From Syntrophorhabdaceae bacterium (lineage in GTDB: Bacteria; Desulfobacterota; Syntrophorhabdia; Syntrophorhabdales; Syntrophorhabdaceae), in contig DASXUJ010000051.1 of assembly GCA_036504895.1 (NCBI GenBank), positions 1 to 39,281 on the forward strand: 39,281 nt of DNA. The letters run 5' to 3'. Below are positions 1-39,281 of the stretch, piece after piece; within the stretch, counting starts at the first letter, position 1, and each line of letters opens with the position of its first letter. The notes below the pieces were generated by a model, which had not been told where the DNA came from, made no database searches, and saw nothing but the letters and a program-made list of their open reading frames with translations. The position numbers and the translations under genes were made by a program.

Positions 1-322
1 TTTCACCTAAATAATATCGGGCACTAAGGCCGAAGCCGCCTTCAACGCCGTTTTCAGGCCTGTTTACCACCGAGACGAAAGGCTCGAGGAGGAGGTTCAG
101 CTTATTTACCAGGTGCTTCTCGTACTGATAGGTCAATACCATGAAATCGTAGTAGCCGTTGTCTCCCCGCAAACGGCCCCACTCGCTGTTCTTGTTCAGC
201 GCGCCGAAACCGTATCCCAAAGAGAGACCTTGCTGGTCGGCACCGGCAGGAGAGGCATAACAAAATCCCCCCAAAAGGCAATACAGAAGTATCCACAGCG
301 CGTAGCGTTTTCCCTTTTCCAT
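1..322 (-). CDS. PagL-like outer-membrane protein (lipid A deacylase/acyloxyacyl hydrolase family), 3' end cut by window
   Basis: Read on the minus strand from the ATG at 322, the frame stays open to the window edge (107 codons, no stop), so the C-terminal part is missing. The product starts with a signal peptide (MEKGKRYALWILLYCLLGG, cleavage near Ala-Gly-Ala). Alternating aromatic/polar stretches such as YYDFMVLTYQYEKHL and a final GGFGLSARYYLG look like strands of a small beta-barrel. This pattern resembles the PagL/acyloxyacyl hydrolase family, which removes a 3-O-linked acyl chain from lipid A in the outer membrane. The catalytic His-Ser pair of PagL would lie in the missing part, so activity cannot be judged. 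A GGAAGG ribosome site precedes the ATG. The gene is divergent from the nuclease at 406. Confidence 0.6.
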   Translation of the reverse strand, partial: MEKGKRYALWILLYCLLGGFCYASPAGADQQGLSLGYGFGALNKNSEWGRLRGDNGYYDFMVLTYQYEKHLVNKLNLLLEPFVSVVNRPENGVEGGFGLSARYYLGE

Positions 323-405
323 GGCTTAGACCTTCCTTGTGGCATATGAGTGAGACAATGATAGTTGTTTATCATAAGGCAAAAATATTGTAAAATCTTT
401 TCTTC

Positions 406-1023
406 ATGAAGAGACTTATCGCTTTATTTGTCTTCATAGGCATCATAGGCATGGCCGCGGCTTCCTTCGGGAAGGATTTCGTGGTGAGAAAGGTCCTGAG
501 CGGCGACACAGTCCAACTGGAATCGGGAGAGATAGTCCGGTACCTGGGAATAGATGCGCCGGAGCTGTTTCTGAAAGAAGGGGGCAGCGAATTCTTCGCC
601 AAAGAGGCTGCCCGCCATAATAAAAAGCTCGTCCTCCTCAAGAAGGTGAGACTCGAATTCGATTCCGAAAAGAAGGACCACTACGGCAGACTCCTTGCAT
701 ATGTTTTCGTCAAAAATGTGTTTATCAATGGAGAGTTGGTAAAGGGGGGATATGCGAGGGCGACGGTAAAGCCGCCCAATGTGAAATATAAGGATATGCT
801 CCTCGATTATCAGAAAAAGGCCATGGAAGAGGAGAGGGGGCTCTGGCAGGAAAAGAAGAAGGACACGGAGAAATATTACATCGGAAATAAGAGAAGCTAT
901 GTGCTTCACAGGCCGTCGTGTAAGAATGCCCTGAAAATACCCGACAAAAATAAAATAGTCTTTCATAACCGCATGGATGCGATTAAAATAGGCTACGTAC
1001 CGGACAAATACTGTAAGCCATGA
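406..1023 (+). CDS. Secreted thermonuclease (SNase-like) with Ada-type zinc-binding-like tail
   Basis: 205 residues. Residues 1-22 form a signal peptide, so the enzyme should act outside the cytoplasm. Residues about 25-147 are a staphylococcal-nuclease fold, a Ca2+-dependent phosphodiesterase cutting DNA and RNA. The key residues are present: Asp34 in SGDTV, Arg45, Asp50 and Glu53 in RYLGIDAPE, and Arg95 in HYGRLLAY; the Thr of the S. aureus enzyme is Ala51 here. Residues about 155-205 (YIGNKRSYVLHRPSC ... DKYCKP) resemble the metal-binding domain of Ada, though only two cysteines remain, so metal binding is doubtful. The stop codon overlaps the start of the next gene by 4 bases (ATGA), which implies translational coupling to the ATPase downstream. 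Confidence 0.88.
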   Translation: MKRLIALFVFIGIIGMAAASFGKDFVVRKVLSGDTVQLESGEIVRYLGIDAPELFLKEGGSEFFAKEAARHNKKLVLLKKVRLEFDSEKKDHYGRLLAYVFVKNVFINGELVKGGYARATVKPPNVKYKDMLLDYQKKAMEEERGLWQEKKKDTEKYYIGNKRSYVLHRPSCKNALKIPDKNKIVFHNRMDAIKIGYVPDKYCKP

Positions 1024-2609
1024 TCGAGGAGTATCTCCAATACTGGGGGCTTGACCGCCACCCTTTCCTTCTTGCCCCCGACAGCCGCATGATGTGTGTG
1101 ACGGGTCAGTACTATGAATGTCTCGAGCGCCTGAAATATGCCATTACGACGGGAAAGGGCGGGGTCCTTCTCGTCTCGGAGGACGCGGGTCTCGGCAAGA
1201 CGACCCTCCTTCTCAAACTTATCGACGATATGAAAGAGAGATACGGCGATGCCTTCAGATACGCCTACATCGATCATCCCACCCTGAGTGCCGCTCAGAT
1301 GATCTCCCTTATTACGAGTCAGATATCGGGTATTCCGGCAGGCGAAGACAAGCTCAGAAACCTCGATGTCCTGAAGAGCACGCTGATCGATGCGAAGGAG
1401 CAGGGCGGCAAGAGCATTATAATAGTAGATGAGGGGCAGCTTCTCTGTGAGGCCCACGACGTGCTTCAGGAGTTGAGGATACTGATCAACCTCACTCATA
1501 TGGGCGAATACCTCCATACCTTTATTCTCTCCGGTCAGCGGGCATTATGGCATACTATAAAGTCAATGCCCGAATTCTGGCAGAGACTGCCGGTGCGATA
1601 TTATTTCGTGCCCCTCAAGCTCGAGGAGACAAAGGAACTGGTAAATTACAGGCTCTACAGGGCAGGGGCTGAAGAAGGACGGGAAGTCTTTCAGGAAGAC
1701 GCCCTCGAGATCATACATCGCTATGCAAAAGGCTCCCCCCGGACACTGATCGCCCTTGCCGACCTCTCGCTCCTTGTGGGATATACGAATCATGCGGCAA
1801 GAATCAGCTTCAAAGAGGTTTCCAAGGCTATTCAGGCAATGTCCGGCCAGGGCGAAAGCCTTCCTTATGTAAGGGAAGAGGGACCCCGGGAAACGGGACC
1901 GTCCCTCTCCAGCATCTCGACAATAGAGCGGCCTGTGGACCGCCCTCCCTGGAAACGACCTGAATACTCCGAAGCCATGCTCAAGACCTCACCCCCTATG
2001 ACGGATAAGTTCAAAAAAGTAGTGCGACCCGGGCCGGCATACCTGATCCTCGCCTTCGTTGCCCTGTTCCTCGCGGGGATGGTAACCTATTTTTACATCT
2101 CCGACTCTTTCGCCAGAAAAAGAATTGCCAACCCGGCGCCGGCCGCGAGCCAGACCCCGGAGAAACCCCTTTCCGGTCAAAACCCCGTTTCCCCGACGGT
2201 GAACGGGGCAGGACCTGCGCCGGACGCTCCCCAAGTGCTATCTCAGCCCGCTCCGCAAGTCACCGCGCAGCCCGCTCCCCAGATTACATCTCAGCCAGCT
2301 TCGCAGATAATTCCGCCAAAACCCCTTCCTCAGGCACCGCAAAAGGAGGCGGCGGAAAAGATTACCCTTTCCCCGGCCGCCGGGAAGAATGCGCTGGTCG
2401 TCGCCGAGGCAGGAAACATCAGAAACGCCCCGGATCTCGACGCCCCGAGGATAGGGGTAATTTTCAAGGATGAAACGATCAGGATCTTTGACGAAAAAAA
2501 GGACCGGAACGGGGAGAGGTGGTTTATGGTCCACATCTACGGCAAGAAAGAGGGATGGATCTCGGAGAGGGTGGTGGAGGTACGGGAAGGGCTAAGTCCG
2601 GAACAATAG
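1020..2609 (+). CDS. ExeA/GspA-like AAA ATPase with transmembrane segment, Pro-rich linker and C-terminal SH3 domain
   Basis: 529 residues. The N-terminal ATPase (about 1-270) opens with the ExeA-type YLQYWGLDRHPFLLAPDSR motif. Walker B is IIIVDEGQ (133-140). Walker A reads EDAGLGKT (54-61): the first glycine of the usual GxxxxGKT is glutamate. One membrane helix follows (about 340-362), then a Pro/Ala/Gln-rich stretch with repeated QPAPQ-like units (about 370-445), then a bacterial SH3 domain (about 448-520). ExeA/GspA ATPases help place type II secretin through peptidoglycan; a periplasmic SH3 fits peptidoglycan contact. That role is inferred from family. It is coupled to the nuclease upstream and convergent with selB, 14 bases away. 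No secretin or other gsp gene is in view. Confidence 0.82.
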   Translation: MIEEYLQYWGLDRHPFLLAPDSRMMCVTGQYYECLERLKYAITTGKGGVLLVSEDAGLGKTTLLLKLIDDMKERYGDAFRYAYIDHPTLSAAQMISLITSQISGIPAGEDKLRNLDVLKSTLIDAKEQGGKSIIIVDEGQLLCEAHDVLQELRILINLTHMGEYLHTFILSGQRALWHTIKSMPEFWQRLPVRYYFVPLKLEETKELVNYRLYRAGAEEGREVFQEDALEIIHRYAKGSPRTLIALADLSLLVGYTNHAARISFKEVSKAIQAMSGQGESLPYVREEGPRETGPSLSSISTIERPVDRPPWKRPEYSEAMLKTSPPMTDKFKKVVRPGPAYLILAFVALFLAGMVTYFYISDSFARKRIANPAPAASQTPEKPLSGQNPVSPTVNGAGPAPDAPQVLSQPAPQVTAQPAPQITSQPASQIIPPKPLPQAPQKEAAEKITLSPAAGKNALVVAEAGNIRNAPDLDAPRIGVIFKDETIRIFDEKKDRNGERWFMVHIYGKKEGWISERVVEVREGLSPEQ

Positions 2610-2623
2610 GGTGTCCTGAGCGG

Positions 2624-4519
2624 CTATTTCCGAAGGACCCGCTTGTCTCCGACCCTTATGGTCAATTTTATCTCGTCGAGATATTCGAGGATGGGGATCA
2701 TATATTTTCTCGACAAGTCGAACATGCCTTTGAAATCGGCAGGAGCCATCTCCTTTTGCGCCACCAGATGTCCGGTCACCCGCTCCTTTAAAGAATCGAT
2801 GACTTTCCCATGAAAATAAATATCACCTTTGGTCTTGACGACCTTTTTCTCGAATACGAGCCTCTCCAGGACATCCCTGAGGTTCTTTTCCGCGATCTTC
2901 GTCTCCGCTGAAAGGTCCTTTATCCCGGGAGGGGTGAGGCCGTAGCTCTCGAGCTTCCTGAGTACCTCGTCTCCGAGCCCTTCTGCCCCGCCTTGTGTGC
3001 CGGCACTTCTCCCCTGCTCCCTCACCTTGTCCTTATCCGTTTCCACCTTGGCTTCGGAGATGGTCTCGTCCAGGACTAACTGAAATATCTGGGGCTCGAC
3101 TTTAGGCAGGCGGGACCGTAACTCTTCCTTGGAAATCCCCACTTTGAGCGGATTCTTAGCATGAAAATCGTGAAGAATGGCGAGGAGCATCTCCTTGTAC
3201 TTAATGAGCCACTCCGTGTGGATTATCATTCTGCCTGAAACCCTGACCTTCTTTTGCCCCTCGAGGCGGGAGACGATGCGGTCGGTAAAGGCGGTCTCCT
3301 TGCCCAAAAGCACGGAGAGCATATTCCTCGTTGTTCCCCCGTACTCCCCTTTCCGTATGTGGAATTCCGCTTTCCCCATCTCGTCGCTTCCGGACAGGAG
3401 CTCGCACATCTCATCGAGACCCGCGGTCTTTCGTTTATGCCGCCGGGGCATGACGTCGATAATCTGGCCCCCTCCGATGGTCTGTATCGCGTAAGGCCCT
3501 CTAAGGATATAGCGGTCGCCGGGCAAGGTGACAATGGGATGGGGGAATACGAACTGGGTAAAGGACTCCTCCCCGGGTTCTATCTGATCCGCCTCCAGGA
3601 GGATAAGCCGTGCCTCCGTCTGGTTCGTGGCAATGTGGAAACGCAGGGTAGTGTCATTTCGCACGGGTTTCAAAGGGAGCTTCAAGTATGTGAGCGTCGC
3701 ATCGATTCTATTGGAGAGGATGAGCGTATCGGGTCGTCCGATAATGGTGCCCCTCTCGACCTCCTGCTTCTCGACGCCCTGAAGATTGAGGGCAACGCGC
3801 TGGCCTGCCGACGCTTCGGGGGCATCTTCATGGTACGCCTGGATGTTCCTGATCTTGGCGCGCCTACGGAAGGGGTATATCTCGATCTCGTCCCCCACTT
3901 TGATTGAGCCGGATATGCAGGTGCCCGTGACAATGGTGCCGAGGCCTCGGATCGTAAAGACCCTGTCCACGGGGAGCCGGAAGATGCCCTCCCTGGACCT
4001 TTCTTCAAGCTCCATCGCCATGTCGTGGATCGTATTGCGGAGAAGCTCTATGTTCTCGCCTGTAGTCGCCGAGACCGGTATGATAGGTGCGCCACCCAAA
4101 GGACGGCCTTTCAGAAAATCCGCCACGTCCTCCTTTGCCATCTCCACCATCTCTTCATCCACGAGATCGGTTTTGGTAATGGCCACGATGCCCCTTTTCA
4201 GACCGAGAAGTTCGCATATATCCACGTGCTCCCGGGTCTGAGGCATGACGCCTTCATCCGCGGCAACCACGAGCAGCGCCATGTCTATCCCCCACGCCCC
4301 TGCGACCATATGGCGGACGAACTTTTCATGGCCCGGAACATCGACGATACCGATGGAAAGATCGTCGCCCGATCTATAGTGGGCAAACCCGAGCTCGGTG
4401 GTGATGCCCCTTTCCTTCTCTTCCTTCAACCGGTCGCAGTCGATGCCCGTGAGGGCCTTGATAAGGGTTGTCTTGCCGTGATCGATGTGTCCTGCGGTCC
4501 CTATGACTATTCTCTTCAT
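2624..4519 (-). CDS. selB: Selenocysteine-specific translation elongation factor SelB
   Basis: 631 residues from the ATG at 4519, near the 614 of E. coli SelB. It delivers Sec-tRNA(Sec) to ribosomes at UGA codons marked by a SECIS hairpin. All GTPase motifs are present: GHIDHGKTT (G1), [11 protein letters not shown] (switch I), DVPGHE (G3), TKTD (G4). EF-Tu-like beta-barrel domains follow, and the C-terminal 200 or so residues contain the winged-helix region that binds SECIS. An in-frame ATG at 4540 (MYSEDTD extension) is possible, but homologues begin at [11 protein letters not shown]. The gene stands alone here; selA, selC and selD are not visible. A selenocysteine formate dehydrogenase gene lies at 14671-17376, giving SelB a client in this window. 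Confidence 0.96.
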
Positions 4520-4756
4520 GTCGGTATCTTCACTATACATTATTTTTGGCGGCCGTACAATTGTTCCGGCGGATAACGGGAGCGACGCGAATGGGGGCGG
4601 AGGCATGGAACCCTCGCCTGAAGGTGAATGGTCCCTCCTGTGAATGGGTCCGAAACGGTGGAGGACACCGACAAAACCGTTGCAATCCTCACCAATACTG
4701 TGTTTCTATTTATATACAGGCTTCAAAACCATAAGTGCCGGAGGAGGATTTATACC

Positions 4757-5887
4757 ATGAGAAAGGCTATGATCGGGGCGTGTGTAATACTCGCCTCCTT
4801 CCTGTTCATACCATATTCCTTCGCGAAGGAAACCGTAAAAATAGGCGTCGTAACCCCCCTCACGGGGGACGTGAAGACCTACGGTGAATCGACAAAAAAT
4901 GCTTTTTTGATCGCCGTGGAGGAGTATTCGAAGAAAGGAAAATATACCATAGTGCCGGTCATCGCGGATGACAGGAACGATCCGACCGAGGGGACGAATG
5001 CGACCCTTAAGCTGATTACCCAGGATAAGGTGGTGGCGTTAGTAGGGCCCCTCACGTCCAAGGTAGCCATTCCTATGAGCGAGATCGCCCAGAAGAACAA
5101 GGTTCCCATGATCACCGGCACGGCGACGAACCCCAAGGTGACGGTGAGCGACGGAAAGCGGAAATCCTATGTCTTCAGGACCTGCTATACGGACCCCTTT
5201 CAAGGCTCGACTGCGGCAAATTTTGCGCTCAAAGAGTTGAAGGTGAAGACCGCCGCGGTGCTCTATGATGTGAGCAACGATTACTCCAAGGGCCTGGCCG
5301 ACGTCTTTAAGACCACCTTTACTAAAGGGGGCGGCGCCATTACGGCATATGAATCGTACCAGAAGGACGATGTCGATTTTTCCGCCCTGATCACGAAGTT
5401 GGCCATGAAGAAGCCGGAGGTGGTCTACCTGCCCGATTACTATAATAAGGTCGGCCTCATCTCGAAGCAGATAAGGGAAAAAGGCGTGAAGGCGACACTC
5501 CTCGGAGGTGACGGCTGGGACTCTCCCGACCTTGCGAAGATAGCGGGCTCCGCCATCGTGGGCGGCTACTTCACGAACCACTACTCTCCTGACAGGAAAG
5601 ACTCCGTGACCCAGGCGTTCATCAAAAAGTACAAGGAGAAGCACGGCATAGTGCCCGACGCGCTGGGATCGCTTGCATATGACGCCACCATGATCCTCTT
5701 CAAGACCCTCGACAGCGCTAAATCGCCCACTTCCGAGGAGATCGTGAAAGGCCTTGGAACTATAAAGAACTTCAAAGGGGTGACGGGAAACATCAGCTTC
5801 GACAAAAACGGAGACTCGGTCAAATCGGTGGTCATTCTGAAAATGGAAAAAGATAAAGTGCGGTACGTCACGACCATAGAGCCTTAA
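4757..5887 (+). CDS. livK: Branched-chain amino acid-type ABC transporter, periplasmic substrate-binding protein
   Basis: 376 residues. A signal peptide (MRKAMIGACVILASFLF, cleavage after SFA) precedes the type-1 periplasmic binding fold typical of Leu/Ile/Val-binding proteins. It begins VKIGVVTPLTGDVKTYGES, with DDRNDPTEGTN and ALVGPLTSKVA further on. The protein should capture the substrate for the permeases and ATPases encoded next. The ligand cannot be read from sequence: this family also includes amide, urea and aromatic-acid binders. The ATG at 4757 is preferred because GGAGGA lies 9 bases upstream and it starts exactly at the signal peptide; an upstream in-frame ATG at 4628 would put a non-signal stretch in front. 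It is the first gene of an eight-gene plus-strand run. Confidence 0.93.
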   Translation: MRKAMIGACVILASFLFIPYSFAKETVKIGVVTPLTGDVKTYGESTKNAFLIAVEEYSKKGKYTIVPVIADDRNDPTEGTNATLKLITQDKVVALVGPLTSKVAIPMSEIAQKNKVPMITGTATNPKVTVSDGKRKSYVFRTCYTDPFQGSTAANFALKELKVKTAAVLYDVSNDYSKGLADVFKTTFTKGGGAITAYESYQKDDVDFSALITKLAMKKPEVVYLPDYYNKVGLISKQIREKGVKATLLGGDGWDSPDLAKIAGSAIVGGYFTNHYSPDRKDSVTQAFIKKYKEKHGIVPDALGSLAYDATMILFKTLDSAKSPTSEEIVKGLGTIKNFKGVTGNISFDKNGDSVKSVVILKMEKDKVRYVTTIEP

Positions 5888-5923
5888 TATGCCGAGCGAT
5901 GGCAGACGCTCCGGGTGTGATAT

Positions 5924-6814
5924 ATGGAAGTCCTAGGCTATATATGCGACCAGTGCATTAACGGTCTTCAGCTCGGCGCCGTCTATGCCCTCATTGCGCT
6001 CGGCTATACCATGGTCTACGGGGTGCTCCGGCTCATCAACTTCGCCCACGGCGATATCTTCATGCTGGGCGCCTTCATCGCCTATTATTTTATCGCAAAA
6101 TTGAGCATTCCCATCTATTTCGTCTTTGTCATCACCATGGTCCTTACAGGCTGCGCCGGCTTCATCATCGAGAAGGTGGCCTATAAGCCGCTCCGGAAGG
6201 CGCCGAGAATCTCGCTCCTCATCACCGCGGTGGGTGTCTCCCTTTTTCTCGAATATTTCCTGAGCCTGAAAGCCATCTTCACTCCCGATTACATCGGGTT
6301 TCCCCGGCCCTTTGAAGTGACTGCCTATGACCTGGGGCTATTCTCCATCACCAACGTGCAGCTTCTCATCTTCGCGGTCACGGGCGCGGCGCTGACCGGC
6401 GTCTATTATCTGGTCTACCGGACGAAACAGGGGAAAGCGATGAGGGCGGTCTCGTACGACGAAGAGGTGGCTTCCCTCATGGGCATAAACATCGACAGGA
6501 CCATTTCCTTCACTTTCGTGGTGGGCGCGTCCCTTGCGGGCGTGGGGGGTATCCTCTACGGCATTGCCTATCCCCAGATAAACGTATTCATGGGGGTCAT
6601 GCCGGGGATCAAATCTTTTATCGCCGCGGTGTTGGGCGGTATAGGGATCATTCACGGCGCGGTTCTCGGGGGCTTTATTATCGGTCTCTCCGAGGTCTTC
6701 GTTTCGGCCTTTCTCTCCTCCACCTTCAGGGACGGCGTAATCTTCATCATTCTCTTCGTGGTCCTCCTTCTGAAGCCGAGCGGCATCTTCGGGAAAAGGA
6801 TCGAGAAAGTATGA
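5924..6814 (+). CDS. livH: ABC transporter permease, LivH family
   Basis: 296 residues, nearly all hydrophobic, with about eight membrane helices. The start (YICDQCINGLQLGAVYALIALG) and the motif YGVLRLINFAHGDIFMLGAF are hallmarks of LivH inner-membrane permeases of branched-chain amino acid-type importers. The cytoplasmic stretch RTKQGKAMRAVSYDEEVASL, followed by MGINIDRTI, is the loop that contacts the ATPase. It begins 36 bases after livK and its stop overlaps the livM start (ATGA at 6811), so livH and livM are translationally coupled. Confidence 0.95.
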   Translation: MEVLGYICDQCINGLQLGAVYALIALGYTMVYGVLRLINFAHGDIFMLGAFIAYYFIAKLSIPIYFVFVITMVLTGCAGFIIEKVAYKPLRKAPRISLLITAVGVSLFLEYFLSLKAIFTPDYIGFPRPFEVTAYDLGLFSITNVQLLIFAVTGAALTGVYYLVYRTKQGKAMRAVSYDEEVASLMGINIDRTISFTFVVGASLAGVGGILYGIAYPQINVFMGVMPGIKSFIAAVLGGIGIIHGAVLGGFIIGLSEVFVSAFLSSTFRDGVIFIILFVVLLLKPSGIFGKRIEKV

Positions 6815-7761
6815 ATTTTTTCAAAGAATCGAGAAAGTTCCTTTTTCTTTCCCTCCTCATCTATGTGGTCCTCAAGAGCGTCTTTTCCCTGGGCATCGTC
6901 TCTCAATATATCGAGCAGATTACCCTCTATGCCTTCATCGTTATCCTCGCGTCCCTGGGGCTCAATGTGATCTACGGGTATACGGGACAATTCTCCCTGG
7001 GCCACGCGGCGTTCTACGGTCTCGGCGCCTATGTGTCCGCCTATCTGACGCGGGTCTTCGGTATCGAAGGGGTGCTCGGCTTTCTGCCTGCCATAGTAGT
7101 GAGCGGAGTGGTTACGGGGGCGGTTGGCTACGTGATAGGCATTCCCGTTCTCAAGCTGCGAGATGATTTTCTTGCAATCGCCACCCTCGGGCTGGGAACC
7201 CTCTTTAAGGTGATCCTCGATAACTCGGATAAAATCACCGATATATTGGGCGGCTCACGGGGGTTCGTCGGTATCCCGCGGATCACCAATCTCGAGCTCA
7301 CCCTCTCCGTAATGGTCTTTCTCATTCTTGTCACGCGAAATATCATATTTTCGAGATACGGTCTCTTCTGGCGCTGCATCAAGAACGACGAGCTCGCCGC
7401 CGTTTCGATCGGGATCGACACGGCAAGGATGAAGCTCATGGCCTTCTCATTCGGCTGTGCGCTGGCCGGGGTTGCGGGTGCGCTCTATGCTCATCTCTAC
7501 ACTTTCCTCCATCCTTCCAATTTCGACATCCTGAAATCGATCGACTTCCTTATCATTGTCATCATAGGCGGGATGGGGAGCATCACGGGCACTATCTACG
7601 CCGGGCTCATATGGGTGGGCGTTATCGAGGGCTTGAGGATACTCCTGCCCACGGATATGCTCGATTTAAGGTGGGTCCTGATCCCCCTGTTCCTCATCAT
7701 CCTGATGATGTGGAGGCCCTACGGCCTCATTACCAAAACCTCGAGATGGGGCAGGTCATGA
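6811..7761 (+). CDS. livM: ABC transporter permease, LivM family
   Basis: 316 residues with about nine hydrophobic segments. GLNVIYGYTGQFSLGHAAFY is the characteristic LivM motif, and IKNDELAAVSIGIDTARMKL is the ATPase-contacting loop. It pairs with LivH to form the membrane channel of the importer. Translation starts inside the livH stop codon. The gene ends 16 bases before the likely livG start. Confidence 0.95.
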   Translation: MNFFKESRKFLFLSLLIYVVLKSVFSLGIVSQYIEQITLYAFIVILASLGLNVIYGYTGQFSLGHAAFYGLGAYVSAYLTRVFGIEGVLGFLPAIVVSGVVTGAVGYVIGIPVLKLRDDFLAIATLGLGTLFKVILDNSDKITDILGGSRGFVGIPRITNLELTLSVMVFLILVTRNIIFSRYGLFWRCIKNDELAAVSIGIDTARMKLMAFSFGCALAGVAGALYAHLYTFLHPSNFDILKSIDFLIIVIIGGMGSITGTIYAGLIWVGVIEGLRILLPTDMLDLRWVLIPLFLIILMMWRPYGLITKTSRWGRS

Positions 7762-7777
7762 CGTTCGGAGGCGGGTT

Positions 7778-8554
7778 TTGGACGATATGATCGCCCTCGA
7801 AGTAAAGGACCTGAGGAAGAGCTTCGGCGGCGTCCAGGCCGTGGATTCCATCTCCTTTAAGGTCAATGAGGGCGAGACGCTCAGCATCATAGGACCGAAC
7901 GGGGCGGGGAAAACGACCGTATTCAACCTGATTACGGGATTTTATCGGCCCGATTCAGGGTCGGTAAGGTTTTTCGGCAAAGAAATCACTGTCATGGCGC
8001 CCTACAAGCTTCCCCATATCGGTATCGGAAGAACTTTTCAGAATATGAGGCTTTTCGGCGATCTCACCGTCTTCGAAAACCTCCTGGCAGCCCTTCTGAG
8101 GAGGAAAGGCTATTCCATCTGGTCCACTATCTTCAGGACCGACGGCTATTTCCACGCAGAGGCACACGCCGAGGCCAGGGCGAGAGAGCTGATCGAGTTC
8201 TTTCAGCTCTCGGGGAAAGAAGATTATCCCGCAAAAAGCCTCCCTTATGGAGAGCAAAGAAGGTTGGAGTTGGCCAGGGCCCTTTCGACCGATCCTAAGC
8301 TCCTGCTTATAGACGAGCCCGGTGCGGGCATGAACCCCAGGGAGATCATGGATCTCGTGGACACCTTAAGGGTGGTGAAAGAGCGATTCCGGCTTACCCT
8401 GCTTATCATAGAGCACCAGATGGGACTCGTCATGAGACTGTCGGACCGGGTGATGGTGATGGATTTCGGAGAAAAGATCATGGAGGGCCTGCCCGAAGAG
8501 GTGAAGAAAGATAAGAAAGTAATCGAGGCATACCTGGGGGATGAATTCGCATGA
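7778..8554 (+). CDS. livG: ABC transporter ATP-binding protein, LivG family
   Basis: 258 residues counting from TTG at 7778. GGAGG at 7767-7771 sits six bases before this TTG but fifteen before the ATG at 7787, so the TTG is preferred; the ATG version would be three residues shorter. The Walker A motif GPNGAGKTT (39-47), Q-loop region GRTFQNMRLF, LivG-type signature LPYGEQRRLELARAL and Walker B LLLIDEPGAG are all present, and the switch histidine is in IIEHQM. One of two ATPases powering the liv-type importer from the cytoplasmic face. Confidence 0.94.
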   Translation: MDDMIALEVKDLRKSFGGVQAVDSISFKVNEGETLSIIGPNGAGKTTVFNLITGFYRPDSGSVRFFGKEITVMAPYKLPHIGIGRTFQNMRLFGDLTVFENLLAALLRRKGYSIWSTIFRTDGYFHAEAHAEARARELIEFFQLSGKEDYPAKSLPYGEQRRLELARALSTDPKLLLIDEPGAGMNPREIMDLVDTLRVVKERFRLTLLIIEHQMGLVMRLSDRVMVMDFGEKIMEGLPEEVKKDKKVIEAYLGDEFA

Positions 8555-8603
8555 CCCCGCCGCACACTCTCTTCGATCTATTTCCAAAGGAAGGGGTAGT
8601 CTC

Positions 8604-9314
8604 ATGCTGATGGAGGTCAGAAACCTTTCGGTCAATTACGGGGCTATAGGCGCCCTTCACGACCTCTCCCTCCACGTGAGACCTGGAGAGATCGTCTCGG
8701 TCATAGGGGCCAACGGCGCGGGTAAGTCCACACTCCTCAAGACGGTCACCGGCCTTATAAAACCTGTGTCGGGATATATAGAATGGGAAAAAAAAGCGAT
8801 CCAGGGCATGAGGCCCGACAGGATAGTGAGGCTGGGCATCACCATGGTCCCCGAAGGACGGCGGGTCTTTCCCGATCTTTCGGTGAAGGAGAACTTGGAG
8901 CTCGGGGGGTACGTCCTCAAATCTTCGGAGCTGAAGAAGGAGCTTTTCGACCTCGTCCTCTCTACATTTCCCCGCCTCAAAGAGCGGATCAAGCAGCAGG
9001 CCGGAACTCTGTCCGGCGGAGAGCAGCAGATGCTGGCCATGGGCAGGGCCCTCATGGGAAACCCGCGGCTTCTTCTCCTCGATGAGCCATCCATGGGTCT
9101 TTCGCCCATCATCACCAGGGAGATATTCTCTCTCATTCGTCTCATAAACTCTGAAAAGGGCATCTCGATTATTCTCGTGGAGCAGAACGCCCATATGGCC
9201 CTGGAGCACTCCCAGCGGACTTATGTACTGGAGAATGGGAGACTGGCCATGGAAGGTCTTTCCCGCGACGTGAAAACCGACAGATCTGTTATCGAAGCCT
9301 ATTTGGGAGTATGA
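8604..9314 (+). CDS. livF: ABC transporter ATP-binding protein, LivF family
   Basis: 236 residues from the ATG at 8604, which follows a GGAAGGGG ribosome site. An in-frame ATG at 8541 lies inside the end of livG and would add a non-conserved extension; the ATG at 8610 is also possible. Walker A GANGAGKST, signature LSGGEQQMLAMGRAL, Walker B LLLLDEPSMGLSP and the LVEQNAHMAL switch region are intact. It works with LivG as the heterodimeric motor. The stop codon is one base before the next gene, which ties the CobD-like protein to this transporter operon. Confidence 0.94.
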   Translation: MLMEVRNLSVNYGAIGALHDLSLHVRPGEIVSVIGANGAGKSTLLKTVTGLIKPVSGYIEWEKKAIQGMRPDRIVRLGITMVPEGRRVFPDLSVKENLELGGYVLKSSELKKELFDLVLSTFPRLKERIKQQAGTLSGGEQQMLAMGRALMGNPRLLLLDEPSMGLSPIITREIFSLIRLINSEKGISIILVEQNAHMALEHSQRTYVLENGRLAMEGLSRDVKTDRSVIEAYLGV

Positions 9315-9315
9315 G

Positions 9316-10356
9316 ATGAACCTTTATGATTTTGCCGAGAAAGGAAAATGGTCTTTGGACCGGATCCACGATTTTGCCACCGGCGTCAACCCTTTGGGTC
9401 CGTCCCACAAGGCGGCCCGGGCCGTAAGGAAAGAGGCGGGCCGGCTCGAGTTCTTTCCGGACGAGAAGGCGCGGTACCTGAAAAGATACCTCTGCAGGAT
9501 CGAAGGACTGGAGGAAGACCGGATTCTCTTCGGCGCCGGCTCGACCCATCTTCTCGGCCTGCTCATGGACAAGGTGAAGCCGGAGGTCGTGGGTCTTCTC
9601 TCCCCTTGCTCCCAAAGGGTTCACGAGATTCTGGCTCCGCATTCGGCCGGAATAGAATTGATCCCCACGGAGGGAGACGGCAAGTTCAGCATACCCGTCA
9701 AAAGGCTTTGCGACCGGATGAAAGAAGTTGACATGCTCATCCTGGGAAACCCCCACCATATGACGGGTACGGCCATTTCCGGAGAGGATCTTTCCACCCT
9801 TATCTCGGAAGCCGCGGCTGCCGGCACTATCCTCGTTATCGACGAAGCCTTCAGAGACTATACCACTGTTGTTTCACCCGTCAGAGAGGTGGCGGAATCC
9901 GCGTCCGCCGTGATCCTGAGGACCTTTTCTCTTTATCACGGGTTTGCGGCGCTTCGACTCGGTTACATGATCGGCCCTTCCGGGCTGATAAGGAAAATAG
10001 AGCCCGCACGGCCTTCGGCCCAGATAAGCTCTCTGGCGCTCCGTGCTGCGCAGGCGTCTCTCAGAGACCGGGAGCACAGGGAGAGGACATTCAAATTCGT
10101 GGCGGAAGAGAAGGCGTATTTCAGTCGAAAGCTGTCGACCGTCCCGGGCGTGGATATGATCGACACGCCGTGCAATTTCGTCCTCCTCCGGATGAAGGGC
10201 GAATGGGAAGCTCTAGGCCGGGAGCTTCTCGCGAAGGGTATTATGATAGAAGGATTTCAAAGTGAAAACGACGATTTATATGTGCGGCTGCCGGTAGGAA
10301 GACATAAATCGAATGCCTATTTCATGCGTTCATTACGCAAAATTTTGGGGGGTTAA
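9316..10356 (+). CDS. CobD/HisC-like fold type I PLP protein lacking the Schiff-base lysine
   Basis: 346 residues. The family is plain: HDFATGVNPLGP at the start is the CobD/HisC opening, and FGAGSTHLL, GNPHHMTG (144-151), IDEAF (175-179), FAALRLGYMIG and a C-terminal LYVRLP carry cofactor- and substrate-contacting residues. Related enzymes are threonine-phosphate decarboxylase and histidinol-phosphate aminotransferase. The lysine that binds pyridoxal phosphate, in S-x-S-K-x-x-G-L-x-x-L-R, is absent: the motif reads TFSLYHGFAALR, with Leu206 (codon CTT at 9931-9933) where Lys belongs. It may be a binding or regulatory pseudoenzyme, or work by another mechanism. It starts one base after livF and ends one base before the nucleotidase gene; no cobalamin or histidine genes adjoin. 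Confidence 0.85.
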   Translation: MNLYDFAEKGKWSLDRIHDFATGVNPLGPSHKAARAVRKEAGRLEFFPDEKARYLKRYLCRIEGLEEDRILFGAGSTHLLGLLMDKVKPEVVGLLSPCSQRVHEILAPHSAGIELIPTEGDGKFSIPVKRLCDRMKEVDMLILGNPHHMTGTAISGEDLSTLISEAAAAGTILVIDEAFRDYTTVVSPVREVAESASAVILRTFSLYHGFAALRLGYMIGPSGLIRKIEPARPSAQISSLALRAAQASLRDREHRERTFKFVAEEKAYFSRKLSTVPGVDMIDTPCNFVLLRMKGEWEALGRELLAKGIMIEGFQSENDDLYVRLPVGRHKSNAYFMRSLRKILGG

Positions 10357-10357
10357 C

Positions 10358-11914
10358 ATGCACAAGCTACTGAGGGCTTTCGTATTATTTCTGGGATGGG
10401 CAATGCTTTTCATTCCGTCCCTCTCCCACGCCGACGCCTTCAGCGATATGAAGCAGATAAGGATCCTCTACATGAATGATTTTCATGGCTTTGCGCAGGA
10501 GCATAAGGCCATGGGGTCCGATGAAGAGGTGGGCGGCATCGCCTATCTCGCGGCACGGGCGGAGACGCTGCGGAAGGAAAAGCCCGCCCTTCTCGTTGCC
10601 GCGGGCGATATGATCCAGGGGAACAACTGGGCCAACCTTTTTCAGGGGCAATCAGTCATAAAGGTGATGAACGAGATGCGGTTCGACGCCATGGTGGTGG
10701 GAAACCACGAATTCGATTACGGCCAGGCAATCTTAAGGGAGAGGATCGGAGAGGCCAAATTTCCGGTTCTGGGCGCGAATGTAGAGGGTATCAAGGAGCT
10801 GAAGCCTTATGTAATAAAGACGATCAACGACGTCACCGTGGCGATTATCGGCGTGGTGACGGAAGATACGCCCTTCACCACCCATCCGAGAAACGTGGCG
10901 GGCCTGAAGTTTCTATCTCCCGAGACGGTCGTGGAACGATACGTGAGAGAGCTCAGGAACAAGGTGGAGATCATTGTAGTCCTCTCCCACATCGGCATCA
11001 ATATGGACTTCAGCCTCGCCGAGAAGGTCAAAGGCATCGATGTGATAGTGGGCGGCCATACCCACACGAAGCTCGATTCATATTTACCGGTAGGGAAAAC
11101 GATTATAGTCCAGGCCTGGGAGCATGGCCGTGTCCTCGGGGTCCTCGACCTTACGGTGAGAAGGGGGGAGGTCGTGTATGCCCAGAGCCGTTTGGAAGAG
11201 ATAAAGCCGGCGAAGATGAAGAAAAATACCCTGGTGGCCGCTACGGTGAACAAATATGCCGGAGAGATCAGTGCGGCAATGAAAGCAGCCGTCGGAGAGG
11301 CGGGGGTCGATCTTGACGGAACAGGCGTGCGGCAGAAAGAGACCAATCTGGGCGATATGGTGGCAGACATTATAAGGGAAAAGGCAGGCTCCGACGCGGC
11401 GATCATCAATGGAGGAGGCATAAGGACGAGCATTCCAAGGGGGAGGGTCTCCATGGGAGACGTCTATGGCGTCCTGCCCTTCGATAATTACATAGTAGCC
11501 TTTAAGCTCACGGGAAATCAGGTCCGCGAGGCGCTGGAGCATGGGGTATCGGGGGTGGAAAACGGGGAAGGCGCGTTTCCCCAGGTCTCCGGCCTGAGCT
11601 TCACCTATTCGAAGACTGCGCCGAAAGGGTCGAGAATAAAAGAGGTCCTGATAAATGGGGCACCACTCGAGGCAACTAAAATATATACGGTGGCCACGAA
11701 TGATTTTCTCGCAGCCGGCGGAGACGGATATAAAAGTTTCGGCGAGGCGGTAAAGTCGTCCGGAGATTATGCGGTAATGGGCGGTGCGATGAAGGGTGAG
11801 AACCTCATCTACAGCGATTCGGGCAGATGGATAAGGGATGTGGTGATCGATTACGTGCGCGCGAAAAAGACGGTCAACCCCCAGGTAGAGGGGAGGATAA
11901 AGGAGCTGCCCTGA
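10358..11914 (+). CDS. Periplasmic 5'-nucleotidase / 2',3'-cyclic phosphodiesterase family metallophosphatase
   Basis: 518 residues from the ATG at 10358, which has a GGGGGG ribosome site six bases upstream. A signal peptide (to about residue 25, SLSHA) precedes a calcineurin-like domain with the full two-metal set: Asp41 and His43 (NDFHG), Asp84 (GDMIQG), Asn116-His117 (GNHEFDYG), His211 (SHIG), His234 and His236 (GGHTHT). A 5'-nucleotidase C-terminal domain (about 320-500) with NGGGIRTSIPRG and PFDNYIVAF provides the nucleotide pocket. Family members remove phosphate from nucleotides in the periplasm so that nucleosides can enter the cell. The gene is part of the liv-type operon, and its stop overlaps the next start (TGATG). 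Confidence 0.92.
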   Translation: MHKLLRAFVLFLGWAMLFIPSLSHADAFSDMKQIRILYMNDFHGFAQEHKAMGSDEEVGGIAYLAARAETLRKEKPALLVAAGDMIQGNNWANLFQGQSVIKVMNEMRFDAMVVGNHEFDYGQAILRERIGEAKFPVLGANVEGIKELKPYVIKTINDVTVAIIGVVTEDTPFTTHPRNVAGLKFLSPETVVERYVRELRNKVEIIVVLSHIGINMDFSLAEKVKGIDVIVGGHTHTKLDSYLPVGKTIIVQAWEHGRVLGVLDLTVRRGEVVYAQSRLEEIKPAKMKKNTLVAATVNKYAGEISAAMKAAVGEAGVDLDGTGVRQKETNLGDMVADIIREKAGSDAAIINGGGIRTSIPRGRVSMGDVYGVLPFDNYIVAFKLTGNQVREALEHGVSGVENGEGAFPQVSGLSFTYSKTAPKGSRIKEVLINGAPLEATKIYTVATNDFLAAGGDGYKSFGEAVKSSGDYAVMGGAMKGENLIYSDSGRWIRDVVIDYVRAKKTVNPQVEGRIKELP

Positions 11915-12096
11915 TGACGGTCACGGTCAACAATGTGGAGGTTCACCTCCCGACGGGAATGACCGTGCGACACGCCCTGATTGGCGCGAATTTCCTGGAA
12001 GAGGTCGAAAAAGGCAAAAAAGTTTATGATCAGTGGGGGAATGAAGTAGGTCTGGCAGGGGCACTGTGGGACGGAATGGTGCTGGAAGTAAGATAA
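11914..12096 (+). CDS. Small beta-grasp protein (ferredoxin/ThiS-like fold, no cysteines)
   Basis: 60 residues, coupled to the nucleotidase by a one-base stop/start overlap. MTVTVNNVEVHLPTGMTVRH matches the first beta hairpin and helix of beta-grasp domains such as the plant-type ferredoxin fold. The end, VYDQWGNEVGLAGALWDGM, looks like a conserved loop and last strand. There are no cysteines for an iron-sulfur cluster and no terminal Gly-Gly, so it is neither a ferredoxin nor a MoaD/ThiS sulfur carrier. Its function is unknown; fixed placement after the nucleotidase suggests a shared role. Confidence 0.7.
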   Translation: MTVTVNNVEVHLPTGMTVRHALIGANFLEEVEKGKKVYDQWGNEVGLAGALWDGMVLEVR

Positions 12097-12139
12097 ATAT
12101 AAAGGTGGTTAGAGATCTAACATGGCCACGGGGCATCAT

Positions 12140-12690
12140 TATGCTTCAGGTAGTTCCGCTGCCGGCTGGCCTTGGGGCCGATCATTAAACCGAGCATAAT
12201 ATCCCAAAAAACCACATTTTTTCAAAGAGTGATCGCGAGCTCCCGATCGAAAAGACGAGAAGCAGCTCCTTATGGAACATTGCCAGGCCCGCAAGGAAGA
12301 GCGCAAGCACTGCCGCCGTCAAGAGGAGATCGAAATTGGAAATCGTGATGATCTCTCCCTTCATGAGGCTAAGCCAGCCGATCTCTCCGTAAGGGGTCTT
12401 TGACAGGATCAGAATGCTCAACGCTGCCGCCACAACATATGCAGTGCCGAGCCGTCCTTCGGGTTGTCCCCGTCCGCGACCTTCCAAAAATGCCAATACC
12501 AGGACTGCGCCGAGAAAAAACACCATCGATCCGGCAAAGGCGAGGGCGTGTCCACTGTGTGACTCGTGCCCGGTCGCGTGAAATCCAAGCCACAAAGGGA
12601 GCGAAAGAGCGACGGCGACGCCTGTCGAGGAAATTTGTGGCAGCGCTACTCCAGCCGGGAGGCTGAATCAATACCGAACTTTGGCAGCGG
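12140..12690 (-). pseudogene. Decayed metal-ion ABC permease (ABC-3 / ZnuB-TroC family)
   Basis: On the minus strand one frame (about 12660 to 12250) reads ALPQISSTGVAVALSL, then hydrophobic helices, LSKTPYGEIGWLSLMKGEII and FHKELLLV, which follow ABC-3 permeases in order. At about 12257 the match jumps to another frame: FDRELAITL, a stop (TGA where the family usually has a small residue such as Gly), then KNVVFWDIMLGLMIG. The reading thus needs one frameshift and one stop read-through, and the remaining C-terminal half is missing. The N-terminal helix and first loops are also not recognisable. No solute-binding or ATPase partner is nearby. It is a remnant of a Zn/Mn-type importer. Confidence 0.75.
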
Positions 12691-12801
12691 CCATATCCTT
12701 ACAAGTTGCCGCCCGCCATAAAATTCAGATCACCCGCGCCGGTCGAATAACCGCGGAATCATACCGGCCATGCAGGGAGCCCCTGATGCCCGAACTTTGT
12801 T

Positions 12802-13287
12802 TCAGCGATTCGCAAACCAGACTGAATAATCATCCAGAAGGGTGTAATTCTTTGATGCTTCATCTACTGCCTTCAGCGACGCCAGCTCGAGGATGAAACG
12901 GTGGTTGTCATTTACCCGCTTTACTTTTACCAGGATTCCTGTGATTTCGTCGATCAGTTCTTCGAAACGCTTCAGCTCGTAAATATCGGTACAGGAAGCT
13001 TGCTCCTTTTTCAGGACTTCATGACCGGGGGTATTATCAATGCCGCTCATGTTTTTTTCCTCCCATGAAGGGCCTTCGACGCCGGTCATTACACATGACG
13101 GATCGAGTGTTCGGCTTAGATATTGCCGGTACAGTGTCAGTGATTTTAAAGTAACGGCCATATTGTCCGCACCCAGTATTTCTGTGATACGTTGTCCCTG
13201 TGTGATAGCTTCGTCCATATCGATCCTTCCTCTAATAATTTTCTTGCCGAATTCAGGGGCCCCTTTGCCTGAATGAATGTACCCCAT
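12802..13287 (-). CDS. Hypothetical protein, no recognised family
   Basis: 161 residues from the ATG at 13287 (GGCGG just upstream); a TTG at 13305 would add six residues. The product is soluble, without signal peptide or membrane helix, with two cysteines in separate places. The C-terminal third (LKRFEELIDEITGILVKVKR to YSVWFANR) is predicted helical and charged. I recognise no domain. It lies between a pseudogene and a small lipoprotein in a loosely packed region. Reading frame and codon use look ordinary, so it is probably a real gene, but recent arrival or decay cannot be excluded. Confidence 0.5.
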   Translation of the reverse strand: MGYIHSGKGAPEFGKKIIRGRIDMDEAITQGQRITEILGADNMAVTLKSLTLYRQYLSRTLDPSCVMTGVEGPSWEEKNMSGIDNTPGHEVLKKEQASCTDIYELKRFEELIDEITGILVKVKRVNDNHRFILELASLKAVDEASKNYTLLDDYSVWFANR

Positions 13288-13363
13288 GTTTCCGCCTGTT
13301 ATCAATACCTATTCCGGTGGCCCCCGGTGCACCTTGACATTGCCGCCCCCACTCGCGTCAGTC

Positions 13364-13391
13364 TTGACATCGGCCTTTAGAGCCCTACATT
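13364..13391 (+). promoter_or_regulatory. Probable sigma70 promoter of the small lipoprotein gene
   Basis: A perfect -35 hexamer TTGACA (13364-13369) is followed after 16 bases by TACATT (13386-13391, four of six matches). The predicted transcript start is near 13398, about 35 bases before the lipoprotein ATG at 13432. A second CTTGACAT copy lies 30 bases upstream (13333-13340). Confidence 0.5.
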
Positions 13392-13431
13392 TCATTAGTG
13401 TGAAAGACTGAAGAAAAGGGCCAAATGAGGC

Positions 13432-13635
13432 ATGAGATTATATGCTAAATTACTCATCGTAGCAATATTGACGGGGACAGCCTCATGCGTTGTGGGTCCT
13501 TACCCCGATGACGGCTATTACCGCTCCAATCGATATTATCATGATGACAGGTACAGGGGCTACCCCGTGGACTATTGGAACGATCGCCCGGATTATTACC
13601 GTGATCGGAGAGGGGATCGCCATGATGAACATTAA
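13432..13635 (+). CDS. Small Tyr/Asp/Arg-rich lipoprotein
   Basis: 67 residues. The first 19 form a lipoprotein signal ending in the lipobox TASC (Cys19), so the mature product should be a lipid-anchored peptide of 49 residues. The mature part is dominated by Tyr, Asp and Arg (GYYRSNRYYHDDRYRGY and similar) and is probably disordered. It has its own promoter and ends before a strong inverted repeat. Such small charged envelope lipoproteins are often stress-related, but no function can be assigned. Confidence 0.7.
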   Translation: MRLYAKLLIVAILTGTASCVVGPYPDDGYYRSNRYYHDDRYRGYPVDYWNDRPDYYRDRRGDRHDEH

Positions 13636-13652
13636 GAGGCGCATAACGAGAG

Positions 13653-13698
13653 CAATGCTGACGGGACCCCTACTACCGGTGACGTCCCGTCAGCATTG
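13653..13698. terminator. 15-bp perfect inverted repeat between convergent genes, likely bidirectional terminator
   Basis: CAATGCTGACGGGAC (13653-13667) is exactly complementary to GTCCCGTCAGCATTG (13684-13698), with a 16-base loop. It sits between the lipoprotein gene (+) and focA (-), which converge here. No T-run follows, so it may end transcripts weakly or protect 3' ends rather than act as a classic Rho-independent terminator. Confidence 0.5.
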
Positions 13699-13731
13699 AT
13701 TGATTCATTGTTTCGGCGCTACACTCAATAA

Positions 13732-14559
13732 TCAGGTAGGCGAGACGGAAAAGAGCTCCTTCTTGAAAGAATAAAAATAAACCGCCCCGATAAAGATGAA
13801 TCCACCTACAATGTTGCCTATGGTCACGGGTATCAGGTTCCATTGGATGAATTGTGCCCATGTGACCTTCGCGCCCAGCATGATCCCGGTGGGGATGAAA
13901 TACATGTTGGCGACGCTATGCTCGAATCCCGATGAAACGAATGCCATAATGGGAAACCAGATGCCGAAAAATTTTCCTACCATGTTCTTGGAGGATATGG
14001 CGAGAAGAATGGCTACATTCACGAGCAGGTTGCAGGCTATGCCCTTCATGAACGCGGACCATATGCCCATCGATCCTGCCGCAATATAAGGAAGTGTCTT
14101 TGCCTCCGCGATACCTATCGCATTCTGTCCGAATACCGTCAACTCAGGACCTCCTCCTTTGCTGAAGGGACCCACGGCCATGAGGTATGCCCAGAAGAGA
14201 GCGCCGATAAAATTTCCGATGTATACCCAGAACCAGGCATTCGCCACCTTGCCCCACGTACTCTTCCCCTGAAAGACCGCCATGGGGATAAGCATCGTAT
14301 CTCCCGTAAAGAGAGACATGCCGGTAAGCACGATAGCGATGAGGCCTACCGGGAAGACGGCGCCCGCGATAAGGGACTTAAAGCCGGGTCCCATGGTTTT
14401 TTCGAGCCCCGTGCCGCACACGGTGCAGAGGGCGGCGCCCACTGCAATAAAAAGACCTGCCATAAAGGCCCTTACGAGCCAGTTGGGGATTCCGAGGTTC
14501 CCCTTATATTTGCCTGCATCTCCTGCCAGTTGTATAATTTCTACCGGTTTATGCGACAT
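13732..14559 (-). CDS. focA: Formate/nitrite transporter family channel (FocA-like)
   Basis: 275 residues with six membrane helices. The family motifs are clear: FMAGLFIAVGAA in the first helix, LFTGDTMLIPMAVFQGK in the omega-loop region, YIGNFIGALFWAYLM, and SSGFEHSVANMYFIP, whose His corresponds to the pore histidine of FocA. The protein is a pentameric inner-membrane channel for formate (or nitrite, hydrosulfide in relatives). It lies 111 bases downstream of the formate dehydrogenase on the same strand, which makes formate the likely substrate. The ribosome site is AAAGGGGG before the ATG at 14559. Confidence 0.93.
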   Translation of the reverse strand: MSHKPVEIIQLAGDAGKYKGNLGIPNWLVRAFMAGLFIAVGAALCTVCGTGLEKTMGPGFKSLIAGAVFPVGLIAIVLTGMSLFTGDTMLIPMAVFQGKSTWGKVANAWFWVYIGNFIGALFWAYLMAVGPFSKGGGPELTVFGQNAIGIAEAKTLPYIAAGSMGIWSAFMKGIACNLLVNVAILLAISSKNMVGKFFGIWFPIMAFVSSGFEHSVANMYFIPTGIMLGAKVTWAQFIQWNLIPVTIGNIVGGFIFIGAVYFYSFKKELFSVSPT

Positions 14560-14577
14560 CGTGCCCCCTTTCTTGGT

Positions 14578-14600
14578 GGATAGGGTGATAGCCCCTATCC
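14578..14600 (-). promoter_or_regulatory. Hairpin in the fdhA-focA intergenic leader
   Basis: GGATAGGG (14578-14585) and CCCTATCC (14593-14600) form a perfect 8-bp stem with a 7-base loop. It sits a few bases upstream of the focA ribosome site (14564-14572). It could stabilise or process the fdhA-focA message, pause transcription, or modulate focA translation. No T-run follows it on the minus strand. Confidence 0.4.
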
Positions 14601-14670
14601 AAAATTTTAAACTTCAGGCCCTTTACTTCAGCTCAGACCATTCTATCCGATCGTCCATGCCCATGGTCTA

Positions 14671-17376
14671 TTAGATGCTCCCCGACACCGGCCCACCCAG
14701 TTTTTCAATATTGACCGCGCATGCTTTGTATTCCGCGGTCAGCGTTACGGGGTCGTATGCCGCATTGGTCAGCCAGTTGGCCGACCCGTCGCGGAAGTGA
14801 AAGGACATCCATACCATGCCGGGCGGTACCTGGTCGGTTATCCGGGCCCTGACATTCACTTCGCCGCGCCTGGAGCGCACTTTTACATATTCCCCTTCTT
14901 CGATTTGGAGCCTTTGACCGTCGGCCGGTGAAATGTCTGCGGTCTCTTCCGACATGAGCTCGTCCATCCCGGAACGCCCTGTCTGGGTACGGGTATGGTA
15001 GTGGAAGAGCCGGCGTCCCGTGCTGAGGACGAAGGGGTAGTCTTCATCCGCGACTTCCGCGGCGGGCTGCCAGTCGACCGGGTTGAATACGCCCTTTCCG
15101 TGAGTGAATACGCCGTCCCGATGCAGGAACTGCGTACCCGGATGTTCTAAAGTGGGACAAGGCCACTGGAGGCCGTCCTCTTCGATGCGGTCATATTTGA
15201 TGCCACCCAGGGCCGGAGCCAGGACCGAGACCTCCTTGTCCCAGATCTCGCGCGAGCTGCCGGAGCTCCATTCGTGCCCCATGCGACGGGCGAGCTCTTT
15301 GAAGATCCACCAGTTCGGTTTCGCCTGACCGGGTGGGCTCTTCACCTTGCGGACCCGGTTCACGCGCCGTTCACTACTCGAGAATGTCCCGTCATCCTCA
15401 CCCCATGCGGTGGCGGGGAAGACTACATGGGCAAAACGGGTGGTCTCGGTGGGGAAGATATCCTGACACACGAGAAATTCCGCGGAGCCAAGCTCGTGCT
15501 CGACCTTGCGGATATCCGGCTCCGTATTCGCAAGATTCTCGCCGAATACGTAAAATGCCCGGATATCTTTCGTGACCAGTCCCTCCATCATCCGGGGCAT
15601 CATGAGGCCGTTATTCGCGGGCAGTGTGTCCACATCCCAAGCTTTTTTAAACTTGTCGGTCATTGCCGGGTCGATTACTTTCTGGTAGCCGGGGAAGACA
15701 TTAGGCAGCGCGCCCATATCGCAGGCGCCCTGTACATTGTTCTGGCCCCTGAGAGGGTTTACCCCGGCGGAAGGCATTCCCATATTACCCAGCAGGAGCT
15801 GGAGATTGGCGGTGCTCATTACATTGTCCTTCCCGGTAATATGCTCCGTTATCCCGAGGGTATAGATCAGCATGGCAGGCTTTACCGACGCGAGAAGACG
15901 GGCGACTTTGCGGATTTTCTCCGCCTCCACACCTGAGATCTCCGCGGCCCGTTCCACCGGGTATTCCATTACCTTCGCTTTGAAGGCGTCGAAATTGTCA
16001 CACCTGCGCTCTACAAAGTCCTTATCGTAAAGGTTCTCCGAGATAAGGACGTTCATGATGCCGTTCAAGAAGGCGATATCGCTGCCTACCTTGAGCTGGC
16101 AATGGATATTCGCTATTTTGGCGAGAGGCTGCTTGCGCGGGTCCACCACGATGAGCTTTGCGCCTTTCCGCAGTGCATTTTTAAGGAAGGTGGCAGCCAC
16201 CGGATGGGCCTCGGTCATGTTGGTGCCGATGCAGAAGAACATCTTTGCATCCGTGAATTCTCCGAAAGAATTAGTCATTGCTCCCGAACCGAAAGATTGC
16301 GCCAGACCGGCGACGGTGGGAGCGTGTCAGGTACGGGCGCAGTGGTCGATATTATTAGTACCGATCACCGCGCGGAATAATTTCTGCATTTGATAAGAAT
16401 CTTCGTTGATGCTGCGGGCGCAACTGACCCCGGCGATTGCATCCGGACCGCTCTGGGCGATAATCTCCTTGAATTTGGCGGCAACGAGGTCAAGGGCTTC
16501 ATCCCATGATGCTTCCCTGAATTCTCCATTTTCCTTTATGAGCGGGGTAGTCAGCCTGTCCCCGGAATACATGAAATCATAGCCGAACCTTCCCTTCACG
16601 CATGTCCGGCCCTTGTTCGGAGAAGCTCCCTCAACGCCCGTCACCTTGACTATCTGCTCTCCTTTGGTGTGGAGGTAAAGCTGACAACCGACACCGCAAT
16701 AGGGGCAGGTGGTGCGCACCTTTTTCGTCTCATAGGCCCGTCCCTTACCCTTAGCCTTTTTTTCCGTGAGCGCGCCTACGGGGCATACCTGCACGCACTG
16801 ACCGCAAAATGCGCAGTTACTCTCCTGCAGAGGGCTATCGAAAGCAGTGGTCACTTTCGTATCGAAACCGCGATAGCTATTTTTTATGGCCTGGATTCCC
16901 TGAATCTCGTCGCATGTGCGGACACATCTCTGACAGAGTATGCATTTGTTGGCATCGCGAATAATAAATGGGTTCGAGGTGTCGACGGGATATTCATGCA
17001 TCTCTCCTTTCAGTGCCGGACCTGTTAATCCGAGGTCATACGCGAGGTTCTGGAGGGCACAATCCCCTCCCTTTTCGCAGGTCAGGCAATCGAGGGGATG
17101 ACAGGACAACAACAGGCCCACGACAAAGCGGCGGGCTTCCAATACCCTCTCCGTCTGGGTCTTGATGTTCATGCCCTCCGAAACCGGAGACGAACAGGCA
17201 GCCATCAGGCTTTTCGCACCGTCAACTTCTACCATACATACCCGGCAGGCCCCTGTAGGGGTCAATTCCGGCAGATCGCACAGCGTCGGGATGTGAATCC
17301 CATGCGCCTTTGCTACTTGGAGCACTGTTTGGCCGTCTTTGGCCTCACAAGCCCTTCCATCAATGGTAATGATCAT
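14671..17376 (-). CDS. fdhA: Selenocysteine-containing formate dehydrogenase, catalytic (alpha) subunit, UGA read as Sec350
   Basis: One 901-residue gene that reads through an in-frame TGA at 16327-16329. The residues around it, DHCART-U-HAPTVAGLAQS, match the active site of bacterial formate dehydrogenases (E. coli FdhF: CARV-U-HGPSVAGL), and a SECIS hairpin follows. N-terminal domains resemble NuoG: a [2Fe-2S] set (Cys33, 44, 47, 61), a His-Cys3 cluster (His93, Cys97, 100, 106), and two [4Fe-4S] sets (Cys145, 148, 151, 155; Cys188, 191, 194, 198). The molybdopterin-type oxidoreductase domain begins with Cys224, 227, 231, 259. It oxidises formate or reduces CO2 with a Mo/W-bis-pterin cofactor. 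There is no signal peptide, so it is cytoplasmic. No NuoE/NuoF-like or hydrogenase partner adjoins. AAAGGAGGG precedes the ATG. Confidence 0.95.
16283..16329 (-). promoter_or_regulatory. SECIS element (selenocysteine insertion hairpin) of fdhA
   Basis: The transcript starting at the Sec UGA (16329 to 16327) folds just downstream: CGCC pairs with GGCG around the loop GGUCU (transcript positions 18-30 counting the U of UGA as 1). U17 is bulged next to the G16-C31 pair. E. coli fdhF SECIS has the same bulged U17 and G23-U24 loop bases, which contact SelB. Position-for-position agreement makes recoding rather than mutation the clear reading. Confidence 0.92.
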
Positions 17377-17415
17377 CCGCTACCCTCCTTTCGTGCAAAG
17401 AGCTGTCCCTTTCGC

Positions 17416-17482
17416 ACGTACAAAAACGAACTGTAAATAATACCGGATCAATGTGGCACTGCAAATCTTGACGTACAAAAAC
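17416..17482 (-). repeat. Direct repeat pair upstream of fdhA
   Basis: ACGTACAAAAAC occurs at 17416-17427 and again at 17471-17482, 55 bases apart start to start (about five helical turns). On the coding strand of fdhA both read GTTTTTGTACGT and flank the predicted promoter. They may be binding sites for a regulator of the formate genes. Confidence 0.5.
17437..17464 (-). promoter_or_regulatory. Possible sigma70 promoter of fdhA
   Basis: On the minus strand TTGCAG (17464-17459) and TATTAT (17442-17437) are 16 bases apart, giving a transcript start near 17430 and a leader of about 55 bases. Each hexamer matches consensus in four or five positions. The rest of the 298-base gap up to 17674 shows no gene. 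Confidence 0.35.
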
Positions 17483-17674
17483 CTGGAGAATAGAGGCGGC
17501 ATTAATGGGAAACATTCCGGGTCAGAAGGCCTTATCTCCAGCCTTGGCAAGTTGTATACGTTCTAGTGACAAAATAGTAAAATAGGGCTTGAAAAAAAGC
17601 AAGAGAAACCTTATGGGGTATTGCTATTTTTGCTGCGATCTATGGGCAGCTGAAATTCGTCTTCGAAAGTTCCG

Positions 17675-18163
17675 TCAGTACTCTTTTACGGGGTTTAAAC
17701 CGAGTACCCGCCTGAGCGTGACCAGCTCGGACAGATGAAAAGCATTGTGGTCCGCTGCCAGGAGGACCTCACGAAAAATCGAATAGTCGGTGGCATGGGG
17801 GATGGGACCGAACAAATCGGTCTCCCGGTTGTGTATGAGGTCGACCATGGCCTCGGAATCGGATTTTATCGCGTGAACGATCTTCTTCCACTGTGCGGCG
17901 GTTGCCTTTGCCTCCGGTTTGGGCCAATAGCCTTCGGGGAACTCGGGCGACACGTGCTTCGGATCTATCACGAATTGGAGGATGTCCGATTGGGTTATCC
18001 GCATATGCTCAAGCATATGCCAGACCAGGTAATTGGAATTCGTTACCGGGGTGTTTATCTTTTCGAGGGGGAAATCGGCGACGGCCTCTTCAAAGCTCAT
18101 ATGCGCGTTGCCCCCCTTTATGAGGATGGCCAGCTCCTTCCGTATTACATCGTCCTGATCCAT
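17675..18163 (-). CDS. DinB-like domain protein (putative metal-dependent)
   Basis: 162 residues. The four-helix DinB/YfiT-like fold is suggested by the histidine pattern WHMLEHMRITQSD (His49, His53) and ADHNAFHLSEL near residues 136-146, where the metal-binding triad of the family lies. Family members include thiol-dependent S-transferases (bacillithiol, mycothiol) and uncharacterised damage-inducible proteins; the substrate cannot be told. A strong GGAGGTGA site precedes the ATG. It stands alone, divergent from the cyclic-nucleotide-binding gene. Confidence 0.8.
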   Translation of the reverse strand: MDQDDVIRKELAILIKGGNAHMSFEEAVADFPLEKINTPVTNSNYLVWHMLEHMRITQSDILQFVIDPKHVSPEFPEGYWPKPEAKATAAQWKKIVHAIKSDSEAMVDLIHNRETDLFGPIPHATDYSIFREVLLAADHNAFHLSELVTLRRVLGLNPVKEY

Positions 18164-18344
18164 AGCTCACCTCCGCGTGATCTGCACAGGGAGCATAAGC
18201 ACCTTAGAGCCGGAAGTCAAACAGGCTGCCCCGTCCGGGCCGGGTCACGACATTTCTTCGCCGCCGTCCTTTATTGATGAAATCATCCTTCATATCCTGT
18301 AGAATGGTAAGAAAGGGTCTGTTCGAAAGGGGGTAAGGGCACAC

Positions 18345-18845
18345 ATGAAGACATATATTCCGCTTACGGATATTGAATCCGTAACACCCATTCTCTCGGA
18401 GGTGGCTTTATGGGGCGGTATGTCCGAGCGACAGCGCGAGGAGATGTTTCGCCGCCTGGAGTTCGGCTCCTTTCAGAAAGGGGAACTTATTTTTGAGAAA
18501 GGGGATGAGCCCTCCTACATTTATATTGTAAAGGACGGTAAGGTCGAGCTTTTTATTGGCGACAGGGGGATTGTGCTCGAGAAGAAGACCTTGTCCGTGG
18601 GCGAGTCCTTCGGCGTCGCCTCCCTCATGTCCATGCAACGGCATAATTCCACGGCCGTTGCCCTCGAGGACTGCGAAGTCATGGTCCTGTCGCGGCAGGC
18701 ACTCCTGGAGCTCCGGGCGGAAGATATCGAGCTTTTCGCCCTCCTTATGATGAACATTGCCCGTGAGCTGGCCCGGAGGCTTAAGCTGACCGACGATATA
18801 TTCCTGCGCTACGCCCAGACCCATAGAGACTGGAGCAGGCTTTAG
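18345..18845 (+). CDS. Cyclic nucleotide-binding domain protein without DNA-binding domain
   Basis: 166 residues, essentially one Crp/PKA-type cNMP-binding beta roll: FEKGDEPSYIYIVKDGKVEL (about 50-69), and a phosphate-binding cassette-like GESFGVASLMSMQRHNSTAVA (about 86-106, with its Arg). A helical tail follows (about 120-165). No helix-turn-helix is present, so it is not a complete CRP-type regulator; it may act as a stand-alone sensor. It is 21 bases upstream of the formyltransferase-like gene, so the two are probably co-transcribed. Confidence 0.85.
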   Translation: MKTYIPLTDIESVTPILSEVALWGGMSERQREEMFRRLEFGSFQKGELIFEKGDEPSYIYIVKDGKVELFIGDRGIVLEKKTLSVGESFGVASLMSMQRHNSTAVALEDCEVMVLSRQALLELRAEDIELFALLMMNIARELARRLKLTDDIFLRYAQTHRDWSRL

Positions 18846-18866
18846 TATAAAGGAAAGGTGTGATAT

Positions 18867-19733
18867 ATGACGGCAAAAATGGTCTATGACCCTTCCTCAG
18901 GTCCGATGAGATATGCCTGTGGGGTCTCCGGGTCGGGAAGCAATTACGAGAGAATTTATGAGTGGGATCCGGGCAGGGACCATGTGGTATTCAGCAATGT
19001 CCCCCACTGCACAGGTTTGGACAAGGCAAGAAATAACGGCGCCCCTGTGGTGCTTCTTGACTCGGACCTTTATTTCCGTCACATGTGGGCCCTCGAGAAA
19101 ATGCCGAGATCAGGCGTGGAGAGGGACAGTTATGATATGGCCATTATGACCCTCGTGGAGCAGACGCTCTCGGGCCGGCCCGATCTCATCTGTCTCGCCG
19201 GGTATAGTCTTTGGGTAGGGGGCTGGATGGTAAGAAGGTATTTTCCCAGGATACTTAACGTTCATCCGGGGGATGCGCGAAAATATGTCGGCCTCGGGTG
19301 GATCCCCATTGCCAAGGCGATACTCGCCGAGGAAAGGGCGGTGAAATCGACGGTCTTCTTCGTTGACGAGAGCGATGACGGCGGTCCCATACTCATCCAG
19401 TCCGCGTCCGTACCCCTTTCTCAATGGGATGACGAGCTTAAGGGCATCAGGCGCCTTGCGGAAAAGAAAGACGCCAGGACCCTTCCGGCTTTCAAAGCCG
19501 CAGCCGCGGATGAAGGCAGAGATCTTTACAGGGTCCTCCAGGACATTTCGGGTGCGGTTCAGGAAGTACTTAAAGTCGAAGGAGACTGGAAGATTTATCC
19601 TTTTGCCGTCCATGAGCTTATCGGCAAGGGCAGGACGGCACTGGAGGGGAGAACTGTCCACATCGACGGTATCAGGATGCCCGAAGAAGGCTGGCAGGTT
19701 GATACTTACGGGTACGCGGAGAGTATCCGCTAA
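18867..19733 (+). CDS. PurN-like formyltransferase family protein with C-terminal extension
   Basis: 288 residues. GVSGSGSNYERI (19-30) matches the glycine-rich start of phosphoribosylglycinamide formyltransferase, ICLAGYSLWVGGWMVRRYFP precedes the catalytic block, and LNVHPGD carries the Asn (131) and His (133) of the family, with DDGGPIL supplying the Asp. These three residues form the formyl-transfer site using 10-formyl-tetrahydrofolate. It is longer than PurN (about 210) because of an extra C-terminal domain of about 90 residues. Purine genes are absent; its neighbour is a cNMP-binding protein, so a different formyl acceptor is possible. Confidence 0.75.
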   Translation: MTAKMVYDPSSGPMRYACGVSGSGSNYERIYEWDPGRDHVVFSNVPHCTGLDKARNNGAPVVLLDSDLYFRHMWALEKMPRSGVERDSYDMAIMTLVEQTLSGRPDLICLAGYSLWVGGWMVRRYFPRILNVHPGDARKYVGLGWIPIAKAILAEERAVKSTVFFVDESDDGGPILIQSASVPLSQWDDELKGIRRLAEKKDARTLPAFKAAAADEGRDLYRVLQDISGAVQEVLKVEGDWKIYPFAVHELIGKGRTALEGRTVHIDGIRMPEEGWQVDTYGYAESIR

Positions 19734-19754
19734 ACCTCCGGAAGTACTCCGACC

Positions 19755-20012
19755 TTACTGATTTCTCCGGGAGGCCGGGGTCGATGTGCCTGTTTCCCCG
19801 CAACTCTTTTGTGCCTGGCTGCACGCGCGGTCAACCATATTACTCCAATCGGCACAGGCGACTTTCGCGCGAAAGCCGTAGGTCTGAGCGCACCTCTGAG
19901 CGCCGGCTTTCGTATCCTCGCATGACTTCGTGTCGGCTTCGCAATCTGCCCGGGAGGGTGCCGGGAAGAGCATGGCCGCACAGAAAAGCGCTGCTACCGC
20001 GAATCTAATCAT
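19755..20012 (-). CDS. Small secreted protein with six regularly spaced cysteines
   Basis: 85 residues from the ATG at 20012, preceded by AAAGGAG; a GTG at 20018 is less likely. A signal peptide (MIRFAVAALFCAAMLFPAPS, cleavage after SRA) leaves a mature chain of 63 residues with Cys24, 31, 41, 53, 64 and 71. The gaps (6, 9, 11, 10, 6 residues) are almost symmetrical, with CX6C at both ends, which suggests a disulfide-linked helical hairpin. I recognise no family. It converges with the formyltransferase-like gene. Confidence 0.6.
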   Translation of the reverse strand: MIRFAVAALFCAAMLFPAPSRADCEADTKSCEDTKAGAQRCAQTYGFRAKVACADWSNMVDRACSQAQKSCGETGTSTPASRRNQ

Positions 20013-20200
20013 ACTCACTCCTTTCTTCCTGAGTCTGTTGGCACCTACCGGTCAGGGCGGCCCGACATATACCTCTTCCAAAAAGAATACAGGAATCGGC
20101 CGTATCCGACAATGATGATTGTCACCAAAGATTACGTGCAGGGGATCGGCATTCCCATGACTTGAAAGTACCCAAAAAGGTTCTAAATTCAGCCAAATTG

Positions 20201-20209
20201 TGCTATAAT
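20201..20209 (+). promoter_or_regulatory. Extended -10 promoter for the Memo/AMMECR1 genes
   Basis: TGCTATAAT (20201-20209) is a perfect extended -10 (TGn plus TATAAT). The matching -35 region, around 20181, is weak (TTCTAA). The transcript would start near 20216 with a leader of about 20 bases before the ATG at 20236, which has AAGGGTGA as its ribosome site. Confidence 0.6.
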
Positions 20210-20235
20210 TTGAACGGCACGATAAGGGTGAGCCC

Positions 20236-21081
20236 ATGAGCGAGGTAAGAGACGCAGTCGTGGCCGGGACGTTCTATTCGGATAATCCGAAGGTCCTCGC
20301 CATGGAAATCGAAAGATACCTGAACAAGGCAAAGATTGAAGCCCTGGAGGGAGAAGTGGTGGGAATGGTATCTCCCCACGCGGGATATGTCTATTCGGGG
20401 CAGGTAGCCGCTTTTGGGATGAAAGCCGTCATGAACGGCCTTTTTGACACGGTGATCCTCATCGGCCCCAGCCATAGGGCATATTTCGAGAAAGCGGCCG
20501 TAATGATAAAAGGGAGCTACCGGACACCCCTGGGCGCGGTCGAAATTGACGAAGAGATCGCGTCGGCCATCGTAAAAGAAGGCGGTGTGGCGTCTCCCAA
20601 CGAGGAAGCCCACGGGCAGGAACATTCTCTCGAGGTCCAGCTTCCATTCCTCCAGATGGCACTTGCCTCTTTCAAGCTCGTCCCCATAGTGATGGGATCG
20701 CAGGAGACGGAGAAATGCAGGGCTTTGGCGGCATCTATTTTCAGGGCGGTCAAGGACCGGGGAAAGCGCCTCCTCGTGGTGGGCAGCACCGATCTGAGTC
20801 ATTATTACCCTTACGGGCATGCGGTCAAACTCGACCAGGTGATTGTAAACCGCCTGGAGAAATATGATATCGAAGGGCTGTCGCAGGATCTTGACGCCGA
20901 ATTATGTGAGGCATGCGGCAGGGGGCCCATGATGGTTACCATGATGCTTTCAAAGGCACTAGGGGCTACCCGGAGTAAAGTCCTCAAGTATGCAAATTCC
21001 GGGGATGTGTCGGGGGACAAGCGGAGTGTGGTAGGCTATGTGTCGGCTGTTTTCCTCAAAGGGGGAGAGGCCGCCCGATGA
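20236..21081 (+). CDS. amrB: AmmeMemoRadiSam system protein B (Memo family)
   Basis: 281 residues, the full length of the Memo family. The motifs VSPHAGYVYSG (His at about 49), GPSHRAYF, HGQEHSLEVQLPFLQ and VGSTDLSHYYPY hold the conserved histidines of the dioxygenase-like fold; CEACGRGP near 223 is also typical. Bacterial Memo homologues occur beside AMMECR1-family and radical SAM genes; their chemistry is not settled. Here AMMECR1 follows with a 4-base overlap, while the radical SAM partner is not in this window. Confidence 0.93.
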   Translation: MSEVRDAVVAGTFYSDNPKVLAMEIERYLNKAKIEALEGEVVGMVSPHAGYVYSGQVAAFGMKAVMNGLFDTVILIGPSHRAYFEKAAVMIKGSYRTPLGAVEIDEEIASAIVKEGGVASPNEEAHGQEHSLEVQLPFLQMALASFKLVPIVMGSQETEKCRALAASIFRAVKDRGKRLLVVGSTDLSHYYPYGHAVKLDQVIVNRLEKYDIEGLSQDLDAELCEACGRGPMMVTMMLSKALGATRSKVLKYANSGDVSGDKRSVVGYVSAVFLKGGEAAR

Positions 21082-21620
21082 GCCGTCTCAATTTGTCGGA
21101 AGAAGAGAAGGCCATGCTGAAAAGGATAGCCAGGGAAGCCATTGAAGGCGTGCTCTTCGATAAAAAACCGGTCCCTTTAGAGATGCCGGAGATCTTCGAG
21201 AAAAAAATGGGCGCCTTCGTCACCCTGCATTGCAAAGAAGACCTCAGGGGCTGCATTGGATATATAAAAGGGGTCCTGCCCCTTTACAAGACGATTCAGG
21301 AGATGGCGGTTCAGGCGGCTTTTCATGACCCCCGTTTCGAGCCCTTACGAAGGGAGGAGTGGGACAGGGTTGATATCGAGATCTCCGTCCTCTCACCTTT
21401 AAGGAAAATAAAAGATGTTGAGGAGATTGAAGTCGGCGTGCACGGCATCCTTATAGAAAAAGGCTTTTATACGGGCCTCCTCCTTCCTCAGGTGGCTACC
21501 GAGAACAACTGGGACCGGGCTGCCTTCATCGCACATACGTGCCATAAGGCGGGACTTCCCGAAGATGCCTGGAAATCGAAGGATGCCTCTATATATATTT
21601 TTTCCGCAGAAGTGTTTTGA
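21078..21620 (+). CDS. amrA: AmmeMemoRadiSam system protein A (AMMECR1 domain)
   Basis: 180 residues. The signature FVTLHCKEDLRGCIGYI contains the LRGCIG motif of AMMECR1 domains; AAFHDPRFEPL and ISVLSPL are further family landmarks, and LLLPQVATENNWDRAAFI ends the domain. It is coupled to the Memo gene (ATGA overlap at 21078). Function of the family is unknown, but bacterial co-occurrence with Memo and a radical SAM enzyme suggests a shared modification reaction. Confidence 0.94.
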   Translation: MSRLNLSEEEKAMLKRIAREAIEGVLFDKKPVPLEMPEIFEKKMGAFVTLHCKEDLRGCIGYIKGVLPLYKTIQEMAVQAAFHDPRFEPLRREEWDRVDIEISVLSPLRKIKDVEEIEVGVHGILIEKGFYTGLLLPQVATENNWDRAAFIAHTCHKAGLPEDAWKSKDASIYIFSAEVF

Positions 21621-21631
21621 ACCGGACCGGG

Positions 21632-21835
21632 ATGAGAAGAAAAAAGATCGGGAAAAACGCTGCGATCCAGGATGTGGTAACGCGATATCCTGAATCGGTC
21701 CCGGTGTTTGAGGAGCATGGATTGGGATGTGTAGGGTGCAGGGCCGCCCTCTTCGAGACCATTGAAGAAGGTGCGAAAATCCACGGTATTAACGTGGAGG
21801 CCCTGTTGAAGGACTTGAACAACGTAGTTCCTTAG
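21632..21835 (+). CDS. DUF1858 domain protein (CxxC redox-type small protein)
   Basis: 67 residues from the ATG at 21632; a TTG at 21617 would overlap the AMMECR1 stop and add five residues, and neither has a clear ribosome site. AAIQDVVTRYPESVPVFEEH followed by GLGCVGCRAALFETIEEGA is typical of DUF1858, a domain often linked to hybrid cluster proteins and anaerobic redox genes. The CVGC pair may bind metal or cycle between thiol and disulfide. It is the third gene of the Memo/AMMECR1 group. Confidence 0.85.
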   Translation: MRRKKIGKNAAIQDVVTRYPESVPVFEEHGLGCVGCRAALFETIEEGAKIHGINVEALLKDLNNVVP

Positions 21836-22088
21836 ACGGTGACATCCGCGCGAAAGCCGGTGTTCGCCCGATACCGAATCCCACTAAGCAAACTCTCGGC
21901 AGAGATCAGTATAATGGCGATGAAGCCGCTAAGGCTCCGGGGCATGTGTTCCGAAGCATCGCAGAAATAAAACGACTGCTCCCGATGCAATTGAGGTACT
22001 CCCGTTATGGATGAGCCAGGCGCGCCGGAGAGTAAAAAAGAAGGCTTCGCCGGTTTCGGAAGAAAGACCGACCGAGGAAGAATTATCT

Positions 22089-22697
22089 ATGAAAAAAATA
22101 TGTGCCGTGATTCTCGCTTCCGGAATCTCGAGGAGGCTCGGTTTCAACAAGCTTACCCTCAGGATTGACGGAACGCCCGTAATAAGAATGTCGTGCGCCC
22201 CTTTTGATATGGAGGGGGTGGAGAAGATTTTTGTGGTCACAGGCATGGATAGAGAAAAGATGAAAGGCGAGTTGGGAAACCTCTCGCGGGTGGAGATCGT
22301 ATCGAATGAGAATTATCGGGAAGGCATGTCTTCTTCGGTCAAAGCAGCCCTGCCCTTTATCCGCGGGTATGACGGCGCCTTCTTTCATCTCGGGGACAAA
22401 CCCTTCGTAAAGAGCGACCAGATAAGGTCTATTCGGGAACTTTATCTTGCAGGAGGGGGAGACCTCATCATCCCCCGGTATAATGGAGTAAAGGGCCACC
22501 CCGTGTTCATCGGCCTCGCGCCGTTTCTCGAAGAGATGAGTCGATTGGAAGGCGACAAGGGGCTCAGGGAAGTTATAGAAAAACACCTCGAAGATGTGGT
22601 ATTTTTGGATGGCGATGAGGGAAATCTCTTTGATATCGACACCCTCGAGGATATAGAGACATTAAAGAGGAGGGGACACAAGATTGAAAAAGGTTAA
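22089..22697 (+). CDS. mocA: MocA/MobA-like molybdenum cofactor nucleotidyltransferase
   Basis: 202 residues from ATG 22089, preceded by GAGGAAG; an in-frame ATG at 22011 would add 26 charged residues not expected in the family. The opening VILASGISRRLGFNKLTLRI is the NTP-binding signature of MobA/MocA proteins. HLGDKPFV, GDLIIPRYNGVKGHPVFIGL and a closing FDIDTLEDIE match the MocA type that makes molybdopterin cytosine dinucleotide for xanthine-dehydrogenase-like hydroxylases. It overlaps the molybdopterin-binding gene by 14 bases. In selenium-dependent hydroxylase gene sets this is a regular member. Confidence 0.87.
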   Translation: MKKICAVILASGISRRLGFNKLTLRIDGTPVIRMSCAPFDMEGVEKIFVVTGMDREKMKGELGNLSRVEIVSNENYREGMSSSVKAALPFIRGYDGAFFHLGDKPFVKSDQIRSIRELYLAGGGDLIIPRYNGVKGHPVFIGLAPFLEEMSRLEGDKGLREVIEKHLEDVVFLDGDEGNLFDIDTLEDIETLKRRGHKIEKG

Positions 22698-23700
22698 GGT
22701 AGAACAGGCTTTGGGCATGACGCTGGCCCATGATATCACCGAGATAATCCCCGGTAAGAAGAAAGATGTGGCCTTCAAGAGGGGGCAGGTTATAGAGCAG
22801 GGGGATGTGGAGAGGCTACTCGATCTCGGGAAGAGGCATCTCTTTGTGTTCGAGGGCGAGGTAAAAGGTATCCATGAGGATGAGGCGGGCATGAGAATCG
22901 CCCAGTCAATAATGGACGGCAATATGGAGCCTACCCAGCCTAAAGAGGGCAAGGTAAGCATGAGGAGCACCGTTGACGGGCTTTTCTACGTAAACGATAA
23001 GGCCCTGTACGAGTTGAACCGCATAAAGGACGTGCTGGTGAGCACCGTTCCCAACAGGCATCCTGTAAAGGCAGGGGATATCGTGGCGGCCGCCCGCATT
23101 ATTCCCCTCTACATAAAAGAAAAGGAGCTCAAGAAGGTCGAGAGGGTCGGGGAAAAAGGGGTAATCAGGGTCAGCCCGTTTATGCCCCTCAATATAGGCC
23201 TTGTGATTACGGGGAGTGAAGTCTACACGGGCAGGATTCAGGACGGCTCTGCTACCGTGGAGGAGAAGATCAGAAATTACGGATTGCGCCTTGTAGAGAA
23301 GGTAATAGTCCCGGACGAGGTACCCCTTATAAGCGCTGCCGTGCTCGGACTGTTCGAAAAAGGCGCCGATCTGGTCATTACCACTGCGGGTCTTTCCGTG
23401 GACCCTGATGATGTGACGCGGGAAGGAATCGAAGGCACGGGGGCGGAAGTGCTCTTCTACGGTACACCCGTATTTCCCGGCGCCATGTTCCTCGTGGCCC
23501 GGTTGAGAGGAAAATATATTCTCGGAGCGCCGGCGTGCGTCTACCACAGCGACTATACGGTCCTCGATATCGTGCTTACCCGTATCATGGCGGGAGAGAG
23601 AATGCATGAAACCGATATGGTAAAGCTCGCCTATGGCGGACTTTGCCTTCACTGCGACGTGTGCCATTATCCCGCCTGTTTCTTCGGGAAGGGACCGTGA
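22684..23700 (+). CDS. Molybdopterin-binding (MoaB/MoeA-like) protein with cysteine-rich C terminus
   Basis: 338 residues from a TTG at 22684, with GGAGGGG about ten bases upstream. The N-terminal part (VEQALGMTLAHDITEIIPG) is MoeA-like; the central domain holds the molybdopterin-binding motif ITGSEVYTGRIQDGSATVEE (about 176-195), then ADLVITTAGLSVDPDDVTRE. The C terminus GGLCLHCDVCHYPACFFGKG has C-x2-C-x2-C-x4-C spacing, likely a metal site, and I recall similar ends in homologues near molybdenum hydroxylase maturation genes. It probably handles the pterin or its metal. It sits between mocA and the YqeB-like gene. Confidence 0.87.
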   Translation: MKKVKVEQALGMTLAHDITEIIPGKKKDVAFKRGQVIEQGDVERLLDLGKRHLFVFEGEVKGIHEDEAGMRIAQSIMDGNMEPTQPKEGKVSMRSTVDGLFYVNDKALYELNRIKDVLVSTVPNRHPVKAGDIVAAARIIPLYIKEKELKKVERVGEKGVIRVSPFMPLNIGLVITGSEVYTGRIQDGSATVEEKIRNYGLRLVEKVIVPDEVPLISAAVLGLFEKGADLVITTAGLSVDPDDVTREGIEGTGAEVLFYGTPVFPGAMFLVARLRGKYILGAPACVYHSDYTVLDIVLTRIMAGERMHETDMVKLAYGGLCLHCDVCHYPACFFGKGP

Positions 23701-23702
23701 TC

Positions 23703-24515
23703 ATGGGGAGATCGGCAGATCTTTCCGCGTTGACCATAATCATGAAAGGTGCGGGTGACGTGGCGAGCGGCATTGCCCACCGTCTTCACTCGGCCCGTTT
23801 TCACCGCCTCCTTCTGCTGGAGATAGGCGAGCCCCTCTGCGTGCGACGGACCGTCTCTTTCTCGGAGGCGGTCTACCGCGGCGCCATGGAGGTCGAGGGG
23901 GTAAAGGCCGAGCTGGTCCGTGACATCGAGGACCTTGAAGAAGTGTGGAAAAGGAAATCGATCGCCGTAATGGTGGACCCCCGCTGGACGGCAATAGAGA
24001 TAATAAAGCCACGTATAGTGGTGGACGCTATCATGGCCAAGCGGAACATTGGGACCACGACGCATGAGGCCCCCACCGTAATCGGGGTGGGACCTGGGTT
24101 TACCGCGCCCTTGGATGTGCATGTGGTGATAGAGAGCAAACGGGGCCATGACCTGGGGAAGGCCATCTATGACGGCTCCGCCGAAGCCTATACGGGTGTT
24201 CCCGGCTCGGTCATGGGCTATGCGACTGAGAGGGTCCTGAGGTCGCCGGTCGCCGGGCCGGTAAAGGCAATAAAGAAGATCGGAGATCGGGTGGCAAAGG
24301 GGGAGTTGGTCCTTTACGTGGGTGATGTGCCTGTGTATGGAAGCTTCGATGGGGTTCTGAGAGGCCTTATCAGAGAGATAGAGGTGACGGCGGGAGAGAA
24401 AATAGGGGATGTGGACCCCAGGGGAATAGGAGAATATTGTTACACTATTTCCGACAAAGCCCGGGCCATTGGTGGCGGAGTCCTCGAAGCCGTACTGCAT
24501 GCAGTGAATTTATAG
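23703..24515 (+). CDS. yqeB: YqeB/EF2563-family selenium-dependent molybdenum hydroxylase system protein
   Basis: 270 residues from the ATG at 23703; GGGAAGGGA lies upstream, and a longer frame would run back into the previous gene. The N-terminal Rossmann motif IIMKGAGDVASGIAHRLHSA and EIGEPLCVRRTVSFSEAVY are distinctive for this family, as is GTTTHEAPTVIGVGPGF. The last third (LRSPVAGPVKAIKKIGDRVA onwards) looks like a biotinyl/lipoyl-type barrel. Comparative genomics tied this family to SelD and to molybdenum hydroxylases with a labile selenium atom; the exact step is unknown. No hydroxylase structural gene is visible in this window. Confidence 0.9.
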   Translation: MGRSADLSALTIIMKGAGDVASGIAHRLHSARFHRLLLLEIGEPLCVRRTVSFSEAVYRGAMEVEGVKAELVRDIEDLEEVWKRKSIAVMVDPRWTAIEIIKPRIVVDAIMAKRNIGTTTHEAPTVIGVGPGFTAPLDVHVVIESKRGHDLGKAIYDGSAEAYTGVPGSVMGYATERVLRSPVAGPVKAIKKIGDRVAKGELVLYVGDVPVYGSFDGVLRGLIREIEVTAGEKIGDVDPRGIGEYCYTISDKARAIGGGVLEAVLHAVNL

Positions 24516-24617
24516 CAGAAAATTATTTAGATTCGGCAAGGGGACAATAATGGCTGTATATGGCATAATAATCGAATACCGAGCGGAACTTGTACAGGCA
24601 AGGGGGATATAAGAGAT

Positions 24618-25541
24618 TTGGAAGAAGATCTATTATTGGAAGAAGTAGGGGAAACCGAAATACCTGATACTGATGTTTCCGACGAAGCGCTTGCACTCAT
24701 TGAGGACAAATCGCTTCCCCTCCCTTACGACCCGCTGAGGACTTACCTTGCGGAGGTATCAAAATATCCGGTCCTTTCCCGGGAGGAGGAGTTTGAGGTC
24801 TCCTGTAAGGTCTTTGACAGTAAAGACAGGGATGCGGCCCAGAAGCTGGTAATATCGAACCTTAAGCTCGTGGTGAAGATCGCCCTCGAATACTATAATA
24901 CCTATCTGAGTGTGCTCGATCTGATACAGGAAGGCAATGTGGGCCTTCTGCATGCGGTGAAGAAGTACAATCCCTATAAGGGCACCAGATTTTCGACTTA
25001 TGCCTCCTTTTGGATCAGGGCCTATATGCTTAAATATATCATGGATTCATGGAGCCTGGTGAAGGTGGGGACCACTCAGGGGCAGAGGAAGCTCTTTTAT
25101 CGGCTGAACAAGGAAAAGCAGAAACTCGAGGCCCTCGGCATCTATCCCACGCCGAAAATCCTTGCCGCATCTCTCGACGTCAAAGAAGAGGAAGTGGAAG
25201 ACATGGAGAAAAGGCTCGCCTATACGGATGTCTCCCTCGAAACCCCGATTTATGACGAGAGTGAAGACACGATCATGGATTTGATGAAGAGCGATGAAAA
25301 TATCGAAGAGATGATCGGCGACAAGGAAGGGCGGGAAATCCTTTCCAAAAAGATCAACGAGTTCAAAAAGACCTTGAATGACAAAGAAGTCTACATCTTC
25401 GAGCAGCGTGTCGTCGCCGAAGAGCCGGTGACGCTCCAGGAGATAGGAGCAAAGTTTCAGATCTCCCGAGAGCGGGTAAGGCAGATAGAAAACCGGGTGC
25501 TGAAGAAGTTCAAGGAGCATTTCAAGGGCGAGCGCAATTAG
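24618..25541 (+). CDS. rpoH: RNA polymerase sigma-70 family factor, RpoH-like
   Basis: 307 residues from a TTG (24618). Region 1.2 (YDPLRTYLAEVSKYPVLSRE), region 2 (NLKLVVKIALEYYN, LDLIQEGNVGLLHAVKKYNP, FSTYASFWIRAYMLKYIM), region 3 with the RpoH-box-like VKVGTTQGQRKLFYRLNK, and region 4 (LQEIGAKFQISRERVRQIEN) are all present. The QRKLFYRL box favours RpoH, the heat-shock factor, over other group 2/3 sigma factors. The first 35 acidic residues are unusual. It follows the yqeB-like gene after 102 bases, probably with its own promoter. Confidence 0.88.
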   Translation: MEEDLLLEEVGETEIPDTDVSDEALALIEDKSLPLPYDPLRTYLAEVSKYPVLSREEEFEVSCKVFDSKDRDAAQKLVISNLKLVVKIALEYYNTYLSVLDLIQEGNVGLLHAVKKYNPYKGTRFSTYASFWIRAYMLKYIMDSWSLVKVGTTQGQRKLFYRLNKEKQKLEALGIYPTPKILAASLDVKEEEVEDMEKRLAYTDVSLETPIYDESEDTIMDLMKSDENIEEMIGDKEGREILSKKINEFKKTLNDKEVYIFEQRVVAEEPVTLQEIGAKFQISRERVRQIENRVLKKFKEHFKGERN

Positions 25542-25563
25542 CGGGGCTCACGTCGCCCCCTCC

Positions 25564-25610
25564 GCCGGCGAAAGCCGGCTGAGCCTCCCCCTCTCGCTCG
25601 CCTTGCGAGC
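25564..25610 (+). terminator. Two adjacent hairpins downstream of the rpoH-like gene
   Basis: GCCGGC-GAAA-GCCGGC (25564-25579) is a 6-bp stem with a GNRA tetraloop, and GCTCGC-CTT-GCGAGC (25596-25610) is a second 6-bp stem. They start 23 bases after the rpoH-like stop. No T-run follows either, so they may be factor-dependent terminators or 3'-end stabilisers. Confidence 0.4.
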
Positions 25611-25801
25611 TACATCACGCAAGAGAATTCCTCAATTTAGGGGCAGTTACGATACCGCGGTTTGATCGTATGGACTAGCGGACTTTTTATGCTCCTTTCC
25701 CCACCTCTACGCCGCGTCGATCTGAGAAAAATACAGCCAGGCGAAACTTATCATCGCGATATAACTATCGAATTGCCAACGACTATATACCATATACTGA
25801 C

Positions 25802-25840
25802 GACTAGAGACTAGAGACTAGAGACTAGAGACTAGAGACT
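25802..25840. repeat. Tandem heptamer repeat (GACTAGA)5 plus GACT
   Basis: Thirty-nine bases made of five perfect GACTAGA units and a partial sixth. It is ten bases outside the 3' end of ccdA. The unit contains CTAG, a rare tetramer in many bacteria. Perfect copies imply recent slippage. Confidence 0.95.
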
Positions 25841-25849
25841 GCCTCACCA

Positions 25850-26590
25850 TCATCCGAACAACGCTCCCACTCGCGAAGTAATCACTCCGTAGTAATTCGT
25901 TACGAGCAGCAGGCCTATGATTATGAGGAGGAGGCCCATTGTTGTCATGGCGTACTTTACTACCCTGCTCGAGCGTTTTAGGAGGGCAAAGAGGTGGTCG
26001 AAGACGAGGGCGGAGGCGATGAAGGGGATGGCGAGGCCTAAGGAATAGAGGGAGAGAAGGGTGACGCCCTGGAGCAGGTTGTCGGTGGTGGAGGCGAGGA
26101 TGAGGATGGAGGAGAGGGCGGGGCCTACGCAGGGGGTCCAGCCCAGGGAGAAGGTAATGCCCACAATAAAGGACCCTGCCATGCCCAAAGGCTTCTTTCT
26201 CAGATGAATCACCTTCTCCTGGTTGAGAAAAGGCAATTTTATTATATTGAGATAGAAAAATCCCATTACTATGAGGATGATGCCTCCCAGTCTTATGATA
26301 TAAGTTTGGTAATCGGCGAAGAAATTGCCGAGAATGGAGGACGAGAGGCCTAGGGTTACGAAGACGAAAGAGAATCCTAAGATAAAGGCGACGGAATGGA
26401 GCAACACCGTTTTCCGGTACTTCACCGCCGCGCCTGCTTCAGTGAACTCTTCGAAGCTTATTCCGCTGATGAATATAAGATATGAAGGAACGAGGGGGAG
26501 CACACAGGGACTGAAGAAGGAGAGAAGTCCCGATACAAAGGCAAAAAGGCTTTTGAAATCGGTAATGGACATGAGACCGCTAAAAATCAT
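25850..26590 (-). CDS. ccdA: Cytochrome c biogenesis protein CcdA (DsbD-like transmembrane thiol reductant carrier)
   Basis: 246 residues with six membrane helices. The two reactive cysteines are in SFFSPCVLPLVPSYL and SLGWTPCVGPALS, the standard CcdA pair that passes electrons from cytoplasmic thioredoxin to periplasmic acceptors. Its role is to keep apocytochrome c or other periplasmic thiols reduced. No thioredoxin-like partner or cytochrome maturation gene is adjacent. The start is uncertain: ATG 26590 has no clear ribosome site and ATG 26572 would lose six residues. Divergent from the phosphatase at 26625. Confidence 0.93.
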   Translation of the reverse strand: MIFSGLMSITDFKSLFAFVSGLLSFFSPCVLPLVPSYLIFISGISFEEFTEAGAAVKYRKTVLLHSVAFILGFSFVFVTLGLSSSILGNFFADYQTYIIRLGGIILIVMGFFYLNIIKLPFLNQEKVIHLRKKPLGMAGSFIVGITFSLGWTPCVGPALSSILILASTTDNLLQGVTLLSLYSLGLAIPFIASALVFDHLFALLKRSSRVVKYAMTTMGLLLIIIGLLLVTNYYGVITSRVGALFG

Positions 26591-26624
26591 AGATTAATAT
26601 TGTTTTTTTTAAGGGGGTTGTCAA

Positions 26625-27539
26625 ATGAAATATGCATCCATCGACATCGGTACCAATACCGTACTCCTTCTCGTGGCGGATTTCAAGGACGGCCGTCTCC
26701 ACGACATATGCGATCTGGCGCACATCACGAGACTCGGAGAGGGGCTCAAGTCCACCGGGGTCCTGTCCCGGGAGGCGATGGACAGGACCTTTGCCGCCCT
26801 TGCCCGATATAAGGCGGAGGCCCTGGAGCAGGGCGCAGAGGAGTTCTTCTGCGTGGGGACTGCCGCGATGAGAGAAGCGGGTAACAGCGCGGATTTCGTG
26901 AAACGAGTACGCGACAGCCTTGGCATAACGATCAGGATCATCAGCGGAAGAGAAGAGGCTTATTATACCTGGCTCTCCGTGCGTCACGACCGATTATCCC
27001 GGACAAGCCGTTTCATCGTGATTGATGTAGGTGGGGGCAGCACGGAAGTAATAGAAGGAAACGACATCGGGTTCATGGATTTCATCTCTTTGCCTGTAGG
27101 CTCCGTAAAGCTGACGGAGATGTTCATAAAAAACGATCCCCCTAAAGAAGACGAGACCTCACGACTGACGGCGTTTCTCAAAGAAACGATTAATCTGCCC
27201 TTTGACGGCAGAGGCTGTACCCTCGTGGGTACGGCGGGGACCGCAACCAGTCTCGCCGCCATTGCCATGGGTCTCGAGACCTTTGAAAAAAAGGCCGTCC
27301 ACGGACTTGCCATGCCGGTAGAGACTATCGAGAGGCTCATCCGGGAGATGGGCTCCATGAATCTGGAGGAGAGGAAAAAATTGAAAGGCATGGAGCCCGG
27401 CCGGGCGGATATCCTTCTCCAGGGGATCATCCTCATTCGGGAGATCATGGCCTGCCTCAATGTCACGGAGCTTGTGGTAAGCGCCAACGGAGGCCGCTAT
27501 GGCGTGCTCTATGAAGAGCTGAAGGGGAGGGAAGGGTAA
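26625..27539 (+). CDS. ppx: Ppx/GppA phosphatase family protein
   Basis: 304 residues, the short single-module form. The actin-like ATPase fold motifs are ASIDIGTNTVLLLVADF (phosphate 1), FIVIDVGGGSTEVIEG (phosphate 2) and TLVGTAGTATSLAAIAMG. The family hydrolyses polyphosphate or converts pppGpp to ppGpp. The C-terminal domain of E. coli Ppx is absent, as in many non-enteric homologues, so the preferred substrate cannot be told. AAGGGGG precedes the ATG. Its stop lies 4 bases from the comEC stop (convergent). Confidence 0.92.
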   Translation: MKYASIDIGTNTVLLLVADFKDGRLHDICDLAHITRLGEGLKSTGVLSREAMDRTFAALARYKAEALEQGAEEFFCVGTAAMREAGNSADFVKRVRDSLGITIRIISGREEAYYTWLSVRHDRLSRTSRFIVIDVGGGSTEVIEGNDIGFMDFISLPVGSVKLTEMFIKNDPPKEDETSRLTAFLKETINLPFDGRGCTLVGTAGTATSLAAIAMGLETFEKKAVHGLAMPVETIERLIREMGSMNLEERKKLKGMEPGRADILLQGIILIREIMACLNVTELVVSANGGRYGVLYEELKGREG

Positions 27540-27543
27540 AGCC

Positions 27544-29820
27544 CTATCTGAGGGGAAGATAGGAGCCACAGGTCAGCTCCCGCCCATCGGTGCATATGGA
27601 GATAAAGCCCTGCCGGTCGGTACGGAGCAGCGGGATCGAGAGGGCCCGGTAGACCCTGAGCGCGTCGTCTCCCGGAAGGCCCTTGTTACCCTTTCCCACA
27701 CTCAGGACCGCAACATCGGGCTTCACCGCCGCCACGAATGCAGGGGTGCTCCCGAACCGGCTGCCGTGATGGGGCACCTTGAGAACAGCCGATCTCAGGG
27801 ATGTGCCTGTCCGAATAAGCCTTCCCTCTATCTCGCCGTCAATATCGCCGGTAAGGAGAAAGGATCGACTCCCATAGGTTAATTTGAGGACAAGGGACGC
27901 GTTATTCGGCTCCTCCGTTGAATCTCCGGTTGGGGGATTGAGAGTTTCCACGGACATACCGGTCGAAGGAAACTGCTTCTCTCCCTTTTTCCATATCTCT
28001 ATCGGAATATTTTTTTCCCTGAGAAGGGCGAGGAGCTCCAGAAACCTGGGCTCTCTCGGAAAGTAAGCGCCCGTGGCAAAGCGTTTTACCTTGAAGTGGC
28101 GGATCACATACATCAATCCCCCCACATGGTCGCCGTGGGGATGGGTATTTATCACGTAATCGAGAGTCCCGATCTTACGAGAGAGGAGGACAGGGGTGAT
28201 GACCGATTTCCCCACGTCATAGACGCCCCGTACCTCGGGACCTCCGTCGATGAGCATCCGTACGCCTCCGGGCGCCTCCACAAGCATGGCGTCTCCAAGA
28301 CCCACGTCTATGAAATCGATGCATAAAGAGTTGTGAGTAAACCTATTTCCATAAGCATAAATCCCATAGCAGACGGACAGGGGGAGAAGGGCGAGGATGA
28401 GGCCCGCGGCGACCGTACGTATTTTGATGTAGAGCAAGGACAGGACGAGGGCGAAATAGAGGAAACATTCGAAAAGGGATGGCCGCATAAGGGGGTAGAT
28501 GTATCCCGTATTCAACCGTTCAAGAACGTATACGGTAACGGCAAGGATATCTCCCGAGAGCCTGAGAAGATAATCGCCCCATGGAACCACGAGCCCCACG
28601 AGGCTCATGGGCATGGCCACGAGACAAATCGGGGGGATGGCGATAAAATTGTGGAGCAGGGAGAGGGGATTCACCCCATGAAAATGGTAAAGAACGATGG
28701 GCAAAGTGCCGATTGTCGCGGCTATTGTCATGAGCACGGAGGAGAGGAGCCACCGTCCTGCTTTGTTCATGTTCCTGAAAAGGGCGCTGAACCTGCCGGT
28801 ACAGAGGATGATAAAGATGACGCTTGCGAAGGTAAGCTGAAAAGAAGGGGAAAAGAGGGAATGGGGATAGAGGAGCAGAATGAGGAGGGCAGAAAGGCCG
28901 AGGGCGTTCATTACGTGGGCGCCCCTCTCGAAGAAGAGGGCGATCATGAAAAAGCATATCATGATCGTTGCCCTTACCGTAGGGATGCTGGAACCGGCGG
29001 TGATCATAAATAAAATGGTGAAAGGAATGGAGAGGAGGGCGGCGAAGCGTATGTCGTCTCCCCTCAACCTCACCCGGGCCGATCTTCTGAACAGGATGCG
29101 GGCAAGAAAAAAGAAGAAAGCTGTCACGATGCCTATATTCGAACCCGATATGGCGAGAATATGGGAGGTTCCGGTTTCGAGGAACAGGGTCTTGGTTGCC
29201 TCGTCGAGACCGCTCGTGTCGCCGATGGTGAGGGCTTTGAGGATGCCCCCGTACCTGGCGCCCGATGCATCGATCCTGCGGGCCAGGAAGCTTCTCCATC
29301 GATGGACATAATTCATCCCGGCAGTCGTAGAGACGGGGATGCCCTTTATCTCATACCACACGCCTTCAAGCCTCTTAATCCATTTCCAGGAGCTGAGGGA
29401 GGGGTTGTTAAAGGTAAGAGACGTCTCTCTCATCTGTCCGAAAACCCGCACCTTATCGTTGATTACAAGTGTCTTATCCGTCCTCAGGATTGCTTTCATC
29501 CCTGCCTGTTCCTCAGGCTTTATGAGTTCGATAATTTTGGTGGCCGGAGAAGATTCGATGACCAGCCCCTCATATATACGGCGCTCTTCATCGATGATGA
29601 TGGGAAGCCGGCTTTCCGAGACCAAGCCGATACGGAGCATACCGGCCGCCACAAAGAGGAAGGCCATGAGGCATATCGCTACAATTCGGGCGCGGGTTAT
29701 CAGGAATGGGACGAGAACCAGGGGGATGAAAAGTCCGGCAGCGATCCATAGGGGCGGGCAGCGCCAGAGGGCCTCCAGATAGATGCCGGAGGCGAAAAGA
29801 ATTGCCGCCCCTACGAACAA
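27544..29820 (-). CDS. comEC: ComEC/Rec2-family DNA-internalisation membrane protein
   Basis: 758 residues. Three parts are visible: an N-terminal membrane/OB-type region (1-170), the Competence domain with many helices (about 190-470; ILKALTIGDTSGLDEATKTL and GTSHILAISGSNIGI), and a C-terminal metallo-beta-lactamase domain (FIDVGLGDAMLVEAPGG, NTHPHGDHVGGL, VPHHGSRFGS). The protein forms the inner-membrane channel for single-stranded DNA uptake. The start is a TTG (29820) inside the last codons of the upstream gene, a 10-base overlap. No other competence gene is visible. Confidence 0.94.
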   Translation of the reverse strand: MFVGAAILFASGIYLEALWRCPPLWIAAGLFIPLVLVPFLITRARIVAICLMAFLFVAAGMLRIGLVSESRLPIIIDEERRIYEGLVIESSPATKIIELIKPEEQAGMKAILRTDKTLVINDKVRVFGQMRETSLTFNNPSLSSWKWIKRLEGVWYEIKGIPVSTTAGMNYVHRWRSFLARRIDASGARYGGILKALTIGDTSGLDEATKTLFLETGTSHILAISGSNIGIVTAFFFFLARILFRRSARVRLRGDDIRFAALLSIPFTILFMITAGSSIPTVRATIMICFFMIALFFERGAHVMNALGLSALLILLLYPHSLFSPSFQLTFASVIFIILCTGRFSALFRNMNKAGRWLLSSVLMTIAATIGTLPIVLYHFHGVNPLSLLHNFIAIPPICLVAMPMSLVGLVVPWGDYLLRLSGDILAVTVYVLERLNTGYIYPLMRPSLFECFLYFALVLSLLYIKIRTVAAGLILALLPLSVCYGIYAYGNRFTHNSLCIDFIDVGLGDAMLVEAPGGVRMLIDGGPEVRGVYDVGKSVITPVLLSRKIGTLDYVINTHPHGDHVGGLMYVIRHFKVKRFATGAYFPREPRFLELLALLREKNIPIEIWKKGEKQFPSTGMSVETLNPPTGDSTEEPNNASLVLKLTYGSRSFLLTGDIDGEIEGRLIRTGTSLRSAVLKVPHHGSRFGSTPAFVAAVKPDVAVLSVGKGNKGLPGDDALRVYRALSIPLLRTDRQGFISICTDGRELTCGSYLPLR

Positions 29821-30569
29821 GCTTCCTCAATGCCTTTTAGATAGGCCCTCACATTGAGGCCGAGATCATTAATATAGTAACCCCCCTCGAGAACGGAAAA
29901 GAACCGGCGATTCGATGAGGCGAAAAGGTGGCCGATTCGCCTGTAGTCATCCTCGAGGAGTAATGCACCCCAGTCCTTGATGTAGGTATCGAATCCTGCG
30001 GAGCATGCCACAAGATCAAACCGGGCCCCGTCTTTTACTGCCTCCTTACATAGGTCGATGAATTCCGCTCTCGTGGAGGCGGAGATGTTCCTGAAGGCGA
30101 CCCGGGGATCATCTTTAAATATATCGAAGGTCCCATTTCCGTGATGAAGGTCTATATCGACGATCAGCGCGTTTCCGATCAGGCTCCCGGCAAGTAGCTT
30201 CCGGACGGCGATAGCCACGTTGTTGAAAAAGCAGAAGCCCCCGTTGAAATCGAACCCCGCGTGGTGGCCGGGGGGTCTTATGAGGGCGAAGGAGGGGACG
30301 GACTGAAGGGCATATCGGGCCGACATGATCGCGCCTCCCGCTGCCAGGCGCGCAATGGAGAACAACCCGGAATCACTCTCCACCCTTTTCACGATCCTCT
30401 CGCTGTGGCACAGAAGCAGGTCCGCCGGGGTACACGGCTCGGGCTCAATAAAATGGACCATATCCTTGATTTTGAGCCATATCTCGACAACCCGGTGGGG
30501 GCTCTCGCAGTCCACGGTATCGTAATCGATCATGAATTCATCGCTGTAGGAAACGGGCATTTTCGCCAT
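29811..30569 (-). CDS. Histone deacetylase family protein (bacterial zinc amidohydrolase)
   Basis: 252 residues from ATG 30569; TTG/ATG codons further upstream extend it to at most 267, and no start has a clear ribosome site. The zinc site and catalytic residues of class I/II-like deacetylases are present: IRPPGHHAG (His102, His103), VDIDLHHGNGT (Asp140, His142), SAGFD and LEGGYYI. Bacterial members act on acetylated polyamines, acetoin-linked acetyl groups or acetyl-lysine. At about 250 residues it is shorter than the usual 300-340; the N-terminal region is compact. It overlaps comEC by 10 bases. Confidence 0.88.
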   Translation of the reverse strand: MAKMPVSYSDEFMIDYDTVDCESPHRVVEIWLKIKDMVHFIEPEPCTPADLLLCHSERIVKRVESDSGLFSIARLAAGGAIMSARYALQSVPSFALIRPPGHHAGFDFNGGFCFFNNVAIAVRKLLAGSLIGNALIVDIDLHHGNGTFDIFKDDPRVAFRNISASTRAEFIDLCKEAVKDGARFDLVACSAGFDTYIKDWGALLLEDDYRRIGHLFASSNRRFFSVLEGGYYINDLGLNVRAYLKGIEEACS

Positions 30570-30742
30570 AATGGAGTTAAACCATAACGTCTCCCCGTAA
30601 GTCAACAAAGCCACCGGTCCTATGCGCCTTCAGGAAACGTTTTCCGGTTAGGGGAGGCGGATTTGCTTGAAAGGGCACTCTTATCCGGCATATAGTAAGG
30701 GGCAGGCGACATAAAAAGGATTTCTTCACAGGACAGGTGCGG

Positions 30743-31417
30743 ATGGCGCGTGAGTCTTCATGGATGAAAAGGGAAAAATACCTGTGCCTTCTCATCCTCT
30801 TCTATCTGGTTGTGCTGGTCTGGTCAGCCATAAAGCCAAGGGACCCTTTTACCTGGGTTCTTGAAGTCACGCCGGCCTTAGCCGGCTTCGGGATCCTCCT
30901 TTTTACCTACAGACGATTCAGATTTACGGACTTCGTATATACCTTGGTGCTTATCCATTGCGTGATCCTCTTCATCGGAGGCCACTATACCTATGCCGAG
31001 GTCCCTTTGTTCCACTGGATTTCCAGACTTACGGGCGGCATACGCAATAATTACGACAAGGTGGGACATTTTGCCCAGGGATTCGTACCGGCCCTGGTCG
31101 CCAGGGAGTTGCTCCTTCGCCTTAAAAAGGTGAACGGCAAAGGATGGACCGATTTCTTCGTCATATGCATCGCCCTTGCCATAAGCGCTTTTTACGAGCT
31201 GGTCGAGTGGTGGACGGCCCTCCTTACCGGAGAATCGGCCGAAGCCTTCCTGGGGACACAAGGATATATATGGGATACTCAGTCGGATATGTTCTGGGCC
31301 TTTATCGGATCGCTGGCGGCGGTGGTCCTCTTCTCGAAATATCAGGACCGTAAGATTGCTCTGATCGGCTTCAAGCCCCCTTCACGACTTTCTTCACCTT
31401 CTCCAGAAACGCCTTGA
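30743..31417 (+). CDS. DUF2238 family inner-membrane protein (YjdF-like)
   Basis: 224 residues from ATG 30743 (GTG 30737 and ATG 30764 are alternatives). About six membrane helices are visible, with GGHYTYAEVPLF, NNYDKVGHFAQGFVPALVAR and FYELVEWWTALLTGE as the conserved polar motifs of the DUF2238/YjdF family. WDTQSDMFWAFIGS ends the conserved core. Function is unknown. The last 47 bases lie antisense to the end of rarA, so the two genes overlap tail to tail. Confidence 0.88.
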   Translation: MARESSWMKREKYLCLLILFYLVVLVWSAIKPRDPFTWVLEVTPALAGFGILLFTYRRFRFTDFVYTLVLIHCVILFIGGHYTYAEVPLFHWISRLTGGIRNNYDKVGHFAQGFVPALVARELLLRLKKVNGKGWTDFFVICIALAISAFYELVEWWTALLTGESAEAFLGTQGYIWDTQSDMFWAFIGSLAAVVLFSKYQDRKIALIGFKPPSRLSSPSPETP

Positions 31418-32678
31418 GCTGCTTTTCATATCCCCGTTCTGTGGGATTGTAGTATAGTCTGCCCTTCAGCTCTTCCGGAAGATAATCCTGCTTTACGAGG
31501 GCCCCTTCGAAATCGTGGGGATAGAGATATTCGTTGCCGTATCCAAGCTCCTTCATCAGTTTTGTGGGGGCGTTCCTGATGTGGAGAGGCACGGGATACT
31601 CGGGGAGGGTTCTTGCATCGGCTGCGGCGGCATTGTAGGCTATATAGACCGCATTGCTCTTTTCGCATAGGCTGAGATAGAGGCAGGCCTGGGCGAGAGC
31701 CAGATATCCCTCCGGGGGACCTATGAATTTAAAGGCCTCCATGGCAGACATGGCGAGGGTCAGGGCACGGGGGTCCGCGTTTCCCACATCCTCGGAGGCA
31801 AAACGGACCATTCTTCTGGCGATAAACAACGGGTCCTCCCCTCCCTCTATCATCCGGGCAAGCCAGTAAAGGGACGCATCCGCGTCGGAGCCCCTCATGC
31901 TCTTATGGAAGGCGCTAATCAGGTCGTAATGCATCTCGCCTTTCTTATCATAGACCGCCACATTTTTCTGATAAGCTTCGCGCACAGTCGGATGATCGAT
32001 GAGGGCCTCTTTCTGACCGTCTTTCTTTACCATCTTGTAGCACAGCTCCAGCAAATTGAGGGCCCTTCTCGCATCCCCGTTTGAAAGGAGGGCAATTTCG
32101 CCCGCGACACCCTCTTCGAGTGCCGCTTTCCCGGCTTTAAGCTCCTCGTCTGCCGTGACGGCCCGCTCTATGATTTTGATGAGATCCTCTGCCCCCAGAG
32201 GCCGCAGCGTGAGGACGCGCATCCTCGAAAGGAGAGGGGAGATGATCTCAAAAGAAGGGTTCTCCGTGGTTGCGCCTATGAGGATGATATCACCGTTCTC
32301 CACATGGGAAAGGAAGGTGTCCTGCTGGAGTTTGTTGAACCGGTGGAATTCGTCTATAAAAAGTATAATCTTCCGAAGCCGCGCTTTTTGAATAACCTCT
32401 TTCACCTCCTTTATTCCGATGCTGACGGCGCTTAAAGAGATGAAGGGCACCTTCAGATAGCGTCCCATAAGCCAGCCCAGGGTTGTCTTTCCGACGCCGC
32501 TCGGCCCCCAGAGGATCATGGAAGGGATATCTCCTTTCTCAAGGAGTCTCCGCAGCATCCTGCCTTCGCCGAGGATGTGCTCCTGTCCGACGAATTCGGT
32601 TAAATCCCGGGGCCGCATCCGGTCCGCAAGAGGTTTGCGCGTACCGGCATCAAGAGGGGTCTGGCTGAAAAGGTCCAT
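31371..32678 (-). CDS. rarA: Replication-associated recombination protein RarA (MgsA)
   Basis: 435 residues, full length. AAA+ motifs: Walker A GPSGVGKTT (58-66), Walker B ILFIDEFHRFNK, sensor 1 GATTENPSFEI, arginine-finger region SRMRVLTL, sensor 2 GDARRALNLLE. The C-terminal tetramerisation part includes SDADASLYWLARMIEGGEDP and ARRMVRFASEDVGNADPRAL. RarA works at stalled replication forks with the clamp-loader-like fold. It is the last gene of the mfd-to-rarA set, starting 7 bases after pdxA. Its 3' end overlaps the DUF2238 gene on the other strand. Confidence 0.96.
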   Translation of the reverse strand: MDLFSQTPLDAGTRKPLADRMRPRDLTEFVGQEHILGEGRMLRRLLEKGDIPSMILWGPSGVGKTTLGWLMGRYLKVPFISLSAVSIGIKEVKEVIQKARLRKIILFIDEFHRFNKLQQDTFLSHVENGDIILIGATTENPSFEIISPLLSRMRVLTLRPLGAEDLIKIIERAVTADEELKAGKAALEEGVAGEIALLSNGDARRALNLLELCYKMVKKDGQKEALIDHPTVREAYQKNVAVYDKKGEMHYDLISAFHKSMRGSDADASLYWLARMIEGGEDPLFIARRMVRFASEDVGNADPRALTLAMSAMEAFKFIGPPEGYLALAQACLYLSLCEKSNAVYIAYNAAAADARTLPEYPVPLHIRNAPTKLMKELGYGNEYLYPHDFEGALVKQDYLPEELKGRLYYNPTERGYEKQLKAFLEKVKKVVKGA

Positions 32679-32685
32679 TATTATC

Positions 32686-33645
32686 TCATTCGAAGTGGGA
32701 GGCCATTGTCTCCGCTGTTCTGAAGGCCTCTATGAGGCCCGTGGGGTCGGCATTCCCCTGTCCCGCAATATCGAACCCCGTTCCATGACCCGGGGATGTA
32801 CGCACGAAGGGCAGGCCCAGAGTAATATTCACCGTATGTCTGAAATCGACGGTCTTGACCGGAATCAGCCCCTGATCGTGGTACATGGCCACAAAAGCAT
32901 CGCAGCTCGGATCGTGGAAAAGGGTGTCGCCGGGAAAAGGACCGTCTACGCGGATTCCAAGTGAACGGGCAAGGACGACTGCTTCCTCGATGACCTTCTC
33001 CTCCGTGCCCATGATCCCCTGTTCCCCCGCGTGAGGATTGAGACCCGATACTTTAAGGTAAGGAGCGGGTATAGCGAAATAATCCCGCAGCGACTGGTGG
33101 GTGATTCCGATGGTGCGGACCACCTTCTCTACGGACAGGGCATCGGGTACATCTCTTAAAGGGATATGTATGGTGACCAGAGACACACGCATGCGCCTGT
33201 TCGCCATCATCATCACGTAATCCCTTACTCCGCCGAAATGGGCCAAAAGCTCGGTATGGCCCGTGAAAGGGGCGCCGCCCAGGCGAAGGGAGACTTTGTT
33301 GATGGGGGCGGTCACTATCGCGGAGACCGCCCCTGAAAACGCATATTTGAGGGCTTCCAGAATATATTGATACGAGGCCCTGCCGCAAGCCTTATCTACG
33401 GCACCGAAGGCCACCTTCTTTACAAGCGCCATATCGACGAATTCCGCCTCGCCTGCCCCGGCCTGTCCGAATCTCTTGAATTTCCACGTATGTGATGGCC
33501 CGAGTACGGGCGAGATGGCCTCTAGGGCGGAAGAATCACCTATAACTACAGGTATATTCTTCCGGCACAGGTCAGGCAGCGCCTTCAGGATTATTTCGGC
33601 CCCTATGCCGGCGGGGTCTCCCATGGTAACTGCGATTCTTCTCAT
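32686..33645 (-). CDS. pdxA: 4-hydroxythreonine-4-phosphate dehydrogenase PdxA
   Basis: 319 residues, the usual length. VTMGDPAGIGAEI opens the protein; the metal-binding histidines are in TGHTE, NPHAGEQG and AMYHDQGLIP, and the C terminus has RTSPGHGTGFDIAG. It oxidises 4-phosphohydroxy-L-threonine with NAD in the DXP-dependent route to pyridoxal phosphate. In E. coli pdxA also follows surA, and that order is kept here with a gap of 35 bases. Confidence 0.96.
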   Translation of the reverse strand: MRRIAVTMGDPAGIGAEIILKALPDLCRKNIPVVIGDSSALEAISPVLGPSHTWKFKRFGQAGAGEAEFVDMALVKKVAFGAVDKACGRASYQYILEALKYAFSGAVSAIVTAPINKVSLRLGGAPFTGHTELLAHFGGVRDYVMMMANRRMRVSLVTIHIPLRDVPDALSVEKVVRTIGITHQSLRDYFAIPAPYLKVSGLNPHAGEQGIMGTEEKVIEEAVVLARSLGIRVDGPFPGDTLFHDPSCDAFVAMYHDQGLIPVKTVDFRHTVNITLGLPFVRTSPGHGTGFDIAGQGNADPTGLIEAFRTAETMASHFE

Positions 33646-33680
33646 GCCAGAGCCCGCATCCTTCCGGCAGATGCAGTTTG

Positions 33681-34610
33681 TCAGATCTTAACTTCGATAT
33701 AAGAAGCTTTTCGGAGCTTTTCGATATATTCCTTATACCGTTTCTGACTCTGCTCCTGCACGAGTTTTTCCTTAATTCTCGGTTTAACCGTGTCGAAGGG
33801 TATAGTGCCACCCTGTCTCACCTCCACGAGCTTCAGGATATGAAGTCCGTAAGGACTCGAAACGAGTTGGGTATACCCGCCGGGGACCAGAAAATTGACC
33901 GCCCCCTTGAATTCCGGAATAAGGTCTTCTTTCCTGATAAAGCCGATGTCGCCGCCTTTTTCGGCGGAGGGGTCATCCGAGTATTTCTTTGCCACCGACT
34001 CGAATGACTTTCCCTCTTTCAGCTCGTTATAAGCCGCAAGGGCACGATCCTTGATGTCGGGCCTTTTCCCTGATACGAAGACATGGAGGAGCCTGAACTC
34101 CTCATCCTTGAAATCCGAGAGATGGGAATTATAATATGCCTCGACATCTCCTTCCGTAATCGATATGTTTTCAGACGAGATCATCCTCGCGAGGACCCTT
34201 GTGCGCAGGATATTCGATTTCAGGCCCTCATAAAAATCCTTGTAACTGATCCCGTCTTTTTGAAGCTGTCGCTTCAGGTCCTCTTCAGAGATAAGATGCT
34301 GTTTCTTGATGCCCTCCACTACGGAATCAGCATCTTTATCACTGGCCTCTATGTGAAATCTCTTCGCCTGCTGCCTGATGAGGAGGTCATCGATAAGGAT
34401 GTCCATCTTCTCCCTGAGCTTGATATTACGGAGATATTCGCTCACCGAGACGAACTCCCCCTTTTTCTCGACAGGAACATATTTCTCCGTCTCCTTCAAG
34501 GTTATGATATCGTCATTCACGATAGCCACTACCCTGTCCACCACTTCGCCATAGGATGACAAAGGCAGAAGAAGACTAAAAATGATACCGGTTACTGCAA
34601 ATATCTTCAT
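33681..34610 (-). CDS. surA: SurA-like periplasmic peptidyl-prolyl isomerase/chaperone
   Basis: 309 residues. A signal peptide (MKIFAVTGIIFSLLLPLSSY) precedes the SurA N-terminal chaperone region (VVDRVVAIVNDDIITLKE) and one parvulin domain (about 168-262: KYSDDPSAEKGGDIGFI, VSSPYGLHILKLVE). E. coli SurA has two parvulin domains, so this is a one-domain version. It should help fold outer-membrane proteins. Its start overlaps the stop of the upstream foldase gene by 4 bases, and pdxA follows. Confidence 0.9.
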   Translation of the reverse strand: MKIFAVTGIIFSLLLPLSSYGEVVDRVVAIVNDDIITLKETEKYVPVEKKGEFVSVSEYLRNIKLREKMDILIDDLLIRQQAKRFHIEASDKDADSVVEGIKKQHLISEEDLKRQLQKDGISYKDFYEGLKSNILRTRVLARMISSENISITEGDVEAYYNSHLSDFKDEEFRLLHVFVSGKRPDIKDRALAAYNELKEGKSFESVAKKYSDDPSAEKGGDIGFIRKEDLIPEFKGAVNFLVPGGYTQLVSSPYGLHILKLVEVRQGGTIPFDTVKPRIKEKLVQEQSQKRYKEYIEKLRKASYIEVKI

Positions 34611-35614
34611 TTCTTAGGCTGCCCCTCCTCTTTCGATACAGGCCCTTCCTTTTTCGCCTCCGGTTTTGCGGCATCCTTCGCCTCCGGCTTCGCTGTTTCC
34701 TTTGCATCAGGCTTCACGGCCGGCGCCGGTGCCCCGTCCTTTGTCTCGGGCTTTTCGGAAGGTCCTGCTTTTCCCTGTTTCTCTTCGGTCTTGAGCAGTT
34801 GTTCGTCCACAGTGATTTTCGTTGATTTTTTCAGGTCGGCCACGTACTTTTCGAATAATTCCTTCTGTTTCTCCTGGGCGAGCTTCTGTTTTATGAAATC
34901 TTTGACTTCCTCAAAAGGCACATATGAAGGGGGTTTCTGTCCTTCAAGCTTTATGATGTGATAGCCGAACTGGGTCTTCACGATCCCACTCACCTGACCC
35001 ACTTTTTTGAGCTTGAAAGCCGCGGCCTCATATTCGGGAACAAGGGATCCTTTCGCGTGGTAGCCTATCTCGCCGCCCGAGGCTTTTGCGCTCGGATCGA
35101 TCGAGTATCTGCGGGCAAGCTCGGCGAAGTCCTCTCCCTTCTGGACTTTTTGCAGGACCTGTTTCGCTTCGTCTTCGGTTTTTACGAGTATCTGGCGCGT
35201 GCTGATCTCGCCGTCTTTCTTGAATTCCTCTTTGTGCGCCTCATAATATTTCTTCAGGTCTTCGTCGGTTACGCTTCCGTCCAGAACCAGCTTTTTCTTG
35301 AGTAATGTCTCCATGAGGAGCTGGTCTTTGATCTCATCGAGTTTTTCCTGAAATTCTTTGTCTTTATCTATCTTTTCCTTCTTCGCTTCCCTGAGAAGGA
35401 GTTTTCTCGTGATCAGATTGTCAAGATAATTTCTCTTGCCTGTATCGGAGGCAACGAGCATCTTCATATTCATAGGTATCTTATCAAGGGCTTTATTGAA
35501 TTCGCTGAGGGTGATGGTATCTCCGTCCATGGTCACCAGGACTTTACCCTCCTCTTTTTTTGAACATGAGAAAAACAATAAGGCAGCGCACAGGAGAAAA
35601 CATATCTTTTTCAT
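34607..35614 (-). CDS. Parvulin-type peptidyl-prolyl isomerase lipoprotein (PrsA-like)
   Basis: 335 residues from ATG 35614, with GAGGTGA seven bases upstream; a TTG directly before it is not needed. A lipoprotein signal ends in FFSC (Cys17). After an N-terminal helical region comes a parvulin domain (about 137-230: STRQILVKTEDEAKQ, RYSIDPSAKASGGEIGYH, VKTQFGYHIIKLEG). The last 60 residues are a low-complexity Lys/Pro/Glu/Ala tail with near repeats of AKPEAKDA, perhaps a wall- or membrane-spanning tether. It probably assists folding of exported proteins with the SurA-like protein, to which it is translationally coupled. Confidence 0.9.
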   Translation of the reverse strand: MKKICFLLCAALLFFSCSKKEEGKVLVTMDGDTITLSEFNKALDKIPMNMKMLVASDTGKRNYLDNLITRKLLLREAKKEKIDKDKEFQEKLDEIKDQLLMETLLKKKLVLDGSVTDEDLKKYYEAHKEEFKKDGEISTRQILVKTEDEAKQVLQKVQKGEDFAELARRYSIDPSAKASGGEIGYHAKGSLVPEYEAAAFKLKKVGQVSGIVKTQFGYHIIKLEGQKPPSYVPFEEVKDFIKQKLAQEKQKELFEKYVADLKKSTKITVDEQLLKTEEKQGKAGPSEKPETKDGAPAPAVKPDAKETAKPEAKDAAKPEAKKEGPVSKEEGQPKK

Positions 35615-35726
35615 CAACTCACCTCGTCCTTTAAGCCCTTTCAGCTGTAAGTTTTGCCAAGAGAAGAAATTGGGAAGTATTCACCCTTACAGCCGATTGC
35701 TCGCTTCGGGTATTTGCGTTGTTATA

Positions 35727-38700
35727 TCACAGGCTCACGATCTGCTTCAATATATTTCTCGTAAAGACCATCAGCTCCTCACCGCTCTTATCGGTGCTCA
35801 TTATGATCCTGCCGTCGGGAAGGAGCTTCACCTTCTCTTTCTCCTTTTTCACGAGTCGAAGGAGATTATCCATTTGTACAGGTGTGCGGTCGGTGACATT
35901 GAGGGTAAGACGTTTTGCCGCATAATCGAGTTTCTTTATCTTCAGACGGCGGAGCAGGGATTTGAGCGATATGATCTCAAGAAGGCTGACAAGGGGCGCG
36001 GGTATCTCGCCGTACCGGTCTCTGAGCTCATTCTCCATATCGGTGAGCTCTTCCTGGTCGCGGATCTTGGAAAGCCTTTTATAAGTGAGGAGCTTTTGAG
36101 CCGGGTCTTCGATATATGTATCGGGTATGTACGCGTCCACGGGCAGGTTTATCTCGGGCGCCACCTCCGCCTCTTTGGGGGCGCCGTCGCTTCTCAGCTC
36201 GTTGATTGCCTCTTCCAGCATCTGGCAGTAGAGCTCGAAGCCTATAAGGTTTACATTCCCCGACTGCTCCTTGCCCAAAAGATTGCCCGCGCCCCTGATC
36301 TCAAGGTCATAATTGGCAACATGGAAGCCGGAGCCGAGCTCGGACAACTCTTCTATGATCTTGAGCCTTAAGAGGGAATCCTTTCTCAGGATCTCCTCTT
36401 TCGGCACAAGGAGGTAGGCATATGCCTGCCGGGTGCTTCTGCCGACCCGGCCCCTTAACTGATAGAGCTCAGACAGGCCCATCCGGTGTGCGTTATTGAT
36501 GAAAATGGTATTTACATTGGAAATATCGAGGCCCGATTCGATGATGTTGGTGGAAAGGAGAATGTCGTACTTTCTGTCGATAAAATCGAGCATGATCTTC
36601 TCGAGAGTTTTGCCGTCCATCTGACCGTGGGCCACCGCGATACGTGCATGAGGGACCAGTTTCGTCAGGTGGTCGTACACTACGCCTATGTTATGGATGA
36701 AATTATGGACGAAAAAGATCTGGCCTTCCCTGGCGAGCTCCTCCGTAACGGCCTTTATGATCAGATCATCCTTGAATTTGACAACCCTTGTCTTTACGGC
36801 GAGCCGGTCGAGGGGAGGGGTATTGATGATGCTCAGGTCCTTTATGCCCATGGTGGCCATATAAAGGGTCCTCGGTATGGGCGTAGCGCTTAAGGTCAGG
36901 ATATCTATGTTGGTTGCAAGAAGCTTAAGGTGCTCTTTGTGTTTTACCCCGAACCTCTGCTCCTCGTCCACGATGAGCAGGCCAAGGTCGCGGAAGGCGA
37001 GGTCCTTCTGGAGGAGCCTGTGGGTCCCTATTATAATGTCGACCGTTCCTTTTTTCACGTCTTCGATGATCTTCTTTTGCTCTTCCCTCGACCGGAACCT
37101 GCTTAACATTTCTATCCGTATCGGATAATCGCCGAATCTTCCCTGAAAGGTTTTGAAATGCTGCTGGGCGAGGATCGTGGTGGGCACGAGAAGGGCCACC
37201 TGCTTGTTCTCCAGTACGACTTTAAATGCCGCGCGCAAAGCTACTTCGGTTTTCCCGAAGCCCACGTCCCCACAGATGACCCGATCCATGGGCTTTGTGC
37301 TCCGAAGGTCGGAAAGCACCGCTTCGATCGCTTCCGACTGACCTTCCGTCTCTTCATAGTCAAAGCGTGACTCCATCTCTCTGAAAAGCTCGTCCTCCGG
37401 AGGGTAGGCATATCCTTCGGCCATTTCCCTTTCCGCATAGATCTTGAGAAGGTCGTCCGCAATATCTTCGACTTGTTTTCTCACCTTTCGCGTGGTGCTT
37501 TTCCAATATTGGGAACCGAGCTTATCGATTTTGGGTTTGAATTTCTCTCCCCCAATAAATTTCTGGACCAGGTGAAGGTCATCGATGGGTACGTAAAGCT
37601 TGTCTCCATCCTGGTACTCCACGAGGAGAAAATCCTTGGTATGACCCCCGATCTGAAGCTCGAATATACCTTTATAGACACCGATGCCATGGTCCACGTG
37701 GACTACCCACTCGCCCACCTGAAGATCTTTGAAAGAGGTGAGAAACTCGTCGATGCCGCTGTCTTTCCGTGCCCTCGCTACCCTTTTTTTCGGCCCCACT
37801 ATGTCCTCTTCCGTGAGGACTATAATTTCTCCCGTCCTGAAACCCCTTCTCAGGGGACCCACCACGATGCCCCGCTCCCCATCCTTGGATGAAAGAGACA
37901 TCTTGTTGAGCACGGGCAGGGGAATATCATAGTTTCTGAAGATTTCGCAAAGCCGCTCTCCCTGGTGCATGGTGTTTGCAAAGACGTACATATAAGGGAC
38001 CCTGCTCCAGTCCTGTCTGAATTTTTCCGAGAGGGTTTTGAATACTTCCGTTTTTCTGGCATCGAAAAGGAGCCTCAAGTCCTCGTTTGAGACGGCCTCC
38101 AGAATAGTCCCCTCCTCTAAGCCCTCTATGCCGGATACGTCGATATTAAGACTCGTGAGTGCGCGCTGCCGTACGCGCTGCCGCACACCATCGTCCAGTT
38201 CGGGGTCATATTCTTCAAGAAGGGAGGAAAGGCCCTTGTGGACCAGCACCATATGGTCTTCCATGTAATCGATCACTGTGGCATCGAGAGATCCGCCGGT
38301 CTTGACGGGCACGAGGCTGCAGCCGTCCATCTCTCCATGGGACCTCTGGGAAACAGGGTCGAAGAAGCGAAGGGATAATATTTCGTCCCCGAGAAACTCT
38401 ATTCGAACCGGTTTTGCATAAGAAGGGGCGAAGACGTCGATGATGCTGCCCCGTTTTGCATACTCCCCTTCCTCGCGGACGAGGGAAGTAAGCTCATACC
38501 CTTTTTCGTTTAAATAGGCCACCAGATCTTCCCTGAAGAGGACGTCGCCGAACTTAAGCTCCATCTTCATTCCCTCTACCGCGCCGGGGGATGTGAGAGG
38601 GTGCGATAAGGCGCTCAGGGGGAAAAGCCCGTAAAACAGCGTATCCGATATGAGATGGGAGAGAAAGGCGGTCCTTTTTATCTCATCCTCCTTCTCGAAC

Positions 38701-38897
38701 ACTTTGTCCGAATAAGGGGGAAATATATAGACATCCTTTCCCGAAAAATACTCCAGCTCCTCTTTGTGGAGCAGGGCCTCGTCTTCTGTATCATAAAAGA
38801 TAAGAGTCTTCCTTTTGATACGGGCAAGGAAAAAGGCGACGAAAGAGCCCAGTTTTCCTTTCAGATAGATGAAGCCGGTTTTATCGGGATTAAACAT
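35727..38897 (-). CDS. mfd: Transcription-repair coupling factor Mfd
   Basis: 1056 residues. The protein displaces stalled RNA polymerase and recruits UvrA. Visible parts are a UvrB-like N-terminal region (to about 330, with FPPYSDKVFEKEDEIKRTAF), the RNA-polymerase-interaction domain (about 385-460, VGEWVVHVDHGIGVYKGI), the RecG-like translocase (ICGDVGFGKTEVALRAAF near 542, VDEEQRFGVKHKEHLK near 644, LSATPIPRTLYM) and the C-terminal TRCF domain (SELYQLRGRVGRSTRQAYAY before it). It is about 90 residues shorter than E. coli Mfd (1148), mostly at the N terminus. AAGG lies seven bases before the ATG. First gene of the mfd-ppi-surA-pdxA-rarA series. Confidence 0.96.
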   Translation of the reverse strand: MFNPDKTGFIYLKGKLGSFVAFFLARIKRKTLIFYDTEDEALLHKEELEYFSGKDVYIFPPYSDKVFEKEDEIKRTAFLSHLISDTLFYGLFPLSALSHPLTSPGAVEGMKMELKFGDVLFREDLVAYLNEKGYELTSLVREEGEYAKRGSIIDVFAPSYAKPVRIEFLGDEILSLRFFDPVSQRSHGEMDGCSLVPVKTGGSLDATVIDYMEDHMVLVHKGLSSLLEEYDPELDDGVRQRVRQRALTSLNIDVSGIEGLEEGTILEAVSNEDLRLLFDARKTEVFKTLSEKFRQDWSRVPYMYVFANTMHQGERLCEIFRNYDIPLPVLNKMSLSSKDGERGIVVGPLRRGFRTGEIIVLTEEDIVGPKKRVARARKDSGIDEFLTSFKDLQVGEWVVHVDHGIGVYKGIFELQIGGHTKDFLLVEYQDGDKLYVPIDDLHLVQKFIGGEKFKPKIDKLGSQYWKSTTRKVRKQVEDIADDLLKIYAEREMAEGYAYPPEDELFREMESRFDYEETEGQSEAIEAVLSDLRSTKPMDRVICGDVGFGKTEVALRAAFKVVLENKQVALLVPTTILAQQHFKTFQGRFGDYPIRIEMLSRFRSREEQKKIIEDVKKGTVDIIIGTHRLLQKDLAFRDLGLLIVDEEQRFGVKHKEHLKLLATNIDILTLSATPIPRTLYMATMGIKDLSIINTPPLDRLAVKTRVVKFKDDLIIKAVTEELAREGQIFFVHNFIHNIGVVYDHLTKLVPHARIAVAHGQMDGKTLEKIMLDFIDRKYDILLSTNIIESGLDISNVNTIFINNAHRMGLSELYQLRGRVGRSTRQAYAYLLVPKEEILRKDSLLRLKIIEELSELGSGFHVANYDLEIRGAGNLLGKEQSGNVNLIGFELYCQMLEEAINELRSDGAPKEAEVAPEINLPVDAYIPDTYIEDPAQKLLTYKRLSKIRDQEELTDMENELRDRYGEIPAPLVSLLEIISLKSLLRRLKIKKLDYAAKRLTLNVTDRTPVQMDNLLRLVKKEKEKVKLLPDGRIIMSTDKSGEELMVFTRNILKQIVSL

Positions 38898-39093
38898 TCA
38901 CTAACCTTATTTATTTCATTTGCGGACATGGGAAACCGGGCTGCCCCCAACTGGTCCGAAAAATCTTTTTCCGAAATCATTCTAATCTGAATAACGGCAT
39001 AAAAAGGCGCTTTTCTTCGCGGGCGGTCTGCTTACCTGATTGTTCGCAGAATATCCTTTTTGGGCCGCCGTCGTTCCTGAAGCGGGCAGGCAT

Positions 39094-39102
39094 AGTATAG
39101 CA
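39094..39102 (-). promoter_or_regulatory. Probable extended -10 promoter upstream of mfd
   Basis: On the minus strand TGCTATACT (39102-39094) matches an extended -10; a weak -35 (TTTAAA) lies 17 bases upstream. It is just after the transglycosylase stop (39125) and gives a leader of about 190 bases before mfd. That leader (38898-39087) contains no gene I can see. Confidence 0.45.
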
Positions 39103-39124
39103 GTTTTCCGGTAGTATTTAAATG

Positions 39125-39281
39125 TTAAGGTTCCGGGAGGAGGGCTACGTTCTTCTTGTACTGCTTGAGCACAAGATTGAGGAACCTCATGCTGGGCTTA
39201 TTCTTTTCCGAGAGGATCTCTCTCAACCTGGTCGGGCCTACGTGATATGCCTGGAGCGCCAGATGAAGGCTCTCAAAATCT
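39125..39281 (-). CDS. Lytic transglycosylase (SLT domain), C-terminal end only
   Basis: The frame enters from the right edge and ends with TAA at 39127-39125, giving the last 52 residues. LALQAYHVGPTRLREIL matches the AYN-x-GP block near the end of SLT-type lytic transglycosylase domains, which cut peptidoglycan. It is followed by a basic helical tail (FLNLVLKQYKKN). The catalytic glutamate would be outside the window. It is upstream of mfd on the same strand. Confidence 0.75.
   Translation of the reverse strand, partial: DFESLHLALQAYHVGPTRLREILSEKNKPSMRFLNLVLKQYKKNVALLPEP

What the first reader, a model, noticed from the sequence alone, without database searches (positions are those of the whole stretch)
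9316..10356. CobD/HisC-like protein without its PLP lysine, inside a transporter operon
Leu206 (CTT) replaces the Schiff-base lysine while neighbouring residues (GNPHHMTG, IDEAF, ALRLGY, LYVRLP) are kept. A lysine codon would need two or more base changes, so it is not a simple error. Intact flanking motifs suggest selection for a non-enzymatic or novel role, for example as a ligand sensor linked to the liv-type importer.
Basis: partly seen in the sequence, partly recalled or inferred. Interest (0 to 1): 0.6.

Follow-up and report, generated by a model that had tools for sequence, protein, structure and literature searches.

The report
Lysine-less CobD-like protein family, function unproven
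A whole order of mostly uncultured anaerobic bacteria carries a maintained relative of the vitamin-B12 enzyme CobD that has lost the lysine needed to hold vitamin B6, so a classic enzyme fold appears to have been reused for some other, probably non-catalytic, job.

Summary
Window 9316-10356 (+) encodes a 346-aa CobD/HisC-fold protein with Leu206 (CTT) where the PLP Schiff-base lysine (Lys216 of Salmonella CobD) should be. It is not an error or a one-off. 42 of the 46 held genomes of its order (Syntrophorhabdaceae and relatives) carry the orthologue. None of the 42 has Lys there (E15, T10, L5, V4, D3, A2, I, S, F), and they form one branch of the tree with 100% support. The genome's own CobD- and HisC-like paralogues keep the lysine. 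dN/dS of 0.17-0.30 shows purifying selection. The rest of the PLP site is also eroding: the phosphate Arg is kept in 14 of 42, the Tyr in 5, the Asn in 23. Asp176 and clade-specific residues (Arg38, Pro326, Ala334, mostly His330) are kept. It is best read as an old CobD-like pseudoenzyme. Its actual role (regulator, adaptor, ligand binder) is inferred, not shown.

The parts
9316..10356 (+). Lysine-less CobD/HisC-like protein (pseudo-CobD), 346 aa
   Evidence: AlphaFold2 model pLDDT 82.1, pTM 0.84; nearest solved folds CobD 1lkc/1lc7/1lc8
9931..9933 (+). Codon CTT (Leu206) at the Schiff-base lysine position
10358..11914 (+). Exported metallophosphoesterase/5'-nucleotidase-like gene (518 aa), 1 base after the pseudo-CobD stop; NDFHG, GNHE and GHTH motifs intact
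   Evidence: Pfam 5_nucleotid_C 161 bits and Metallophos 61 bits; sequence; conserved neighbour
11914..12096 (+). 60-aa beta-grasp (ThiS/TGS/ubiquitin-like) protein without C-terminal GG, start overlapping the nucleotidase stop
   Evidence: conserved in 18 neighbourhoods; no Pfam family; model pLDDT 91.8, beta-grasp structures among weak Foldseek hits, none with E below 0.001
4628..5887 (+). Liv-type substrate-binding protein
   Evidence: Pfam Peripla_BP_6 204 bits
5924..6814 (+). LivH-type permease
   Evidence: position and conservation in the cluster; named from sequence
6811..7761 (+). LivM-type permease
   Evidence: named from sequence
7778..8554 (+). LivG-type ATPase
   Evidence: named from sequence
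8586..9314 (+). LivF-type ATPase, 1 base before the pseudo-CobD start
   Evidence: ABC_tran 114 bits

Best explanation
The gene encodes a pseudoenzyme. A CobD-like protein of the fold type I aminotransferase superfamily lost its Schiff-base lysine once, before or at the origin of the order Syntrophorhabdales, and so can no longer run the normal PLP cycle. It was then kept under purifying selection while much of the PLP pocket drifted (shown by sequence and tree). Inferred: the fold now serves as a non-catalytic binding protein or regulator in the cytosol, through positions that are newly fixed in this clade (Arg38-Lys39, Cys286, Pro326, His330, Ala334). It is made together with, and probably acts in the same process as, the exported 5'-nucleotidase-like phosphoesterase encoded directly downstream, i.e. 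use of external phosphate esters or nucleotides. In some lineages the co-transcribed liv-type importer takes part too. The nearest working analogy is MalY, a fold-type-I PLP protein that represses a transporter regulon by binding MalT. The partner and ligand are unknown.
For: 42/46 genomes of the order have it; 0/42 have Lys. One clade with SH-aLRT 100, apart from Lys-bearing CobD and HisC. The site varies even between close copies (I vs V at 96% identity; V vs E at 83%), so no substitute catalytic residue is fixed. PLP-phosphate and ring contacts are eroded: Tyr56'-equivalent 5/42, Asn 23/42, Arg224-equivalent 14/42 (Pro in 22), GNGST loop lost. NG86 dN/dS 0.17-0.30 over 12 pairs. Clade-specific fixed residues. 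Full-length CobD fold predicted. Conserved tight pairing with the nucleotidase gene, often with 4-base overlap. Precedent for a fold-type-I protein acting as regulator: MalY-MalT (PMC10427625).
Against: No partner, ligand or phenotype is known; the regulatory step is inference. Asp176 and Glu177 are invariant or nearly so, which could mean that a pyridine-like or other ligand is still bound. The window copy keeps Asn145, Asp176, Ser205, Arg214 and Arg324 and might bind PLP or PMP non-covalently. About a third of the genomes have the protein without the nucleotidase next to it, so that link is not obligatory. The root of the tree was placed at the midpoint, so derivation from CobD rather than from a common CobD/HisC ancestor rests on profile scores, which differ little (CobD 164.6 vs HisC 159.5 bits), and on structure hits.
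Confidence: 0.7

Rival explanations
1. It is still an enzyme but with chemistry that does not need the lysine: either PMP-dependent like ColD/E1, or a new PLP-free reaction in the remodelled pocket.
For: Asp176 and Glu177 are kept in 42/42 and 41/42, and His147 (31/42), Cys286, His330 and Asn333 are fixed or common. Lysine-less PMP enzymes of this superfamily exist: E1, ColD and SpnQ carry His in place of Lys (PMC8987622).
Against: ColD-type enzymes depend on a conserved His at the lysine position; here His occurs in 0/42 and the site is free to vary. The phosphate Arg is lost in 28/42. The conserved residues are not known to line one pocket.
Confidence: 0.15
2. It is a non-catalytic subunit that pairs with a lysine-bearing homologue (CobD or HisC), as LCB1 pairs with LCB2 in serine palmitoyltransferase.
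For: Fold-type-I proteins are usually dimers; LCB1 is a known lysine-less partner (PMC3794620). HisC-like homologues are general in the order.
Against: CobD with Lys was confirmed by tree placement in only 14 of the 42 genomes, with two more probable hits. No HisC/CobD homologue was seen next to the gene in the neighbourhoods read.
Confidence: 0.12
3. It is a decaying relic or an assembly/sequence error with no function.
For: Faster evolution than its neighbour (dN/dS 0.17-0.30 vs 0.10-0.16 for the nucleotidase) and erosion of cofactor residues.
Against: Open in 42 genomes, invariant positions across families of the order, dN/dS well below 1, conserved gene pairing.
Confidence: 0.03

Closest known systems
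CobD, L-threonine-O-3-phosphate decarboxylase (TIGR01140; PDB 1lc5/1lc7/1lc8/1lkc)
   Same: Closest curated profile (164.6 bits) and top Foldseek hits; full-length fold; NPLG, IDE and C-terminal Asn333 motifs
   Different: No Schiff-base lysine in any of 42 members; far below the curated cut-off of 290.55; PLP-phosphate Arg and Tyr mostly lost; not beside cobamide genes in the operon read here
HisC, histidinol-phosphate aminotransferase (TIGR01141)
   Same: Same superfamily and fold (159.5 bits; Z 34.2 with 3get)
   Different: No lysine, below cut-off 276.55, separate clade
MalY, PLP protein that represses MalT in the E. coli maltose system
   Same: Fold-type-I protein with a binding/regulatory job connected to a transporter system; MalY structures are among the model's fold matches (1d2f, 8bob)
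   Different: MalY binds PLP and has lyase activity; 14% identity in the fold alignments; no MalT-like partner was identified here
LCB1/SPTLC1, lysine-less subunit of serine palmitoyltransferase
   Same: Lysine-less member of a fold-type-I pair kept by selection (PMC3794620)
   Different: LCB1 works with a lysine-bearing homologue; no such obligate partner is seen here
ColD/E1/SpnQ, PMP-dependent 3-dehydratases
   Same: Lysine replaced in an aminotransferase fold (PMC8987622)
   Different: They have a fixed catalytic His; here the position is free to vary

Membership tests
Aminotransferase class I/II superfamily (PF00155, fold type I) | Profile match above Pfam cut-off | tested here: met
   82.1 bits vs 19.7
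Aminotransferase class I/II superfamily (PF00155, fold type I) | Fold | tested here: met
   Z 33.7-34.2 over 316-325 residues with CobD/HisC
CobD (TIGR01140) | Curated equivalog cut-off 290.55 bits | tested here: not met
   164.6 bits; the genome's other CobD scores 340
CobD (TIGR01140) | Schiff-base lysine (Lys216) | tested here: not met
   Leu206; 0/42 orthologues with Lys
CobD (TIGR01140) | PLP-phosphate Arg224 and Tyr56' | tested here: not met
   Window copy has Arg214 but Phe47; clade 14/42 and 5/42. Residue roles are from general knowledge of CobD/HisC structures
CobD (TIGR01140) | Threonine-phosphate decarboxylase activity | not testable with these tools
   needs purified protein
HisC (TIGR01141) | Curated cut-off 276.55 bits | tested here: not met
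   159.5 bits
ColD/E1-type PMP-dependent dehydratases | Conserved His at the lysine position | tested here: not met
   His in 0/42
LCB1-type non-catalytic partner subunit | Lysine-bearing close homologue in every genome | tested here: inconclusive
   CobD confirmed in 14/42 only, but HisC homologues are general
MalY-type regulator | Binds and represses a transcription factor of a transporter regulon | not testable with these tools
   no binding data

The most novel reading that the evidence does not exclude
The protein is a new kind of cytosolic sensor or adaptor, or a PLP-free enzyme, in which an entire bacterial order reused a CobD-like fold whose emptied cofactor pocket binds a different ligand. 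It would control or complete a phosphate-ester/nucleotide scavenging pathway with an exported nucleotidase and a previously undescribed beta-grasp protein.
Probability: 0.3. Interest if true: 0.7.

Novelty: new variant of a known kind. Interest (0 to 1): 0.5.

Why it matters
Annotation pipelines would call these proteins aminotransferases or CobD, and metabolic models would credit the organisms with an enzyme they do not have. A PLP-fold family in which the catalytic lysine is absent across a whole order, with many degrees of pocket decay, is a good natural series for studying how a cofactor enzyme becomes a non-enzyme. It also points to an uncharacterised gene unit (pseudo-CobD, nucleotidase, beta-grasp protein) in little-cultivated syntrophic bacteria.

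Tried and rejected
Sequencing or assembly error: rejected (42/42 genomes, three codon differences). Genuine CobD of the organism: rejected; a Lys-bearing CobD lies on contig C72 (340 bits). Alternative catalytic residue at the site: rejected, nine different residues occur. Obligate CobD partner: not supported by co-occurrence. Exclusive tie to liv: rejected. Members outside the order: none of 297 sampled genomes of the phylum has a match above about 250 bits outside family f1 of the window; f2 members were found, and f3 members of the same order score 220-233 bits and were recognised by the missing Lys and the tree. Literature search for lysine-less CobD or aminotransferase pseudoenzymes in bacteria found no description of this family (open-access text only, so absence is weak evidence). 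The first profile was too diverse for the named-genome scan, so a narrower one was used. A first alignment treated minus-strand loci in the wrong orientation and was redone.

Full report
Observation. The ORF at 9316-10356 (+) translates to 346 aa with the signature of a fold-type-I aminotransferase: NPLGPS, GAGST, GNPHHMTG, VIDEAF, ILRTFS, ALRLGYMIG, YVRLP. Pfam Aminotran_1_2 matches well above its cut-off (82.1 vs 19.7 bits). NCBIfam gives CobD (164.6 bits) and HisC (159.5 bits), both far below their equivalog cut-offs. Residue 206, codon CTT, is Leu. A profile alignment with Salmonella CobD (1lc5) places this column on Lys216. The three HisC/CobD-like paralogues of the same genome keep Lys.

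Is it real and old? The best hits in related genomes were aligned. None carried Lys (minus-strand loci had to be reverse-complemented after a first wrong pass). A profile search of all 46 held genomes of the order found 39 members at 292 bits or more in families f1 and f2, and three more at 220-233 bits in family f3. Four genomes lack it: G329, G041 and G020 (66-88% complete) and G007 (96% complete). Named records place the group in Syntrophorhabdaceae/Syntrophorhabdus metagenome assemblies. In a maximum-likelihood tree with the lysine column left out, the 42 proteins form one side of a branch with SH-aLRT 100, apart from Lys-bearing CobD and HisC. States at the site are E15, T10, L5, V4, D3, A2, I1, S1, F1. 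Close copies differ there (Ile vs Val at 96% identity, Val vs Glu at 83%), so nothing has replaced the lysine functionally.

Selection. NG86 dN/dS is 0.17-0.30 in twelve close pairs, against 0.10-0.16 for the neighbouring nucleotidase. The protein is constrained, though less than its neighbour. Positions fixed or nearly so in this clade but not in CobD include Arg38 (42/42), Pro326 (42/42), Ala334 (42/42), Gly220, His330 (37/42), Cys286 and His147.

State of the cofactor site. Asp176 (partner of the PLP ring nitrogen in this superfamily, general knowledge) is kept in 42/42. Asn145 is kept in 23/42, the phosphate Arg214 in 14/42 (Pro in 22), the Tyr of the neighbouring subunit in 5/42, the carboxylate Arg324 in 21/42, and the GNGST phosphate loop is lost. 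Only seven members, the window copy among them, keep Asn145, Asp176, Arg214 and Arg324 together. The window copy is therefore conservative for its clade and might still bind PLP or PMP without a covalent bond; the clade as a whole does not look like a set of PLP enzymes.

Fold. AlphaFold2 on 11 sequences gave pLDDT 82.1, pTM 0.84. Foldseek's best matches are the CobD structures 1lkc, 1lc8 and 1lc7 (E about 1e-24, TM 0.8); VIA-align gives Z about 34 for CobD and HisC alike. The N-terminal 22 residues are poorly predicted.

Neighbourhood. In the window the order is SBP-livH-livM-livG-livF-pseudoCobD-5'-nucleotidase-beta-grasp, with gaps of one base on either side of the gene of interest. Across the 42 genomes the nucleotidase follows directly in 24, and in 4 more it is cut by a contig end or joined in an odd open frame. 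The nucleotidase was detected in 30 genomes of the order at E below 1e-100; clear cases where it lies elsewhere are G004 and G003. Liv genes lie upstream in about 10, and only the binding-protein gene in two more. In genera g5, g9 and g11 a HAD hydrolase and a 92-aa zinc-ribbon protein stand upstream in the opposite direction; in f3 they lie directly upstream on the same strand with no liv and no nucleotidase. The zinc-ribbon gene is found in 40 of 46 genomes, in the window's genome on another contig. The nucleotidase plus beta-grasp pair also exists in other families of the phylum without this gene next to it. The pseudo-CobD is thus an order-specific companion of an older pair, not a fixed part of an importer.

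Mechanism. Shown: loss of the lysine, single clade, maintained reading frames, site erosion, conserved neighbours. Inferred: no PLP catalysis; a binding or regulatory role in the cytosol connected with external phosphate-ester or nucleotide use. MalY, a PLP protein that binds and inhibits the regulator MalT (PMC10427625), shows that this fold can act in that way; LCB1 (PMC3794620) shows lysine-less subunits; ColD/E1 (PMC8987622) shows lysine-less PMP enzymes with a fixed His, which is not the case here.

Verdict. New variant of a known kind: a pseudoenzyme family of the aminotransferase superfamily.

Noticed in passing
window 11914-12096 (+) and 17 other loci (L035, L036, L039, L042, L044, L046, L051, L054, L062-L065, L067, L069-L072): A 60-aa protein (consensus MKVxVNxxEIxLxPGMTVRHALIGAGL...GKKVFDEWGNEVGLDGAL...RIYV) with predicted beta-grasp fold, no Pfam family and no C-terminal GG, after the 5'-nucleotidase gene; the pair also occurs in other families of the phylum.
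   Followed up: partly
L117 8892-10121, L119 88-1224, L116 8349-9434, L118 421-1527 (family f22): Sporadic lysine losses in CobD-like proteins (His, His, Asn, Gln) of another family, separate from the clade of the finding. L117 lies near genes that read like CobU, CobT and BtuFCD and still scores above the CobD cut-off (300 bits); close relatives in the same family keep Lys.
   Followed up: partly
L120 8235-9118, L046 173-1104 and others: HAD hydrolase plus 92-aa zinc-ribbon protein with no Pfam match, a conserved pair beside the lysine-less gene in f3, g5, g9 and g11; in f3 also near a ZnuABC-like metal importer (named from sequence).
   Followed up: partly
L057-L061: In genera g12 and g2 the lysine-less gene follows GlcD-like, GlcF-like and AMP-ligase genes and is linked with an inositol-monophosphatase-like gene.
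   Followed up: no
window 2624-4606 (-): selB, selenocysteine elongation factor (370.7 bits, cut-off 242), divergent from the liv operon; also next to it in L035 and L047.
   Followed up: no
window 1020-2609 (+): ATPase resembling the XrtA/PEP-CTERM-associated ATPase (134 bits, below cut-off).
   Followed up: no
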